Positions 1 through 36,132 of a stretch of DNA of 36,132 nucleotides are shown here, piece after piece; within the stretch, counting starts at the first letter, position 1, and every line of letters starts with the position of its first letter. The notes under the pieces are model-generated. The model searched no databases. It worked only from the letters and a program-made list of their open reading frames with translations, and was not told the DNA's origin. The translations under genes were made by a program, and so were the position numbers. Source of the DNA: Oscillospiraceae bacterium. GTDB taxonomy: Bacteria > Bacillota > Clostridia > Oscillospirales > Oscillospiraceae. Where the stretch lies: assembly GCA_017444665.1 (NCBI GenBank), contig JAFSWC010000004.1, forward strand, positions 1-36,132. The letters run 5' to 3'.

Positions 1-658
1 TGGCAGCGCCGGTGGAGGAGGGGATGATGTTGTTGTAGATGGAGCGGGCGCCGCGGAGGTCCTTCTTCTTGGGGAAGCCGTCAACGATGGCCTGGGTGGC
101 GGTGGAGGCGTGGACGGTGGTCATGAGGCCTTCGATAACGCCGAAGTTGTCGTTGACAACCTTGGAGATGGGGGCCAGGCAGTTGGTGGTGCAGGAGGCG
201 TTGGAGACAAACTGCATGTCGGGGGTGTACTTGTCGAGGTTGACGCCGCAGACGAACATGGGGGTGTCGTCCTTCGCGGGGCCGGACATCACGACGACCT
301 TGGCGCCGGCGTCGATGTGAGCCTGAGCCTTGGCCTTGTCGAGGTAAACGCCGGTGCACTCGAGAACGTACTCAACACCGAGCTCGCCCCAGGGGATGAG
401 GGTGGCGTCACGGTAGGACTTGTCAGAGAGGACCTTGACGACCTTGCCGTTGACGGTAACGGTGCTGTCCTCGTCGTTGCCGACGACTTCGCCGTCGAAG
501 CGGCCGTGGACGGAATCGTACTTTACGCAGTAAGCGATGTGGCTGGCCGGATGGCCGGGAGCGTTGATCGCGACGACCTCGATGTCGTCAGACTTGATGG
601 CGGCGCGGAAAGCGAGGGAACCGATGCGGCCGAAGCCGTTGATGCCGACTTTGATCAT
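1..658 (-). CDS. gap: Glyceraldehyde-3-phosphate dehydrogenase, type I (5' part, cut by window edge)
   Basis: Cytoplasmic glycolytic enzyme that oxidises glyceraldehyde-3-phosphate to 1,3-bisphosphoglycerate with NAD+. Translation of the minus strand begins [20 protein letters not shown], the NAD-binding Rossmann start of this family. It continues through [12 protein letters not shown], which holds the catalytic Cys, and on to [14 protein letters not shown]. The ATG at 658 is preceded by a GGAGG box. About 219 codons are present, roughly two thirds of the usual 330-340 residues; the C-terminal part lies left of base 1. The gene is divergent from the histidine-kinase-like gene and appears to have its own promoter in the shared intergenic region. 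Identity is near certain; only the far end is unseen. Confidence 0.97.
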
Positions 659-751
659 GAACTTATCCTCCAGTTAAAAAATTTAAGCATATCGGGCTGT
701 GTTGACACACAAACAGTGAGAGAGCCAGAATCTCCCTTGCTGATTGTCTAA

Positions 752-781
752 ATTGTATCATATACTATTGGCAAAAAGCAA
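752..781 (-). promoter_or_regulatory. Probable sigma-A promoter of gap
   Basis: Read on the minus strand: TTGCTT, an 18-base spacer, then TACAAT preceded by TGA (TG-N extended -10). It leaves a leader of about 90 bases before the gap ATG. The match is reasonable but not perfect, and no operator is obvious. Confidence 0.5.
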
Positions 782-855
782 GTTTTCATTCCATGCAACC
801 GTCATAAAAATATGCCGAAATTTATCTCTGCGCCGCGCCGTTTTTGCTTCGGGTA

Positions 856-884
856 TTGTACATTTTGTCGTATTTTGTTATGAT
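856..884 (+). promoter_or_regulatory. Sigma-A promoter of the histidine-kinase-like gene
   Basis: TTGTAC, a 17-base spacer, then TATGAT with a TG-N extension. Transcription would start near 891, so coding must begin downstream at ATG 915 and not at the upstream in-frame codons. Confidence 0.65.
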
Positions 885-914
885 TGGTTCGATTTGAGGG
901 AAGGTGGGTCCGTC

Positions 915-1970
915 ATGCTTACTGTTTCGTCCAAGGTGCTGTCCCTTTCCGCGGAGGCGGCCGTGCTCGTTTCCGGCGGGAGGATCGTGTACGCCAACGC
1001 GCGCGCCGAAAAACTGCTGGGCGGCGAGTGCGTGGGAAAGCCCCTCTCGTCCGTTTTCAGCCCGGAGATCTGCCAGTCGCAGGCCGGCGTCTTTACCGCC
1101 GACACCGTCGTCGCGGGACAGCGGTGCAACGTGCGGACGGCAAAGCTGGACGACCTGCAGGCGTTTTTCCTCTCGCCGATCGAGATCGCGCCGATCCTGG
1201 TCAACGACGCGTTTCTGTTCTCTGTCAGAAGCTCTCTGATGAATCTGCGGCTCTCGGCCGGATTGTCGCAGAGCCGCTCGGAGCAGTATGGCGACAAAGA
1301 GCTTGGCTCCTATCTCCGCTCGCTGCAGCGGGACGCTTTTCGCATCACACGGCTTTTGGACAACGCCTCGGTCGTGCGCGGTCTGGCCGCAAGCGATCTG
1401 GCCGTTTCGATGGGCCCGCTTGATCTGGCAAAGCTCTGCCGCGAAATCGTGGACAGCGCTTCCCTGCTGCGGCCGGATATCTCCTTCAAGCTGTACGGCG
1501 AGGAGGGGCTGTGCCTGTTTGCCGACCGCGTGCTGGTCGAACAGATGGTCTATAATCTGATCTCCAACTGTCTCGTTCATGCCAAGGGGCTGGGATGCGT
1601 CAGTCTCAGTCTTGTCCCCACGCCGACGCATATGATCCTGTCCGTCAGCGACGACGGCTGCGGCATCTCCGAGGACGTGATGGGCCACGTGTTCGAGCGC
1701 TATCGCGCTGGCTTTTCGCTTGACGAGATGAGCGGCGGCGCAGGGCTCGGTCTCTCGGTCGTGCGCGGGATCGCGCGCATCCACGACGGCACGCTGATGC
1801 TGGAAAGCCGTCCGGGGCGCGGCACCTCGGCGCGTGTCTCGCTGGCGCGCAAGCTGCCCGCCGCCGCGCTGCACGCGCCGGAGGCGGAAGGCCGCCGGGA
1901 GGAGAGCCTGCTTGTGGGGCTTTCGGACTGTCTGCCGCCGGAATGCTTCGACGGAAAATTTCTGGATTGA
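915..1970 (+). CDS. Orphan histidine-kinase-like ATP-binding protein lacking the phospho-acceptor His
   Basis: Soluble 351-residue protein. Residues 1-90 look PAS-like (VLVSGGRIVYANARAEKLLG). Residues 98-160 are helical and fit a dimerisation domain. Residues 200-315 form a HATPase_c domain with N box NLISN (214-218), G1 box DDGCG (246-250) and G2 box GGAGLGLSVV (274-283). Where kinases have H-E-L-R-T-P-L-T-N the sequence reads F-S-V-R-S-S-L-M-N (102-110), so the phosphorylated His is replaced by Phe102. No membrane segment and no response regulator lie nearby, and a terminator follows the gene. ATG 915 was chosen because a GGGAAGGTGGG ribosome site precedes it and the promoter lies at 856-884. 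ATP binding is likely; autophosphorylation is doubtful. It may be a pseudokinase or partner subunit. Confidence 0.8.
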   Translation: MLTVSSKVLSLSAEAAVLVSGGRIVYANARAEKLLGGECVGKPLSSVFSPEICQSQAGVFTADTVVAGQRCNVRTAKLDDLQAFFLSPIEIAPILVNDAFLFSVRSSLMNLRLSAGLSQSRSEQYGDKELGSYLRSLQRDAFRITRLLDNASVVRGLAASDLAVSMGPLDLAKLCREIVDSASLLRPDISFKLYGEEGLCLFADRVLVEQMVYNLISNCLVHAKGLGCVSLSLVPTPTHMILSVSDDGCGISEDVMGHVFERYRAGFSLDEMSGGAGLGLSVVRGIARIHDGTLMLESRPGRGTSARVSLARKLPAAALHAPEAEGRREESLLVGLSDCLPPECFDGKFLD

Positions 1971-1983
1971 TATCCCATACGGT

Positions 1984-2017
1984 AAAAAGGGACGCTGTGC
2001 CGCCGGCACAGCGTCCC
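1984..2017 (-). terminator. Intrinsic terminator shared by convergent genes
   Basis: Perfect 13-bp stem GGGACGCTGTGCC / GGCACAGCGTCCC with a 3-base loop. On the minus strand it is followed by five T (A-run 1984-1988), so it ends the hemZ-udk transcript. It probably also stops the plus-strand gene ending at 1970. Confidence 0.85.
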
Positions 2018-2029
2018 TTAATTATATTA

Positions 2030-2965
2030 TCAATACTCGTACGTGCCGCCGCCGATGAATTCGCGGATCAGCGAATCTTTCGGGACAAGCTCGTCGTCAA
2101 TTCTGCCGAAAAGCTGCAGCGCGGGCAGGACGGCGCGCAGTTCGTCAAAGCGCTCGATCCCCTCCGGGACGGTCTGGAACAGCTTCGTCGCCGTGTGGTT
2201 GAACACCGGCAGCTCGTAGGGAAGCGAAGAATCAAACTGGAAATCGGCCTTATCCTTGAACGGGGAGATATAGGTGATCTCGCCGCGGCGGACGTTGCCC
2301 CACATGCTCATGGTCTCGGCCGGGTCGGAGCCGCGGAAGTTGTAGTCGCGCACCATTCGCCTGACCAGACGGAACCAGGTGCGCTTGAAGACGATCCTGT
2401 CCTCGAACAGGACGTCGCTGCGCGCCGAGATATACAGCTTGAAGGCCTCCGGGTGGGTGACGGTGATCATGTCGTTGAGCGCGTGGATGCCCTCGAAGAT
2501 CACGATCTCGTCCGGGCCGAGCTTGATGGACTTGGACGGCTCGAACGCGCGCATCTTGCGTGAAAACTCGTACTTCGGCACATAAATGCGCTCGCCGCGC
2601 GCAAGCTTGGTGAAATGCTCGTTCAGCAGATCCATGTCCAGGCACAGCGGACTTTCGAGGTCATATTCGCCCTCCGGCGTGCGGGGCGTCGTCTCGGGAT
2701 TGATGGTGTTGAAATAGTCGTCCATGCCGACATAGTGGCTGCGGATGCCGCGCCTTTCCAGCGCCTCCGAGATCTTCATGGCCGTCGTCGTTTTGCCGGA
2801 GCCCGACGGGCCGGAGAGCAGCACGATCGGGCTGCGCTTATAGTTTTCGACGATCCGGTCCGCCGCCGCCTCCACATTGGCGCGGTATTTCGCGTCCCCT
2901 TCCTCGATCAGCGCGCGGGGGTCGGCGACCGTTTTGAAGTTGATGTCAGAAAGCAGATAGGCCAT
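2030..2965 (-). CDS. Uridine kinase family nucleoside kinase
   Basis: 311-residue P-loop kinase of the uridine kinase / phosphoribulokinase family, probably phosphorylating uridine or a related nucleoside in the cytoplasm. Walker A is GPSGSGKTT (52-60), followed by VGMDDYF (an acidic substrate-binding stretch) and IVIFEGIHALND, the family's Walker-B-like strand. It is longer than classic Udk (about 210 residues): an N-terminal extension of about 45 residues and a long C-terminal tail (FDSSLPYELPVF...) match the larger udk-like proteins common in Clostridia. The start follows the hemZ stop by only 3 bases, so the two are co-transcribed and probably translationally coupled. The true substrate cannot be read from sequence, so no symbol is given. 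Confidence 0.85.
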   Translation of the reverse strand: MAYLLSDINFKTVADPRALIEEGDAKYRANVEAAADRIVENYKRSPIVLLSGPSGSGKTTTAMKISEALERRGIRSHYVGMDDYFNTINPETTPRTPEGEYDLESPLCLDMDLLNEHFTKLARGERIYVPKYEFSRKMRAFEPSKSIKLGPDEIVIFEGIHALNDMITVTHPEAFKLYISARSDVLFEDRIVFKRTWFRLVRRMVRDYNFRGSDPAETMSMWGNVRRGEITYISPFKDKADFQFDSSLPYELPVFNHTATKLFQTVPEGIERFDELRAVLPALQLFGRIDDELVPKDSLIREFIGGGTYEY

Positions 2966-2968
2966 GTG

Positions 2969-4447
2969 TTATTCCTCCCATTCGCGGTAAAACGCTTCGA
3001 TTTTCTTCTTCTCATCACAAACGCCGTCGATGCCGCCGATATACTCCAGCGGGTACTTGGGCGCGATAAAACGCAGATTGCGGCCGCCGTCGCGGCGGAC
3101 CAGCTTAGTCGAGCCGCCAGCTCCCATCGAAAGGATGCTGCACAGCTCCTCCATGATGCAGATGTTATACAGATTGACAAAGCCCGGCTTCGTCCATCCG
3201 ACGTTTTCAAAGCCGCCGGACATGAATTTTTGGCGGTAAAGATAATAGGGCTCATACCCCTGCGAGCGGAGAGAGGACGCCGCAAAATCGAGCATGCGGC
3301 CGACTGAATCCGCGGAAGGCAGCTCGGCCCCTTCGGTGAGGATGCGCGAGCCTTTTTTCAGGCTCAGCGTGTGGACCGTGATATTTTCCGGCGCAAGGCC
3401 AAGCACCTGCTCAAGCGTGGCACAGAAGCCCTCATAGCTGTCGGCGGGAAGCCCGGCGATCAGATCCATGTTCACCGAAAAGCCGCCGACCGCGCGCACC
3501 TTTTCAAGCGCCGTGACGACATCCCCGGCCGTGTGACGGCGCCCGATGGCCGCCAGCACGGCGTCGGACATGCTTTGCGGATTGACGCTGACGCGGTCGC
3601 AGCCGTGGGCGCGCAGCACCTCCAGCTTTTCCTCCGTGATCGTGTCGGGCCGCCCGGCCTCTACCGTAAATTCGCGCACGGAGGAGAGGTCGAAGCGCCG
3701 CTCCATCCCGGCGCAGACGCGATCGAGCTGAGCGGCGGAGAGCGTAGTGGGCGTGCCGCCGCCAAAATAGACCGCGACCGGGCGCAGCCCCAGACGGGCG
3801 ACCTCGGCGCCCACGGCGTCGATCTCCTTTTCCAGCGCGTCGACGAAGGGTGCGATCAGCTTCATGCTTTTTTCGACCGACTGGCTGACAAAGCTGCAAT
3901 AGGCGCAGCGCGTGGGACAGAACGGCACGCCGACATACAAACAGACGTCCTTCGGCGCAAGCTTTCCGGCGGCGGAAAGCGTATGGCGCGTCGTGTCCCG
4001 GCAGAGGGCGGCGCGCTGCGGCGTGACGTCATAGTCGCGGATGAAATGCCGGAGCGCCGTATCCTCGTCCATGCCGCTTTTGAGCAGGGACGAAAAAACC
4101 TTGCCCGGCCGCACGCCCGTCAGCGCGCCCCAGGCGGGATGCTCATGCCCGGAGGCGAGCACGGCGCGGTACATCGCGTTTTTGACAAGACGCTGGCTGA
4201 TCCGCTCGGTCACAAGCGCGTCCTTCATCTCGCGGTTATCGGCGCGCGCAAAACCGCGCCAGCGTTTCTCTCCGCGCGTGAAAAGACAGCTTGCGGTCGT
4301 ATACCGCGCGGCGCGGCGGAGCGAGATCTCCATCCGGTCCCCCTCCGGTTTGCCTGTGGGATACACGGGCCGCTCGTCCGGGAAAACCGTCAGCAGCATC
4401 TGCTCGACAGCGTATTGATAGGAATGTCCCTTGAGGTACAGCTTCAC
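2969..4447 (-). CDS. hemZ: Oxygen-independent coproporphyrinogen III oxidase-like radical SAM protein HemZ
   Basis: Radical SAM enzyme of the HemN/HemZ family, converting coproporphyrinogen III to protoporphyrinogen IX without oxygen. The cluster motif CPTRCAYC (C-x3-C-x2-C) lies near residue 175. It is followed by the SAM glycine motif VYFGGGTPTTL and the HemN-like EFTVEAGRPDTI and SVNPQSM segments. The N-terminal ~150 residues, VKLYLKGHSYQYAVEQ onward, are the extra domain that separates HemZ from HemN. GTG 4447 is preferred over ATG 4522: GGGAGAG precedes it, it gives the usual ~492 residues, and the promoter at 4537-4565 would put ATG 4522 almost on the transcript start. Some HemN/HemZ relatives are heme chaperones, so activity is likely but not proven. 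Useful context is the cytochrome c operon about 10 kb away. Confidence 0.88.
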   Translation of the reverse strand: MKLYLKGHSYQYAVEQMLLTVFPDERPVYPTGKPEGDRMEISLRRAARYTTASCLFTRGEKRWRGFARADNREMKDALVTERISQRLVKNAMYRAVLASGHEHPAWGALTGVRPGKVFSSLLKSGMDEDTALRHFIRDYDVTPQRAALCRDTTRHTLSAAGKLAPKDVCLYVGVPFCPTRCAYCSFVSQSVEKSMKLIAPFVDALEKEIDAVGAEVARLGLRPVAVYFGGGTPTTLSAAQLDRVCAGMERRFDLSSVREFTVEAGRPDTITEEKLEVLRAHGCDRVSVNPQSMSDAVLAAIGRRHTAGDVVTALEKVRAVGGFSVNMDLIAGLPADSYEGFCATLEQVLGLAPENITVHTLSLKKGSRILTEGAELPSADSVGRMLDFAASSLRSQGYEPYYLYRQKFMSGGFENVGWTKPGFVNLYNICIMEELCSILSMGAGGSTKLVRRDGGRNLRFIAPKYPLEYIGGIDGVCDEKKKIEAFYREWEE

Positions 4448-4536
4448 TCTTGCGCTCTCCCGCAAAAAAAGTCTTTCCGGCCGCTTTGCGCGCACCGGAG
4501 AAAATGAAAAAATCGGGTGCAAAACCGTTTTGATTT

Positions 4537-4565
4537 ATTATAACAGACAGGATAGCATATGACAA
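4537..4565 (-). promoter_or_regulatory. Strong sigma-A promoter of hemZ-udk
   Basis: On the minus strand TTGTCA, exactly 17 bases, then TATAAT. Predicted start near 4530, giving an ~80-base leader to GTG 4447. It sits in a very AT-rich ~180-base region between divergent hemZ and carD. Confidence 0.85.
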
Positions 4566-4701
4566 CGGTTAAATTTTTTGAAAAGACTTGAAATTTGAAG
4601 CAAAAAGAATTGATTTTTCTTTTATTTTTCGAAAAAAACAATGGAAATTTTCTAAAAATTAGTGTATGATTATACTATGAGTAATACAGTGGGGGAGTTA
4701 T

Positions 4702-5196
4702 ATGATGTTTTCCGTCGGAGAGAAAATCATATACGGTGAAAACGGCGTCTGCACCGTCGAAAAAATCGGCTCGCTGCCGATGGACGGCGCGGGTGACCGG
4801 ATGTATTATCACCTTACGCCGCTGATTGGCAGCGGCACCTATTTCACGCCGGTCGATTCCGCTGCGTATATGCGCCCGGTGATGACCCGCTCGGAGGCCG
4901 AGGCTTTTATCGCCACGATCCCGGGTATCGAGCCCGCGATCTGCAGCGATACGCGCTTTAACCACGTCGACGCCTTTTATAAGGAGCTGTTCAAGCTCCA
5001 CTCCTGCGAGGCGCTGGTTTCCGTCATCAAGGGATTGTATTCGCGTATGGCCGATCGTAAAACCAAATCCAGCCGTGCGGAGGCGACGATGAAGCGCGCC
5101 AAGGATATTCTGCACGGCGAGCTGGCCGTGGCGCTGGATATCGACATCAGCGAGGTCGAGAGCTATATCGCGCAAAGCGTCGCCGCGGCGAAATAA
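4702..5196 (+). CDS. CarD family transcriptional regulator
   Basis: 164-residue protein of the CarD/CdnL/TRCF family (Pfam CarD_CdnL_TRCF). These proteins bind the RNA polymerase beta subunit and modulate open-complex formation, often at rRNA and stress genes. The N-terminal RNA-polymerase-interacting domain is clear: FSVGEKIIYGENGVCTVEKI, then MYYHLTPLIGSGTYFTPVD. The C-terminal helical half (KELFKLHSCEALVSVIKGLYSR..., AKDILHGELAVALDI) is the DNA-binding part. Length is normal. ATG 4702 is preceded by GGGGGAG; a second ATG follows immediately. A possible -10 (TATGAT or TATACT, 4665-4676) lies upstream without a convincing -35. It is monocistronic, with a terminator at 5214. Confidence 0.9.
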   Translation: MMFSVGEKIIYGENGVCTVEKIGSLPMDGAGDRMYYHLTPLIGSGTYFTPVDSAAYMRPVMTRSEAEAFIATIPGIEPAICSDTRFNHVDAFYKELFKLHSCEALVSVIKGLYSRMADRKTKSSRAEATMKRAKDILHGELAVALDIDISEVESYIAQSVAAAK

Positions 5197-5213
5197 GCAT
5201 ATCTTTTCCCTTC

Positions 5214-5244
5214 GCAGGGCACTTTGCAGGTGCCCTGCTTTTTT
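5214..5244 (+). terminator. Intrinsic terminator of carD
   Basis: 9-bp stem GCAGGGCAC / GTGCCCTGC with a 7-base loop and six T. The next gene's -35 box starts two bases after the T run. Confidence 0.9.
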
Positions 5245-5245
5245 A

Positions 5246-5274
5246 TTGTCGCTTTTTCAAAAGCGTGCTATACT
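5246..5274 (+). promoter_or_regulatory. Sigma-A promoter of the MATE gene
   Basis: TTGTCG, 17 bases, TATACT, directly behind the carD terminator. It shows that the in-frame codons upstream of about 5281 are not translated. Confidence 0.75.
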
Positions 5275-5310
5275 GTTATTGTATTGAAACAAGAACCGGG
5301 GTATTGGGAT

Positions 5311-6693
5311 TTGGCTATACTGACAGGAAAAAAAGATACCGACATGACCGTGGGCAGCATCCCGCGGCTTCTTGTCGCCTTTGCGCTGCCGCTGATGATC
5401 GGCAACGTCTTTCAGCAGCTTTACAACACGGTCGACTCGATCATCGTCGGCAACTTTGTCAGCAAGCAGGCGCTGGCCGCCGTCGGCTGCACGGGGCCGA
5501 TCATCAACACGCTCATCGGCGTGTTTGCCGGGCTCTCGGGCGGCGCGGGCGTTGTGATCAGCCAGTATTACGGCGCCAGGGACCGCGAGCGTCTGCACAA
5601 AGCGGTGCAGACCACGGTCGTGCTGACGGCGATCATGTGCGTCGTGCTGACGGCGCTCGGCGTGGCGATGACGCCGCTGATGCTGCGTCTGATGGATACG
5701 CCCGAGGACGTGATGGGCGCGGCGTCGGAATATCTGCGGATCTACTTCTGGGGCATCTCCGGGATGCTGCTGTACAACATCGGCGCGGGCATCCTGCGCG
5801 CCGTCGGCGATTCGACGCACCCGCTGTATTTCCTCATCTTCTCGGCCACGACGAATACGGTGCTCGACTATCTCTTCGTCAAGGTCTTCTCCTTCGGCAT
5901 CGCGGGCGCCGCGATCGCGACGATCGTCTCGCAGGCGCTTTCGGCCCTGCTTGTAATGCGGATGCTGATCCGCTCGAGGGAGGATTACCGCGTCGATCTG
6001 CGCGCGCTGCGGCTTGACGGCACGATCTTAAAGCGGATCTGCGAGATCGGCATCCCCTCCTCGCTTCAGATGGGGGTCACCGCGATATCCAACGTATTCG
6101 TCCAGTCGTACATCAACCGCTTTGAAAGCTCCTGCATGGCGGGCTGGGCCGCCTACAACAAGCTTGACGCCTTTGCCATGCTGCCGCTGATGGGCTTTTC
6201 CATGGCCGTGACCACCTTTGTGGGGCAAAACTACGGCGCCGGCAAGCTTGACCGGGCGCGCAAAGGGCCGCTGCACGCGCTGTGGATCGGCACGCTGATC
6301 ATGATCGCGATCTTAACGCCGATGATGGTCTTCGCCCCGACGCTGGTAAGGCTCTTCAACCAGGAAGCGGAGGTCATCGCCTTCGGTACGCTGTTCATCC
6401 GGCTTGTCTCGCCGTTTTATCTGCTGTGCACGATCAACCAGATTTACTCGGGCGCGCTGCGCGGCGTGGGCGACACCAAGGCCACGATGGTCATCATGCT
6501 CTTCTCCTTTGTGCTTTTCCGCCAGCTGTATCTCTTTACGGCCTGGCAGCTCGGCGGCCGCCTTGTGCCGATCGCGCTGGGCTATCCCGCGGGCTGGATC
6601 ATGTGCAGCGCGATCATTTTGGTTTATTACTATCGCTTTGCCCGTCAGCGGGCCGTCCGCCGCGCGGAGCAGGATCAGCTTGCGCAGGGCTGA
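5311..6693 (+). CDS. MATE family multidrug/Na+ efflux transporter
   Basis: About 460-residue, 12-helix membrane exporter of the MATE family, using a Na+ or H+ gradient to expel organic compounds. Family signatures are MTVGSIPRLLVAFALPLMIGNVFQQLYNTVDSIIVG at the start and LGVGDT-like GALRGVGDTKATM in the second half; the two six-helix halves are visible as hydrophobic blocks. TTG 5311 gives (M)AILTGKKDTDMTVG and the family's usual length. ATG 5344 is a shorter alternative, with its AGGA box rather far away. Codons from 5224 are ruled out because they precede the promoter. Substrate unknown. It is monocistronic, with its own promoter and terminator. Confidence 0.9.
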   Translation: MAILTGKKDTDMTVGSIPRLLVAFALPLMIGNVFQQLYNTVDSIIVGNFVSKQALAAVGCTGPIINTLIGVFAGLSGGAGVVISQYYGARDRERLHKAVQTTVVLTAIMCVVLTALGVAMTPLMLRLMDTPEDVMGAASEYLRIYFWGISGMLLYNIGAGILRAVGDSTHPLYFLIFSATTNTVLDYLFVKVFSFGIAGAAIATIVSQALSALLVMRMLIRSREDYRVDLRALRLDGTILKRICEIGIPSSLQMGVTAISNVFVQSYINRFESSCMAGWAAYNKLDAFAMLPLMGFSMAVTTFVGQNYGAGKLDRARKGPLHALWIGTLIMIAILTPMMVFAPTLVRLFNQEAEVIAFGTLFIRLVSPFYLLCTINQIYSGALRGVGDTKATMVIMLFSFVLFRQLYLFTAWQLGGRLVPIALGYPAGWIMCSAIILVYYYRFARQRAVRRAEQDQLAQG

Positions 6694-6727
6694 GGGCCAC
6701 AAAGCTGCCGCACATACAAGAAATAAA

Positions 6728-6760
6728 ACAGGCGTGACCGCTGCGGTCACGCCTGTTTTT
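6728..6760 (+). terminator. Intrinsic terminator of the MATE gene
   Basis: Perfect 13-bp stem ACAGGCGTGACCG / CGGTCACGCCTGT with a CTG loop, followed by TTTTT. A-rich on the other side, so it may also stop minus-strand transcripts from the gene ending at 6836. Confidence 0.9.
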
Positions 6761-6835
6761 CTGCCCTGGCCCGGTTTTGAGAATGCAGATGCGATGTATG
6801 CTCCGCCGCCTGCGAAAAGCGTGAAACCATAGCGT

Positions 6836-7531
6836 TCAGCGGCGACGCCGTTTGCTGCGTTCCCGCTGCAGCATTCTCAGCCGATCCACGACCTCGCCCG
6901 CGTCGGGAAGAATCGCCGCTTCGGCACTCCCCCAGGATCCATCTGAATTACGCTCCCGACGATAGGCGGGGAGATTGTCCCTGATGTCTTGCGGTTTCCG
7001 CGTCGAGGGAATGGGAAGGGGGCAAAGCCTCTTGAGCGCATCTTCATTTTGAAGTCCCCTGCAAGCCACTTTGATGATCCTTCCTTCTCTTGTTTTATCA
7101 AGGCTTTCATCAATGGCCGCCTGTTCAAACTCGTCGAGGTGCCGATCCGCAAAGTAAAGGCACCGATCAGGGCCGCCCCGAACGGTCCATTTTTCCAAAG
7201 CCACCCCTGTCTCCGCCAGTTCATCCCAAGGAAGGAACAACCGGCACTTCCCGAATTGTCGCTGCTCGACCCCCTCCCCTGTAACAACGACCTGAGAGAA
7301 GCATTCCTGAACCAACCCATAGCAGATGACGGCAAACAGGATCGCAAACAGGAAAGACAAGATGCCGACCGTAAAATGCAGCCAGTCGAATCCCCCGGCA
7401 AAGGCGAATTTAACCGTGTAAACATAAGCTTCACACGCGAGGAAAGGAACCATGACCGCCGCCATAAGGAATGCCGGCAGATAAGCTGCAAACCGCAGCC
7501 ATGAGGGCCGTCGAAGATTCCATTTGTTCAT
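6836..7531 (-). CDS. Two-helix membrane protein with a PH-like cytoplasmic part
   Basis: 231 residues, no specific family recognised. Two hydrophobic helices (about 13-35 and 52-73) are followed by a segment, VVVTGEGVEQRQFGKCRLFLPWDELAETGV, with the strand-turn pattern of bacterial PH-like domains (bPH). The C-terminus is charged and ends in RERSKRRRR. ATG 7531 is chosen over the upstream in-frame codon because CGAGGAGA lies 9 bases before it. It has its own extended -10 promoter. Terminator 6728-6760 lies just downstream and could serve it too. Function unknown; membrane-attached scaffold or sensor roles are only guesses. Confidence 0.7.
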   Translation of the reverse strand: MNKWNLRRPSWLRFAAYLPAFLMAAVMVPFLACEAYVYTVKFAFAGGFDWLHFTVGILSFLFAILFAVICYGLVQECFSQVVVTGEGVEQRQFGKCRLFLPWDELAETGVALEKWTVRGGPDRCLYFADRHLDEFEQAAIDESLDKTREGRIIKVACRGLQNEDALKRLCPLPIPSTRKPQDIRDNLPAYRRERNSDGSWGSAEAAILPDAGEVVDRLRMLQRERSKRRRR

Positions 7532-7570
7532 ACAATGACATCTCCTCGCTTCTGACACTTCTGGTACCGA

Positions 7571-7579
7571 ATTATACCA
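7571..7579 (-). promoter_or_regulatory. Extended -10 promoter of the membrane protein gene
   Basis: TGG-TATAAT on the minus strand, 40 bases upstream of ATG 7531. The only -35 candidate (TTGCTT) is at a short 15-base spacing, so the TG extension may compensate. Confidence 0.5.
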
Positions 7580-7613
7580 TTATCCGCTGCAAAGCAACAC
7601 TCGCCGTTGACCT

Positions 7614-7654
7614 AAAAAACCGGGAAGAAGGCACTTGCTTGCGATGCGCCTTCT
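7614..7654 (-). terminator. Probable terminator of the DUF3810 gene
   Basis: 9-bp stem (7626-7634 with 7646-7654, one G-U) on the minus strand, then six T after a 6-base gap. The gap makes this weaker than the other terminators here. Confidence 0.4.
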
Positions 7655-7669
7655 GCGAGGCCGACTTTT

Positions 7670-8809
7670 TTACGGTTGTTCGCTTGCCAGCGACTGTTCG
7701 TAATAATAGTTGACGAGCAGATCGACGCAGGCACCGTAGCTCTTCAGCCCCAGCGTCTGGTCATAGCTGTGCAGAAAGCCCTCGTACACCGTGTTCGAGA
7801 CCTTCTGCACCGGCGTCTCAAACTGCCGCCAGTACGCGCTGCGCGCGGAAAGATCACGCACAACATCCTCAGAGAGTTCGGCGCGGATCTCCTCCCAGGC
7901 CGCCGGGTCGGCGCCGTAGAGCGCGTTGCCCAGATGCGTAAAGGCCAGCAGGCAGGCGCTGTAACAATAGTCCGGGTCGCCATAGCGCAGCGAGGCGAGC
8001 ACAGCCGTGAAATTGGCCTCCTGCTCTTTGGCCACGCCGCGCTGGTGCGACAGCTCGTGCGCCACCGTGGCGGCGAGATCGCAGGCCGGCGAGTCCATGT
8101 TCACATTGGCCTCCGCCGTGAAGGGAAAGAAGAAGCCCGTAAAGTCGAGATAGCTCATCAGCCGCGAACAGACGATCCCCTTGGCCGCAAGCGGCGGGCC
8201 GGCAAGCGCGGGATAGTCCTTTTCCGTTTCGGCAAAGACCTCCGGCGATTTTTTCAGGATCGCCGCCCGGTCGGAGGCGCAGAGGCCGTTTTCGTCCCGG
8301 GCGACCAGCGCGCCGTAGTGGTTCGCCCCACGGGCGAAATAGCGCGTGACGGAAGCAAGCTGTTCGGTCGAGACCGCGCCGCTTTCAAAACCGCTTTGCG
8401 CGGCAAAATCGTCGGCATAGTAATACACGCCCCAGAGCAGGCAGAACAGCGCATACACCGAAAGGCCGGCCGCGGCGAGCGTGACAAGCGTGCGGTAGAG
8501 GCGTTTTCCCTTTTCCGCGCCGCGAAACAGCCGGATGATCTGATAGATTATGTAAACCAGCAGTGCCGTCACGGCGAGCGCGAGCAGCAACTCAGCCACC
8601 GAAAAGGGCACGTGGGCGTTAAGCCGGCCCAGCGCGCGGTGGACCGGGCGCACAGCCCTTTCCGAGACAAGCGCCATCAGCGCGCGGCTGCCGCGCAGGG
8701 CAAGGTGCAGCGCGATCAGACCCGCCGAGACAAGCAGCAGCACATGCCGCCGCGGGCAAAGGGCAAATATGGCGGCAAGGCCGCGTTTTTCCCGTACTTT
8801 CGTTTCCAT
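7670..8809 (-). CDS. DUF3810 family membrane zinc-peptidase-like protein
   Basis: 379 residues. Three hydrophobic helices in the N-terminal third (LLLVSAGLIALHLAL, VAELLLALAVTALLVYIIYQII, LVTLAAAGLSVYALFCLLWGVYYY) precede an extracytoplasmic domain with VAHELSHQRGVAKEQEANF. This is an HExxH motif followed by a downstream Glu, as in zinc metallopeptidases, and matches the DUF3810 family. Metal binding is likely; substrate and activity are unknown. ATG 8809 is preferred to the longer frame starting at 8851, which would run through the arcC terminator hairpin. It lies downstream of that terminator in the same direction, so it may be expressed separately; GGAGGAGGG lies somewhat far upstream of the start. 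Confidence 0.8.
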   Translation of the reverse strand: METKVREKRGLAAIFALCPRRHVLLLVSAGLIALHLALRGSRALMALVSERAVRPVHRALGRLNAHVPFSVAELLLALAVTALLVYIIYQIIRLFRGAEKGKRLYRTLVTLAAAGLSVYALFCLLWGVYYYADDFAAQSGFESGAVSTEQLASVTRYFARGANHYGALVARDENGLCASDRAAILKKSPEVFAETEKDYPALAGPPLAAKGIVCSRLMSYLDFTGFFFPFTAEANVNMDSPACDLAATVAHELSHQRGVAKEQEANFTAVLASLRYGDPDYCYSACLLAFTHLGNALYGADPAAWEEIRAELSEDVVRDLSARSAYWRQFETPVQKVSNTVYEGFLHSYDQTLGLKSYGACVDLLVNYYYEQSLASEQP

Positions 8810-8849
8810 GCGACCACTATACACCCTCCTCCGCCGCGCAGCAAGCGCC

Positions 8850-8887
8850 AAAAAATACCGGAGTCCGTCGGACTCCGGTATTTTTTT
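8850..8887 (-). terminator. Intrinsic terminator of the arc operon
   Basis: 10-bp stem ACCGGAGTCC / GGACTCCGGT, extended by A-T pairs, with a 3-base loop. Six T follow on the minus strand, right after the arcC stop. Confidence 0.9.
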
Positions 8888-8889
8888 AC

Positions 8890-9822
8890 TTATTTGGTAA
8901 TGACCGTGCCGGTTTTTCCGGCAAGCGCGTCGGCCGCCTTTTCCAGCGACGTGATCAGCGCCGTGCCGCCGCTTTGGCGAACAAAATCCATGCAGGCCTC
9001 GATCTTCGGGCGCATGCTGCCCGGGGCAAACTCGCCCGCGGCCAGATAGCGCTCGCAGTCCGCAAGCGTCAGACGGTCAAGCTCCCGCTCGTCCGGTTTT
9101 TTATAGTTGACGCACACGCGCTCGACTGCCGTCAAGATCACCAGCCTGTCGGCGTGCACTTCGCGTGCAAGCAGGGCGCAGGCGCGGTCCTTGTCGATAA
9201 CCGCCGCAACGCCTTCAAGTCCGTCGGCCGTCTCCACGACGGGGATCCCTCCCCCGCCGACGGTGATGACGACGTCGCCCGCCGCGACAAGCTGCCTGAC
9301 CAGCTCAAGCTCGACGATGCGCTTGGGCAGCGGCGAGGGCACGACGCGGCGGTAGCCCCGTCCCGCGTCCTCAGCAAAGACATAGCCCTTGTCCGCGGCG
9401 ATTTTTTCCGCCTCTTCCTTTGCGTAAAAGCTGCCGACGGGCTTGCTGGGATGCCGGAAGCCGGGATCGTCCGGGTCGATGACGACCTGGGTGATCACGG
9501 CGGCGCAGGGCTTTTCGATCCCTCTTGCGCGCAGCGCGCGGGAAATCGCCTGCTGCAGGTGATAGCCGATATAGCCCTGGGTCATCGCGCCGCACTCCGG
9601 AAAGGGCATGGGCGGCGTGCCGCCGCCGCTGCGGGCGGAGAACTCCATCGCCAGGTTGATCATGCCGACCTGCGGGCCGTTGCCGTGGCCGATGACGACC
9701 TCGTAGCCTTGTTCGACCAGCGCGGCGATCGTTCCGGCCGTGTTCCGCACGAGCTCGCGCTGCTGCTCGGGCGTTTTTCCGAGCGCGTTGCCGCCGAGGG
9801 CAACTACGATCCTTTCCGCCAT
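8890..9822 (-). CDS. arcC: Carbamate kinase
   Basis: Last step of the arginine deiminase pathway: carbamoyl phosphate + ADP to ATP, CO2 and ammonia. 310 residues, normal length. Family signatures are VVALGGNALG at the start, VIGHGNGPQVG, the substrate loop region ECGAMTQGYIGYHLQQ, VITQVVIDPDDPGF, VITVGGGGIPV and AVIDKDRACALLA, and the C-terminal GSMRPKIEACMDFV. Cytoplasmic. It follows arcB by 6 bases in the operon arcA-arcB-arcC. The ATP made here is the energetic reason for the pathway. Confidence 0.96.
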   Translation of the reverse strand: MAERIVVALGGNALGKTPEQQRELVRNTAGTIAALVEQGYEVVIGHGNGPQVGMINLAMEFSARSGGGTPPMPFPECGAMTQGYIGYHLQQAISRALRARGIEKPCAAVITQVVIDPDDPGFRHPSKPVGSFYAKEEAEKIAADKGYVFAEDAGRGYRRVVPSPLPKRIVELELVRQLVAAGDVVITVGGGGIPVVETADGLEGVAAVIDKDRACALLAREVHADRLVILTAVERVCVNYKKPDERELDRLTLADCERYLAAGEFAPGSMRPKIEACMDFVRQSGGTALITSLEKAADALAGKTGTVITK

Positions 9823-9828
9823 GTCGGA

Positions 9829-10821
9829 TCAGTGCAGCGTGGCGTAGAGGACGGCCTTGATCGTGTGCATGCGGTTTTCCGCCTCGCGGAACTGGCGCGC
9901 GTGCGTGCCGAGGAAGACCTCGTCCGTGACTTCCATCGCCTCAAGGCCGAACTTCCGGTAGATCTCCTCGCCCACGGTGGTCTCGCGGTCGTGGAAGGCG
10001 GGCAGGCAGTGCATGAAGATGGCGTCCTGCCGGGCCTTTTCCATCAGCGCGCCGTTGACCTGATAGGGCAGCAAAAGCTTGATGCGCTGCTCCCAAAGCT
10101 CGGCCGGCTCGCCCATGGAAAGCCAGATGTCGGTATAGAGAATATCGCAGTCCTTCGCGCCCTGGGCCGGGTCGTCGGTAAACTCCAGAATCGCGCCGGT
10201 CTCGCCGGCGATCTCGTGGCACTTGTCGACGAGCCACTCCGCGGGCATCAGTTCCTTCGGGCCGCAGGCGCAGTAGTGCAGGCCAAGCTTGGCGCAGACG
10301 ACCATGAGGGAATTGGCCACGTTGTTGCGAGCGTCGCCGAAGAAGGTCAGCTTGCGGCCGCGGATATCGCCGAACTCCTCACGCGCGGTGAGCATGTCCG
10401 CCAGCATCTGGGTTGGGTGGAAATCGTCGGTCAGGCCGTTCCAGACCGGGACGCCGGAATACCTTGCCAGATCCTCGACGACAGACTGCTTGTATCCTCG
10501 GTATTCGATGCCGTCATACAGCCGGCCGAGCACCTTGGCGGTGTCGGCGAGAGACTCCTTCTTGCCCATCTGCGACGAGCCGGGATCCAGGAAGGTGACG
10601 CCCATGCCGAGATCGCGCGCGGCCACCTCGAAGGAGCAGCGCGTGCGGGTGGAGGTCTTTTCGAACAGCAGGACGATCTGCTTGTCGCCGAGCCATTTGT
10701 GCTGCGTGCCGGTCTGCTTCATGCGCTTGAATTCTGCCGCGAGGTCAAGAAGATAGTTGATTTCCTCAGGGCTGTAGTCCAGAAGCGTGAGAAAGCTTCT
10801 GCCGCGGATGTTGAGTGCCAT
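9829..10821 (-). CDS. arcB: Ornithine carbamoyltransferase, catabolic
   Basis: 330 residues. Phosphorolyses citrulline to ornithine and carbamoyl phosphate in the deiminase pathway. Carbamoyl-phosphate site STRTR (57-61), FHPTQMLAD, and the ornithine-side motif HCLPAF are all present. Sequence alone cannot separate anabolic ArgF from catabolic ArcB, but its place between arcA and arcC argues for ArcB. ATG 10821 has AGGAGGAAC upstream, and 43 bases separate it from arcA. Confidence 0.95.
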   Translation of the reverse strand: MALNIRGRSFLTLLDYSPEEINYLLDLAAEFKRMKQTGTQHKWLGDKQIVLLFEKTSTRTRCSFEVAARDLGMGVTFLDPGSSQMGKKESLADTAKVLGRLYDGIEYRGYKQSVVEDLARYSGVPVWNGLTDDFHPTQMLADMLTAREEFGDIRGRKLTFFGDARNNVANSLMVVCAKLGLHYCACGPKELMPAEWLVDKCHEIAGETGAILEFTDDPAQGAKDCDILYTDIWLSMGEPAELWEQRIKLLLPYQVNGALMEKARQDAIFMHCLPAFHDRETTVGEEIYRKFGLEAMEVTDEVFLGTHARQFREAENRMHTIKAVLYATLH

Positions 10822-10864
10822 GATGTGTTCCTCCTGATATGATTTATGATGGTTCGTTCGTCTG

Positions 10865-12091
10865 TTATTCCGCGCGGATGAGCGGCATGGACATGCAGCG
10901 CGGGCCGCCGCGGCCGCGCGAGAGCTCCGCCGACGGGATCTCCAGGATCTCGACGCCGTTTTCGCGCAGAATGGGGTTGGTCACGTCGTTGCGCTCGTAG
11001 ACGATCACCTTTCCCGGTGCGATGGCCAGCGTGTTCGATCCGTCGTTCCACTGTTCGCGCGCCGCAGCGATCATGTCGTCGCCGCCGCAGTAGATCAGCT
11101 TTACCCGCTCGGTATGCGTGTATTTTTCCAGGATGTTTTCCAGCGTCGCGTCGATGCGCTCGATATGCAGCTCGGCCGGGTCGTGCGTGCCGGGCGTGAT
11201 CTCATAGACCGTCAGCGGGCCGATGATCGCCGGGTGGACGATATACTTGTCCGTGTCGACCTGGGTAAAGACCGTGTCAAGGTGCATAAAGGCGCGGGAG
11301 GACGGGATGGCAAAGGCCAGCACCGTGCGCACGGTGGACTCGGGATCGGAGAAGAGGCGGCGCGCGACCCGCTCGATCCCGTCGGGCGAGGTGCGCTCGG
11401 AAATGCCGATGGCGATCGTATCGGCGGTCAGGTTCAGCACGTCGCCGCCCTCGATGCTGGCGTGGTCGGTGCGGTCGCAATAGCGGCGCACGTCGGTAAA
11501 GTCGGGGTGATAGCGGAAGATGTAGTCGGCGTAGATCGTCTCACGCCGGCGCGTGGCATAGTGCATGCGGTTGATCAGCACGCCCGTGCCGACCGAGGCG
11601 AAGGGGTCGCGCGTGAAATACAGATTCGGCATCGGGTCGACGACGATATCGTCGGCCGGGGCGATCATGTCCTGCAGGGAATAGGCCGAGGCGCCGCCGA
11701 TCTCCTTGAGGGCGATGCCCTCCATCGTTTTTTCGACCAGCGCCTTGCCCGCGTAGTTGTCCAGCATATAGTCGCACAGCTTTTCGCGCCATTTGCCGGT
11801 TCTGATGTTGCCCTCGCTGAGCCATTGAAGCAGGAAGGGACGGACAAGCTCCGGATGCAGGGCCAGCACGTCGGTCATCAGATCCTCGAGATAGACGACC
11901 TCGACGCCGTTTTCCCGCAGCACGGCGGCAAAGGCGTCGTGCTCGCGCTGGGCGACCCTGAGGAAGGGGATGTCGTCAAAGAGCAGCTCGTCCAGGCGCT
12001 TGGGCGTCAGCTTCAGCAGTTCTTTTCCCGGGCGGTGCAGCAGCACGCGCTTCAGGGGCCGGATCTCGTTTTTGACACAGATACCTTTCAT
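10865..12091 (-). CDS. arcA: Arginine deiminase
   Basis: 408 residues. Hydrolyses arginine to citrulline and ammonia in the cytoplasm. Guanidino-modifying-enzyme motifs are present: [31 protein letters not shown] (catalytic His/Asp region) and the catalytic Cys399 in [10 protein letters not shown] near the C-terminus. ATG 12091 has AGGAG at good spacing. It heads arcABC, and argS lies immediately upstream in the same direction but is separated by a terminator hairpin. No clear promoter can be picked out in the 128-base gap, so expression may depend on readthrough or an atypical promoter. No arginine/ornithine antiporter (arcD) is in the window. Confidence 0.96.
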
Positions 12092-12115
12092 GTTCCGCTC
12101 CTACAAAAATTTTCC

Positions 12116-12130
12116 TTTTGCCTGGCAAAA
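12116..12130. promoter_or_regulatory. Short palindrome upstream of arcA
   Basis: TTTTGCC-T-GGCAAAA, a perfect 7-1-7 palindrome 25 bases before the arcA ATG and directly after the argS terminator. It could be a protein-binding site or only part of the terminator tail; it does not resemble the ArgR/AhrC box I know. Confidence 0.3.
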
Positions 12131-12160
12131 CAAAAGGTACAGCGAACACCGTACCTTTTG
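12126..12160 (-). terminator. Terminator between argS and arcA
   Basis: Perfect 10-bp stem CAAAAGGTAC / GTACCTTTTG with a 10-base loop. On the minus strand the 3' arm runs into TTTTGTTTTG. Confidence 0.7.
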
Positions 12161-12219
12161 ATTCGTGTGAAGGCGGCGCAGCGGCGCCCTCTCACGGCTT
12201 TTCTATGCAGATGGGGCGC

Positions 12220-13884
12220 TTACATCGACTCCGGCGCGGAGACGCCGATGAGGGACAGCGCGTTTTTCAGCGTGATCATCGTGGCGGTCACGAGACCGAG
12301 ACGCTGGTTGGTAAGCTCGGGGTCGTCGGGGTTGTTGACCTTGACGGCGTTGTAATAGCTGTGGAAGGTCTTGACGAGGGATATGATATACTCCGTCATC
12401 TTGTTGGGCTTGCGCAGCGCGGCGTCGGCGGCGACCTCCGACGGGAATTCACCGATCTTTTTCAGCAGCAGCAGCTCCCGCTCGTCATCAAGCCGGTCAT
12501 AGCGCTCGACACGCTCGAACCGGGCGATCTTGGGATTGTTCAAAATCGAGTTCATGCGGGAATGGGCGTACTGGGCGTAATAGACGGGGTTGTCGTTGTC
12601 GCGGCTGCGGGCCAGCTTGAGATCGAGATCCATATGGGTGGAAACGTCCTTTGCCACGAAGAACCACCGCGCGGCGTCCAGCCCGATGTCGTCGCACAGC
12701 TCGCGCAGTGTCAGCGCGTTGCCGGTGCGCTTGGACATCTTGACCTCCTTGCCGTCCTCGACCATGCGGACCATCTGGATCAGGTCGACCTCCAGCGTGT
12801 CGGCCGGATAGCCGAGCGCGGTCAGCGCGGCCTGCATGCGGGTGATATACGAATGGTGGTCGGCGCCCCAGAGATCGACCAGCTTGGGATAGCCGCGCTC
12901 GATCTTGTAGACGTGGTTGGCGATGTCGGGCGTGAGGTACGAAAGCGTCCCGTCGCTCTTGCGCAGCACGCGGTCCTTGTCGTCGCCGTAGTCGGTCGAG
13001 CGGAACCAAAGCGCGCCGTCCTGCTCGTAAAGCAGGCCCTTTTCCTGCATCAGCCGCAGACAGTCGTTGATGCGCTTGCGGTCGTTTTCATAGAAGAAGG
13101 TCTCGTGCATCCACGAATCGATCTTCACGCCGTAGGCCAGCAGATCCTTTTCGATCTTCTTCAGCTCCAGCTCCTTGCCGGTCTGCATGAAATAGGCCAT
13201 GCGCTCGTCCTCCGGCGCGTCGAGCCACTTGTCGCCGTCCTTTTCCGCGATCTCGTACGCGATCGCGCGCACGTCCTCGGCGTGATAGCCGTCCTCCGGC
13301 AGCGGATAATCGCTGCGGCCGAAGTATTCGAAATAACGCGCCGTCAGCGAGCGGCCGAGCATCACGATCTGGTTGCCGGCGTCGTTGACATAGTATTCGC
13401 GCAGCACATCGTAGCCGCTGGCCTCCAGCAGGCGGCAGATGCAGTCGCCCCAGGCGGCGTTGCGGGCGTGGCCGCAGTGCAGGTCGCCCGTCGGGTTGGC
13501 GCTGACCCACTCGACCAGGACGCGCTGTCCCCTGCCGCTGTCGTTGCGGCCGTAGCTGTCGGAAGCGTCGATGACCTTGTTGATCAATCCGCCCAGCGCG
13601 TCCTGCCGCAGGCGGAAGTTGATGAAGCCGGGCCGCGCGATCGAAACGTTTTCGACCTCGTGCTCAAGCAGCACGGAAAGCTTTGCCGCAAGCGGCTCGG
13701 CAATCTCCATCGGATTGCGCCGCAGCGTGCGGGACAGCTTCATCGCCACGTTGGTGGAATAGTCGCCAAACTTGGGATCCTGCGGCGTTTCGACCACATA
13801 CAGCCCGTCCTCCGGCGTAAGGTCATAGGCCGCCTGCACAGCCTCGCGCACGGCGGAAAAGATCTTGCTTTCAAAATCGCTCAT
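12220..13884 (-). CDS. argS: Arginyl-tRNA synthetase
   Basis: Class I aminoacyl-tRNA synthetase charging tRNA-Arg; 554 residues, normal length. The N-terminal tRNA-binding domain leads to VEWVSANPTGDLHCGHARNA, the HIGH motif in its HCGH form. KMSKRTGN supplies the KMSKS signature. The C-terminal DALR-like anticodon domain ends RLGLVTATMITLKNALSLIGV. ATG 13884 follows GGAGGAGAGG. The leader predicted from the promoter at 13950 is about 60 bases, too short for a T-box, and none is seen. Immediately downstream are the arginine catabolism genes, so charging and degradation of arginine are neighbours. Confidence 0.97.
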   Translation of the reverse strand: MSDFESKIFSAVREAVQAAYDLTPEDGLYVVETPQDPKFGDYSTNVAMKLSRTLRRNPMEIAEPLAAKLSVLLEHEVENVSIARPGFINFRLRQDALGGLINKVIDASDSYGRNDSGRGQRVLVEWVSANPTGDLHCGHARNAAWGDCICRLLEASGYDVLREYYVNDAGNQIVMLGRSLTARYFEYFGRSDYPLPEDGYHAEDVRAIAYEIAEKDGDKWLDAPEDERMAYFMQTGKELELKKIEKDLLAYGVKIDSWMHETFFYENDRKRINDCLRLMQEKGLLYEQDGALWFRSTDYGDDKDRVLRKSDGTLSYLTPDIANHVYKIERGYPKLVDLWGADHHSYITRMQAALTALGYPADTLEVDLIQMVRMVEDGKEVKMSKRTGNALTLRELCDDIGLDAARWFFVAKDVSTHMDLDLKLARSRDNDNPVYYAQYAHSRMNSILNNPKIARFERVERYDRLDDERELLLLKKIGEFPSEVAADAALRKPNKMTEYIISLVKTFHSYYNAVKVNNPDDPELTNQRLGLVTATMITLKNALSLIGVSAPESM

Positions 13885-13949
13885 GGTTTTTCCTCTCCTC
13901 CGCGCCCCTTTCGGGCGTGAAGCTTTTCCTTTATCGAGATAACGGCATC

Positions 13950-13978
13950 AGCATAACACAAATCCCCTGTTTTGAAAA
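13950..13978 (-). promoter_or_regulatory. Probable promoter of argS
   Basis: TTTTCA, 17 bases, TATGCT with a TG-N extension on the minus strand. A small CGCCC...GGGCG hairpin lies between the start site and the ribosome site. Confidence 0.5.
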
Positions 13979-13993
13979 CAGTTTTTCATCAAA

Positions 13994-14782
13994 TCAGCCG
14001 TAGGTGTGCATACCGTGCAGCAGCGTGTTGACCCCCGCAAAGGTGAAGAACACGACAAAAACCGCGATCACAAGATACCAGGCCATCTGTCTGCCCTTCT
14101 TTTTGCCGCGCAGACGCAGATGGAGATAGACCGCGTAAATGATCCAGGTGATCAGCGCCCAGACCTCCTTGGGGTCCCAGGTCCAGAATGCGGACCAGGC
14201 CTGTTCGGCCCAGATCGCGCCGGAGAGGATCACGACCGTGAGGAAGAGAAAACCGAAGCTGACGAGACGGTAGCTTAAAAAGTCCATCTGATCAAGGGCC
14301 TTCTGGTTATCGCTCTCTTTTTTCGACAGGATCAGATAGCGCGCGCCGATGCACCCGGCAATGACGAAGGCCGCGTACGACAGCACGGCCGAGCCGATAT
14401 GCACGCCGAACCACGCGCTGCGCAGCGCGGGCATCAGATCGCGGATCTCCATCGGCTGAAGCGCGGCATAGGTCATGATCAGCAGCGTCACGGGGATCGC
14501 CGCGACCTTGAGCCAGTCGGTCTTCATCCGGGTGCAGACGGCGATCGTAAAGAGCGCGACGCCCCAGGCAAAGCCATTGGCAAATTCAAACTGGTTCGAC
14601 AGCGGCAGCCGCTTTGCCGCGACGCCGCGCGCGGCGAGAAAGACCGTGTGCAGCGCAAAGGCCGCGATAAACGCGATCCAGGCAAGGCGCAGCAGTTTTT
14701 CCTTTCGGAAGGCCGTGCCGGTAAATTCCAGGATCACGGATACGGCGTAAGCCGCAAAAGCGATAAAAAACAGGGCTTTCAT
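13994..14782 (-). CDS. ccsA: Cytochrome c biogenesis protein CcsA (ResC-type heme handling/lyase subunit)
   Basis: 262-residue, roughly eight-helix membrane protein. With ResB it exports heme and attaches it to CXXCH motifs outside the membrane (system II). The tryptophan-rich WWD motif is WAEQAWSAFWTWDPKEVW (191-208), and conserved heme-ligand histidines are visible at 128 (WFGVHIG) and 256 (LLHGMH). Its ATG overlaps the resB stop by 4 bases (ATGA), so the two are coupled. The pair is downstream of nrfA, whose first heme motif is CXXCK. In Wolinella a dedicated CcsBA-type lyase (NrfI) serves that motif, so this split pair is a fair candidate for the same job. Confidence 0.92.
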   Translation of the reverse strand: MKALFFIAFAAYAVSVILEFTGTAFRKEKLLRLAWIAFIAAFALHTVFLAARGVAAKRLPLSNQFEFANGFAWGVALFTIAVCTRMKTDWLKVAAIPVTLLIMTYAALQPMEIRDLMPALRSAWFGVHIGSAVLSYAAFVIAGCIGARYLILSKKESDNQKALDQMDFLSYRLVSFGFLFLTVVILSGAIWAEQAWSAFWTWDPKEVWALITWIIYAVYLHLRLRGKKKGRQMAWYLVIAVFVVFFTFAGVNTLLHGMHTYG

Positions 14783-16029
14783 GGTTCTTCGTCCTTTCTC
14801 TCATAGGCTTCGAATCCCGCGCCGAGCTCGACGCGCATGCGCTCCGGCTTCGGTCCGCCGACAGCATAGCCGTCCTTGTCAAGCTTGACAAGGATCGGGT
14901 CGCAGAAAAAGGTGATATACAGCGCCGCGGTCATCAGCGCGAAAACCGCGATCAGAAGCGCGTTGACAGCAGGGGGCGTGCGCTTGATGCGCAGACCCGG
15001 ATACTCAACCGGGTCGTTGAAGCGAAAGACAAGGCCGCCGGTTTCGATCTCATCGCCCGGGAAAACGAGCAGCGAGCGATACTGGCCGCCTTCGGAGACG
15101 ATGATTTCATAAACAGGGTTGGCATAGCGGCCCGAGACGGAGGAGATCAGCGTCACGTTCCCGCTCGGGTCCTGCAGATAGTCGGGATAAAGCGCCTGAT
15201 ACCAGATCCCGCTCACCCCATCGAGGGAGAGAAAGACCGTGTCGGTCAGCGTAAAGTCGTCCTCGCCGCCGTTCGCGGGATTTCGCACCGTGACCGAGCC
15301 GGCCGTGCCGTAGGTCTGCTGATAGACCTTATAGGGGCCGAAGGACATCGGATAGTTCACGCGGATCTGCTTTGTCTCGCTGTGCCGCCCGTCCGGCAGC
15401 TTGATGCGGATCTCGCTGGTGAAGTCCAGCCGCCCGCTCTCGTCCTCGATGGAAAAGTCGTAGGCGCGGATCTCGGTGCCGTCCGGCATCATGACCGATT
15501 CGCCCGGCAGGCAGGTCTGATCGGTCACCTGGGGCAGATACAGCGCCGCCGCGCCGACGATCACCGTCAGCAGGATGGACAGGTGGGTCAGAAAGCTGCC
15601 GTAGCGGCCGAAGCTGTTTTTGGTGAAGATCTCGCTCTCGCCGATCTTCTCGCCCCGGCAGCGCATCGCGACGAGATGGTCGCGCAGCTTGTCCACGCCC
15701 TCCGGTGTAAGGCGCACCGTATCCGGCAGCTTCGATGCGCGCTCGCGCTCGGTTTTGCTCGACGCGACGACGCTGCGGATGCGCACGATCGAACAGAGGA
15801 TCAGATTGAGGCACAGCATCACAAGGATCGCGATGAAATACCAGGCGGAAAAGATGCGGTCGAGCCCCAGCCTGAGGATCGGGGCGTATGTACCGGGATA
15901 GTTCTGAACGTACCACATCGCCTCGTGCTCCTGCGGGATGACCGAGCCGATCACGGAGCAGACGGCGACAAGCGAAAGCAGCAGGATGCCGAAGCGCATG
16001 GAGCGCAGGAACGACAGGACTTTTTTCAT
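14779..16029 (-). CDS. resB: Cytochrome c biogenesis protein ResB (Ccs1)
   Basis: 416 residues. Partner of CcsA in the system II heme lyase. The N-terminus MKKVLSFLRSMRFGILLLSLVAVCSVIGSVIPQ is the ResB start, with the conserved SxxxG..L...A..S.IGS pattern. Helices follow at about 70-90 and 150-170, then a large extracytoplasmic domain and a last helix near FALMTAALYITFF. ATG 16029 is preferred to GTG 16038, since AGGAAG lies 8 bases before it. A GC-rich hairpin with four T separates it from nrfA, probably lowering its expression relative to the cytochrome. Confidence 0.9.
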   Translation of the reverse strand: MKKVLSFLRSMRFGILLLSLVAVCSVIGSVIPQEHEAMWYVQNYPGTYAPILRLGLDRIFSAWYFIAILVMLCLNLILCSIVRIRSVVASSKTERERASKLPDTVRLTPEGVDKLRDHLVAMRCRGEKIGESEIFTKNSFGRYGSFLTHLSILLTVIVGAAALYLPQVTDQTCLPGESVMMPDGTEIRAYDFSIEDESGRLDFTSEIRIKLPDGRHSETKQIRVNYPMSFGPYKVYQQTYGTAGSVTVRNPANGGEDDFTLTDTVFLSLDGVSGIWYQALYPDYLQDPSGNVTLISSVSGRYANPVYEIIVSEGGQYRSLLVFPGDEIETGGLVFRFNDPVEYPGLRIKRTPPAVNALLIAVFALMTAALYITFFCDPILVKLDKDGYAVGGPKPERMRVELGAGFEAYERKDEEP

Positions 16030-16046
16030 AAGCAGCACTTCCTGTT

Positions 16047-16078
16047 AAAACGGCCGCCCGCCCCAATGGGCGGGCGGC
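16047..16078 (-). terminator. GC hairpin / partial terminator between nrfA and resB
   Basis: 11-bp all-GC stem GCCGCCCGCCC / GGGCGGGCGGC with a 4-base loop; on the minus strand CGTTTT follows. The short T run suggests partial readthrough into resB-ccsA. Confidence 0.7.
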
Positions 16079-16102
16079 TGAAAGCAATATCGGTCGGGTT
16101 TG

Positions 16103-17713
16103 TCAGCTGTCGGCGCGGAGCAGGTTGATGGCCTTGTTGGTCAGCTCCTCGGCCTTGTCAAGAAGCGCGTCCGTCAGCTTCGGGTTGTGGGCGCCCTCGC
16201 TGTTTTCGACAAACACAAAGTCCCAATAGAACTGGGCGTCGCGCGCAAGGGAGCGGACCTCGTTGAGCCTGGTTTCGCTGACCGCGCCGCCTTCGACCGC
16301 GGTTGCAAGCTGCTCGGTCAAAAACTCAAGCTCATAGCCGATGGAGTATGTACGCGCCTCGATGCGCTCCTGGGTCTCATGGACCTCGGTGACAAGGTCG
16401 ACGTGGCACTTGGAGCACTCGTTTTCGATCAGCTCGGGGTTGTCAAGCGGGCTGATGAGGTTATGGCTGCGGTAGGTCATGCCGTTGTCCTTGGTCGCGG
16501 TGGGCATGTGGCAGTCGGCGCAGGTGTAGGTCGCGCGGTGCTGGCTGCCCTCGCCGAGATAGGTCTCGAACTCGGGGTGCTGCACCTTGATCTGCTGGAC
16601 GCCGGTGCGCGGGTTGGTATAGTCGGCAAAGACCTTGCCGTCGGAGAAGTTCGAGCCGTCGTTGAAGAAGGCCAGCATCGTCGAGGGGTCCATGCTCTCG
16701 ATCGAGTTGTGGGCGATCTTGGTCTCCTTGGTGACGGGATCGAAGTAATATTCGTTGTGGCACTGGCCGCAGGACATGTTCGCGGCGTCGACGCTGTTGA
16801 AGTCGTCGCCGAGCGCGTCGATCCAGTAGGTGTGGGTCACCGTGATCTGGCCCGGCGTGTTGGCGTGGCAGTTATAACAGCTGATGCCCTCGACGATGTG
16901 CTGCTGCACGTCGGTCCAGGCGTACTGATAGGCCTCGACGCCCTCCTCGTTGACCATGTTGGTAAAGTCCGGGGTCTTGCAGGTCCAGCAGTTGGCAAGC
17001 GCGTGGGGCCGTCCGGTCTCTTCGATGTCCACGACGTCGTAATAGTGGCCTCTGGCGCTGCCGTAGCAGAAGGAAAAGCCGTACGGCTCATAGAGCGTGG
17101 GGAGCATCGGATACTGCACAAGGTAGTCGACGATCTCGTCGCTCTCGCGCGTCATGTTCCAGCTTTCATAGATCTCGGGGTACTTCTCGGCCCAGTCGGC
17201 GGCGTGCAGCACCGTAACGCCGGAGTGCGTCTCGACCTGGGCGGCGATCTGCTCGACCTTGATGATCGAACCGCCGAAGTTGGCCGGATCGAGCCCGCCG
17301 CTCTTGAGGGCGTTGAAGATAGCGGCCTTGATGCCGTCGGACGAGAGCGTCGCGCCGGAGACAGCGTCGACCTTCAGGCTCTGCGCGTCATAGATGATCC
17401 TGGGCAGGGACAAAATCGCCTTCGAGCCGATCCCTTCCGTCTCTTCATCCTCGAGGATCTTGATCTGATAGATATGATCGTTGGTCGCGGCGATCTGGAC
17501 GGTAATATCGGCGTTGCGGCCCATGGCCGTACCGGTCAGCGTCAGGGCGCCGGCAGGCACCTCGCTGTCGGCCACGCCGGCCTGCCGCCCCGCAGCGCCG
17601 GAGACGGCGTTTCCGATGGCGACCGCGACGATGAACAGGCCGCACAGAATGGCGACCAGATCGTCCTTTCGCAGCTTTTTCCACAGTGCAAGAAGCTTCT
17701 CGTGAAGTTTCAT
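16103..17713 (-). CDS. nrfA: Membrane-anchored FMN_bind-NrfA fusion: ammonia-forming cytochrome c nitrite reductase
   Basis: 536 residues in three parts. Residues 19-40 are a membrane anchor without a cleavage site. Residues ~55-137 form an FMN_bind domain with DAVSGATLSS (116-125), where a Ser/Thr (probably S124) would carry covalent FMN added by ApbE. Residues ~160-536 are NrfA, which reduces nitrite to ammonium with six electrons. Five heme motifs are seen: CWTCK (242-246, the Lys-ligated active-site heme), CYNCH (279-283), CGQCH (315-319), CADCH (398-402) and CSKCH (433-437). NEYYF and QHPEFETY carry the active-site Tyr and His (H379) seen in E. coli NrfA. No NrfH is encoded nearby, so the flavin domain may take its place. 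GGAGGG precedes ATG 17713, and a strong promoter lies upstream. Confidence 0.95.
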   Translation of the reverse strand: MKLHEKLLALWKKLRKDDLVAILCGLFIVAVAIGNAVSGAAGRQAGVADSEVPAGALTLTGTAMGRNADITVQIAATNDHIYQIKILEDEETEGIGSKAILSLPRIIYDAQSLKVDAVSGATLSSDGIKAAIFNALKSGGLDPANFGGSIIKVEQIAAQVETHSGVTVLHAADWAEKYPEIYESWNMTRESDEIVDYLVQYPMLPTLYEPYGFSFCYGSARGHYYDVVDIEETGRPHALANCWTCKTPDFTNMVNEEGVEAYQYAWTDVQQHIVEGISCYNCHANTPGQITVTHTYWIDALGDDFNSVDAANMSCGQCHNEYYFDPVTKETKIAHNSIESMDPSTMLAFFNDGSNFSDGKVFADYTNPRTGVQQIKVQHPEFETYLGEGSQHRATYTCADCHMPTATKDNGMTYRSHNLISPLDNPELIENECSKCHVDLVTEVHETQERIEARTYSIGYELEFLTEQLATAVEGGAVSETRLNEVRSLARDAQFYWDFVFVENSEGAHNPKLTDALLDKAEELTNKAINLLRADS

Positions 17714-17796
17714 GTTTCCCTCCGCCGCGCCTTGAAAAGATGCGTCTTCGTATTCTTCCGGGCATGCCGAGACAGACTACGGCATAGTCCAGTAAT

Positions 17797-17825
17797 AGCA
17801 TACCATACCGCCCTGAAATTGGCAA
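17797..17825 (-). promoter_or_regulatory. nrfA: Strong sigma-A promoter of nrfA
   Basis: TTGCCA, 17 bases, TATGCT with a TGG extension on the minus strand; start near 17790, leader about 77 bases. Confidence 0.75.
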
Positions 17826-17827
17826 TT
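17817..17827. promoter_or_regulatory. Palindrome over the nrfA -35 box
   Basis: AATTG-G-CAATT, 5-1-5, overlapping the -35 hexamer at 17820-17825. The placement is right for a repressor or anaerobic regulator, but the motif is short and may be chance. Confidence 0.3.
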
Positions 17828-17837
17828 GGATAAACTG

Positions 17838-17932
17838 CTCAATTCCCGAATGGTGAATCTTGGCAGAATGACAGACCGACCCGCGGCTGCCTTCCCCGCG
17901 CACGGGGAGGGCGCCGGGCGAAGCGAATTGAG
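17838..17932. repeat. Small element with 8-bp terminal inverted repeats holding palindromic repeat copy A
   Basis: CTCAATTC (17838-17845) and GAATTGAG (17925-17932) are perfect inverted ends of a 95-base stretch. Inside, 17890-17925 carries CCTTCCCCGCGCACGGGGA plus a following GCGCCGGGCGAAGCG, nearly the same as the copy at 20567-20602. It resembles a REP/MITE-type intergenic repeat. It contains no coding sequence. Confidence 0.5.
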
Positions 17933-17964
17933 AAACCAGCTAAAGGCATGCAGAGGTGAGATGG

Positions 17965-17995
17965 AAAAGGCGAGAGGAAAAACCTCTCGCCTTTT
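17965..17995 (-). terminator. Terminator of the zinc-ribbon nuclease gene
   Basis: Perfect 13-bp stem AAAAGGCGAGAGG / CCTCTCGCCTTTT with a 5-base loop. On the minus strand the 3' arm itself ends in TTTT. Confidence 0.85.
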
Positions 17996-18002
17996 CTTGC
18001 AT

Positions 18003-20342
18003 TTAGTTCTTTTCTTCTTGGTAGTATTCCCAATGGTACCCATATGCTGTATGACTCTTTCCCGCCAAGCAAGCAGAAAGCGTTGTAGATGACTTGTTAT
18101 ACTTTCTCGCAGCATCTACAATTCCTTCAAACACTTCTCCTGTTTCAATATTTCTAACTGCTCTTTTCCTGCTCATGGCGGCTTTTTCTTTTCCGCAAAC
18201 AGGGCACCCAGTTGCTTGAAATTTCGTGCGATTTTGAATTGTTGTTATATAATGATTTCCACAAGTCGGGCAAATCCACCAAGCCTTTCGTGTAGATCCC
18301 GCAGAAACCTCCTCTGGCATGAAAGTATTATTAGAATAATCCCACTCCTTAACTATCTCGGGTCGTAGCGTCGCAAGATCATTATATCCCTTTAAAACCT
18401 TTTGTCCTGAACAGTAAGGACAATTGCATCCGTTATTTGTCCTCGTTATAACTCGCATTTCATATGAGTGACCTTTTGGACATATCCACCACCTTTTTTT
18501 GTTGCTATATGGAAGAACTTGATCTGGAGATAGTCCCCCGTTTTTCTGTTTATCCCACTGAGCGGCAATCTCAGGAAACGCAACCTCCAAAGTTATTTCA
18601 TTCTCTTTTGGTATTTGATTTTTCGCCCCAACTCTTTTTTGTGCACAGCGAGGGCAACCTGATCCTCTTTCTCTGTTGCAAGGAGCCGTTTCCCATTCTA
18701 ATCCGCAAGCCGAACATTTCCACCAATACTTCTTGGGGCTTGAGCAGATTACTTTATCGGGGGTAATCCCATTTTTTGAATAATCCCATTCAGATGCAAG
18801 AGCAGGATTTTTGGCCACAATATCGTTATACCCTGTTAGGAGTTGTTTGTTGTTACAAACGGGGCACCCAGTTCCATTTGTACGATTCTGTATGCTCGCC
18901 ATGTACGAGTGCCCTTCTGGGCATAACCACCACACTTTTTGATTACTACGGAGTGAGAACGATTCAGGCGAAATATTACTGTTTTTATTATAATCCCATT
19001 CTGCTAATAGAGATGGGTTTGCTACAGCGAAACTATTCTTCAATACATACTGTTTATATAAAGCAAGGATTTTTAGTCTGTCTCGATTGAAATCAATATC
19101 TTCGGAACAGTTAACATGTGTAATGCGTTCAAGCATTGTAACTAATGTCTTTATTGCATTGTCCAATGCTGAATAATTTGGTTTTAGTCTGTAATATATA
19201 GTATTGTCTTCTATTGCGTCTCTCTCTGAGTCTTCTTTGATTCGTATAAGAGTTACTCCCGTTTCCTGTAATAGTTTATTCTTCTTTTCCTCTTTCTGCC
19301 GACTCTTTTCTGATGAATGGTAGTATATCCCATCATACTCAATTCCAATATTATAGTCAGGTAAGAAAATATCTACTTCCACACCTTGTATTTTTGATCT
19401 GCTAACTAAATTGAAATGTGGAGCAAGATAAAACTGAATTGCCTGTTCAGGAAGAGACGTTTGTATAAAACCATTACATGTAGGACAGCCTACTCCTTTA
19501 ATGCGATTGTATGGCGGCGCTTGCCAAGAGTGTCCCTTTTCACATTTCCACCAAATTTTCTGACCTGAACTTGGGAGTATTTCTTCAGGAAGAAGTGGTT
19601 TGTTTTTTTCATAGTCCCATTCCTTAGCCAAATCGGGGTAAACAGTTTTTAAATCATTAGTTCCCGTTATTGCTATTCTTCCACTACAATATGGGCAACC
19701 ATGGTTTGAATTAGTTCTATCAGCAACTCTAGCATAATATGAATGTCCTTTAGGGCACTTCCACCATACTTTGTAATTTGCTTTTGCAAACACTTCTGCC
19801 ACTGGAATTGTATTTTTTAGATCATCATACTCTGCAGCGATTTCTGGAAACAAGCTCTGCAAGTCATCTACGCCAGTATTCACCTTTATATGTGCACAGT
19901 ATGGGCATCCTTTTCCATAAACTCGATTAGCAACTGTTGCTTCCCAACTCTTTCCGCATTTCTTGCATATCCAACCAACTTTAAGGCTGCTTCCATGGGA
20001 TATTTGTTTAGGATCGATGTCCTTATTCTTGCAATAATCCCATTCAGCGAGTAATTCAGGATGTGTGTTCGCAAGACTGTCTTCAAATGAGACCTGTCTT
20101 CGTTTTCTATCGCATTCTTTGTGTCCGCATACTGGACACCCACAACCATTAACTCGAGTTGTTACTGCGGTTTTCCAGCGGTTATTACACGTACCACATA
20201 TCCACCATACTTTTGTGGAACTACGCGAAGCTATGGTATACGGAGTTTCGGCTAGCTGTTTGTTGTTCTCGGCATCCCATTCAGCAAGAATATCTTGCCG
20301 ATTATTTCGTTCACACCATTCAGCAAGTGTAATTTTTCTCAT
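18003..20342 (-). CDS. Zinc-ribbon repeat protein with central Vsr/PD-(D/E)XK-like nuclease core and C-terminal NUMOD-like domain
   Basis: 779 residues, AT-richer than all its neighbours. Eight repeats share the pattern EWDY.KN...P..V...S..K.WW.C..GHSY.....R..G.GCPYC, a treble-clef/zinc-ribbon type with two Cys pairs, resembling DUF4379. Four lie in 1-290 and four in 445-720. Between them, residues 296-375 form a nuclease-like core: LPEQAIQFYL, then VEVDIFLPDYNIGIEYDG (D324, E335, D337), then LLQETGVTLIRIKED, the layout of Vsr/DUF559-type endonucleases. Residues 729-775 (NIETGEVFEGIVDAARKYN...AYGYHWEY) look like NUMOD1, a DNA-binding module of homing-type nucleases. ATG 20342 has AGGTGG upstream. 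It has its own promoter, operator-like palindrome and terminator, and sits beside a tRNA-Arg remnant array. A DNA-targeting or defence role is inference; the substrate is unknown. Confidence 0.85.
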   Translation of the reverse strand: MRKITLAEWCERNNRQDILAEWDAENNKQLAETPYTIASRSSTKVWWICGTCNNRWKTAVTTRVNGCGCPVCGHKECDRKRRQVSFEDSLANTHPELLAEWDYCKNKDIDPKQISHGSSLKVGWICKKCGKSWEATVANRVYGKGCPYCAHIKVNTGVDDLQSLFPEIAAEYDDLKNTIPVAEVFAKANYKVWWKCPKGHSYYARVADRTNSNHGCPYCSGRIAITGTNDLKTVYPDLAKEWDYEKNKPLLPEEILPSSGQKIWWKCEKGHSWQAPPYNRIKGVGCPTCNGFIQTSLPEQAIQFYLAPHFNLVSRSKIQGVEVDIFLPDYNIGIEYDGIYYHSSEKSRQKEEKKNKLLQETGVTLIRIKEDSERDAIEDNTIYYRLKPNYSALDNAIKTLVTMLERITHVNCSEDIDFNRDRLKILALYKQYVLKNSFAVANPSLLAEWDYNKNSNISPESFSLRSNQKVWWLCPEGHSYMASIQNRTNGTGCPVCNNKQLLTGYNDIVAKNPALASEWDYSKNGITPDKVICSSPKKYWWKCSACGLEWETAPCNRERGSGCPRCAQKRVGAKNQIPKENEITLEVAFPEIAAQWDKQKNGGLSPDQVLPYSNKKRWWICPKGHSYEMRVITRTNNGCNCPYCSGQKVLKGYNDLATLRPEIVKEWDYSNNTFMPEEVSAGSTRKAWWICPTCGNHYITTIQNRTKFQATGCPVCGKEKAAMSRKRAVRNIETGEVFEGIVDAARKYNKSSTTLSACLAGKSHTAYGYHWEYYQEEKN

Positions 20343-20357
20343 AGTTCATCCACCTGT

Positions 20358-20376
20358 TAACCAGTCTTATTGGTTA
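20358..20376. promoter_or_regulatory. Operator-like inverted repeat at the nuclease start site
   Basis: TAACCA, 7 bases, TGGTTA: perfect 6-7-6 inverted repeat covering the predicted transcription start (about 20371), between the -10 box and the ribosome site. Confidence 0.4.
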
Positions 20377-20377
20377 G

Positions 20378-20406
20378 ATTATACCACGAGGACTACTCTT
20401 TGGGAA
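20378..20406 (-). promoter_or_regulatory. Promoter of the zinc-ribbon nuclease gene
   Basis: Minus strand: weak -35 TTCCCA, 17 bases, then TATAAT preceded by TGG (extended -10). The -10 is at 20378-20383. Confidence 0.6.
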
Positions 20407-20438
20407 TTTTTAATTCTCTATAGTGAATAAACCAACAG

Positions 20439-20464
20439 GCCAATCAAGCCGCAAAATGATTGGC
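20439..20464. repeat. 8-bp inverted repeat
   Basis: GCCAATCA, 10 bases, TGATTGGC. It stands between the nuclease promoter and the tRNA-fragment array. Role unknown. Confidence 0.4.
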
Positions 20465-20467
20465 GGT

Positions 20468-20501
20468 AAAAAGAATATCTTCCATATGGGATCTCTTTTT
20501 T
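20468..20501 (-). terminator. Terminator-like hairpin after tRNA fragment 1
   Basis: AAAAAGA...TCTTTTT outer arms with an imperfect inner ATC/GAT pairing, immediately beyond the CCA-like end of fragment 1 on the minus strand. Confidence 0.4.
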
Positions 20502-20504
20502 GGC

Positions 20505-20521
20505 CACGCCGTAAGGGATTC
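20505..20521 (-). repeat. tRNA-Arg 3'-end fragment 1
   Basis: CACGCCGTAAGGGATTC, identical to bases 20959-20975 at the 3' end of the intact tRNA-Arg. One extra C interrupts the neighbouring TGG (complement of CCA). No T-arm or anticodon arm follows. Confidence 0.65.
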
Positions 20522-20566
20522 TTTCCTCCTCTGCGACGCGAAGCTAGTCCTTTAGGGCGGCGGAGG

Positions 20567-20602
20567 CCTTCCCCGCGCACGGGGAAGGTGCCGAGCGCAG
20601 CG
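20567..20602. repeat. Palindromic repeat copy B
   Basis: CCTTCCCC-GCGCAC-GGGGAAGG hairpin followed by TGCCGAGCGCAGCG. It is in the same orientation as copy A at 17890-17925, so the two are direct repeats about 2.7 kb apart flanking the nuclease gene. Confidence 0.6.
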
Positions 20603-20641
20603 AGGCGGATGAGGTCTCTTTCGTCCGGTTGCTCAAAAAAC

Positions 20642-20658
20642 CGCCGTAAGGGATTCGA
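20642..20658 (-). repeat. tRNA-Arg 3'-end fragment 2, with an inverted partner
   Basis: CGCCGTAAGGGATTCGA matches the intact tRNA-Arg 3' end. AGGGATTCGA (20649-20658) also has an inverted copy TCGAATCCCT at 20729-20738. The 70 bases between hold two palindromes: CCTCCGC...GCGGAGG and GACGTGCC...GGCACGTC. Confidence 0.65.
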
Positions 20659-20750
20659 CCTCCGCTGCGGCGGAGGCCGGGTCGCGGCTCTGACGTGCCC
20701 CCGGCACGTCATTCACTCCCGCTCCCGTTCGAATCCCTCTGACAAAAATC

Positions 20751-20786
20751 AAAAAGCGGGATACCCGAATGGGTATCCCGCTTTTT
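20751..20786 (-). terminator. Terminator hairpin after tRNA fragment 3
   Basis: Perfect 16-bp stem AAAAAGCGGGATACCC / GGGTATCCCGCTTTTT with loop GAAT. It has the same architecture and loop as the hairpin at 20920-20955 but a different stem sequence. Confidence 0.85.
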
Positions 20787-20814
20787 GGCACGCCGTAAGG
20801 GATTCGAACCCCTG
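20786..20814 (-). repeat. tRNA-Arg 3'-end fragment 3 (29 identical bases)
   Basis: Bases 20786-20814 are identical to 20955-20983, covering the encoded CCA, the acceptor 3' strand and most of the T-arm. The match stops where the variable loop should begin. This is the size and position expected of an integrase attachment (att) site at a tRNA 3' end. Confidence 0.75.
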
Positions 20815-20900
20815 CGAAGTTCAGCGCTTCGCGCCTTGCTTCGCAACTTTTTTCCGCTTCGCTCAAAAAACGCTTCGCGTTTTAAGGTCAGGGGTTCGAA
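20803..20900. repeat. 12-bp inverted repeat built from T-arm sequence
   Basis: TTCGAACCCCTG (20803-20814) and CAGGGGTTCGAA (20889-20900) are perfect inverted copies. The 74 bases between contain several GCTTCGC-type short repeats. No gene is seen in this stretch. Confidence 0.6.
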
Positions 20901-20919
20901 GTCGCTATATCCAGAATGC

Positions 20920-20955
20920 AAAATGTGGGGCACCCGAATGGGTGTCCCACATTTT
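20920..20955 (-). terminator. Terminator of tRNA-Arg
   Basis: 16-bp stem AAAATGTGGGGCACCC / GGGTGTCCCACATTTT (one G-U pair), loop GAAT, directly after the encoded CCA on the minus strand, ending in four T. Confidence 0.85.
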
Positions 20956-21031
20956 GGCACGCCGTAAGGGATTCGAACCCCTGACCTTCTGGTCCGTAGC
21001 CAGACGCTCTATCCAGCTGAGCTAACGGCGC
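20955..21031 (-). tRNA. tRNA-Arg, anticodon ACG
   Basis: 77 bases including an encoded CCA. The minus strand begins GCGCCGTTAGCTCAGC and ends ACGGCGTGCCA; the 7-bp acceptor stem closes with one G-U. The anticodon stem CTGG/CCAG holds loop CTACGGA, giving anticodon ACG (read as ICG, for CGN arginine codons). The T-arm is AGGGGTTCGAATCCCTT. Its 3' end is the source of the three partial copies to the left. Its place in a window with argS and arcABC is probably coincidence. Confidence 0.96.
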
Positions 21032-21062
21032 ATATCGATCGTTTACTATCGACAGCTTGAAC

Positions 21063-21091
21063 ATATTAGCACAGCTGAAATAGAATTGCAA
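21063..21091 (-). promoter_or_regulatory. Promoter of tRNA-Arg
   Basis: TTGCAA, 17 bases, TAATAT with a TG-N extension on the minus strand, about 30 bases upstream of the mature 5' end. Confidence 0.7.
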
Positions 21092-21123
21092 GTGTTTTTT
21101 CCAACTTGCCGGAAAATTTTTCT

Positions 21124-21282
21124 TTACCAGCCCATGTTTTTCGATACCGAGTCCGCCATGTCGCCGATGATCTGCGCGACCGCGCTCTTGACGTTTTTGC
21201 GCTTCGGGCGCATCAGCAGCCCGGAGAGCACGCCCGCGGCCATGCCGAGACCGATGCCGAGATAGAGATCGTTGTTTTTCAT
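21124..21282 (-). CDS. Small YtxH-like membrane protein
   Basis: 52 residues. A glycine-rich hydrophobic helix (LYLGIGLGMAAGVLSGLLM, residues 6-24) is followed by basic RPKRKN and a short amphipathic helix. This is the layout of YtxH-type envelope proteins, although too short to assign firmly. ATG 21282 is preceded by GGGGAGA at good spacing, which separates it from the long spurious frame running further upstream. Function unknown. It lies between tRNA-Arg and the divergent ymdB operon. Confidence 0.7.
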   Translation of the reverse strand: MKNNDLYLGIGLGMAAGVLSGLLMRPKRKNVKSAVAQIIGDMADSVSKNMGW

Positions 21283-21418
21283 AAGTTCTCCCCTTTTCCG
21301 CCGCGCACGGAGCGCGGCTTGTTTTCTATAATAGTATGCGCGCATTTTCCCGCGCAGGCGCACGGGAAAAACTGGAAAGGCTTTTTCGCTTCCGCGGCGT
21401 TTATACACAGAAAATTCA

Positions 21419-21448
21419 TTGATAGCGAAGGCGGAAATGTGGTATGAT
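21419..21448 (+). promoter_or_regulatory. Promoter of the ymdB operon
   Basis: TTGATA, 18 bases, TATGAT preceded by TGG (extended -10). Confidence 0.65.
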
Positions 21449-21483
21449 AAGGGTAAGATAAAGCCTTTTCGGGAGGAATTCCT

Positions 21484-22257
21484 ATGAGCGTGAAAATTCT
21501 GGCCGTCGGCGACGTATGCGGCGAGCCCGGCCTTACATATCTCAGCAGCCATCTGCGTGATTACCGCAAGGCGCAGGGCATCGACTTTGTTGTGGTAAAC
21601 GGCGAAAACGCCAACGTCGTCGGCATCACGCCCAAGCAGGCCGACCAGATCCTGCATGCGGGGGCCGACGTGATCACGCTGGGCAACCACACCTGGACGC
21701 GCACCGAGCTGCGCCCCTATCTGGAGGAGCGGCGGCGCATCCTGCGCCCTGCCAACTTTGCCCCCCAGTGCCCCGGCAAGGGCATCGAGGTGTATCAGAC
21801 CGCGTTCGGCGACGTGTGCGTGCTGAATCTGATGGGCCGCTTTACGCTGGATGTCAACACGGACAACCCCTTTGCCATCGCCGACGGATATATGGACGAA
21901 ATCCGCGAAAAGATCATCCTGGTCGACTTTCACGCCGAGGGGACCAGCGAAAAGCGTGCGATGGGTTTCCTTCTCGACGGGCGCGCCAGCGCCGTGTGGG
22001 GCACGCACACGCACGTGCAGACCTCCGACGCCCAGGTGCTGCCGAAGGGCACCGGCTATATCACGGACCTTGGCATGACGGGTGCGGCGCAATCGGTGCT
22101 GGGCATCGACCCGGAGCAGAGCATTGGCAAGTTCATGGGCGATCCGCCGCGCCGCTATGAATCCGCCAAGGGCCCGGCCAAGCTGGAGGGCTGCCTGTTT
22201 GAGATCGACCCGGAGACGGGCCGCTGTCTGCGCGCGGAGGGGGTGAGGCTCGGATGA
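21484..22257 (+). CDS. ymdB: YmdB-family metallophosphoesterase
   Basis: 257 residues of the TIGR00282/YmdB family. The Bacillus member hydrolyses 2',3'-cyclic nucleotides and affects biofilm and motility decisions. Metal-binding motifs appear in order: GDVCGEPG (8-15), VNGENAN, LGNHTW and WGTHTHVQT, matching the family's dinuclear site. Cytoplasmic, normal length. GGGAGGAATTCCT precedes ATG 21484. Its stop overlaps the next start (ATGA), coupling it to the SbcD-like gene. In many Firmicutes it is linked to rny/recA instead; here it heads a DNA-repair-like operon. Confidence 0.93.
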   Translation: MSVKILAVGDVCGEPGLTYLSSHLRDYRKAQGIDFVVVNGENANVVGITPKQADQILHAGADVITLGNHTWTRTELRPYLEERRRILRPANFAPQCPGKGIEVYQTAFGDVCVLNLMGRFTLDVNTDNPFAIADGYMDEIREKIILVDFHAEGTSEKRAMGFLLDGRASAVWGTHTHVQTSDAQVLPKGTGYITDLGMTGAAQSVLGIDPEQSIGKFMGDPPRRYESAKGPAKLEGCLFEIDPETGRCLRAEGVRLG

Positions 22258-23366
22258 GCCTTCGCATCCTGCACGCGGCCGATCTGCATCTCGACTCCCC
22301 TTTTGAAGGGCTGGGCGCGGGCAAGGCTGCCATCCGCCGCGGCGAGCAGCGCGATCTGCTTGGCAGGATCGCCGCGCTTGCCGTCAGCGAAAAGGCGGAT
22401 CTGGTGCTTTTTGCGGGCGATCTGCTTGACAGCGACAATACCTTTTATGAAACCGGCGAGGAGCTGATCCGCAGCTTGCAGAAGATCCCCGTGCCGGTGT
22501 TCATCGCCCCCGGCAACCACGATTTTTATTCCGAGCGCTCGCCCTACGCGCGGCTGAAGCTGCCCGGAAACATCCATATCTTCACGCAGGAGACGATCGA
22601 ATGCGTCGAGCTGCCGGCGCTTGGCGTGCGCGTGTACGGCGCAGCCTTTACCGACCGGCGCAGCGGGCCGCTGCTGCGCGGCTTTCACGCGCCGCGCGAG
22701 GAGGGCGTGGTCAATCTCCTCTGTCTGCACGGCGAGGTGGGCGCGCGCGATTCGGCCTATGACCCGATCAGCGAGGACGAACTGGCCGAAAGCGGGATGG
22801 ACTATGCCGCGCTCGGCCACATCCACAAGGCAAGCGGCCTGCGCCGCGCGGGCGAGGTCTGGTACGCCTGGCCCGGCTGCCCCGAAGGGCGCGGCTTTGA
22901 CGAGACGGGCGAAAAATTTGTCGATCTTGTCGAGCTTGACGGCGGGAAGTGCACCTTGCGGGAGCTGTCTGTCGCCGCGCGCCGATATGAGGTGATGGAG
23001 GTCGACGTCAGCGGCGCCGAGCCGCTGCTTGCCATCCACACGCTTTTGCCCGACGACACGGTGCGCGACATCTACCGCATCCTTCTGACCGGCGAGACCG
23101 ACGCGCCGCCCGATCTGCGGCGGCTGCACGAGAATTTAAGCGAGTTTTTCTTTGAGCTGCAGCTGCGCGACGAAACGCGCCTGCGGCAGAGCGTATGGGA
23201 AAAGGCCGGCGGCGATTCGCTGCGCGCGCTGTTCCTGCAAAAGCTGCGCGAACGCTATGACGCCGCCCGGACCGACGAGGAGCGCCTGCATATCGAGCAG
23301 GCCGCCCGCTGGGGTCTGGCCGCGATCGATAACCGCGAGGAGGTGGTCCGCCATGATGATCAATAA
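22254..23366 (+). CDS. SbcD/Mre11-like exonuclease subunit (YhaO-type)
   Basis: 370-residue calcineurin-like phosphoesterase of the SbcD/Mre11/YhaO group, expected to cut DNA ends as part of a repair complex. Metal motifs: ADLHLD (9-14), AGDLLDS (55-60), GNHD (87-90), LHGEVGARD and GHIH. The C-terminal third (LQLRDETRLRQSVWEKAGGDSLRALFLQKL) is the capping part that would touch the ATPase. It overlaps the ymdB stop by 4 bases at its start and the next gene by 14 bases at its end, so a stoichiometric complex with the ATPase is likely. YhaO fits better than canonical SbcD because of the partner. Confidence 0.9.
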   Translation: MSLRILHAADLHLDSPFEGLGAGKAAIRRGEQRDLLGRIAALAVSEKADLVLFAGDLLDSDNTFYETGEELIRSLQKIPVPVFIAPGNHDFYSERSPYARLKLPGNIHIFTQETIECVELPALGVRVYGAAFTDRRSGPLLRGFHAPREEGVVNLLCLHGEVGARDSAYDPISEDELAESGMDYAALGHIHKASGLRRAGEVWYAWPGCPEGRGFDETGEKFVDLVELDGGKCTLRELSVAARRYEVMEVDVSGAEPLLAIHTLLPDDTVRDIYRILLTGETDAPPDLRRLHENLSEFFFELQLRDETRLRQSVWEKAGGDSLRALFLQKLRERYDAARTDEERLHIEQAARWGLAAIDNREEVVRHDDQ

Positions 23367-25260
23367 GCTGACGGCCTCCTTCGGCAAGCTGGAAAACGAA
23401 ACGCTGTCTTTTCACGACGGGCTGAACGTGATCCACGCGCCGAACGAAAGCGGCAAATCCACCTGGTGCGCCTTCATCCGGGCGATGCTGTACGGCGTCG
23501 ACTCCGGCGAGCGCGTGCGGGGCGGTTATCTGCCGGACAAGCAGCGCTACGCCCCCTGGTCCGGCGCGGCGATGGAGGGGCAGATGGACGTGACGGCCGA
23601 CCGCTGCGACATCACGCTGACGCGCACGACGAAGACCAAAAGCGCCCCCATGCGCGAGTTTTCCGCCACCTATACCGGCACGAACATAAAGGTAGAGGGC
23701 ATGACGGGCCAGAACGCGGGCGAGCAGCTGACGGGCGTGACGCGCGACGTGTTCCGCCGCAGCGCCTTTATCGAGCAGGGCGCCGTCGCCGTGTCGGGCA
23801 GCCCGGATCTGGAGCGGCGCATCAACGCGATCGTCTCGACCGGCGAGGAGCAGACCTCGTATTCCGAGGCGGACGCGCGGCTGCGCGCCTGGCAGCGCAA
23901 ACGCCGCTATAACCGGCGCGGCATGCTGCCGGATCTGGAAAGCCGGATCGGCGATTCGCGCCGGCTGCTTGACGATATGGGCGGCTCGGCCGAGAACATC
24001 GGAAAGCTTGAAGAGGAGCTGGAACAGACGCGCGCCGCGTGCGCACGACTGGAGAGCGAAGTGACCGAAACGCGCAAGCGCCAGCGCCGCGAATCGCTTG
24101 AAACGCTGAACCGGGGGCGCTCGGTGCTCAGCGAGGCAAGCCATGAGCACGACCTTGCGATGGAGCGCCTTTCCACCCGGCACGCCGAGCTGCGCAAAAG
24201 CCCCTTCGGCGACGGCGATCTGCGCAGCGTGGAGCAGCGCGTCAGCGCCGACCTCGCCAGGATGGCGGAGCTCAAGAGCGTCTATCAGAAGAAAAATTCC
24301 GCGCTTTTGCTCGTGCTGTTTTTCCTGCTGACCGTCGCCGGCGTTACGCTGTATACCTTTTTCGACAACCTGGCCTATATCATTGCCGCGGGCGTGTTTC
24401 TGATCGCCGCGATCGTTTTCCTCGCGCGCTTTATGACGGCGAAGCAGGCCGCGGCAAAGGCGCGGAGCGAGCGAAGAGCGCTGCTGAAGCGATACGGCGT
24501 TTCGCATGCCTCGGAGCTGGCCCAGGCGTTTGAGGCGCATCGGCAGCTCTGCGCCGCCGCTTACGCCGCCGAGGACGCCGAGCGGCAGACCCGCGAGCGG
24601 TATGAGCTTGCCCGCCGCCGTCAGCAGAAGCTGGAGGAGGACGCGCTGGCCGACCTTGACTTTGTCGGCGGCAGTTCGCCCGCCGCGCGGATCGGCAGAG
24701 AGCTCAACCTTAAGCGCGCCGAGGCCGAGCAGCTGTCGGCCCAGATCGCGATGCTCAAGGGCCGGCTGTCCGCCATGGGCGACACGATGGTGCTCAAGAG
24801 CGAGCTTGGCACGATGGAGGAAGAGCGCGCGGCGATCGAGCAGGAATATGAGGACATTTCGCTTGCCGCCGAGACGCTGCGCAGCGCCGACGACGAGCTG
24901 CAAAGCCGCTTTTCGCCCGAACTTGGGCGCGTGGCGGCGGAGTATATGTCCCGCATGACCGGCGGGCGCTATTCCCAGGTGCTGATCAACCGCGATTTTT
25001 CCGCCATGACGCGCACGCAAAGCGACACGGTCGCCCACGACAGCGGTTTTCTCAGCGCCGGGACGCTGGATCTGCTGTATCTGGCGGTGCGGCTTGCGGT
25101 CTGCCGGCTGGCGCTGCCGGATGGCGAGCCCTGTCCGCTGATCATCGACGACGCGCTGGTAAATCTGGACGAGACGCGCATGAAGCAGGCCATGGAGCTG
25201 TTAAAGGAAATCGCCAAAGAGCGCCAGGTGATCCTCTTCACCTGCCGCAAGGCCGAGTAG
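23353..25260 (+). CDS. SbcC/Rad50-like AAA ATPase with membrane hairpin (YhaN-type)
   Basis: 635 residues. N-terminal ATPase half MMINKLTASFGKLEN...HAPNESGKST (Walker A about 29-37) and C-terminal half with ABC signature FLSAGTLDLLYLAV (about 566) and Walker B CPLIIDDALVNLDE (about 594-606) enclose long coiled coils. Two adjacent hydrophobic helices (about 318-360) interrupt the coiled coil, anchoring the protein in the membrane. This is the mark of YhaN rather than SbcC. It is shorter than Bacillus YhaN (more than 900 residues), mainly in the coils. ATG 23353 has AGGTGG just upstream, inside the preceding gene. Role in DNA end processing near the membrane is inference from the family. Confidence 0.88.
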   Translation: MMINKLTASFGKLENETLSFHDGLNVIHAPNESGKSTWCAFIRAMLYGVDSGERVRGGYLPDKQRYAPWSGAAMEGQMDVTADRCDITLTRTTKTKSAPMREFSATYTGTNIKVEGMTGQNAGEQLTGVTRDVFRRSAFIEQGAVAVSGSPDLERRINAIVSTGEEQTSYSEADARLRAWQRKRRYNRRGMLPDLESRIGDSRRLLDDMGGSAENIGKLEEELEQTRAACARLESEVTETRKRQRRESLETLNRGRSVLSEASHEHDLAMERLSTRHAELRKSPFGDGDLRSVEQRVSADLARMAELKSVYQKKNSALLLVLFFLLTVAGVTLYTFFDNLAYIIAAGVFLIAAIVFLARFMTAKQAAAKARSERRALLKRYGVSHASELAQAFEAHRQLCAAAYAAEDAERQTRERYELARRRQQKLEEDALADLDFVGGSSPAARIGRELNLKRAEAEQLSAQIAMLKGRLSAMGDTMVLKSELGTMEEERAAIEQEYEDISLAAETLRSADDELQSRFSPELGRVAAEYMSRMTGGRYSQVLINRDFSAMTRTQSDTVAHDSGFLSAGTLDLLYLAVRLAVCRLALPDGEPCPLIIDDALVNLDETRMKQAMELLKEIAKERQVILFTCRKAE

Positions 25261-25269
25261 TTTTCAGTA

Positions 25270-25306
25270 AACAGGAAGGGAACAGCTTTGCTGTTCCCTT
25301 CCTGTT
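25270..25306. terminator. Long hairpin between convergent genes
   Basis: Perfect 17-bp stem AACAGGAAGGGAACAGC / GCTGTTCCCTTCCTGTT with a 3-base loop. It lacks a T run on either side, but its position between two converging genes suggests a bidirectional stop. The spoIIR stop codon lies in its right arm. Confidence 0.65.
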
Positions 25307-25898
25307 ATTGTGTCAGTTTTCCCCAGAGTTCGAGGAGCTTGAAGCGCAGGGCGGTTTGCCCGTCGCCGCACAGGATCTGAAAGGTCTCGTCCCCGACGGC
25401 GTCCGACAGCAGCTCCTCGCTGCCCGCGTCGAGACAGACGGGCGGGAAAACGACGCACCACCAGTTGCGTCCCTTTCCTTCGCCGAGGATCACGCGCAGC
25501 GAGTCATATTCCCCGGCCGGAAGCGCAAAGCTCCCGTAGCGCCGGGTCGGATAGCGCTCGCGCGTGAGGGTGACGGCGACGTTCCGCCCCTCGGCGGCCT
25601 CCTCCGCCGCGGCGCAAAGCTGCGGAAGGCAATTGAGAACGATCCGCTCGGCCTCGGTTTTGTCGGTCACGGTCTCCAATTCCGGCTGAAGAAAGGAAAG
25701 CACCGCGTCGCGCACGCGCAGCTTGACCGCCTGCTCGCGCTCCTCGTCCGATACCGCAAGGACGTGCAGGCGGATGAGCCCGTCCTCGATGCGCTGCACT
25801 CTCCCCTGCGCCCAGACGGCGGCCGAGAGCGTAAGGCACAGCGCGCACAGCAGCGCCAGCTCCCAGGCCTTTAACCGGTACGTGTTTTGATGATCCAT
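25305..25898 (-). CDS. spoIIR: Stage II sporulation protein R
   Basis: 197 residues. Made in the forespore and exported, SpoIIR triggers SpoIIGA to process pro-sigma-E in the mother cell. An N-terminal export helix (ELALLCALCLTLSAAVWA, 13-30) is followed by LIRLHVLAVSDEEREQAVKLRVRDAVL and YGSFALPAGEYDSLRVILGEGKGRNWWCVVFPPVC, the two family signatures. Length is normal. The start is ATG 25898 with a GGCGG-like box somewhat far upstream. A sigma-F promoter would be expected; I cannot pick out a convincing one. It is good evidence that the organism sporulates or recently did. Confidence 0.95.
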   Translation of the reverse strand: MDHQNTYRLKAWELALLCALCLTLSAAVWAQGRVQRIEDGLIRLHVLAVSDEEREQAVKLRVRDAVLSFLQPELETVTDKTEAERIVLNCLPQLCAAAEEAAEGRNVAVTLTRERYPTRRYGSFALPAGEYDSLRVILGEGKGRNWWCVVFPPVCLDAGSEELLSDAVGDETFQILCGDGQTALRFKLLELWGKLTQ

Positions 25899-25902
25899 AA
25901 AT

Positions 25903-25951
25903 AAAAAACCGCCTTACTTGTGTATGTTCATACACAGTATAGACGGTTTTT
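25903..25951 (-). terminator. Terminator of ispE, with an inner perfect palindrome
   Basis: AAAAACCG...CGGTTTTTT outer arms on the minus strand, enclosing the perfect inverted repeat TGTGTATG-AA-CATACACA. It runs up to 5 bases before the spoIIR ATG, so its T run lies in the spoIIR leader. Confidence 0.7.
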
Positions 25952-25967
25952 GTTCTTTCTAACCTTT

Positions 25968-26861
25968 TTACAGAAGCGGGCCGACAGCCTCGGCCACGCA
26001 GGCGAAGCGGTATTCGCCCTTCAGCGCGGCACAGGCGGCGTTTGCGCTTTCCTCGTCGCGGAAGACGCCGAAAACGGCCGAGCCGGTGCCGGTCATCACC
26101 GCGCCCAGCGCGCCGTGGTCAAGCAGTGCGCCCTTGGCCGTACGGGTCGCGCGCATGCGGCGGTCGTCGACGTCCTCAAAGACGTTGTACAGCCGGCGGC
26201 AGAGGCCGTCCAGATCCTGCGCATCAAGCGCCGCAAGCAGCCCTTCGGTGTCCGGATGGCAGTTCAGGCGTCCCTGGTCAAGCTTGCGGAACAGCTCCGG
26301 CGTGGAAATGGAAAACTCCGGCTTGATGATGACGAAGCGGCAGGGAGGCAGCGAGGGCAGAGGCGTCAGGATCTCGCCGCGGCCGGAGGCAAGCGTCGTT
26401 CCGCCGCGCAGACAAAAGGCCACGTCGGAGCCGACGGTCTCCCCCGCCGCGCAAAGCTCCTCGGGCGAAAGCGGATCGCCGTAAGCGCGGTTGAGCGCAC
26501 GCAGCACCGCCGCCGCGTCGGCCGAGCCGCCGGCCATGCCCGCGCCGACGGGGATGTTTTTGCGGATCGTGATCTTCATGCCGCGTCCCTCGTCGCCGAC
26601 GAGCTCAAGATATTTCAGCGCGGCGCGCACGGCCAGATTGCGTTTGTCCCCCGGCACATACGGAAGCCCCGTCACGGCGTGGACGGCGCCGCCGTATTCG
26701 GGCGTGATCGTCAGTTCGTCGCAGAGCGATACGGTCTGCATGATCATCAGCATGTCGTGATAGCCGTCGGCGCGCTTTGCCGTGACGTCAAGGGAAATGT
26801 TCAGCTTGGCATAGGCCTTTTCCGAGACGGCGGAAAAGGCGTGTTTTTCATTCAAAAGCAT
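25968..26861 (-). CDS. ispE: 4-diphosphocytidyl-2-C-methyl-D-erythritol kinase
   Basis: 297-residue GHMP kinase of the non-mevalonate (MEP) isoprenoid pathway, phosphorylating CDP-ME at the 2-hydroxyl. Motifs: KAYAKLNISLDV (catalytic Lys19), the ATP loop IPVGAGMAGGSADAAAV (103-119), VGSDVAFCLRGG and C-terminal MTGTGSAVFGVF. Cytoplasmic, normal length. ATG 26861 lies inside the end of the upstream glucosidase gene (14-base overlap), so they share a transcript. Confidence 0.95.
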   Translation of the reverse strand: MLLNEKHAFSAVSEKAYAKLNISLDVTAKRADGYHDMLMIMQTVSLCDELTITPEYGGAVHAVTGLPYVPGDKRNLAVRAALKYLELVGDEGRGMKITIRKNIPVGAGMAGGSADAAAVLRALNRAYGDPLSPEELCAAGETVGSDVAFCLRGGTTLASGRGEILTPLPSLPPCRFVIIKPEFSISTPELFRKLDQGRLNCHPDTEGLLAALDAQDLDGLCRRLYNVFEDVDDRRMRATRTAKGALLDHGALGAVMTGTGSAVFGVFRDEESANAACAALKGEYRFACVAEAVGPLL

Positions 26862-28530
26862 ACACTCTCATTTCATACGGCCTTGAGGTAAAGCCGTTCA
26901 TAATGACGTAATTGTTTTCGTAATTGGAGAAAACCAGCTTCCCCTCCCCCAGATAAAAGCCCTCCGGCGCCTCGAAGCGCAGCGACTCGCGCGTGAACGA
27001 GCAGATGACGAGCAGGCGCTTGTCCTCGTAGCTGCGCGAATAGACGTAGAAATGCTTGTCCTTGGGGAAATACTCGGTATAATCGCCCCAGATCGCAACG
27101 GGCGTTTCCTTTTTGTATTTCAGAATTGCGCGGTAGAAATTCAAAAGCGAGTTGGGATCGTTTTCCTGGTCTGCGGCGTTGATCTCGCGATAGTTTTCGT
27201 TGACGGTGAACCAGGGCGTGCCGATCGTAAAGCCGGCGTTTTCCTCGGCGCTCCACTGGAAGGGCGTGCGGGCGTTGTCGCGCGAGGAGCGGGCCAGCAG
27301 CTTCATCGCCGTCGAGCGCGGCATAAAGCGCGTGGCGATGGCGATATTGTTTTCCGCCATCACGTCCTTATACATGGAAAGCTCCGGCAGATTGATGTTG
27401 AGCATGCCGATCTCCTGGCCCTGGTAGACAAAGGGCGTGCCGCGCTGGAGGATATACATGGCGGCCAGCATCTTGCCGCTTTCGACGCGGTATTCCTCGC
27501 TGCCGTAGCGGCTGATGATGCGCGGATGGTCGTGGTTTTCTATGTAAAGGGCGTTCCAGGCCTTGCCCTGCAGCTTGCGCTGCCATTCGGAAAAGGCGCG
27601 CTTCATCTTGACAAGATTGAACGGCAGCTGGATCATGTCGAGCATGAAGCAGTCGGCCTCCATGTGGGAGAAGGCGATCATCTCGTCAAGGACCTTGTTC
27701 TTGCCCTCGGCGATGTATTTCAGCGCGCTGTCCGCCGTCGTCATCGGGCTTTCGCCGACCGTGAAGCAGTCATAGAAATCCAGCACGTCGCGCTTGAACT
27801 CCATCAGGTATTCGTGCGCCTTGGGACGGTTGGCATAGTGGTTGACGCCGTTGGCCACCGGCAGCGCGGGATAGGAACTGGGCAGTCCCTCGTCCTTGGC
27901 GATGAAGGTGATCACGTCCTCGCGGAAGCCGTCCACCCCCATGTCCAGCCAGAAGCGCAGGATGTTTTTGACCTCCTCGCGCACCTTGGGGTTGGACATG
28001 TTCAGATCCGGCTGTTTCTTGGCAAAGACGTGCAGATAATACTCGTCAAGCTTTGCGTCATACTCCCACGCGCCGCCCTCAAACACGCTCGACCAGTTGT
28101 TGGGGGGCAGACGGCGGCCGCTGCGCGTGCGCTTGCCCTTGCGCCAGTAGTAATAGTCGTGGTAAGGGTTGTCCTTGCTCTTGCGGCTTTCGATGAACCA
28201 CTTATGCTCGTCTGAGGTGTGGTTGACGACCAGGTCCATAAAGACCCGCATGCCGCGCGCGTGCGCGCCGTCGAGCACTTCGCGGAAGACGTCGAGATTG
28301 CCGTAATCGGGGTGGATGTCCATATAGTCCGAGATATCGTAGCCGTAGTCGGCGTTCGGCGACGGGAAGAGCGGGGAGAACCAGATCGCGTCCACGTTCA
28401 GCGACTTGATGTAGTCAAGCTTCTCCAGCACGCCCCAGAGGTCGCCGATGCCGTCGCCGTTGCCGTCGCAAAAGCTGCGCGGCCAAATCTGATAGACGGA
28501 CATCTGTTTGTACCAATCGCTTTTTGCCAT
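26848..28530 (-). CDS. GH13 alpha-glucosidase, probably oligo-1,6-glucosidase
   Basis: 560-residue cytoplasmic glycoside hydrolase family 13 enzyme. The calcium-type loop DGNGDGIGDL (22-31) starts the TIM barrel, and VVNHTSDEH is region I. Nucleophile Asp205 sits in VDGFREDVI, acid/base Glu260 in FTVGESPM, and ENHDHPR (331-337) is region IV. A Val directly after the nucleophile is typical of enzymes preferring alpha-1,6 bonds (isomaltose, panose); maltose-type enzymes usually carry Thr. No sugar transporter or regulator is adjacent; instead ispE follows with overlap. A strong promoter precedes it. Confidence 0.92.
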   Translation of the reverse strand: MAKSDWYKQMSVYQIWPRSFCDGNGDGIGDLWGVLEKLDYIKSLNVDAIWFSPLFPSPNADYGYDISDYMDIHPDYGNLDVFREVLDGAHARGMRVFMDLVVNHTSDEHKWFIESRKSKDNPYHDYYYWRKGKRTRSGRRLPPNNWSSVFEGGAWEYDAKLDEYYLHVFAKKQPDLNMSNPKVREEVKNILRFWLDMGVDGFREDVITFIAKDEGLPSSYPALPVANGVNHYANRPKAHEYLMEFKRDVLDFYDCFTVGESPMTTADSALKYIAEGKNKVLDEMIAFSHMEADCFMLDMIQLPFNLVKMKRAFSEWQRKLQGKAWNALYIENHDHPRIISRYGSEEYRVESGKMLAAMYILQRGTPFVYQGQEIGMLNINLPELSMYKDVMAENNIAIATRFMPRSTAMKLLARSSRDNARTPFQWSAEENAGFTIGTPWFTVNENYREINAADQENDPNSLLNFYRAILKYKKETPVAIWGDYTEYFPKDKHFYVYSRSYEDKRLLVICSFTRESLRFEAPEGFYLGEGKLVFSNYENNYVIMNGFTSRPYEMRVYAFE

Positions 28531-28562
28531 GTCGCTTTCCTTCTTTTTTGATTGATGATCCC

Positions 28563-28591
28563 ATTATACCACCCCTTCCGCGGCTTGACAA
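28563..28591 (-). promoter_or_regulatory. Strong promoter of the alpha-glucosidase-ispE operon
   Basis: TTGTCA, 17 bases, TATAAT with a TGG extension on the minus strand; the best promoter match in the window. No cre-like operator is clear. Confidence 0.85.
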
Positions 28592-28633
28592 CCTGCGCGG
28601 TGAGCGGACGGCTTCGCTTTCTCTCCCTTCTTC

Positions 28634-28663
28634 TTGACGGGAGCTCTTCCTGTCTGTTAAGAT
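28634..28663 (+). promoter_or_regulatory. Promoter of the DUF3899 gene
   Basis: TTGACG, 18 bases, TAAGAT with a TG-N extension; divergent from the glucosidase promoter. Confidence 0.6.
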
Positions 28664-28712
28664 GAAAAAGTAAGACAGTCCCTGGCGCGCGGTCTCAATA
28701 AAACATAAAAAG

Positions 28713-28740
28713 CGGGCAGCTCTTCTCTTTTCGCTGCCCG
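28713..28740 (+). promoter_or_regulatory. Leader hairpin ending at the ribosome site of the DUF3899 gene
   Basis: 8-bp stem CGGGCAGC / GCTGCCCG with a 12-base loop. Its 3' arm ends 3 bases before the AGGTG box, so folding could limit ribosome access. Confidence 0.45.
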
Positions 28741-28753
28741 GCAGGTGAAGTCC

Positions 28754-29161
28754 ATGTTCAAAAGAATGAAAAACATCCGTCCCTCGATGCTCATCTCCCA
28801 TCTCATCATCACGCTCGTTTATCCGCTGGCTGCAGCATTGCGGGCAGAACAAAACCGTCTGCTGGTCTTTACGGATGCGATGACCATCGTCTCTCTCCTT
28901 CTGGTAATCGTCGGCATCATCTATTCTCTGGTGCTGCACGGGGACTTTGACGTCAGCAATTACTATCTTCAGCACAGCGGGCGCTCGATCGCCAGACGGT
29001 TTGCTGTCCGTCGCGGCGCGCAGATGCAGCAGGAAGAAGACATCGCCAAATTTATCAGCGACGCACGTGAAAAGCGCGAAGGCGCGTTCAATTATCCGCT
29101 TTTCCTCGGGATCGTGTATCTGCTGGCGGCGGTCATCATCGCCTATGTATTCTATCCCTGA
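28754..29161 (+). CDS. DUF3899 family small membrane protein
   Basis: 135 residues with three hydrophobic helices: ISHLIITLVYPLAAAL, AMTIVSLLLVIVGIIYSLVLHG, and C-terminal FLGIVYLLAAVIIAYVFY. Between the last two is a charged cytoplasmic-type stretch (RSIARRFAVRRGAQMQQEEDIAKFISDAREKREG). The pattern fits DUF3899, of unknown function. ATG 28754 is preferred to GTG 28745 because AGGTG sits 6 bases before it. It has its own promoter and leader hairpin. Confidence 0.75.
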   Translation: MFKRMKNIRPSMLISHLIITLVYPLAAALRAEQNRLLVFTDAMTIVSLLLVIVGIIYSLVLHGDFDVSNYYLQHSGRSIARRFAVRRGAQMQQEEDIAKFISDAREKREGAFNYPLFLGIVYLLAAVIIAYVFYP

Positions 29162-29230
29162 AGCAAAAAGCCCGAGGCGCCTCGCCGCGGCAGCTGCCGG
29201 GCGGGCAAGCGCTTATAATAGTTTCCCATT

Positions 29231-29412
29231 AAAAGTAGACAAAGTCTGCTTTTAACAGCGCGTCAGCGCGTCGGAATCTGTATGATAAGTGAGGCTCGAA
29301 ATCTTTGATTTCGTATGCCGAACTTATGCGCCGCAGACGTCCTCTGCGTTTCTGACGCCGAGGGGGTGACGCGTCCGGCGGCACCTTTTCAATGAAAAGT
29401 GTCTGCTTTTAA
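29231..29412. other. Structured non-coding element (three-way-junction fold, direct-repeat ends)
   Basis: No gene fits this stretch. It can fold as an outer stem GCGTCAG (29260-29266) with CTGACGC (29352-29358) enclosing two hairpins. Hairpin one is ATAAGT / GGC / CGAAATC (29285-29303) paired with GATTTCG / GCC / ACTTAT (29307-29327). Hairpin two is CGCAGA (29332-29337) with TCTGCG (29343-29348). Near-repeats AAAAGTAGACAAAGTCTGCTTTTAA (ends marked by AAAAGT and GTCTGCTTTTAA) flank it at 29231-29255 and 29395-29412. A lone TATAAT at 29214-29219 has no -35. It could be an RNA or a MITE-like repeat. Confidence 0.45.
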
Positions 29413-29437
29413 TCGAAAATAGTATTAAAATGGCAGC

Positions 29438-29479
29438 AAAAAAGAAGATCAAACCGATAACGGTTTGATCTTCTTTTTT
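29438..29479 (-). terminator. Terminator of the opp operon
   Basis: Perfect 19-bp stem AAAAAAGAAGATCAAACCG with its complement and a 4-base loop, six T in the last arm on either strand. It sits just beyond the oppF stop and could also end plus-strand transcription. Confidence 0.95.
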
Positions 29480-29484
29480 GCTTT

Positions 29485-30447
29485 TCAGCCGATCTCCTGC
29501 TCCATCCGGTCCATTTTCTCCCGGTACCGGGTGAACTCGTTGTTCGTGCAGAACACGAAATGGCCCGGACGCACTTCACGCAGCTCACGCTGCTCATCGG
29601 TCTGCTCGAGTTTGGACGGGTCGTAGACGATGTGATGTCTCGTTTTTTCCACGATCGGGTCCGGCATCGGAACCGCCGAAAGCAGTGATACGGTGTAGGG
29701 GTGCATCGGATACTTGAACAGCGTTTCGGATTCGGCGATCTCGACGATCTCGCCGAGATGGATGACCGCGATCCTGTCAGCAATGAAGCGGACGACGGAC
29801 AGGTCATGCGCGATGAAAAGATAGGTCAGGTTTCTTTCAGCCTTGAGCTTGTTCATCAGGTTCAGCACCTGCGCACGGATCGAAACATCCAGAGCCGAGA
29901 TCGGCTCGTCCGCGACGATGAACTTGGGATCCATGATCATCGCGCGCGCAATGCCGACGCGCTGACGCTGACCGCCGGAAAACTCGTGCGGATAGCGCGA
30001 TTTATGCTCCGGCAGCAGACCCACAGATTCAAGCGCGCGGTCTACCTTTTCGATCCGCTCGTTCTCATCCTTGTAGAGATGGAAGTTGTACAGACCTTCG
30101 GATACACAGTACTCGATCGTAGCACGCTCGTTGAGGGAAGCGGCAGGATCCTGGAAAATCATCTGGATGTTGCGGACCACATTGCGGTCCTCTTCCCGGG
30201 AGATTTTGCCGGAGATGCGTTTGCCCTCGAAGAGGATCTCGCCGGCGCTGCAGGGGTTAATGCGCATGATGGCGCGTCCCAGCGTCGTTTTGCCCGAGCC
30301 GGATTCACCGACCAGCGCGAAAGTCTCGCCCTTATAGATGTCAAAGTTTGCGTCTTTTACAGCGCGCAGTTTCTTTTTGTGTCCTGTTTCGAAGGTCACG
30401 TCAACGTGTTTGATGGACAGGATCACTTCTCTGTCTTCAGTCGACAT
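29485..30447 (-). CDS. oppF: Oligopeptide ABC transporter ATP-binding protein OppF (AmiF-type)
   Basis: 320-residue cytoplasmic ATPase. Walker [11 protein letters not shown] loop [16 protein letters not shown], signature [15 protein letters not shown], Walker [13 protein letters not shown] and H-loop FIAHDLSVV are intact. The tail [19 protein letters not shown] is the oligopeptide-type C-terminal domain. The C-terminus lacks the obvious Cys cluster seen in many OppF proteins that bind an iron-sulfur centre. ATG 30447 has GGGAGGTG upstream and overlaps the oppD end by 11 bases. Confidence 0.94.
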
Positions 30448-31510
30448 GGAAAGCACCTCCCTTATCCGTCATCAGTTTGATCTTCTCATGCAGGTCATGG
30501 ATGACCTCTGGCTTTTCAAGCTTCGGCGCACGCGGATCAAGCAGCCAGGTCTTGGCATAGTGCGTGTCGCTCACTTTGAAGAAGGGCGGCTCCTCCTGGA
30601 AATCGATGTTGAGAGCGTGCTCGTTGCGCGGTGCGAACGCATCGCCCTTGATCTCGTTGAACAGAGAAGGCGGCGTGCCCGTGATGTAGAACAGATCCTC
30701 TCCCTTCACGCCAAGCTGCGGAAGGCTGGACAAAAGAGCCCATGTATAGGGATGTCTCGGATCGAAGAAGATCTCCTCGACCGTGCCGTATTCGATGATC
30801 TGGCCGCCGTACATGACGCCGACACGGTCGGCCACGTTGGCCACAACGCCGAGGTCGTGCGTGATGTAGAGCGTGGTGAAGCCAAGCTCCTTCTGCAGAT
30901 CGCGGATCAGCTTGATGATCTGCGCCTGGATGGTGACATCCAAAGCCGTCGTCGGCTCGTCGCAGATCAGGATCTCGGGATGGCAGCTCAACGCAATGGC
31001 AATCACGATACGCTGACGCATACCGCCGGAATACTGGAAGGGATACTCGTCAAAACGGTTGGCCGCATCCGGGATGCCGACGCGGTCCATCATCTCGATG
31101 GCCTGCTGCTTTGCCTCGGCCTTGGAGATCTTCTGGTGCTTTTCGATGACTTCGGTGATCTGCGAGCCGATGGTACGGATCGGGTTGAGGGAGGTCATGG
31201 GGTCCTGGAAGATCGTGGAGATCTTCGCACCGCGGATGCCTTCCCAGTCCTTGTCTGTCCTGAGCTTGGTCAGATCCGTCCCGTGGAACATGACGGAGCC
31301 GTTCGAGATCGTTCCGTTGGACTCCAGCATGCCCGTAAAGGTCTTGGTGAACACCGATTTGCCGGAGCCGGACTCGCCGACGATGGCAAAGGTCTCTCCC
31401 TCATACAAATCCAGGGAAACATTCCGGATGGCCGTGAGATACTTGTCGCGAACGCGGAACTTGACCTCGATGTCCTTTGCGGAAATGATTACATTTTTTG
31501 TTTCGTCCAT
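30437..31510 (-). CDS. oppD: Oligopeptide ABC transporter ATP-binding protein OppD (AmiE-type)
   Basis: 357-residue ATPase paired with OppF. Walker [11 protein letters not shown]-loop region [14 protein letters not shown], signature [15 protein letters not shown], Walker [14 protein letters not shown]-loop YITHDLGVV, and the tail [17 protein letters not shown]. Length matches pneumococcal AmiE. ATG 31510 follows GGAGGG. The longer frame from 31603 would overlap oppC heavily and lacks a ribosome site. 16 bases separate it from oppC. Confidence 0.94.
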
Positions 31511-31526
31511 TATTCTGTTTCCCTCC

Positions 31527-32465
31527 TTACATATGCGTACGCGGGTCAGCCGCATCCGCGAGTCTCTGACCGACGATATAGAGAGAAATGGAGAGGACGG
31601 CAAGCACGGTAACCGGAATCCAGAACAGATGCGGATATCCGTTCATATACGAAGTATAGATCGAGATCATGCGGCCGAGAGATGCTTTCGTCACGCCGAG
31701 GCCGAGGCCCATGTACGAAAGGAAAACCTCATAGGAGATCAGAGAGGGGATCATTCTCGAGACATAGGTCATAATGACCGAGATCAGGTAGGGAAGGATA
31801 TTGTTCTTGATCATGGTCCAGGTGCTCGTGCCGAGGCACTTGGAAGCGAGGTTATACTCTCTGTCACGGATGATCATGACCTGGGTGCGGATAAAGAATG
31901 CGACAAACACCCACTCGGTCACGCACATAACGAAAATCAAGGTTCCCATGCCGGCGCCGAGAACGTAAGAGAGGATCATCGCCAGAAGAAGGAACGGGAC
32001 GTTGGATACGATGTTGTAAATCTCAAGCATCCACTTGTCCATACTCTTGGAGAAGCCCCAGATCGCGCCGACCACAACGCCGATGAACATGGTAATGAAG
32101 GTGCAGACGAAGCTGATGATGATCGAGTTTCTGGCACCGGCCCAGACGACGTCGAACACCTCGTTGCCCAGATTGTCGGTGCCGAAGATATGCTCGGCAC
32201 AGGGCTTGATGAATCTCATTTCAGCGTTGTTGACATTCGGGGCGATTAGCGGATCGTATCCGGAGATCGACGGCTGGATCAGCGCGAAAAGCACCAGAAC
32301 GAGCATCAGTATGGCGACGGCAACGGTAAATTTGTTTTTTACGAATGTACGCCATACGGACTTCCAGTAGGAATACTGCGGCGCGGCAATGTGTTCGGAT
32401 TCATATTTATCAAAAGATGCAAATCCGAAGAGATCATTTTTGTTTTCCAAATTTTTCTCGTCCAT
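31527..32465 (-). CDS. oppC: Oligopeptide ABC transporter permease OppC (AmiD-type)
   Basis: 312-residue inner-membrane permease. An N-terminal cytoplasmic tail and helix (FTVAVAILMLVLVLFALIQPSI) are followed by GTDNLGNEVFDVVWAGARNSI, the usual permease start, five more helices, and the ATPase-coupling EAA loop (ASKCLGTSTWTMIKNNILPYL). The start ATG shares its A with the oppB stop (TAATG), so translation is coupled. Length is close to AmiD (308). Confidence 0.93.
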   Translation of the reverse strand: MDEKNLENKNDLFGFASFDKYESEHIAAPQYSYWKSVWRTFVKNKFTVAVAILMLVLVLFALIQPSISGYDPLIAPNVNNAEMRFIKPCAEHIFGTDNLGNEVFDVVWAGARNSIIISFVCTFITMFIGVVVGAIWGFSKSMDKWMLEIYNIVSNVPFLLLAMILSYVLGAGMGTLIFVMCVTEWVFVAFFIRTQVMIIRDREYNLASKCLGTSTWTMIKNNILPYLISVIMTYVSRMIPSLISYEVFLSYMGLGLGVTKASLGRMISIYTSYMNGYPHLFWIPVTVLAVLSISLYIVGQRLADAADPRTHM

Positions 32466-33964
32466 TATGATCTCCCTGCCTTTTCTGTGAGCGAAATGCG
32501 CGGATCGACCTTTGTCAGGATAATATCTCCGGCCAGCACGGACAGCACTGAAACAGTGGAGAAGATAAAGGCCAGTGCCACGACCATTACGTTGTTGTGC
32601 TGCTGGATCGCGTTCGGAAGCATTTTGCCCATGCCGCCAACGGCGTAGATGGATTCGGTAATGATGGCGCCGGCAATGCATCCGGCAAGAGAGGCCGGGA
32701 TTCCCTGCGCGATCGGAATACTTGCGTTTTTAAAGATGTGGTTGTTGAAAATCTCTCTCTGGTTGAGGCCCTTCGCCTTTGCGAACTTGACATAGTCCTG
32801 GCTCATCTGGTCCACAACATATCTTCTGGTCCAAAGCATCAGGCTGGCAATGGACGGGAGTGCAAGCGAAATCGTAGGAAGGATCCACGAGCGGATATCA
32901 GACGCGCCGTAGGTCGTGAAAACGGACGGCAGGTCGAAGGCCGCGGTGGCAAAATACCGGAACAAATAGATGTATGCCAGCGATGGCACTGCGATGATAA
33001 AGATGATATAGACCATGCCCAGTTTATCGGCAAGCTTGTCTTTCTTCCTGGCCATCAGGATACCGATGGGCAGACCCAAGCCATAGGAAATCAGCATGGC
33101 AAAGATGCCGATAATAAAGGAAGTACCGATCATGGACGGCTGATTCTTAGCCGTCTGGAAGGTCGCATAGTTGTCGACAAATTTCTGCCGATCAAGACGG
33201 TCGAGAATTTTCTTATAGGTAAGCGAACCGAAGATGATACCGGATTCAGCTTCCTTGCCGGTCGCGTATGTTACCGGTCTTTTAACTTCTGTTCCCTGCG
33301 TCTGGAACAGGACAGACATAACATCAAGCCCCTGATACGTGGGATAGGAATCGCCAAAGCAGAGCTTGATGACATTCTGATGCAGCCAGGGGAAGTGGCT
33401 GTCGGTATAGATCAGGTATTTGTGAGTCGTTCCGCTTCCTATAAGAGCGATGCCGCCCGATTCGGTTCTGCCGAAAGAGAGCCCGCGCTTCAGGTCCGGA
33501 TTGTTTTCATCCTGAACAGACATCGGTGTGTCGATCTCGATCAGATCTGAAAACCAGGCTGCTACATGCTTGATAACAGGAATGTCCTTATAGGCGTAGT
33601 AACGTCCGCTTTTGGTATACTGTTCGACCGTATACCCTTCGGCTTCGTATTTGGCCTTGAACTGTTCACCGGCTTCCGAACCCGGCTCGAGCGCAGCGGC
33701 CATCTCCGGAGAATCCACCGCATAGAGCGTCTGGAAATAGTCGGCGGAGCGCACGAAGGTCAGATATCCGAGCTTCTGCCAGATATTATACATGTAGTCA
33801 GTCTTGTCGTCCGGCTTTGAGGCAAGCTTTCTGTATCCGTCGTCGCCGGAAAAGATACTGTTGCGCGGAACGAGCGTATAGACCAGGGTGAAAACGATCA
33901 GCATTATCAACAGAATGGAAATGACCGATCGAATCAGTCTCTTAAGGATATAACCCTTGCTCAT
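32465..33964 (-). CDS. oppB: Oligopeptide ABC transporter permease OppB (AmiC-type, large external domain)
   Basis: 499-residue permease. After the first helix (SVISILLIMLIVFTLVYTLV) comes a long, soluble, probably extracytoplasmic region of about 240 residues before the usual five helices and the EAA loop (FAKAKGLNQREIFNNHIF). Ordinary OppB is about 310-330 residues. The size and insert are those of pneumococcal AmiC (about 498). ATG 33964 is chosen since AGGAG lies 9 bases upstream; the frame's earlier TTG has no ribosome site. Confidence 0.93.
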   Translation of the reverse strand: MSKGYILKRLIRSVISILLIMLIVFTLVYTLVPRNSIFSGDDGYRKLASKPDDKTDYMYNIWQKLGYLTFVRSADYFQTLYAVDSPEMAAALEPGSEAGEQFKAKYEAEGYTVEQYTKSGRYYAYKDIPVIKHVAAWFSDLIEIDTPMSVQDENNPDLKRGLSFGRTESGGIALIGSGTTHKYLIYTDSHFPWLHQNVIKLCFGDSYPTYQGLDVMSVLFQTQGTEVKRPVTYATGKEAESGIIFGSLTYKKILDRLDRQKFVDNYATFQTAKNQPSMIGTSFIIGIFAMLISYGLGLPIGILMARKKDKLADKLGMVYIIFIIAVPSLAYIYLFRYFATAAFDLPSVFTTYGASDIRSWILPTISLALPSIASLMLWTRRYVVDQMSQDYVKFAKAKGLNQREIFNNHIFKNASIPIAQGIPASLAGCIAGAIITESIYAVGGMGKMLPNAIQQHNNVMVVALAFIFSTVSVLSVLAGDIILTKVDPRISLTEKAGRS

Positions 33965-33990
33965 GAGAACAACTCCTAACAAGAGAAACT

Positions 33991-34023
33991 GAGAGCTAGA
34001 GGAATGAGCATCTTCTAGCTCTC
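33991..34023 (-). terminator. Hairpin between oppA and oppB
   Basis: 10-bp perfect stem GAGAGCTAGA / TCTAGCTCTC with a 13-base loop and no T run. Typical of hairpins that protect the binding-protein mRNA or attenuate the permease genes. Confidence 0.6.
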
Positions 34024-34072
34024 ATTTTCTATAGCTTATTCAGAATTTGCGAATGCTGTGGAAAGTCAGATA

Positions 34073-36109
34073 TCAGTCGCCAGCAAGCCAAGCTTCCTTA
34101 GCAGCATAGTACTCGTCGGCCGTGATGGGCTGATCGTAAACGACCATGTACTTGAAGTAAGGAACAATGTTGGTCGAAGCCTGACCGTAGAGGCCGTAGC
34201 CGGCGGAGAAGGGCTTGACCTTGGACACGCCGAGGCCTGCGCCTCTGGTGGCGAAGGGTCTGAGGATACCGTTGGCAAGCAGCTTGGCCTCAACCTGGGC
34301 GAAGAGATCGATTCTCTCGTCACCGGTGGCGGCGTTCGCCTGATCCATCAGGGGCTTGATCTCGGTCAGGCCGATGGCCTCGAGAGCCGCAGTCTGGGAG
34401 TCAGGACGCTGGGTGTTGTCGGTGATGATCGGGGTGATGCCGGAGTAGAGCATCATGTCGCCGTCAGCCGGGTCGAAGCAGTGGATGTAGGTGTAAGGAT
34501 CGCCGTAGTCCGGGCCCCAGCCAGCAGCGAAAGCGAGGTCGACAGAGTTGTCTTCGCCGCGCTCATTGGTGTAGAAGGCGTCGTTGACCTGCTCGTCGTT
34601 GTCAAGGAAGATAAGGTCGATCTTGACGTAATCGCCGATCGCATCTTCGATGGACTTCTGCATGGCAAGAGCCATGTTCTTGGCCTGTTCGTCCGTTCCG
34701 TTCTCAACCATGTCGAGGTGTACCGGCCACTCCTTGACGGAATCGCCGAGTTCAGCCTTGGCCTTCTCCATGAAAGCAACAGCTCTCTCAGGATTGTACC
34801 AGGCATCCTGGCCGTCGTTGAGATCGATGCCAACGAAGGCTTCCTCTTCCTGCTCGAGGTACTTCGTCACGAGGGAACCGTAGGACTCGCCCGTGCTCAG
34901 TGCAGCGAAGGTGTAAGGAGTGAGGGTGTTTCTGGCTCTGTCTTCCGCGATCTCGCCGAGAGCGACTTCATAGTAAGCCTTCTCGGAGTAGGCGGCGTAA
35001 ACGCCGAGACGGAAGTACTTGTTGAGGATAGCGGCATGGGTGTCGGCCTTCTGGTCGTCAGTGGTCTTGGCAGTGGTGCTCTTGTTGGCGTCGGTCCAGA
35101 GAGCGTAGGACTGTCTATCCCAGTTGAAAGCGCCCCAGAAAGAGGTGGAGGTGGTCATGCCCTTGAACTGATTGTCCGGATAGAGCTCGTTGGCCTTCGC
35201 GACCATCTCGGGCTGGCCGAGCTGGATGGCGGTGGTGGTCACTTCGCCGTTCACGAACATGTTGAAGTTCTGCATCGGGTCCTTACCGTCGGTGTAGGTG
35301 ACGGTGACGTGCTGGACATGAACGTTGTCCTTGTCGTAGTAGTTCGGGTTGGCGTCAAACTTGACTTCCTGGCCGGGAACGACAGAGGAGAGGATGTAGC
35401 AGCCGTTGTACAGGATGGAGGCGGGATCAACAGCGCCAAAGGAATCGCCCATGGATTCGAAGAACTCAGCATTCAGAGGTCTGAGGACGTTGTAGGTGGT
35501 CAGACCATCGAAGTAGCCGCAGGGGCCGGTGAGGGTGTAGACCAGCTTGTTGCCGTCAGCCTTGATGCCAACGTCTTCCCAGCTGCCGGTGCCGTCAGCA
35601 TACTCGGCAAGGCCCTTGATCAGGGGCTTGACAAGGCCGAGGACAAGGCTCGAGGAATCGGCGGCGTGCTTCAGACCGGTAACAAAGTCTTCAGCGGTAA
35701 CAGGCGCATACTCTTCGCCGGAAGCGGTGGACCAGACAGCGTCGTCACGAATGGTGAACGTCCACTCGGAAGCATCCTCGTTGGGAGCCCACTCGATGGC
35801 CATACCGGGGACGAGAACGCCGTGGTTGTCCTGGGTGAGCAGACCTTCGGTGAAGTTCGCGGTGAAGTCACCGTTGGTGCTGTGGTTATCGTAGAGATAA
35901 TCCAGCGTGGTGATGTTGAACGCATAGAGCAGGCTATACGAATCAACTTCATTTCTTCCCGATTCTTCCGCAACAGGCGCGGCTTCACCGGAATTGTCGT
36001 CCGTCGCAGTGTCGGCGGGCGCGGAAGTGGCGGGAGCAGCGCTCTGGCCGCAGGCGGCAAGGGCGAAGACCATCACGACCGCAAGAAGCAGTGCGAGAAA
36101 TCTTTTCAT
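34073..36109 (-). CDS. oppA: Oligopeptide-binding lipoprotein OppA (AmiA-type)
   Basis: 678-residue solute-binding protein (SBP_bac_5 family). The signal MKRFLALLLAVVMVFALAAC ends in the lipobox LAAC, giving a lipidated Cys20. A Ser/Ala/Thr/acid-rich linker (21-50) leads to the binding lobes. Family landmarks: LYDNHSTNGDF, TFTIRDDAVWSTASGEEYAPVTAEDFV, and late GWGPDYGDPYTYIHCFD. It is longer than E. coli OppA (about 540) but close to pneumococcal AmiA/AliA (about 660), as are all five gene products in this operon. AGGAGG (36117-36122) lies 7 bases before ATG 36109. The promoter is beyond the right window edge. It probably feeds amino acids, possibly including arginine for the deiminase pathway, but peptide preference is unknown. 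Confidence 0.94.
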   Translation of the reverse strand: MKRFLALLLAVVMVFALAACGQSAAPATSAPADTATDDNSGEAAPVAEESGRNEVDSYSLLYAFNITTLDYLYDNHSTNGDFTANFTEGLLTQDNHGVLVPGMAIEWAPNEDASEWTFTIRDDAVWSTASGEEYAPVTAEDFVTGLKHAADSSSLVLGLVKPLIKGLAEYADGTGSWEDVGIKADGNKLVYTLTGPCGYFDGLTTYNVLRPLNAEFFESMGDSFGAVDPASILYNGCYILSSVVPGQEVKFDANPNYYDKDNVHVQHVTVTYTDGKDPMQNFNMFVNGEVTTTAIQLGQPEMVAKANELYPDNQFKGMTTSTSFWGAFNWDRQSYALWTDANKSTTAKTTDDQKADTHAAILNKYFRLGVYAAYSEKAYYEVALGEIAEDRARNTLTPYTFAALSTGESYGSLVTKYLEQEEEAFVGIDLNDGQDAWYNPERAVAFMEKAKAELGDSVKEWPVHLDMVENGTDEQAKNMALAMQKSIEDAIGDYVKIDLIFLDNDEQVNDAFYTNERGEDNSVDLAFAAGWGPDYGDPYTYIHCFDPADGDMMLYSGITPIITDNTQRPDSQTAALEAIGLTEIKPLMDQANAATGDERIDLFAQVEAKLLANGILRPFATRGAGLGVSKVKPFSAGYGLYGQASTNIVPYFKYMVVYDQPITADEYYAAKEAWLAGD

Positions 36110-36132
36110 TTCATTTCCTCCTATTTTATTAA

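Follow-up and report, generated by a model that had tools for sequence, protein, structure and literature searches.

The partners known to feed the nitrite reductase NrfA, as set out in the available text of a 2025 review, are NrfH, CymA and NrfB(CD), all of them quinol-linked (PMC12285233), and heme 2 has been proposed as the point of electron entry in the known enzymes (PMC8840924, from the portion available). The nitrite-reducing acetogen Sporomusa ovata carries an ordinary NrfHA according to its authors' annotation, as given in the text available (PMC12780646). A survey of flavinylation, in the portion available, covers fumarate-reductase-like enzymes fused to FMN_bind and describes a modular flavin/cytochrome principle (PMC8238504); to this class belong Listeria FrdA and Shewanella UrdA (PF04205 + PF00890), extracytosolic reductases that have an ApbE-type flavin domain as input. 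The locus described below resembles these, but its catalytic module is a pentaheme NrfA, and the flavin domain would feed a multiheme cytochrome. The same survey reports 133 genomes in which NirS occurs with flavinylated NapH-like systems, a flavinylated chain with an extracytosolic nitrite reductase such as is proposed here, although NirS is a different enzyme, shares a gene cluster with the NapH-like protein and is not mentioned as a flavin-domain fusion in the available text (PMC8238504). Neither 'Nrf' nor 'c552' occurs in the main text of that survey, and neither 'Nrf' nor 'nitrite' in the available text of the follow-up (PMC11334425).

An rnf operon tied to an extracytosolic multiheme cytochrome, as is found in relatives of the present locus, is known from Methanosarcina acetivorans in the form of MmcA-Rnf (PMC11024163, available text). 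MmcA is a heptaheme conduit related to the octaheme tetrathionate reductases, whereas the linked cytochrome here is a terminal reductase and the organisms are Clostridia; according to the available text of the same source, MmcA does not occur in bacteria whose Rnf works between ferredoxin and NAD (PMC11024163). A search of open-licence texts on NrfA with FMN_bind, ApbE, flavinylation or Rnf yielded no title or abstract describing the wiring considered here, and it appears that the parts are known and their combination is undescribed within the literature searched.

The window analysed here is a stretch of 36,132 nucleotides from an Oscillospiraceae genome. In comparison with known NrfA its enzyme has an added transmembrane helix and an FMN_bind domain; in the 51 genomes examined neither an NrfH/CymA-type nor an NrfD partner was found, and signs of a quinone pathway are few. 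We consider it probable, judging from gene content and conserved residues, that the window encodes a membrane-anchored, extracytosolic, ammonia-forming NrfA that receives Rnf electrons through an FMN_bind domain flavinylated by ApbE, without quinol.

The fusion gene and its neighbourhood

The fusion gene lies on the minus strand at 16103..17713 as an open reading frame of 536 aa that runs from the ATG at 17713 to 16103 and has counterparts in relatives; the minus strand is a correction to the earlier note. In an ORF that overlaps it on the plus strand the GC falls on the first codon position instead of the third, and this ORF is therefore taken to be an antisense shadow. Hydropathy places a membrane helix at residues 19-37 (17603..17659, minus strand), the top 19-residue hydrophobic stretch of the protein beginning at residue 19, downstream of a basic stretch. 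A lipobox pattern search of the fusion protein gave no match. The N-terminus is presumably inside and the C-terminal domains outside. In the same open frame follow an FMN_bind domain at residues 65-137 (17303..17521, minus strand; PF04205, 52.8 bits against a cut-off of 22) and an NrfA pentaheme domain at residues 172-531 (16121..17200, minus strand; PF02335, 237.3 bits against 24.1), the latter also supported by alignment to solved NrfA sequences. The earlier reading of one protein with an N-terminal helix, an FMN_bind domain and a five-heme NrfA is thus borne out by the single frame, the Pfam matches and the hydropathy.

The five heme motifs are CWTCK, the lysine-type active-site motif (residues 242-246; 16976..16990, minus strand), CYNCH, CGQCH, CADCH and CSKCH. 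This pattern of one CXXCK and four CXXCH, under a PF02335 match above cut-off, places the domain among the NrfA pentaheme nitrite reductases, and it is shared, together with the active-site, Ca-site and most His-ligand columns, with the NrfA of E. coli, Wolinella and Desulfovibrio. The narrow NCBIfam NrfA models stay below cut-off (NF008339 195.6 of 595 bits; TIGR03152 157.4 of 692.5), and the window enzyme is a divergent NrfA outside those models. Its head is not an RnfG by the NCBIfam model (NF045876, 23.5 of 205 bits). The PF00890 catalytic domain that marks the FMN_bind fumarate-reductase-like class is absent from the window protein and present in one relative (L157), which combines FMN_bind, FAD_binding_2 (PF00890) and NrfA.

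Residue conservation was read from an alignment of 47 single-FMN fusions, namely the window and 46 of the 55 fused loci, picked for a single strong FMN match. The stretch SGATLSS, residues 119-125, contains the SGAT flavinylation motif (residues 119-122; 17348..17359, minus strand), and D116, G120, A121, T122 and S125 are present in 47/47 of the aligned fusions; S119 varies, and position 124 holds Ser in 24 fusions and Thr in the other 23. Ahead of the first heme [ST]GA[ST] occurs in 53 of the 56 fused proteins, the other three reading AGAT or GGAT. Another ApbE substrate was no longer flavinylated once the Thr of its predicted site had been replaced, according to the available text of the survey (PMC8238504), and since T122 is invariant while S119 and S124 vary, the Thr of [ST]GAT is the expected FMN carrier; S124, proposed earlier as the flavin site, is probably wrong. 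With PF04205 above cut-off, an [ST]GA[ST] motif and ApbE in the genome, the head has the sequence and genome marks expected of ApbE-flavinylated FMN_bind domains.

On the NrfA side R221, H223, K246, E321, Y322, K376, Q378, H379, H392, H417 and the four proximal His are found in all 47 fusions and H509 in 46. We take the aligned columns to be the active-site Arg, Tyr and His, the Ca-site Glu, Lys and Gln and the distal heme His. In a pairwise alignment R221, H223, E321, Y322, K376, Q378, H379, H417 and H509 face identical residues in 1gu6, and H392 lies one column off from the 1gu6 His, next to a gap; the active-site, Ca-site and distal-His positions of NrfA are thereby recovered from this alignment and the 47 fusions. 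The structure 1gu6 is E. coli NrfA (PMC12285233, in the part available). By their conserved residues both the FMN_bind and the NrfA module look functional.

Downstream of the fusion gene by 64 bases is ccsB/resB, a subunit of the System II cytochrome c synthase (14779..16038, minus strand; PF05140, start codon called mechanically), which is overlapped by 4 bases by a ccsA-type cytochrome c assembly gene (13994..14782, minus strand; PF01578 and TIGR03144 above cut-off, the NCBIfam name being CcsB). An all-against-all comparison found a resB-like gene at 78/81 loci and a ccsA-like gene at 75/81; of the loci where one of these genes was missed, two stop no more than 72 bases from nrfA and the other four do not. 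From their positions and lengths the other widespread clusters are read as other frames over the same genes, and an Rfam search returned only a tRNA.

Two further parts of the window were noted. Downstream of ccsA, window 8890-13884 (minus strand) holds an arginyl-tRNA synthetase and an arginine deiminase (PF02274) gene, followed by what we take to be ornithine carbamoyltransferase and carbamate kinase genes. Upstream of the fusion, window 18003-20342 (minus strand) encodes a protein of 779 aa that has eight zinc-finger-like DUF4379 repeats together with a weakly matching REase_MTES_1575 stretch. The region from 17.8 to 20.7 kb may be a lineage-specific insertion or replacement, since it is unaligned to the otherwise collinear L037.

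Distribution of the fusion and its flavin head

The earlier note had suggested searching genomes for PF04205 joined to PF02335, and such searches showed that the fusion recurs. A one-per-species genome scan gave 268 relatives, the best 80 of which were kept; with the window included, FMN_bind and NrfA share a frame at 56 of 81 loci, in a set that tilts toward fused forms because one of the six search peptides sits in the FMN domain. NrfA is without FMN_bind at 23 of the 81 loci, and two (L098, L104) are cut at a contig start. Among 101 same-genus genomes, which overlap in part with the records behind the 80 loci, reading of the match table gave 42 with the fusion, 24 with only unfused NrfA (one of them, G384, also has a head match cut by a contig end), 4 undetermined and 31 without NrfA. 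The 42 comprise 38 near-full-length one-frame fusions, 2 with a partial FMN match, one frame of 990 aa and one cut by a contig end. An order-level search of 295 genomes, those listed including no other of the window's genus, found the NrfA part in the window's own genome only; a class-level search of 391 genomes found it, among the matches listed, in its own genome and in four others, those four being unfused.

A caveat that applies to the window is that it comes from a MAG of 94 contigs that is 69% complete, and two relatives carry the fusion with two FMN domains, the first FMN_bind being out of frame with NrfA through a sequencing error or a real break (L069:9569-11789, L070:9866-12042). An assembly chimera, or a frameshift joining two neighbouring genes, nevertheless has next to no probability as an explanation of the window gene, the fusion being present at 56/81 loci and its flanks collinear with those of relatives. 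The contig aligns with L037-L039 in long blocks of ~73-85% DNA identity, and the Rnf regions of the window's genome and of L037's share 83-85% identity, which makes it unlikely that the contig is misbinned. Chimerism and misbinning were rejected in view of the collinear flanks together with the many independent fused loci.

The flavin head behaves as a portable module. Over window-protein residues 12-157, which take in the helix, identity to the heads of same-genus FMN_bind-FAD_binding_2 proteins (L158, L163) is 45-46%. The FMN domain of the window protein also has several matching domains in L159:1359-6716 (minus strand), a protein of 1785 aa that has seven FMN_bind and three FAD_binding_2 stretches and belongs to a same-genus genome with unfused NrfA. 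At four loci an FMN_bind gene stands directly upstream of the fusion (L050:7922-9964, L058:7817-9823, L064:7899-9821, L068:5412-7400), that of L050 encoding a TAT-signal FMN_bind-FAD_binding_2 protein. A quick tree was made from 85 NrfA domains, leaving out L098, L104 and L112; its branches are long. On it the fused/unfused label requires 5 changes, RnfG-type fusions occupy two places and an unfused group (L075, L080, L082, L084, L088) is nested among fused NrfAs. Shared heads, the tree changes and the nested group point to a probable exchange of heads, with loss in some cases; since the tree is quick, its branches long and the positions of L157 and L138 unsure, no number of fusion gains is claimed.

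This pattern bears on a reading in which the head serves chiefly to anchor the protein in the membrane, NrfA is supplied with electrons in some other way (by free multi-FMN proteins, for example), and its task is mostly to detoxify nitrite, NO or hydroxylamine. Relatives without NrfH have unfused NrfAs that are anchored or exported, including the group inside the fused clade, which shows that NrfA can do without a fused head; the large multi-FMN_bind protein L159 likewise accompanies an unfused NrfA. We nevertheless regard this reading as improbable, given that a mere anchor would not need T122, D116 and S125, which are kept in 47/47 aligned fusions, and that at least three architectures combine FMN_bind with NrfA.

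Electron partners and links to Rnf

Electron partners were sought in 51 genomes, namely the window's own, 41 others with a fused NrfA and 9 with an unfused one; most are MAGs and many incomplete. NrfH/NapC (PF03264) was found in 0/51, against 1 of 14 controls (E. coli), and no NrfH-like ORF beside nrfA was found at the loci. NrfD (PF03916) exceeded its cut-off in 0/51 and in 4 of 14 controls; one genome (G339) has a weak, stop-interrupted match. The tetraheme NrfH partner of an NrfHA complex and the NrfD of an NrfABCD system are accordingly both missing from the set, and all 9 unfused-NrfA genomes tested also lack NrfH. Known pathways to menaquinone require a UbiA-family prenyltransferase. A UbiA prenyltransferase was over cut-off in 6/51 genomes (any match in 8/51) and in 14/14 controls; five of the six positives are fused-NrfA genomes, and the window's own genome is without one. 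Single absences mean little in incomplete MAGs, but 0/51 does carry meaning.

That the window encodes an ordinary NrfA, fed by an NrfH/NapC- or NrfBCD-type quinol dehydrogenase encoded elsewhere and merely given an extra cofactor by the fusion, would agree with the known partners NrfH, CymA and NrfB(CD) in the available text of the 2025 review (PMC12285233) and with the incompleteness of the MAG. It is very unlikely in view of the zero counts for NrfH/NapC and for NrfD over cut-off and the few UbiA matches, and because, among ORFs of at least 80 aa at the 80 loci and in the window, all those with at least three CXXCH motifs had exactly five heme motifs.

ApbE is encoded by 47/51 genomes, with 2 copies in the window's own. 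It is absent with L040, L072, L087 and L094; three of the 42 fused genomes have no match, two of them carrying RnfG-type fusions (L072, L087). An RnfD-type protein occurs in 50/51, the exception being that of L051, one of the 42 fused. Single absences of ApbE or RnfD could be MAG gaps. Besides an rnfCDGEAB cluster, the window's own genome carries a second, Rnf-like one that includes apbE; the gene names were read from translations, and RnfD, FMN_bind and ApbE were confirmed with models. The second cluster, L117:10468-16929 (minus strand), holds apbE, an FMN_bind protein that reads GVTFSS in place of [ST]GAT, and a secreted-looking repeat protein. The periplasmic nitrate reductase model TIGR01706 was over its very high cut-off in 0/51 genomes, and the weaker matches in 13/51 could be other molybdopterin enzymes. 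The earlier note had remarked that no nrfH is encoded here and had held that a quinol dehydrogenase elsewhere in the genome, or the lack of apbE, would speak against a flavin-fed route. The remark holds both near nrfA and across the 51 genomes, and neither of the adverse findings was encountered; of the gene sets it had singled out for inspection, rnf is present in the window's own genome as rnfCDGEAB and a second, Rnf-like cluster, and no UbiA prenyltransferase was found there.

The guess that Rnf is the donor draws independent support from relatives in which RnfG domains or rnf genes are joined to NrfA. In L072, L100 and L103 one protein comprises RnfG, a second FMN_bind and NrfA, with TIGR01947 (RnfG) scores of 133.8, 141.7 and 127.2 against a cut-off of 102; each score sums two stretches, the best being N-terminal and covering nearly the whole model. 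The one-FMN_bind protein of L087 scores 89.9, below that cut-off, and the window head, shorter than those of the three, is likewise below the RnfG cut-offs. L103 derives from a Dysosmobacter MAG; at L103:9332-14879 the RnfG-FMN_bind-NrfA gene is directly followed by an unfused NrfA gene (424 aa, lipoprotein-like N-terminus) and then by ccsB and ccsA, and a mixed NrfA dimer is conceivable there.

Gene clusters provide the other link. The order at L105 is rnfC-rnfDG-rnfE-rnfA-rnfB-nrfA-ccsB-ccsA, with an unfused, anchored NrfA whose gene begins 6 bases after the rnfB-type gene, and the end of the incomplete locus L107 is identical in order. A further run, on the minus strand of L164 (782-11149), reads rnfC, rnfD-rnfG, rnfE, rnfA, an rnfB-type gene, a gene for a 973-aa TM-FMN_bind-FAD_binding_2-NrfA protein, ccsB and ccsA, and would place two putative terminal reductases on one flavin head. 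The rnfD-rnfG protein of L164 (527 aa) scores 207.0 with TIGR01946, whose cut-off is 207.05, and has an FMN_bind-type match with a custom model; for the RnfB-type proteins encoded at L105 and L164 the best matches are to models for RnfB and related iron-sulfur proteins, at scores below the NCBIfam cut-offs. The L164 genome has been placed in the window's genus with 92% completeness, an assignment that is unsure because of its 7% contamination and divergent NrfA.

As rnf genes adjoin nrfA at only 2/81 loci (L105 and L107, both with NrfAs that have no FMN head), and nrfA lies away from rnf in the window's own genome, the Rnf link is an analogy across relatives and does not come from the window's own locus. 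The same count speaks for a donor other than Rnf, with the FMN head still acting as the input. This donor could be a flavin-linked system of the membrane (an NqrB/RnfD-like, DUF4405, PepSY/MsrQ or NapH-like protein), or else a carrier that is soluble or extracellular. For flavinylated proteins the available texts of the two surveys describe several donors of this kind (PMC8238504, PMC11334425), and the second Rnf-like cluster of the window's genome comes with its own apbE. This alternative is clearly less likely, considering that Rnf is present in 50/51 genomes and that in relatives NrfA is linked directly with rnf genes or with an RnfG domain.

Proposed route and its meaning

The preferred reading, a flavin-fed and Rnf-linked NrfA, can be set out as a series of steps. 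The N-terminal helix would anchor the protein with both domains outside, as its sequence suggests; ApbE, by motif and co-occurrence, would attach FMN to T122, and ccsB and ccsA, by gene order, would attach the five hemes. Low-potential electrons would leave through the RnfG and RnfD flavins of Rnf and pass to the FMN on NrfA, a step modelled on the fusions and clusters of relatives. From what is known of the family the FMN would then reduce a surface heme of NrfA, and nitrite would be converted to ammonium at the lysine-ligated heme 1. Quinone would not be needed, and the whole would let fermenting gut Clostridia use nitrite as an electron sink driven by ferredoxin or NADH. The proposal in the earlier note that a covalent flavin replaces NrfH, with a flavin chain driving nitrite ammonification, thus finds support at the level of genomic inference.

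A broader proposal is offered tentatively, as one that we hold to be somewhat less probable than its failure. This would be a fourth, quinone-free class of NrfA wiring, in which the Rnf of herbivore-gut Clostridia acts as a respiratory ferredoxin:nitrite oxidoreductase and the RnfG-like flavinylated head of NrfA docks on RnfG or replaces it, the head being swapped among nitrite- and fumarate-type reductases and even combined with both within one polypeptide (FMN_bind-FAD_binding_2-NrfA).

Rumen nrfA clones have matched MAGs of Oscillospiraceae (4) and Prevotellaceae (6) in which, according to the available text of that study, nrfA was reported as the sole nitrate-to-ammonium gene (PMC11222294). 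A flavin-fed, Rnf-linked NrfA would bear on ammonium formation in the rumen and on the balance of hydrogen and methane. The proposal also makes a prediction on Rnf itself, namely that its outer flavin can supply enzymes besides its role in NAD reduction, and the recurrent fusions that contain RnfG, FMN_bind and FAD domains are ready test proteins. If the route is as proposed, fermenters without quinone could dispose of electrons from ferredoxin or NADH by passing them to extracellular nitrite.
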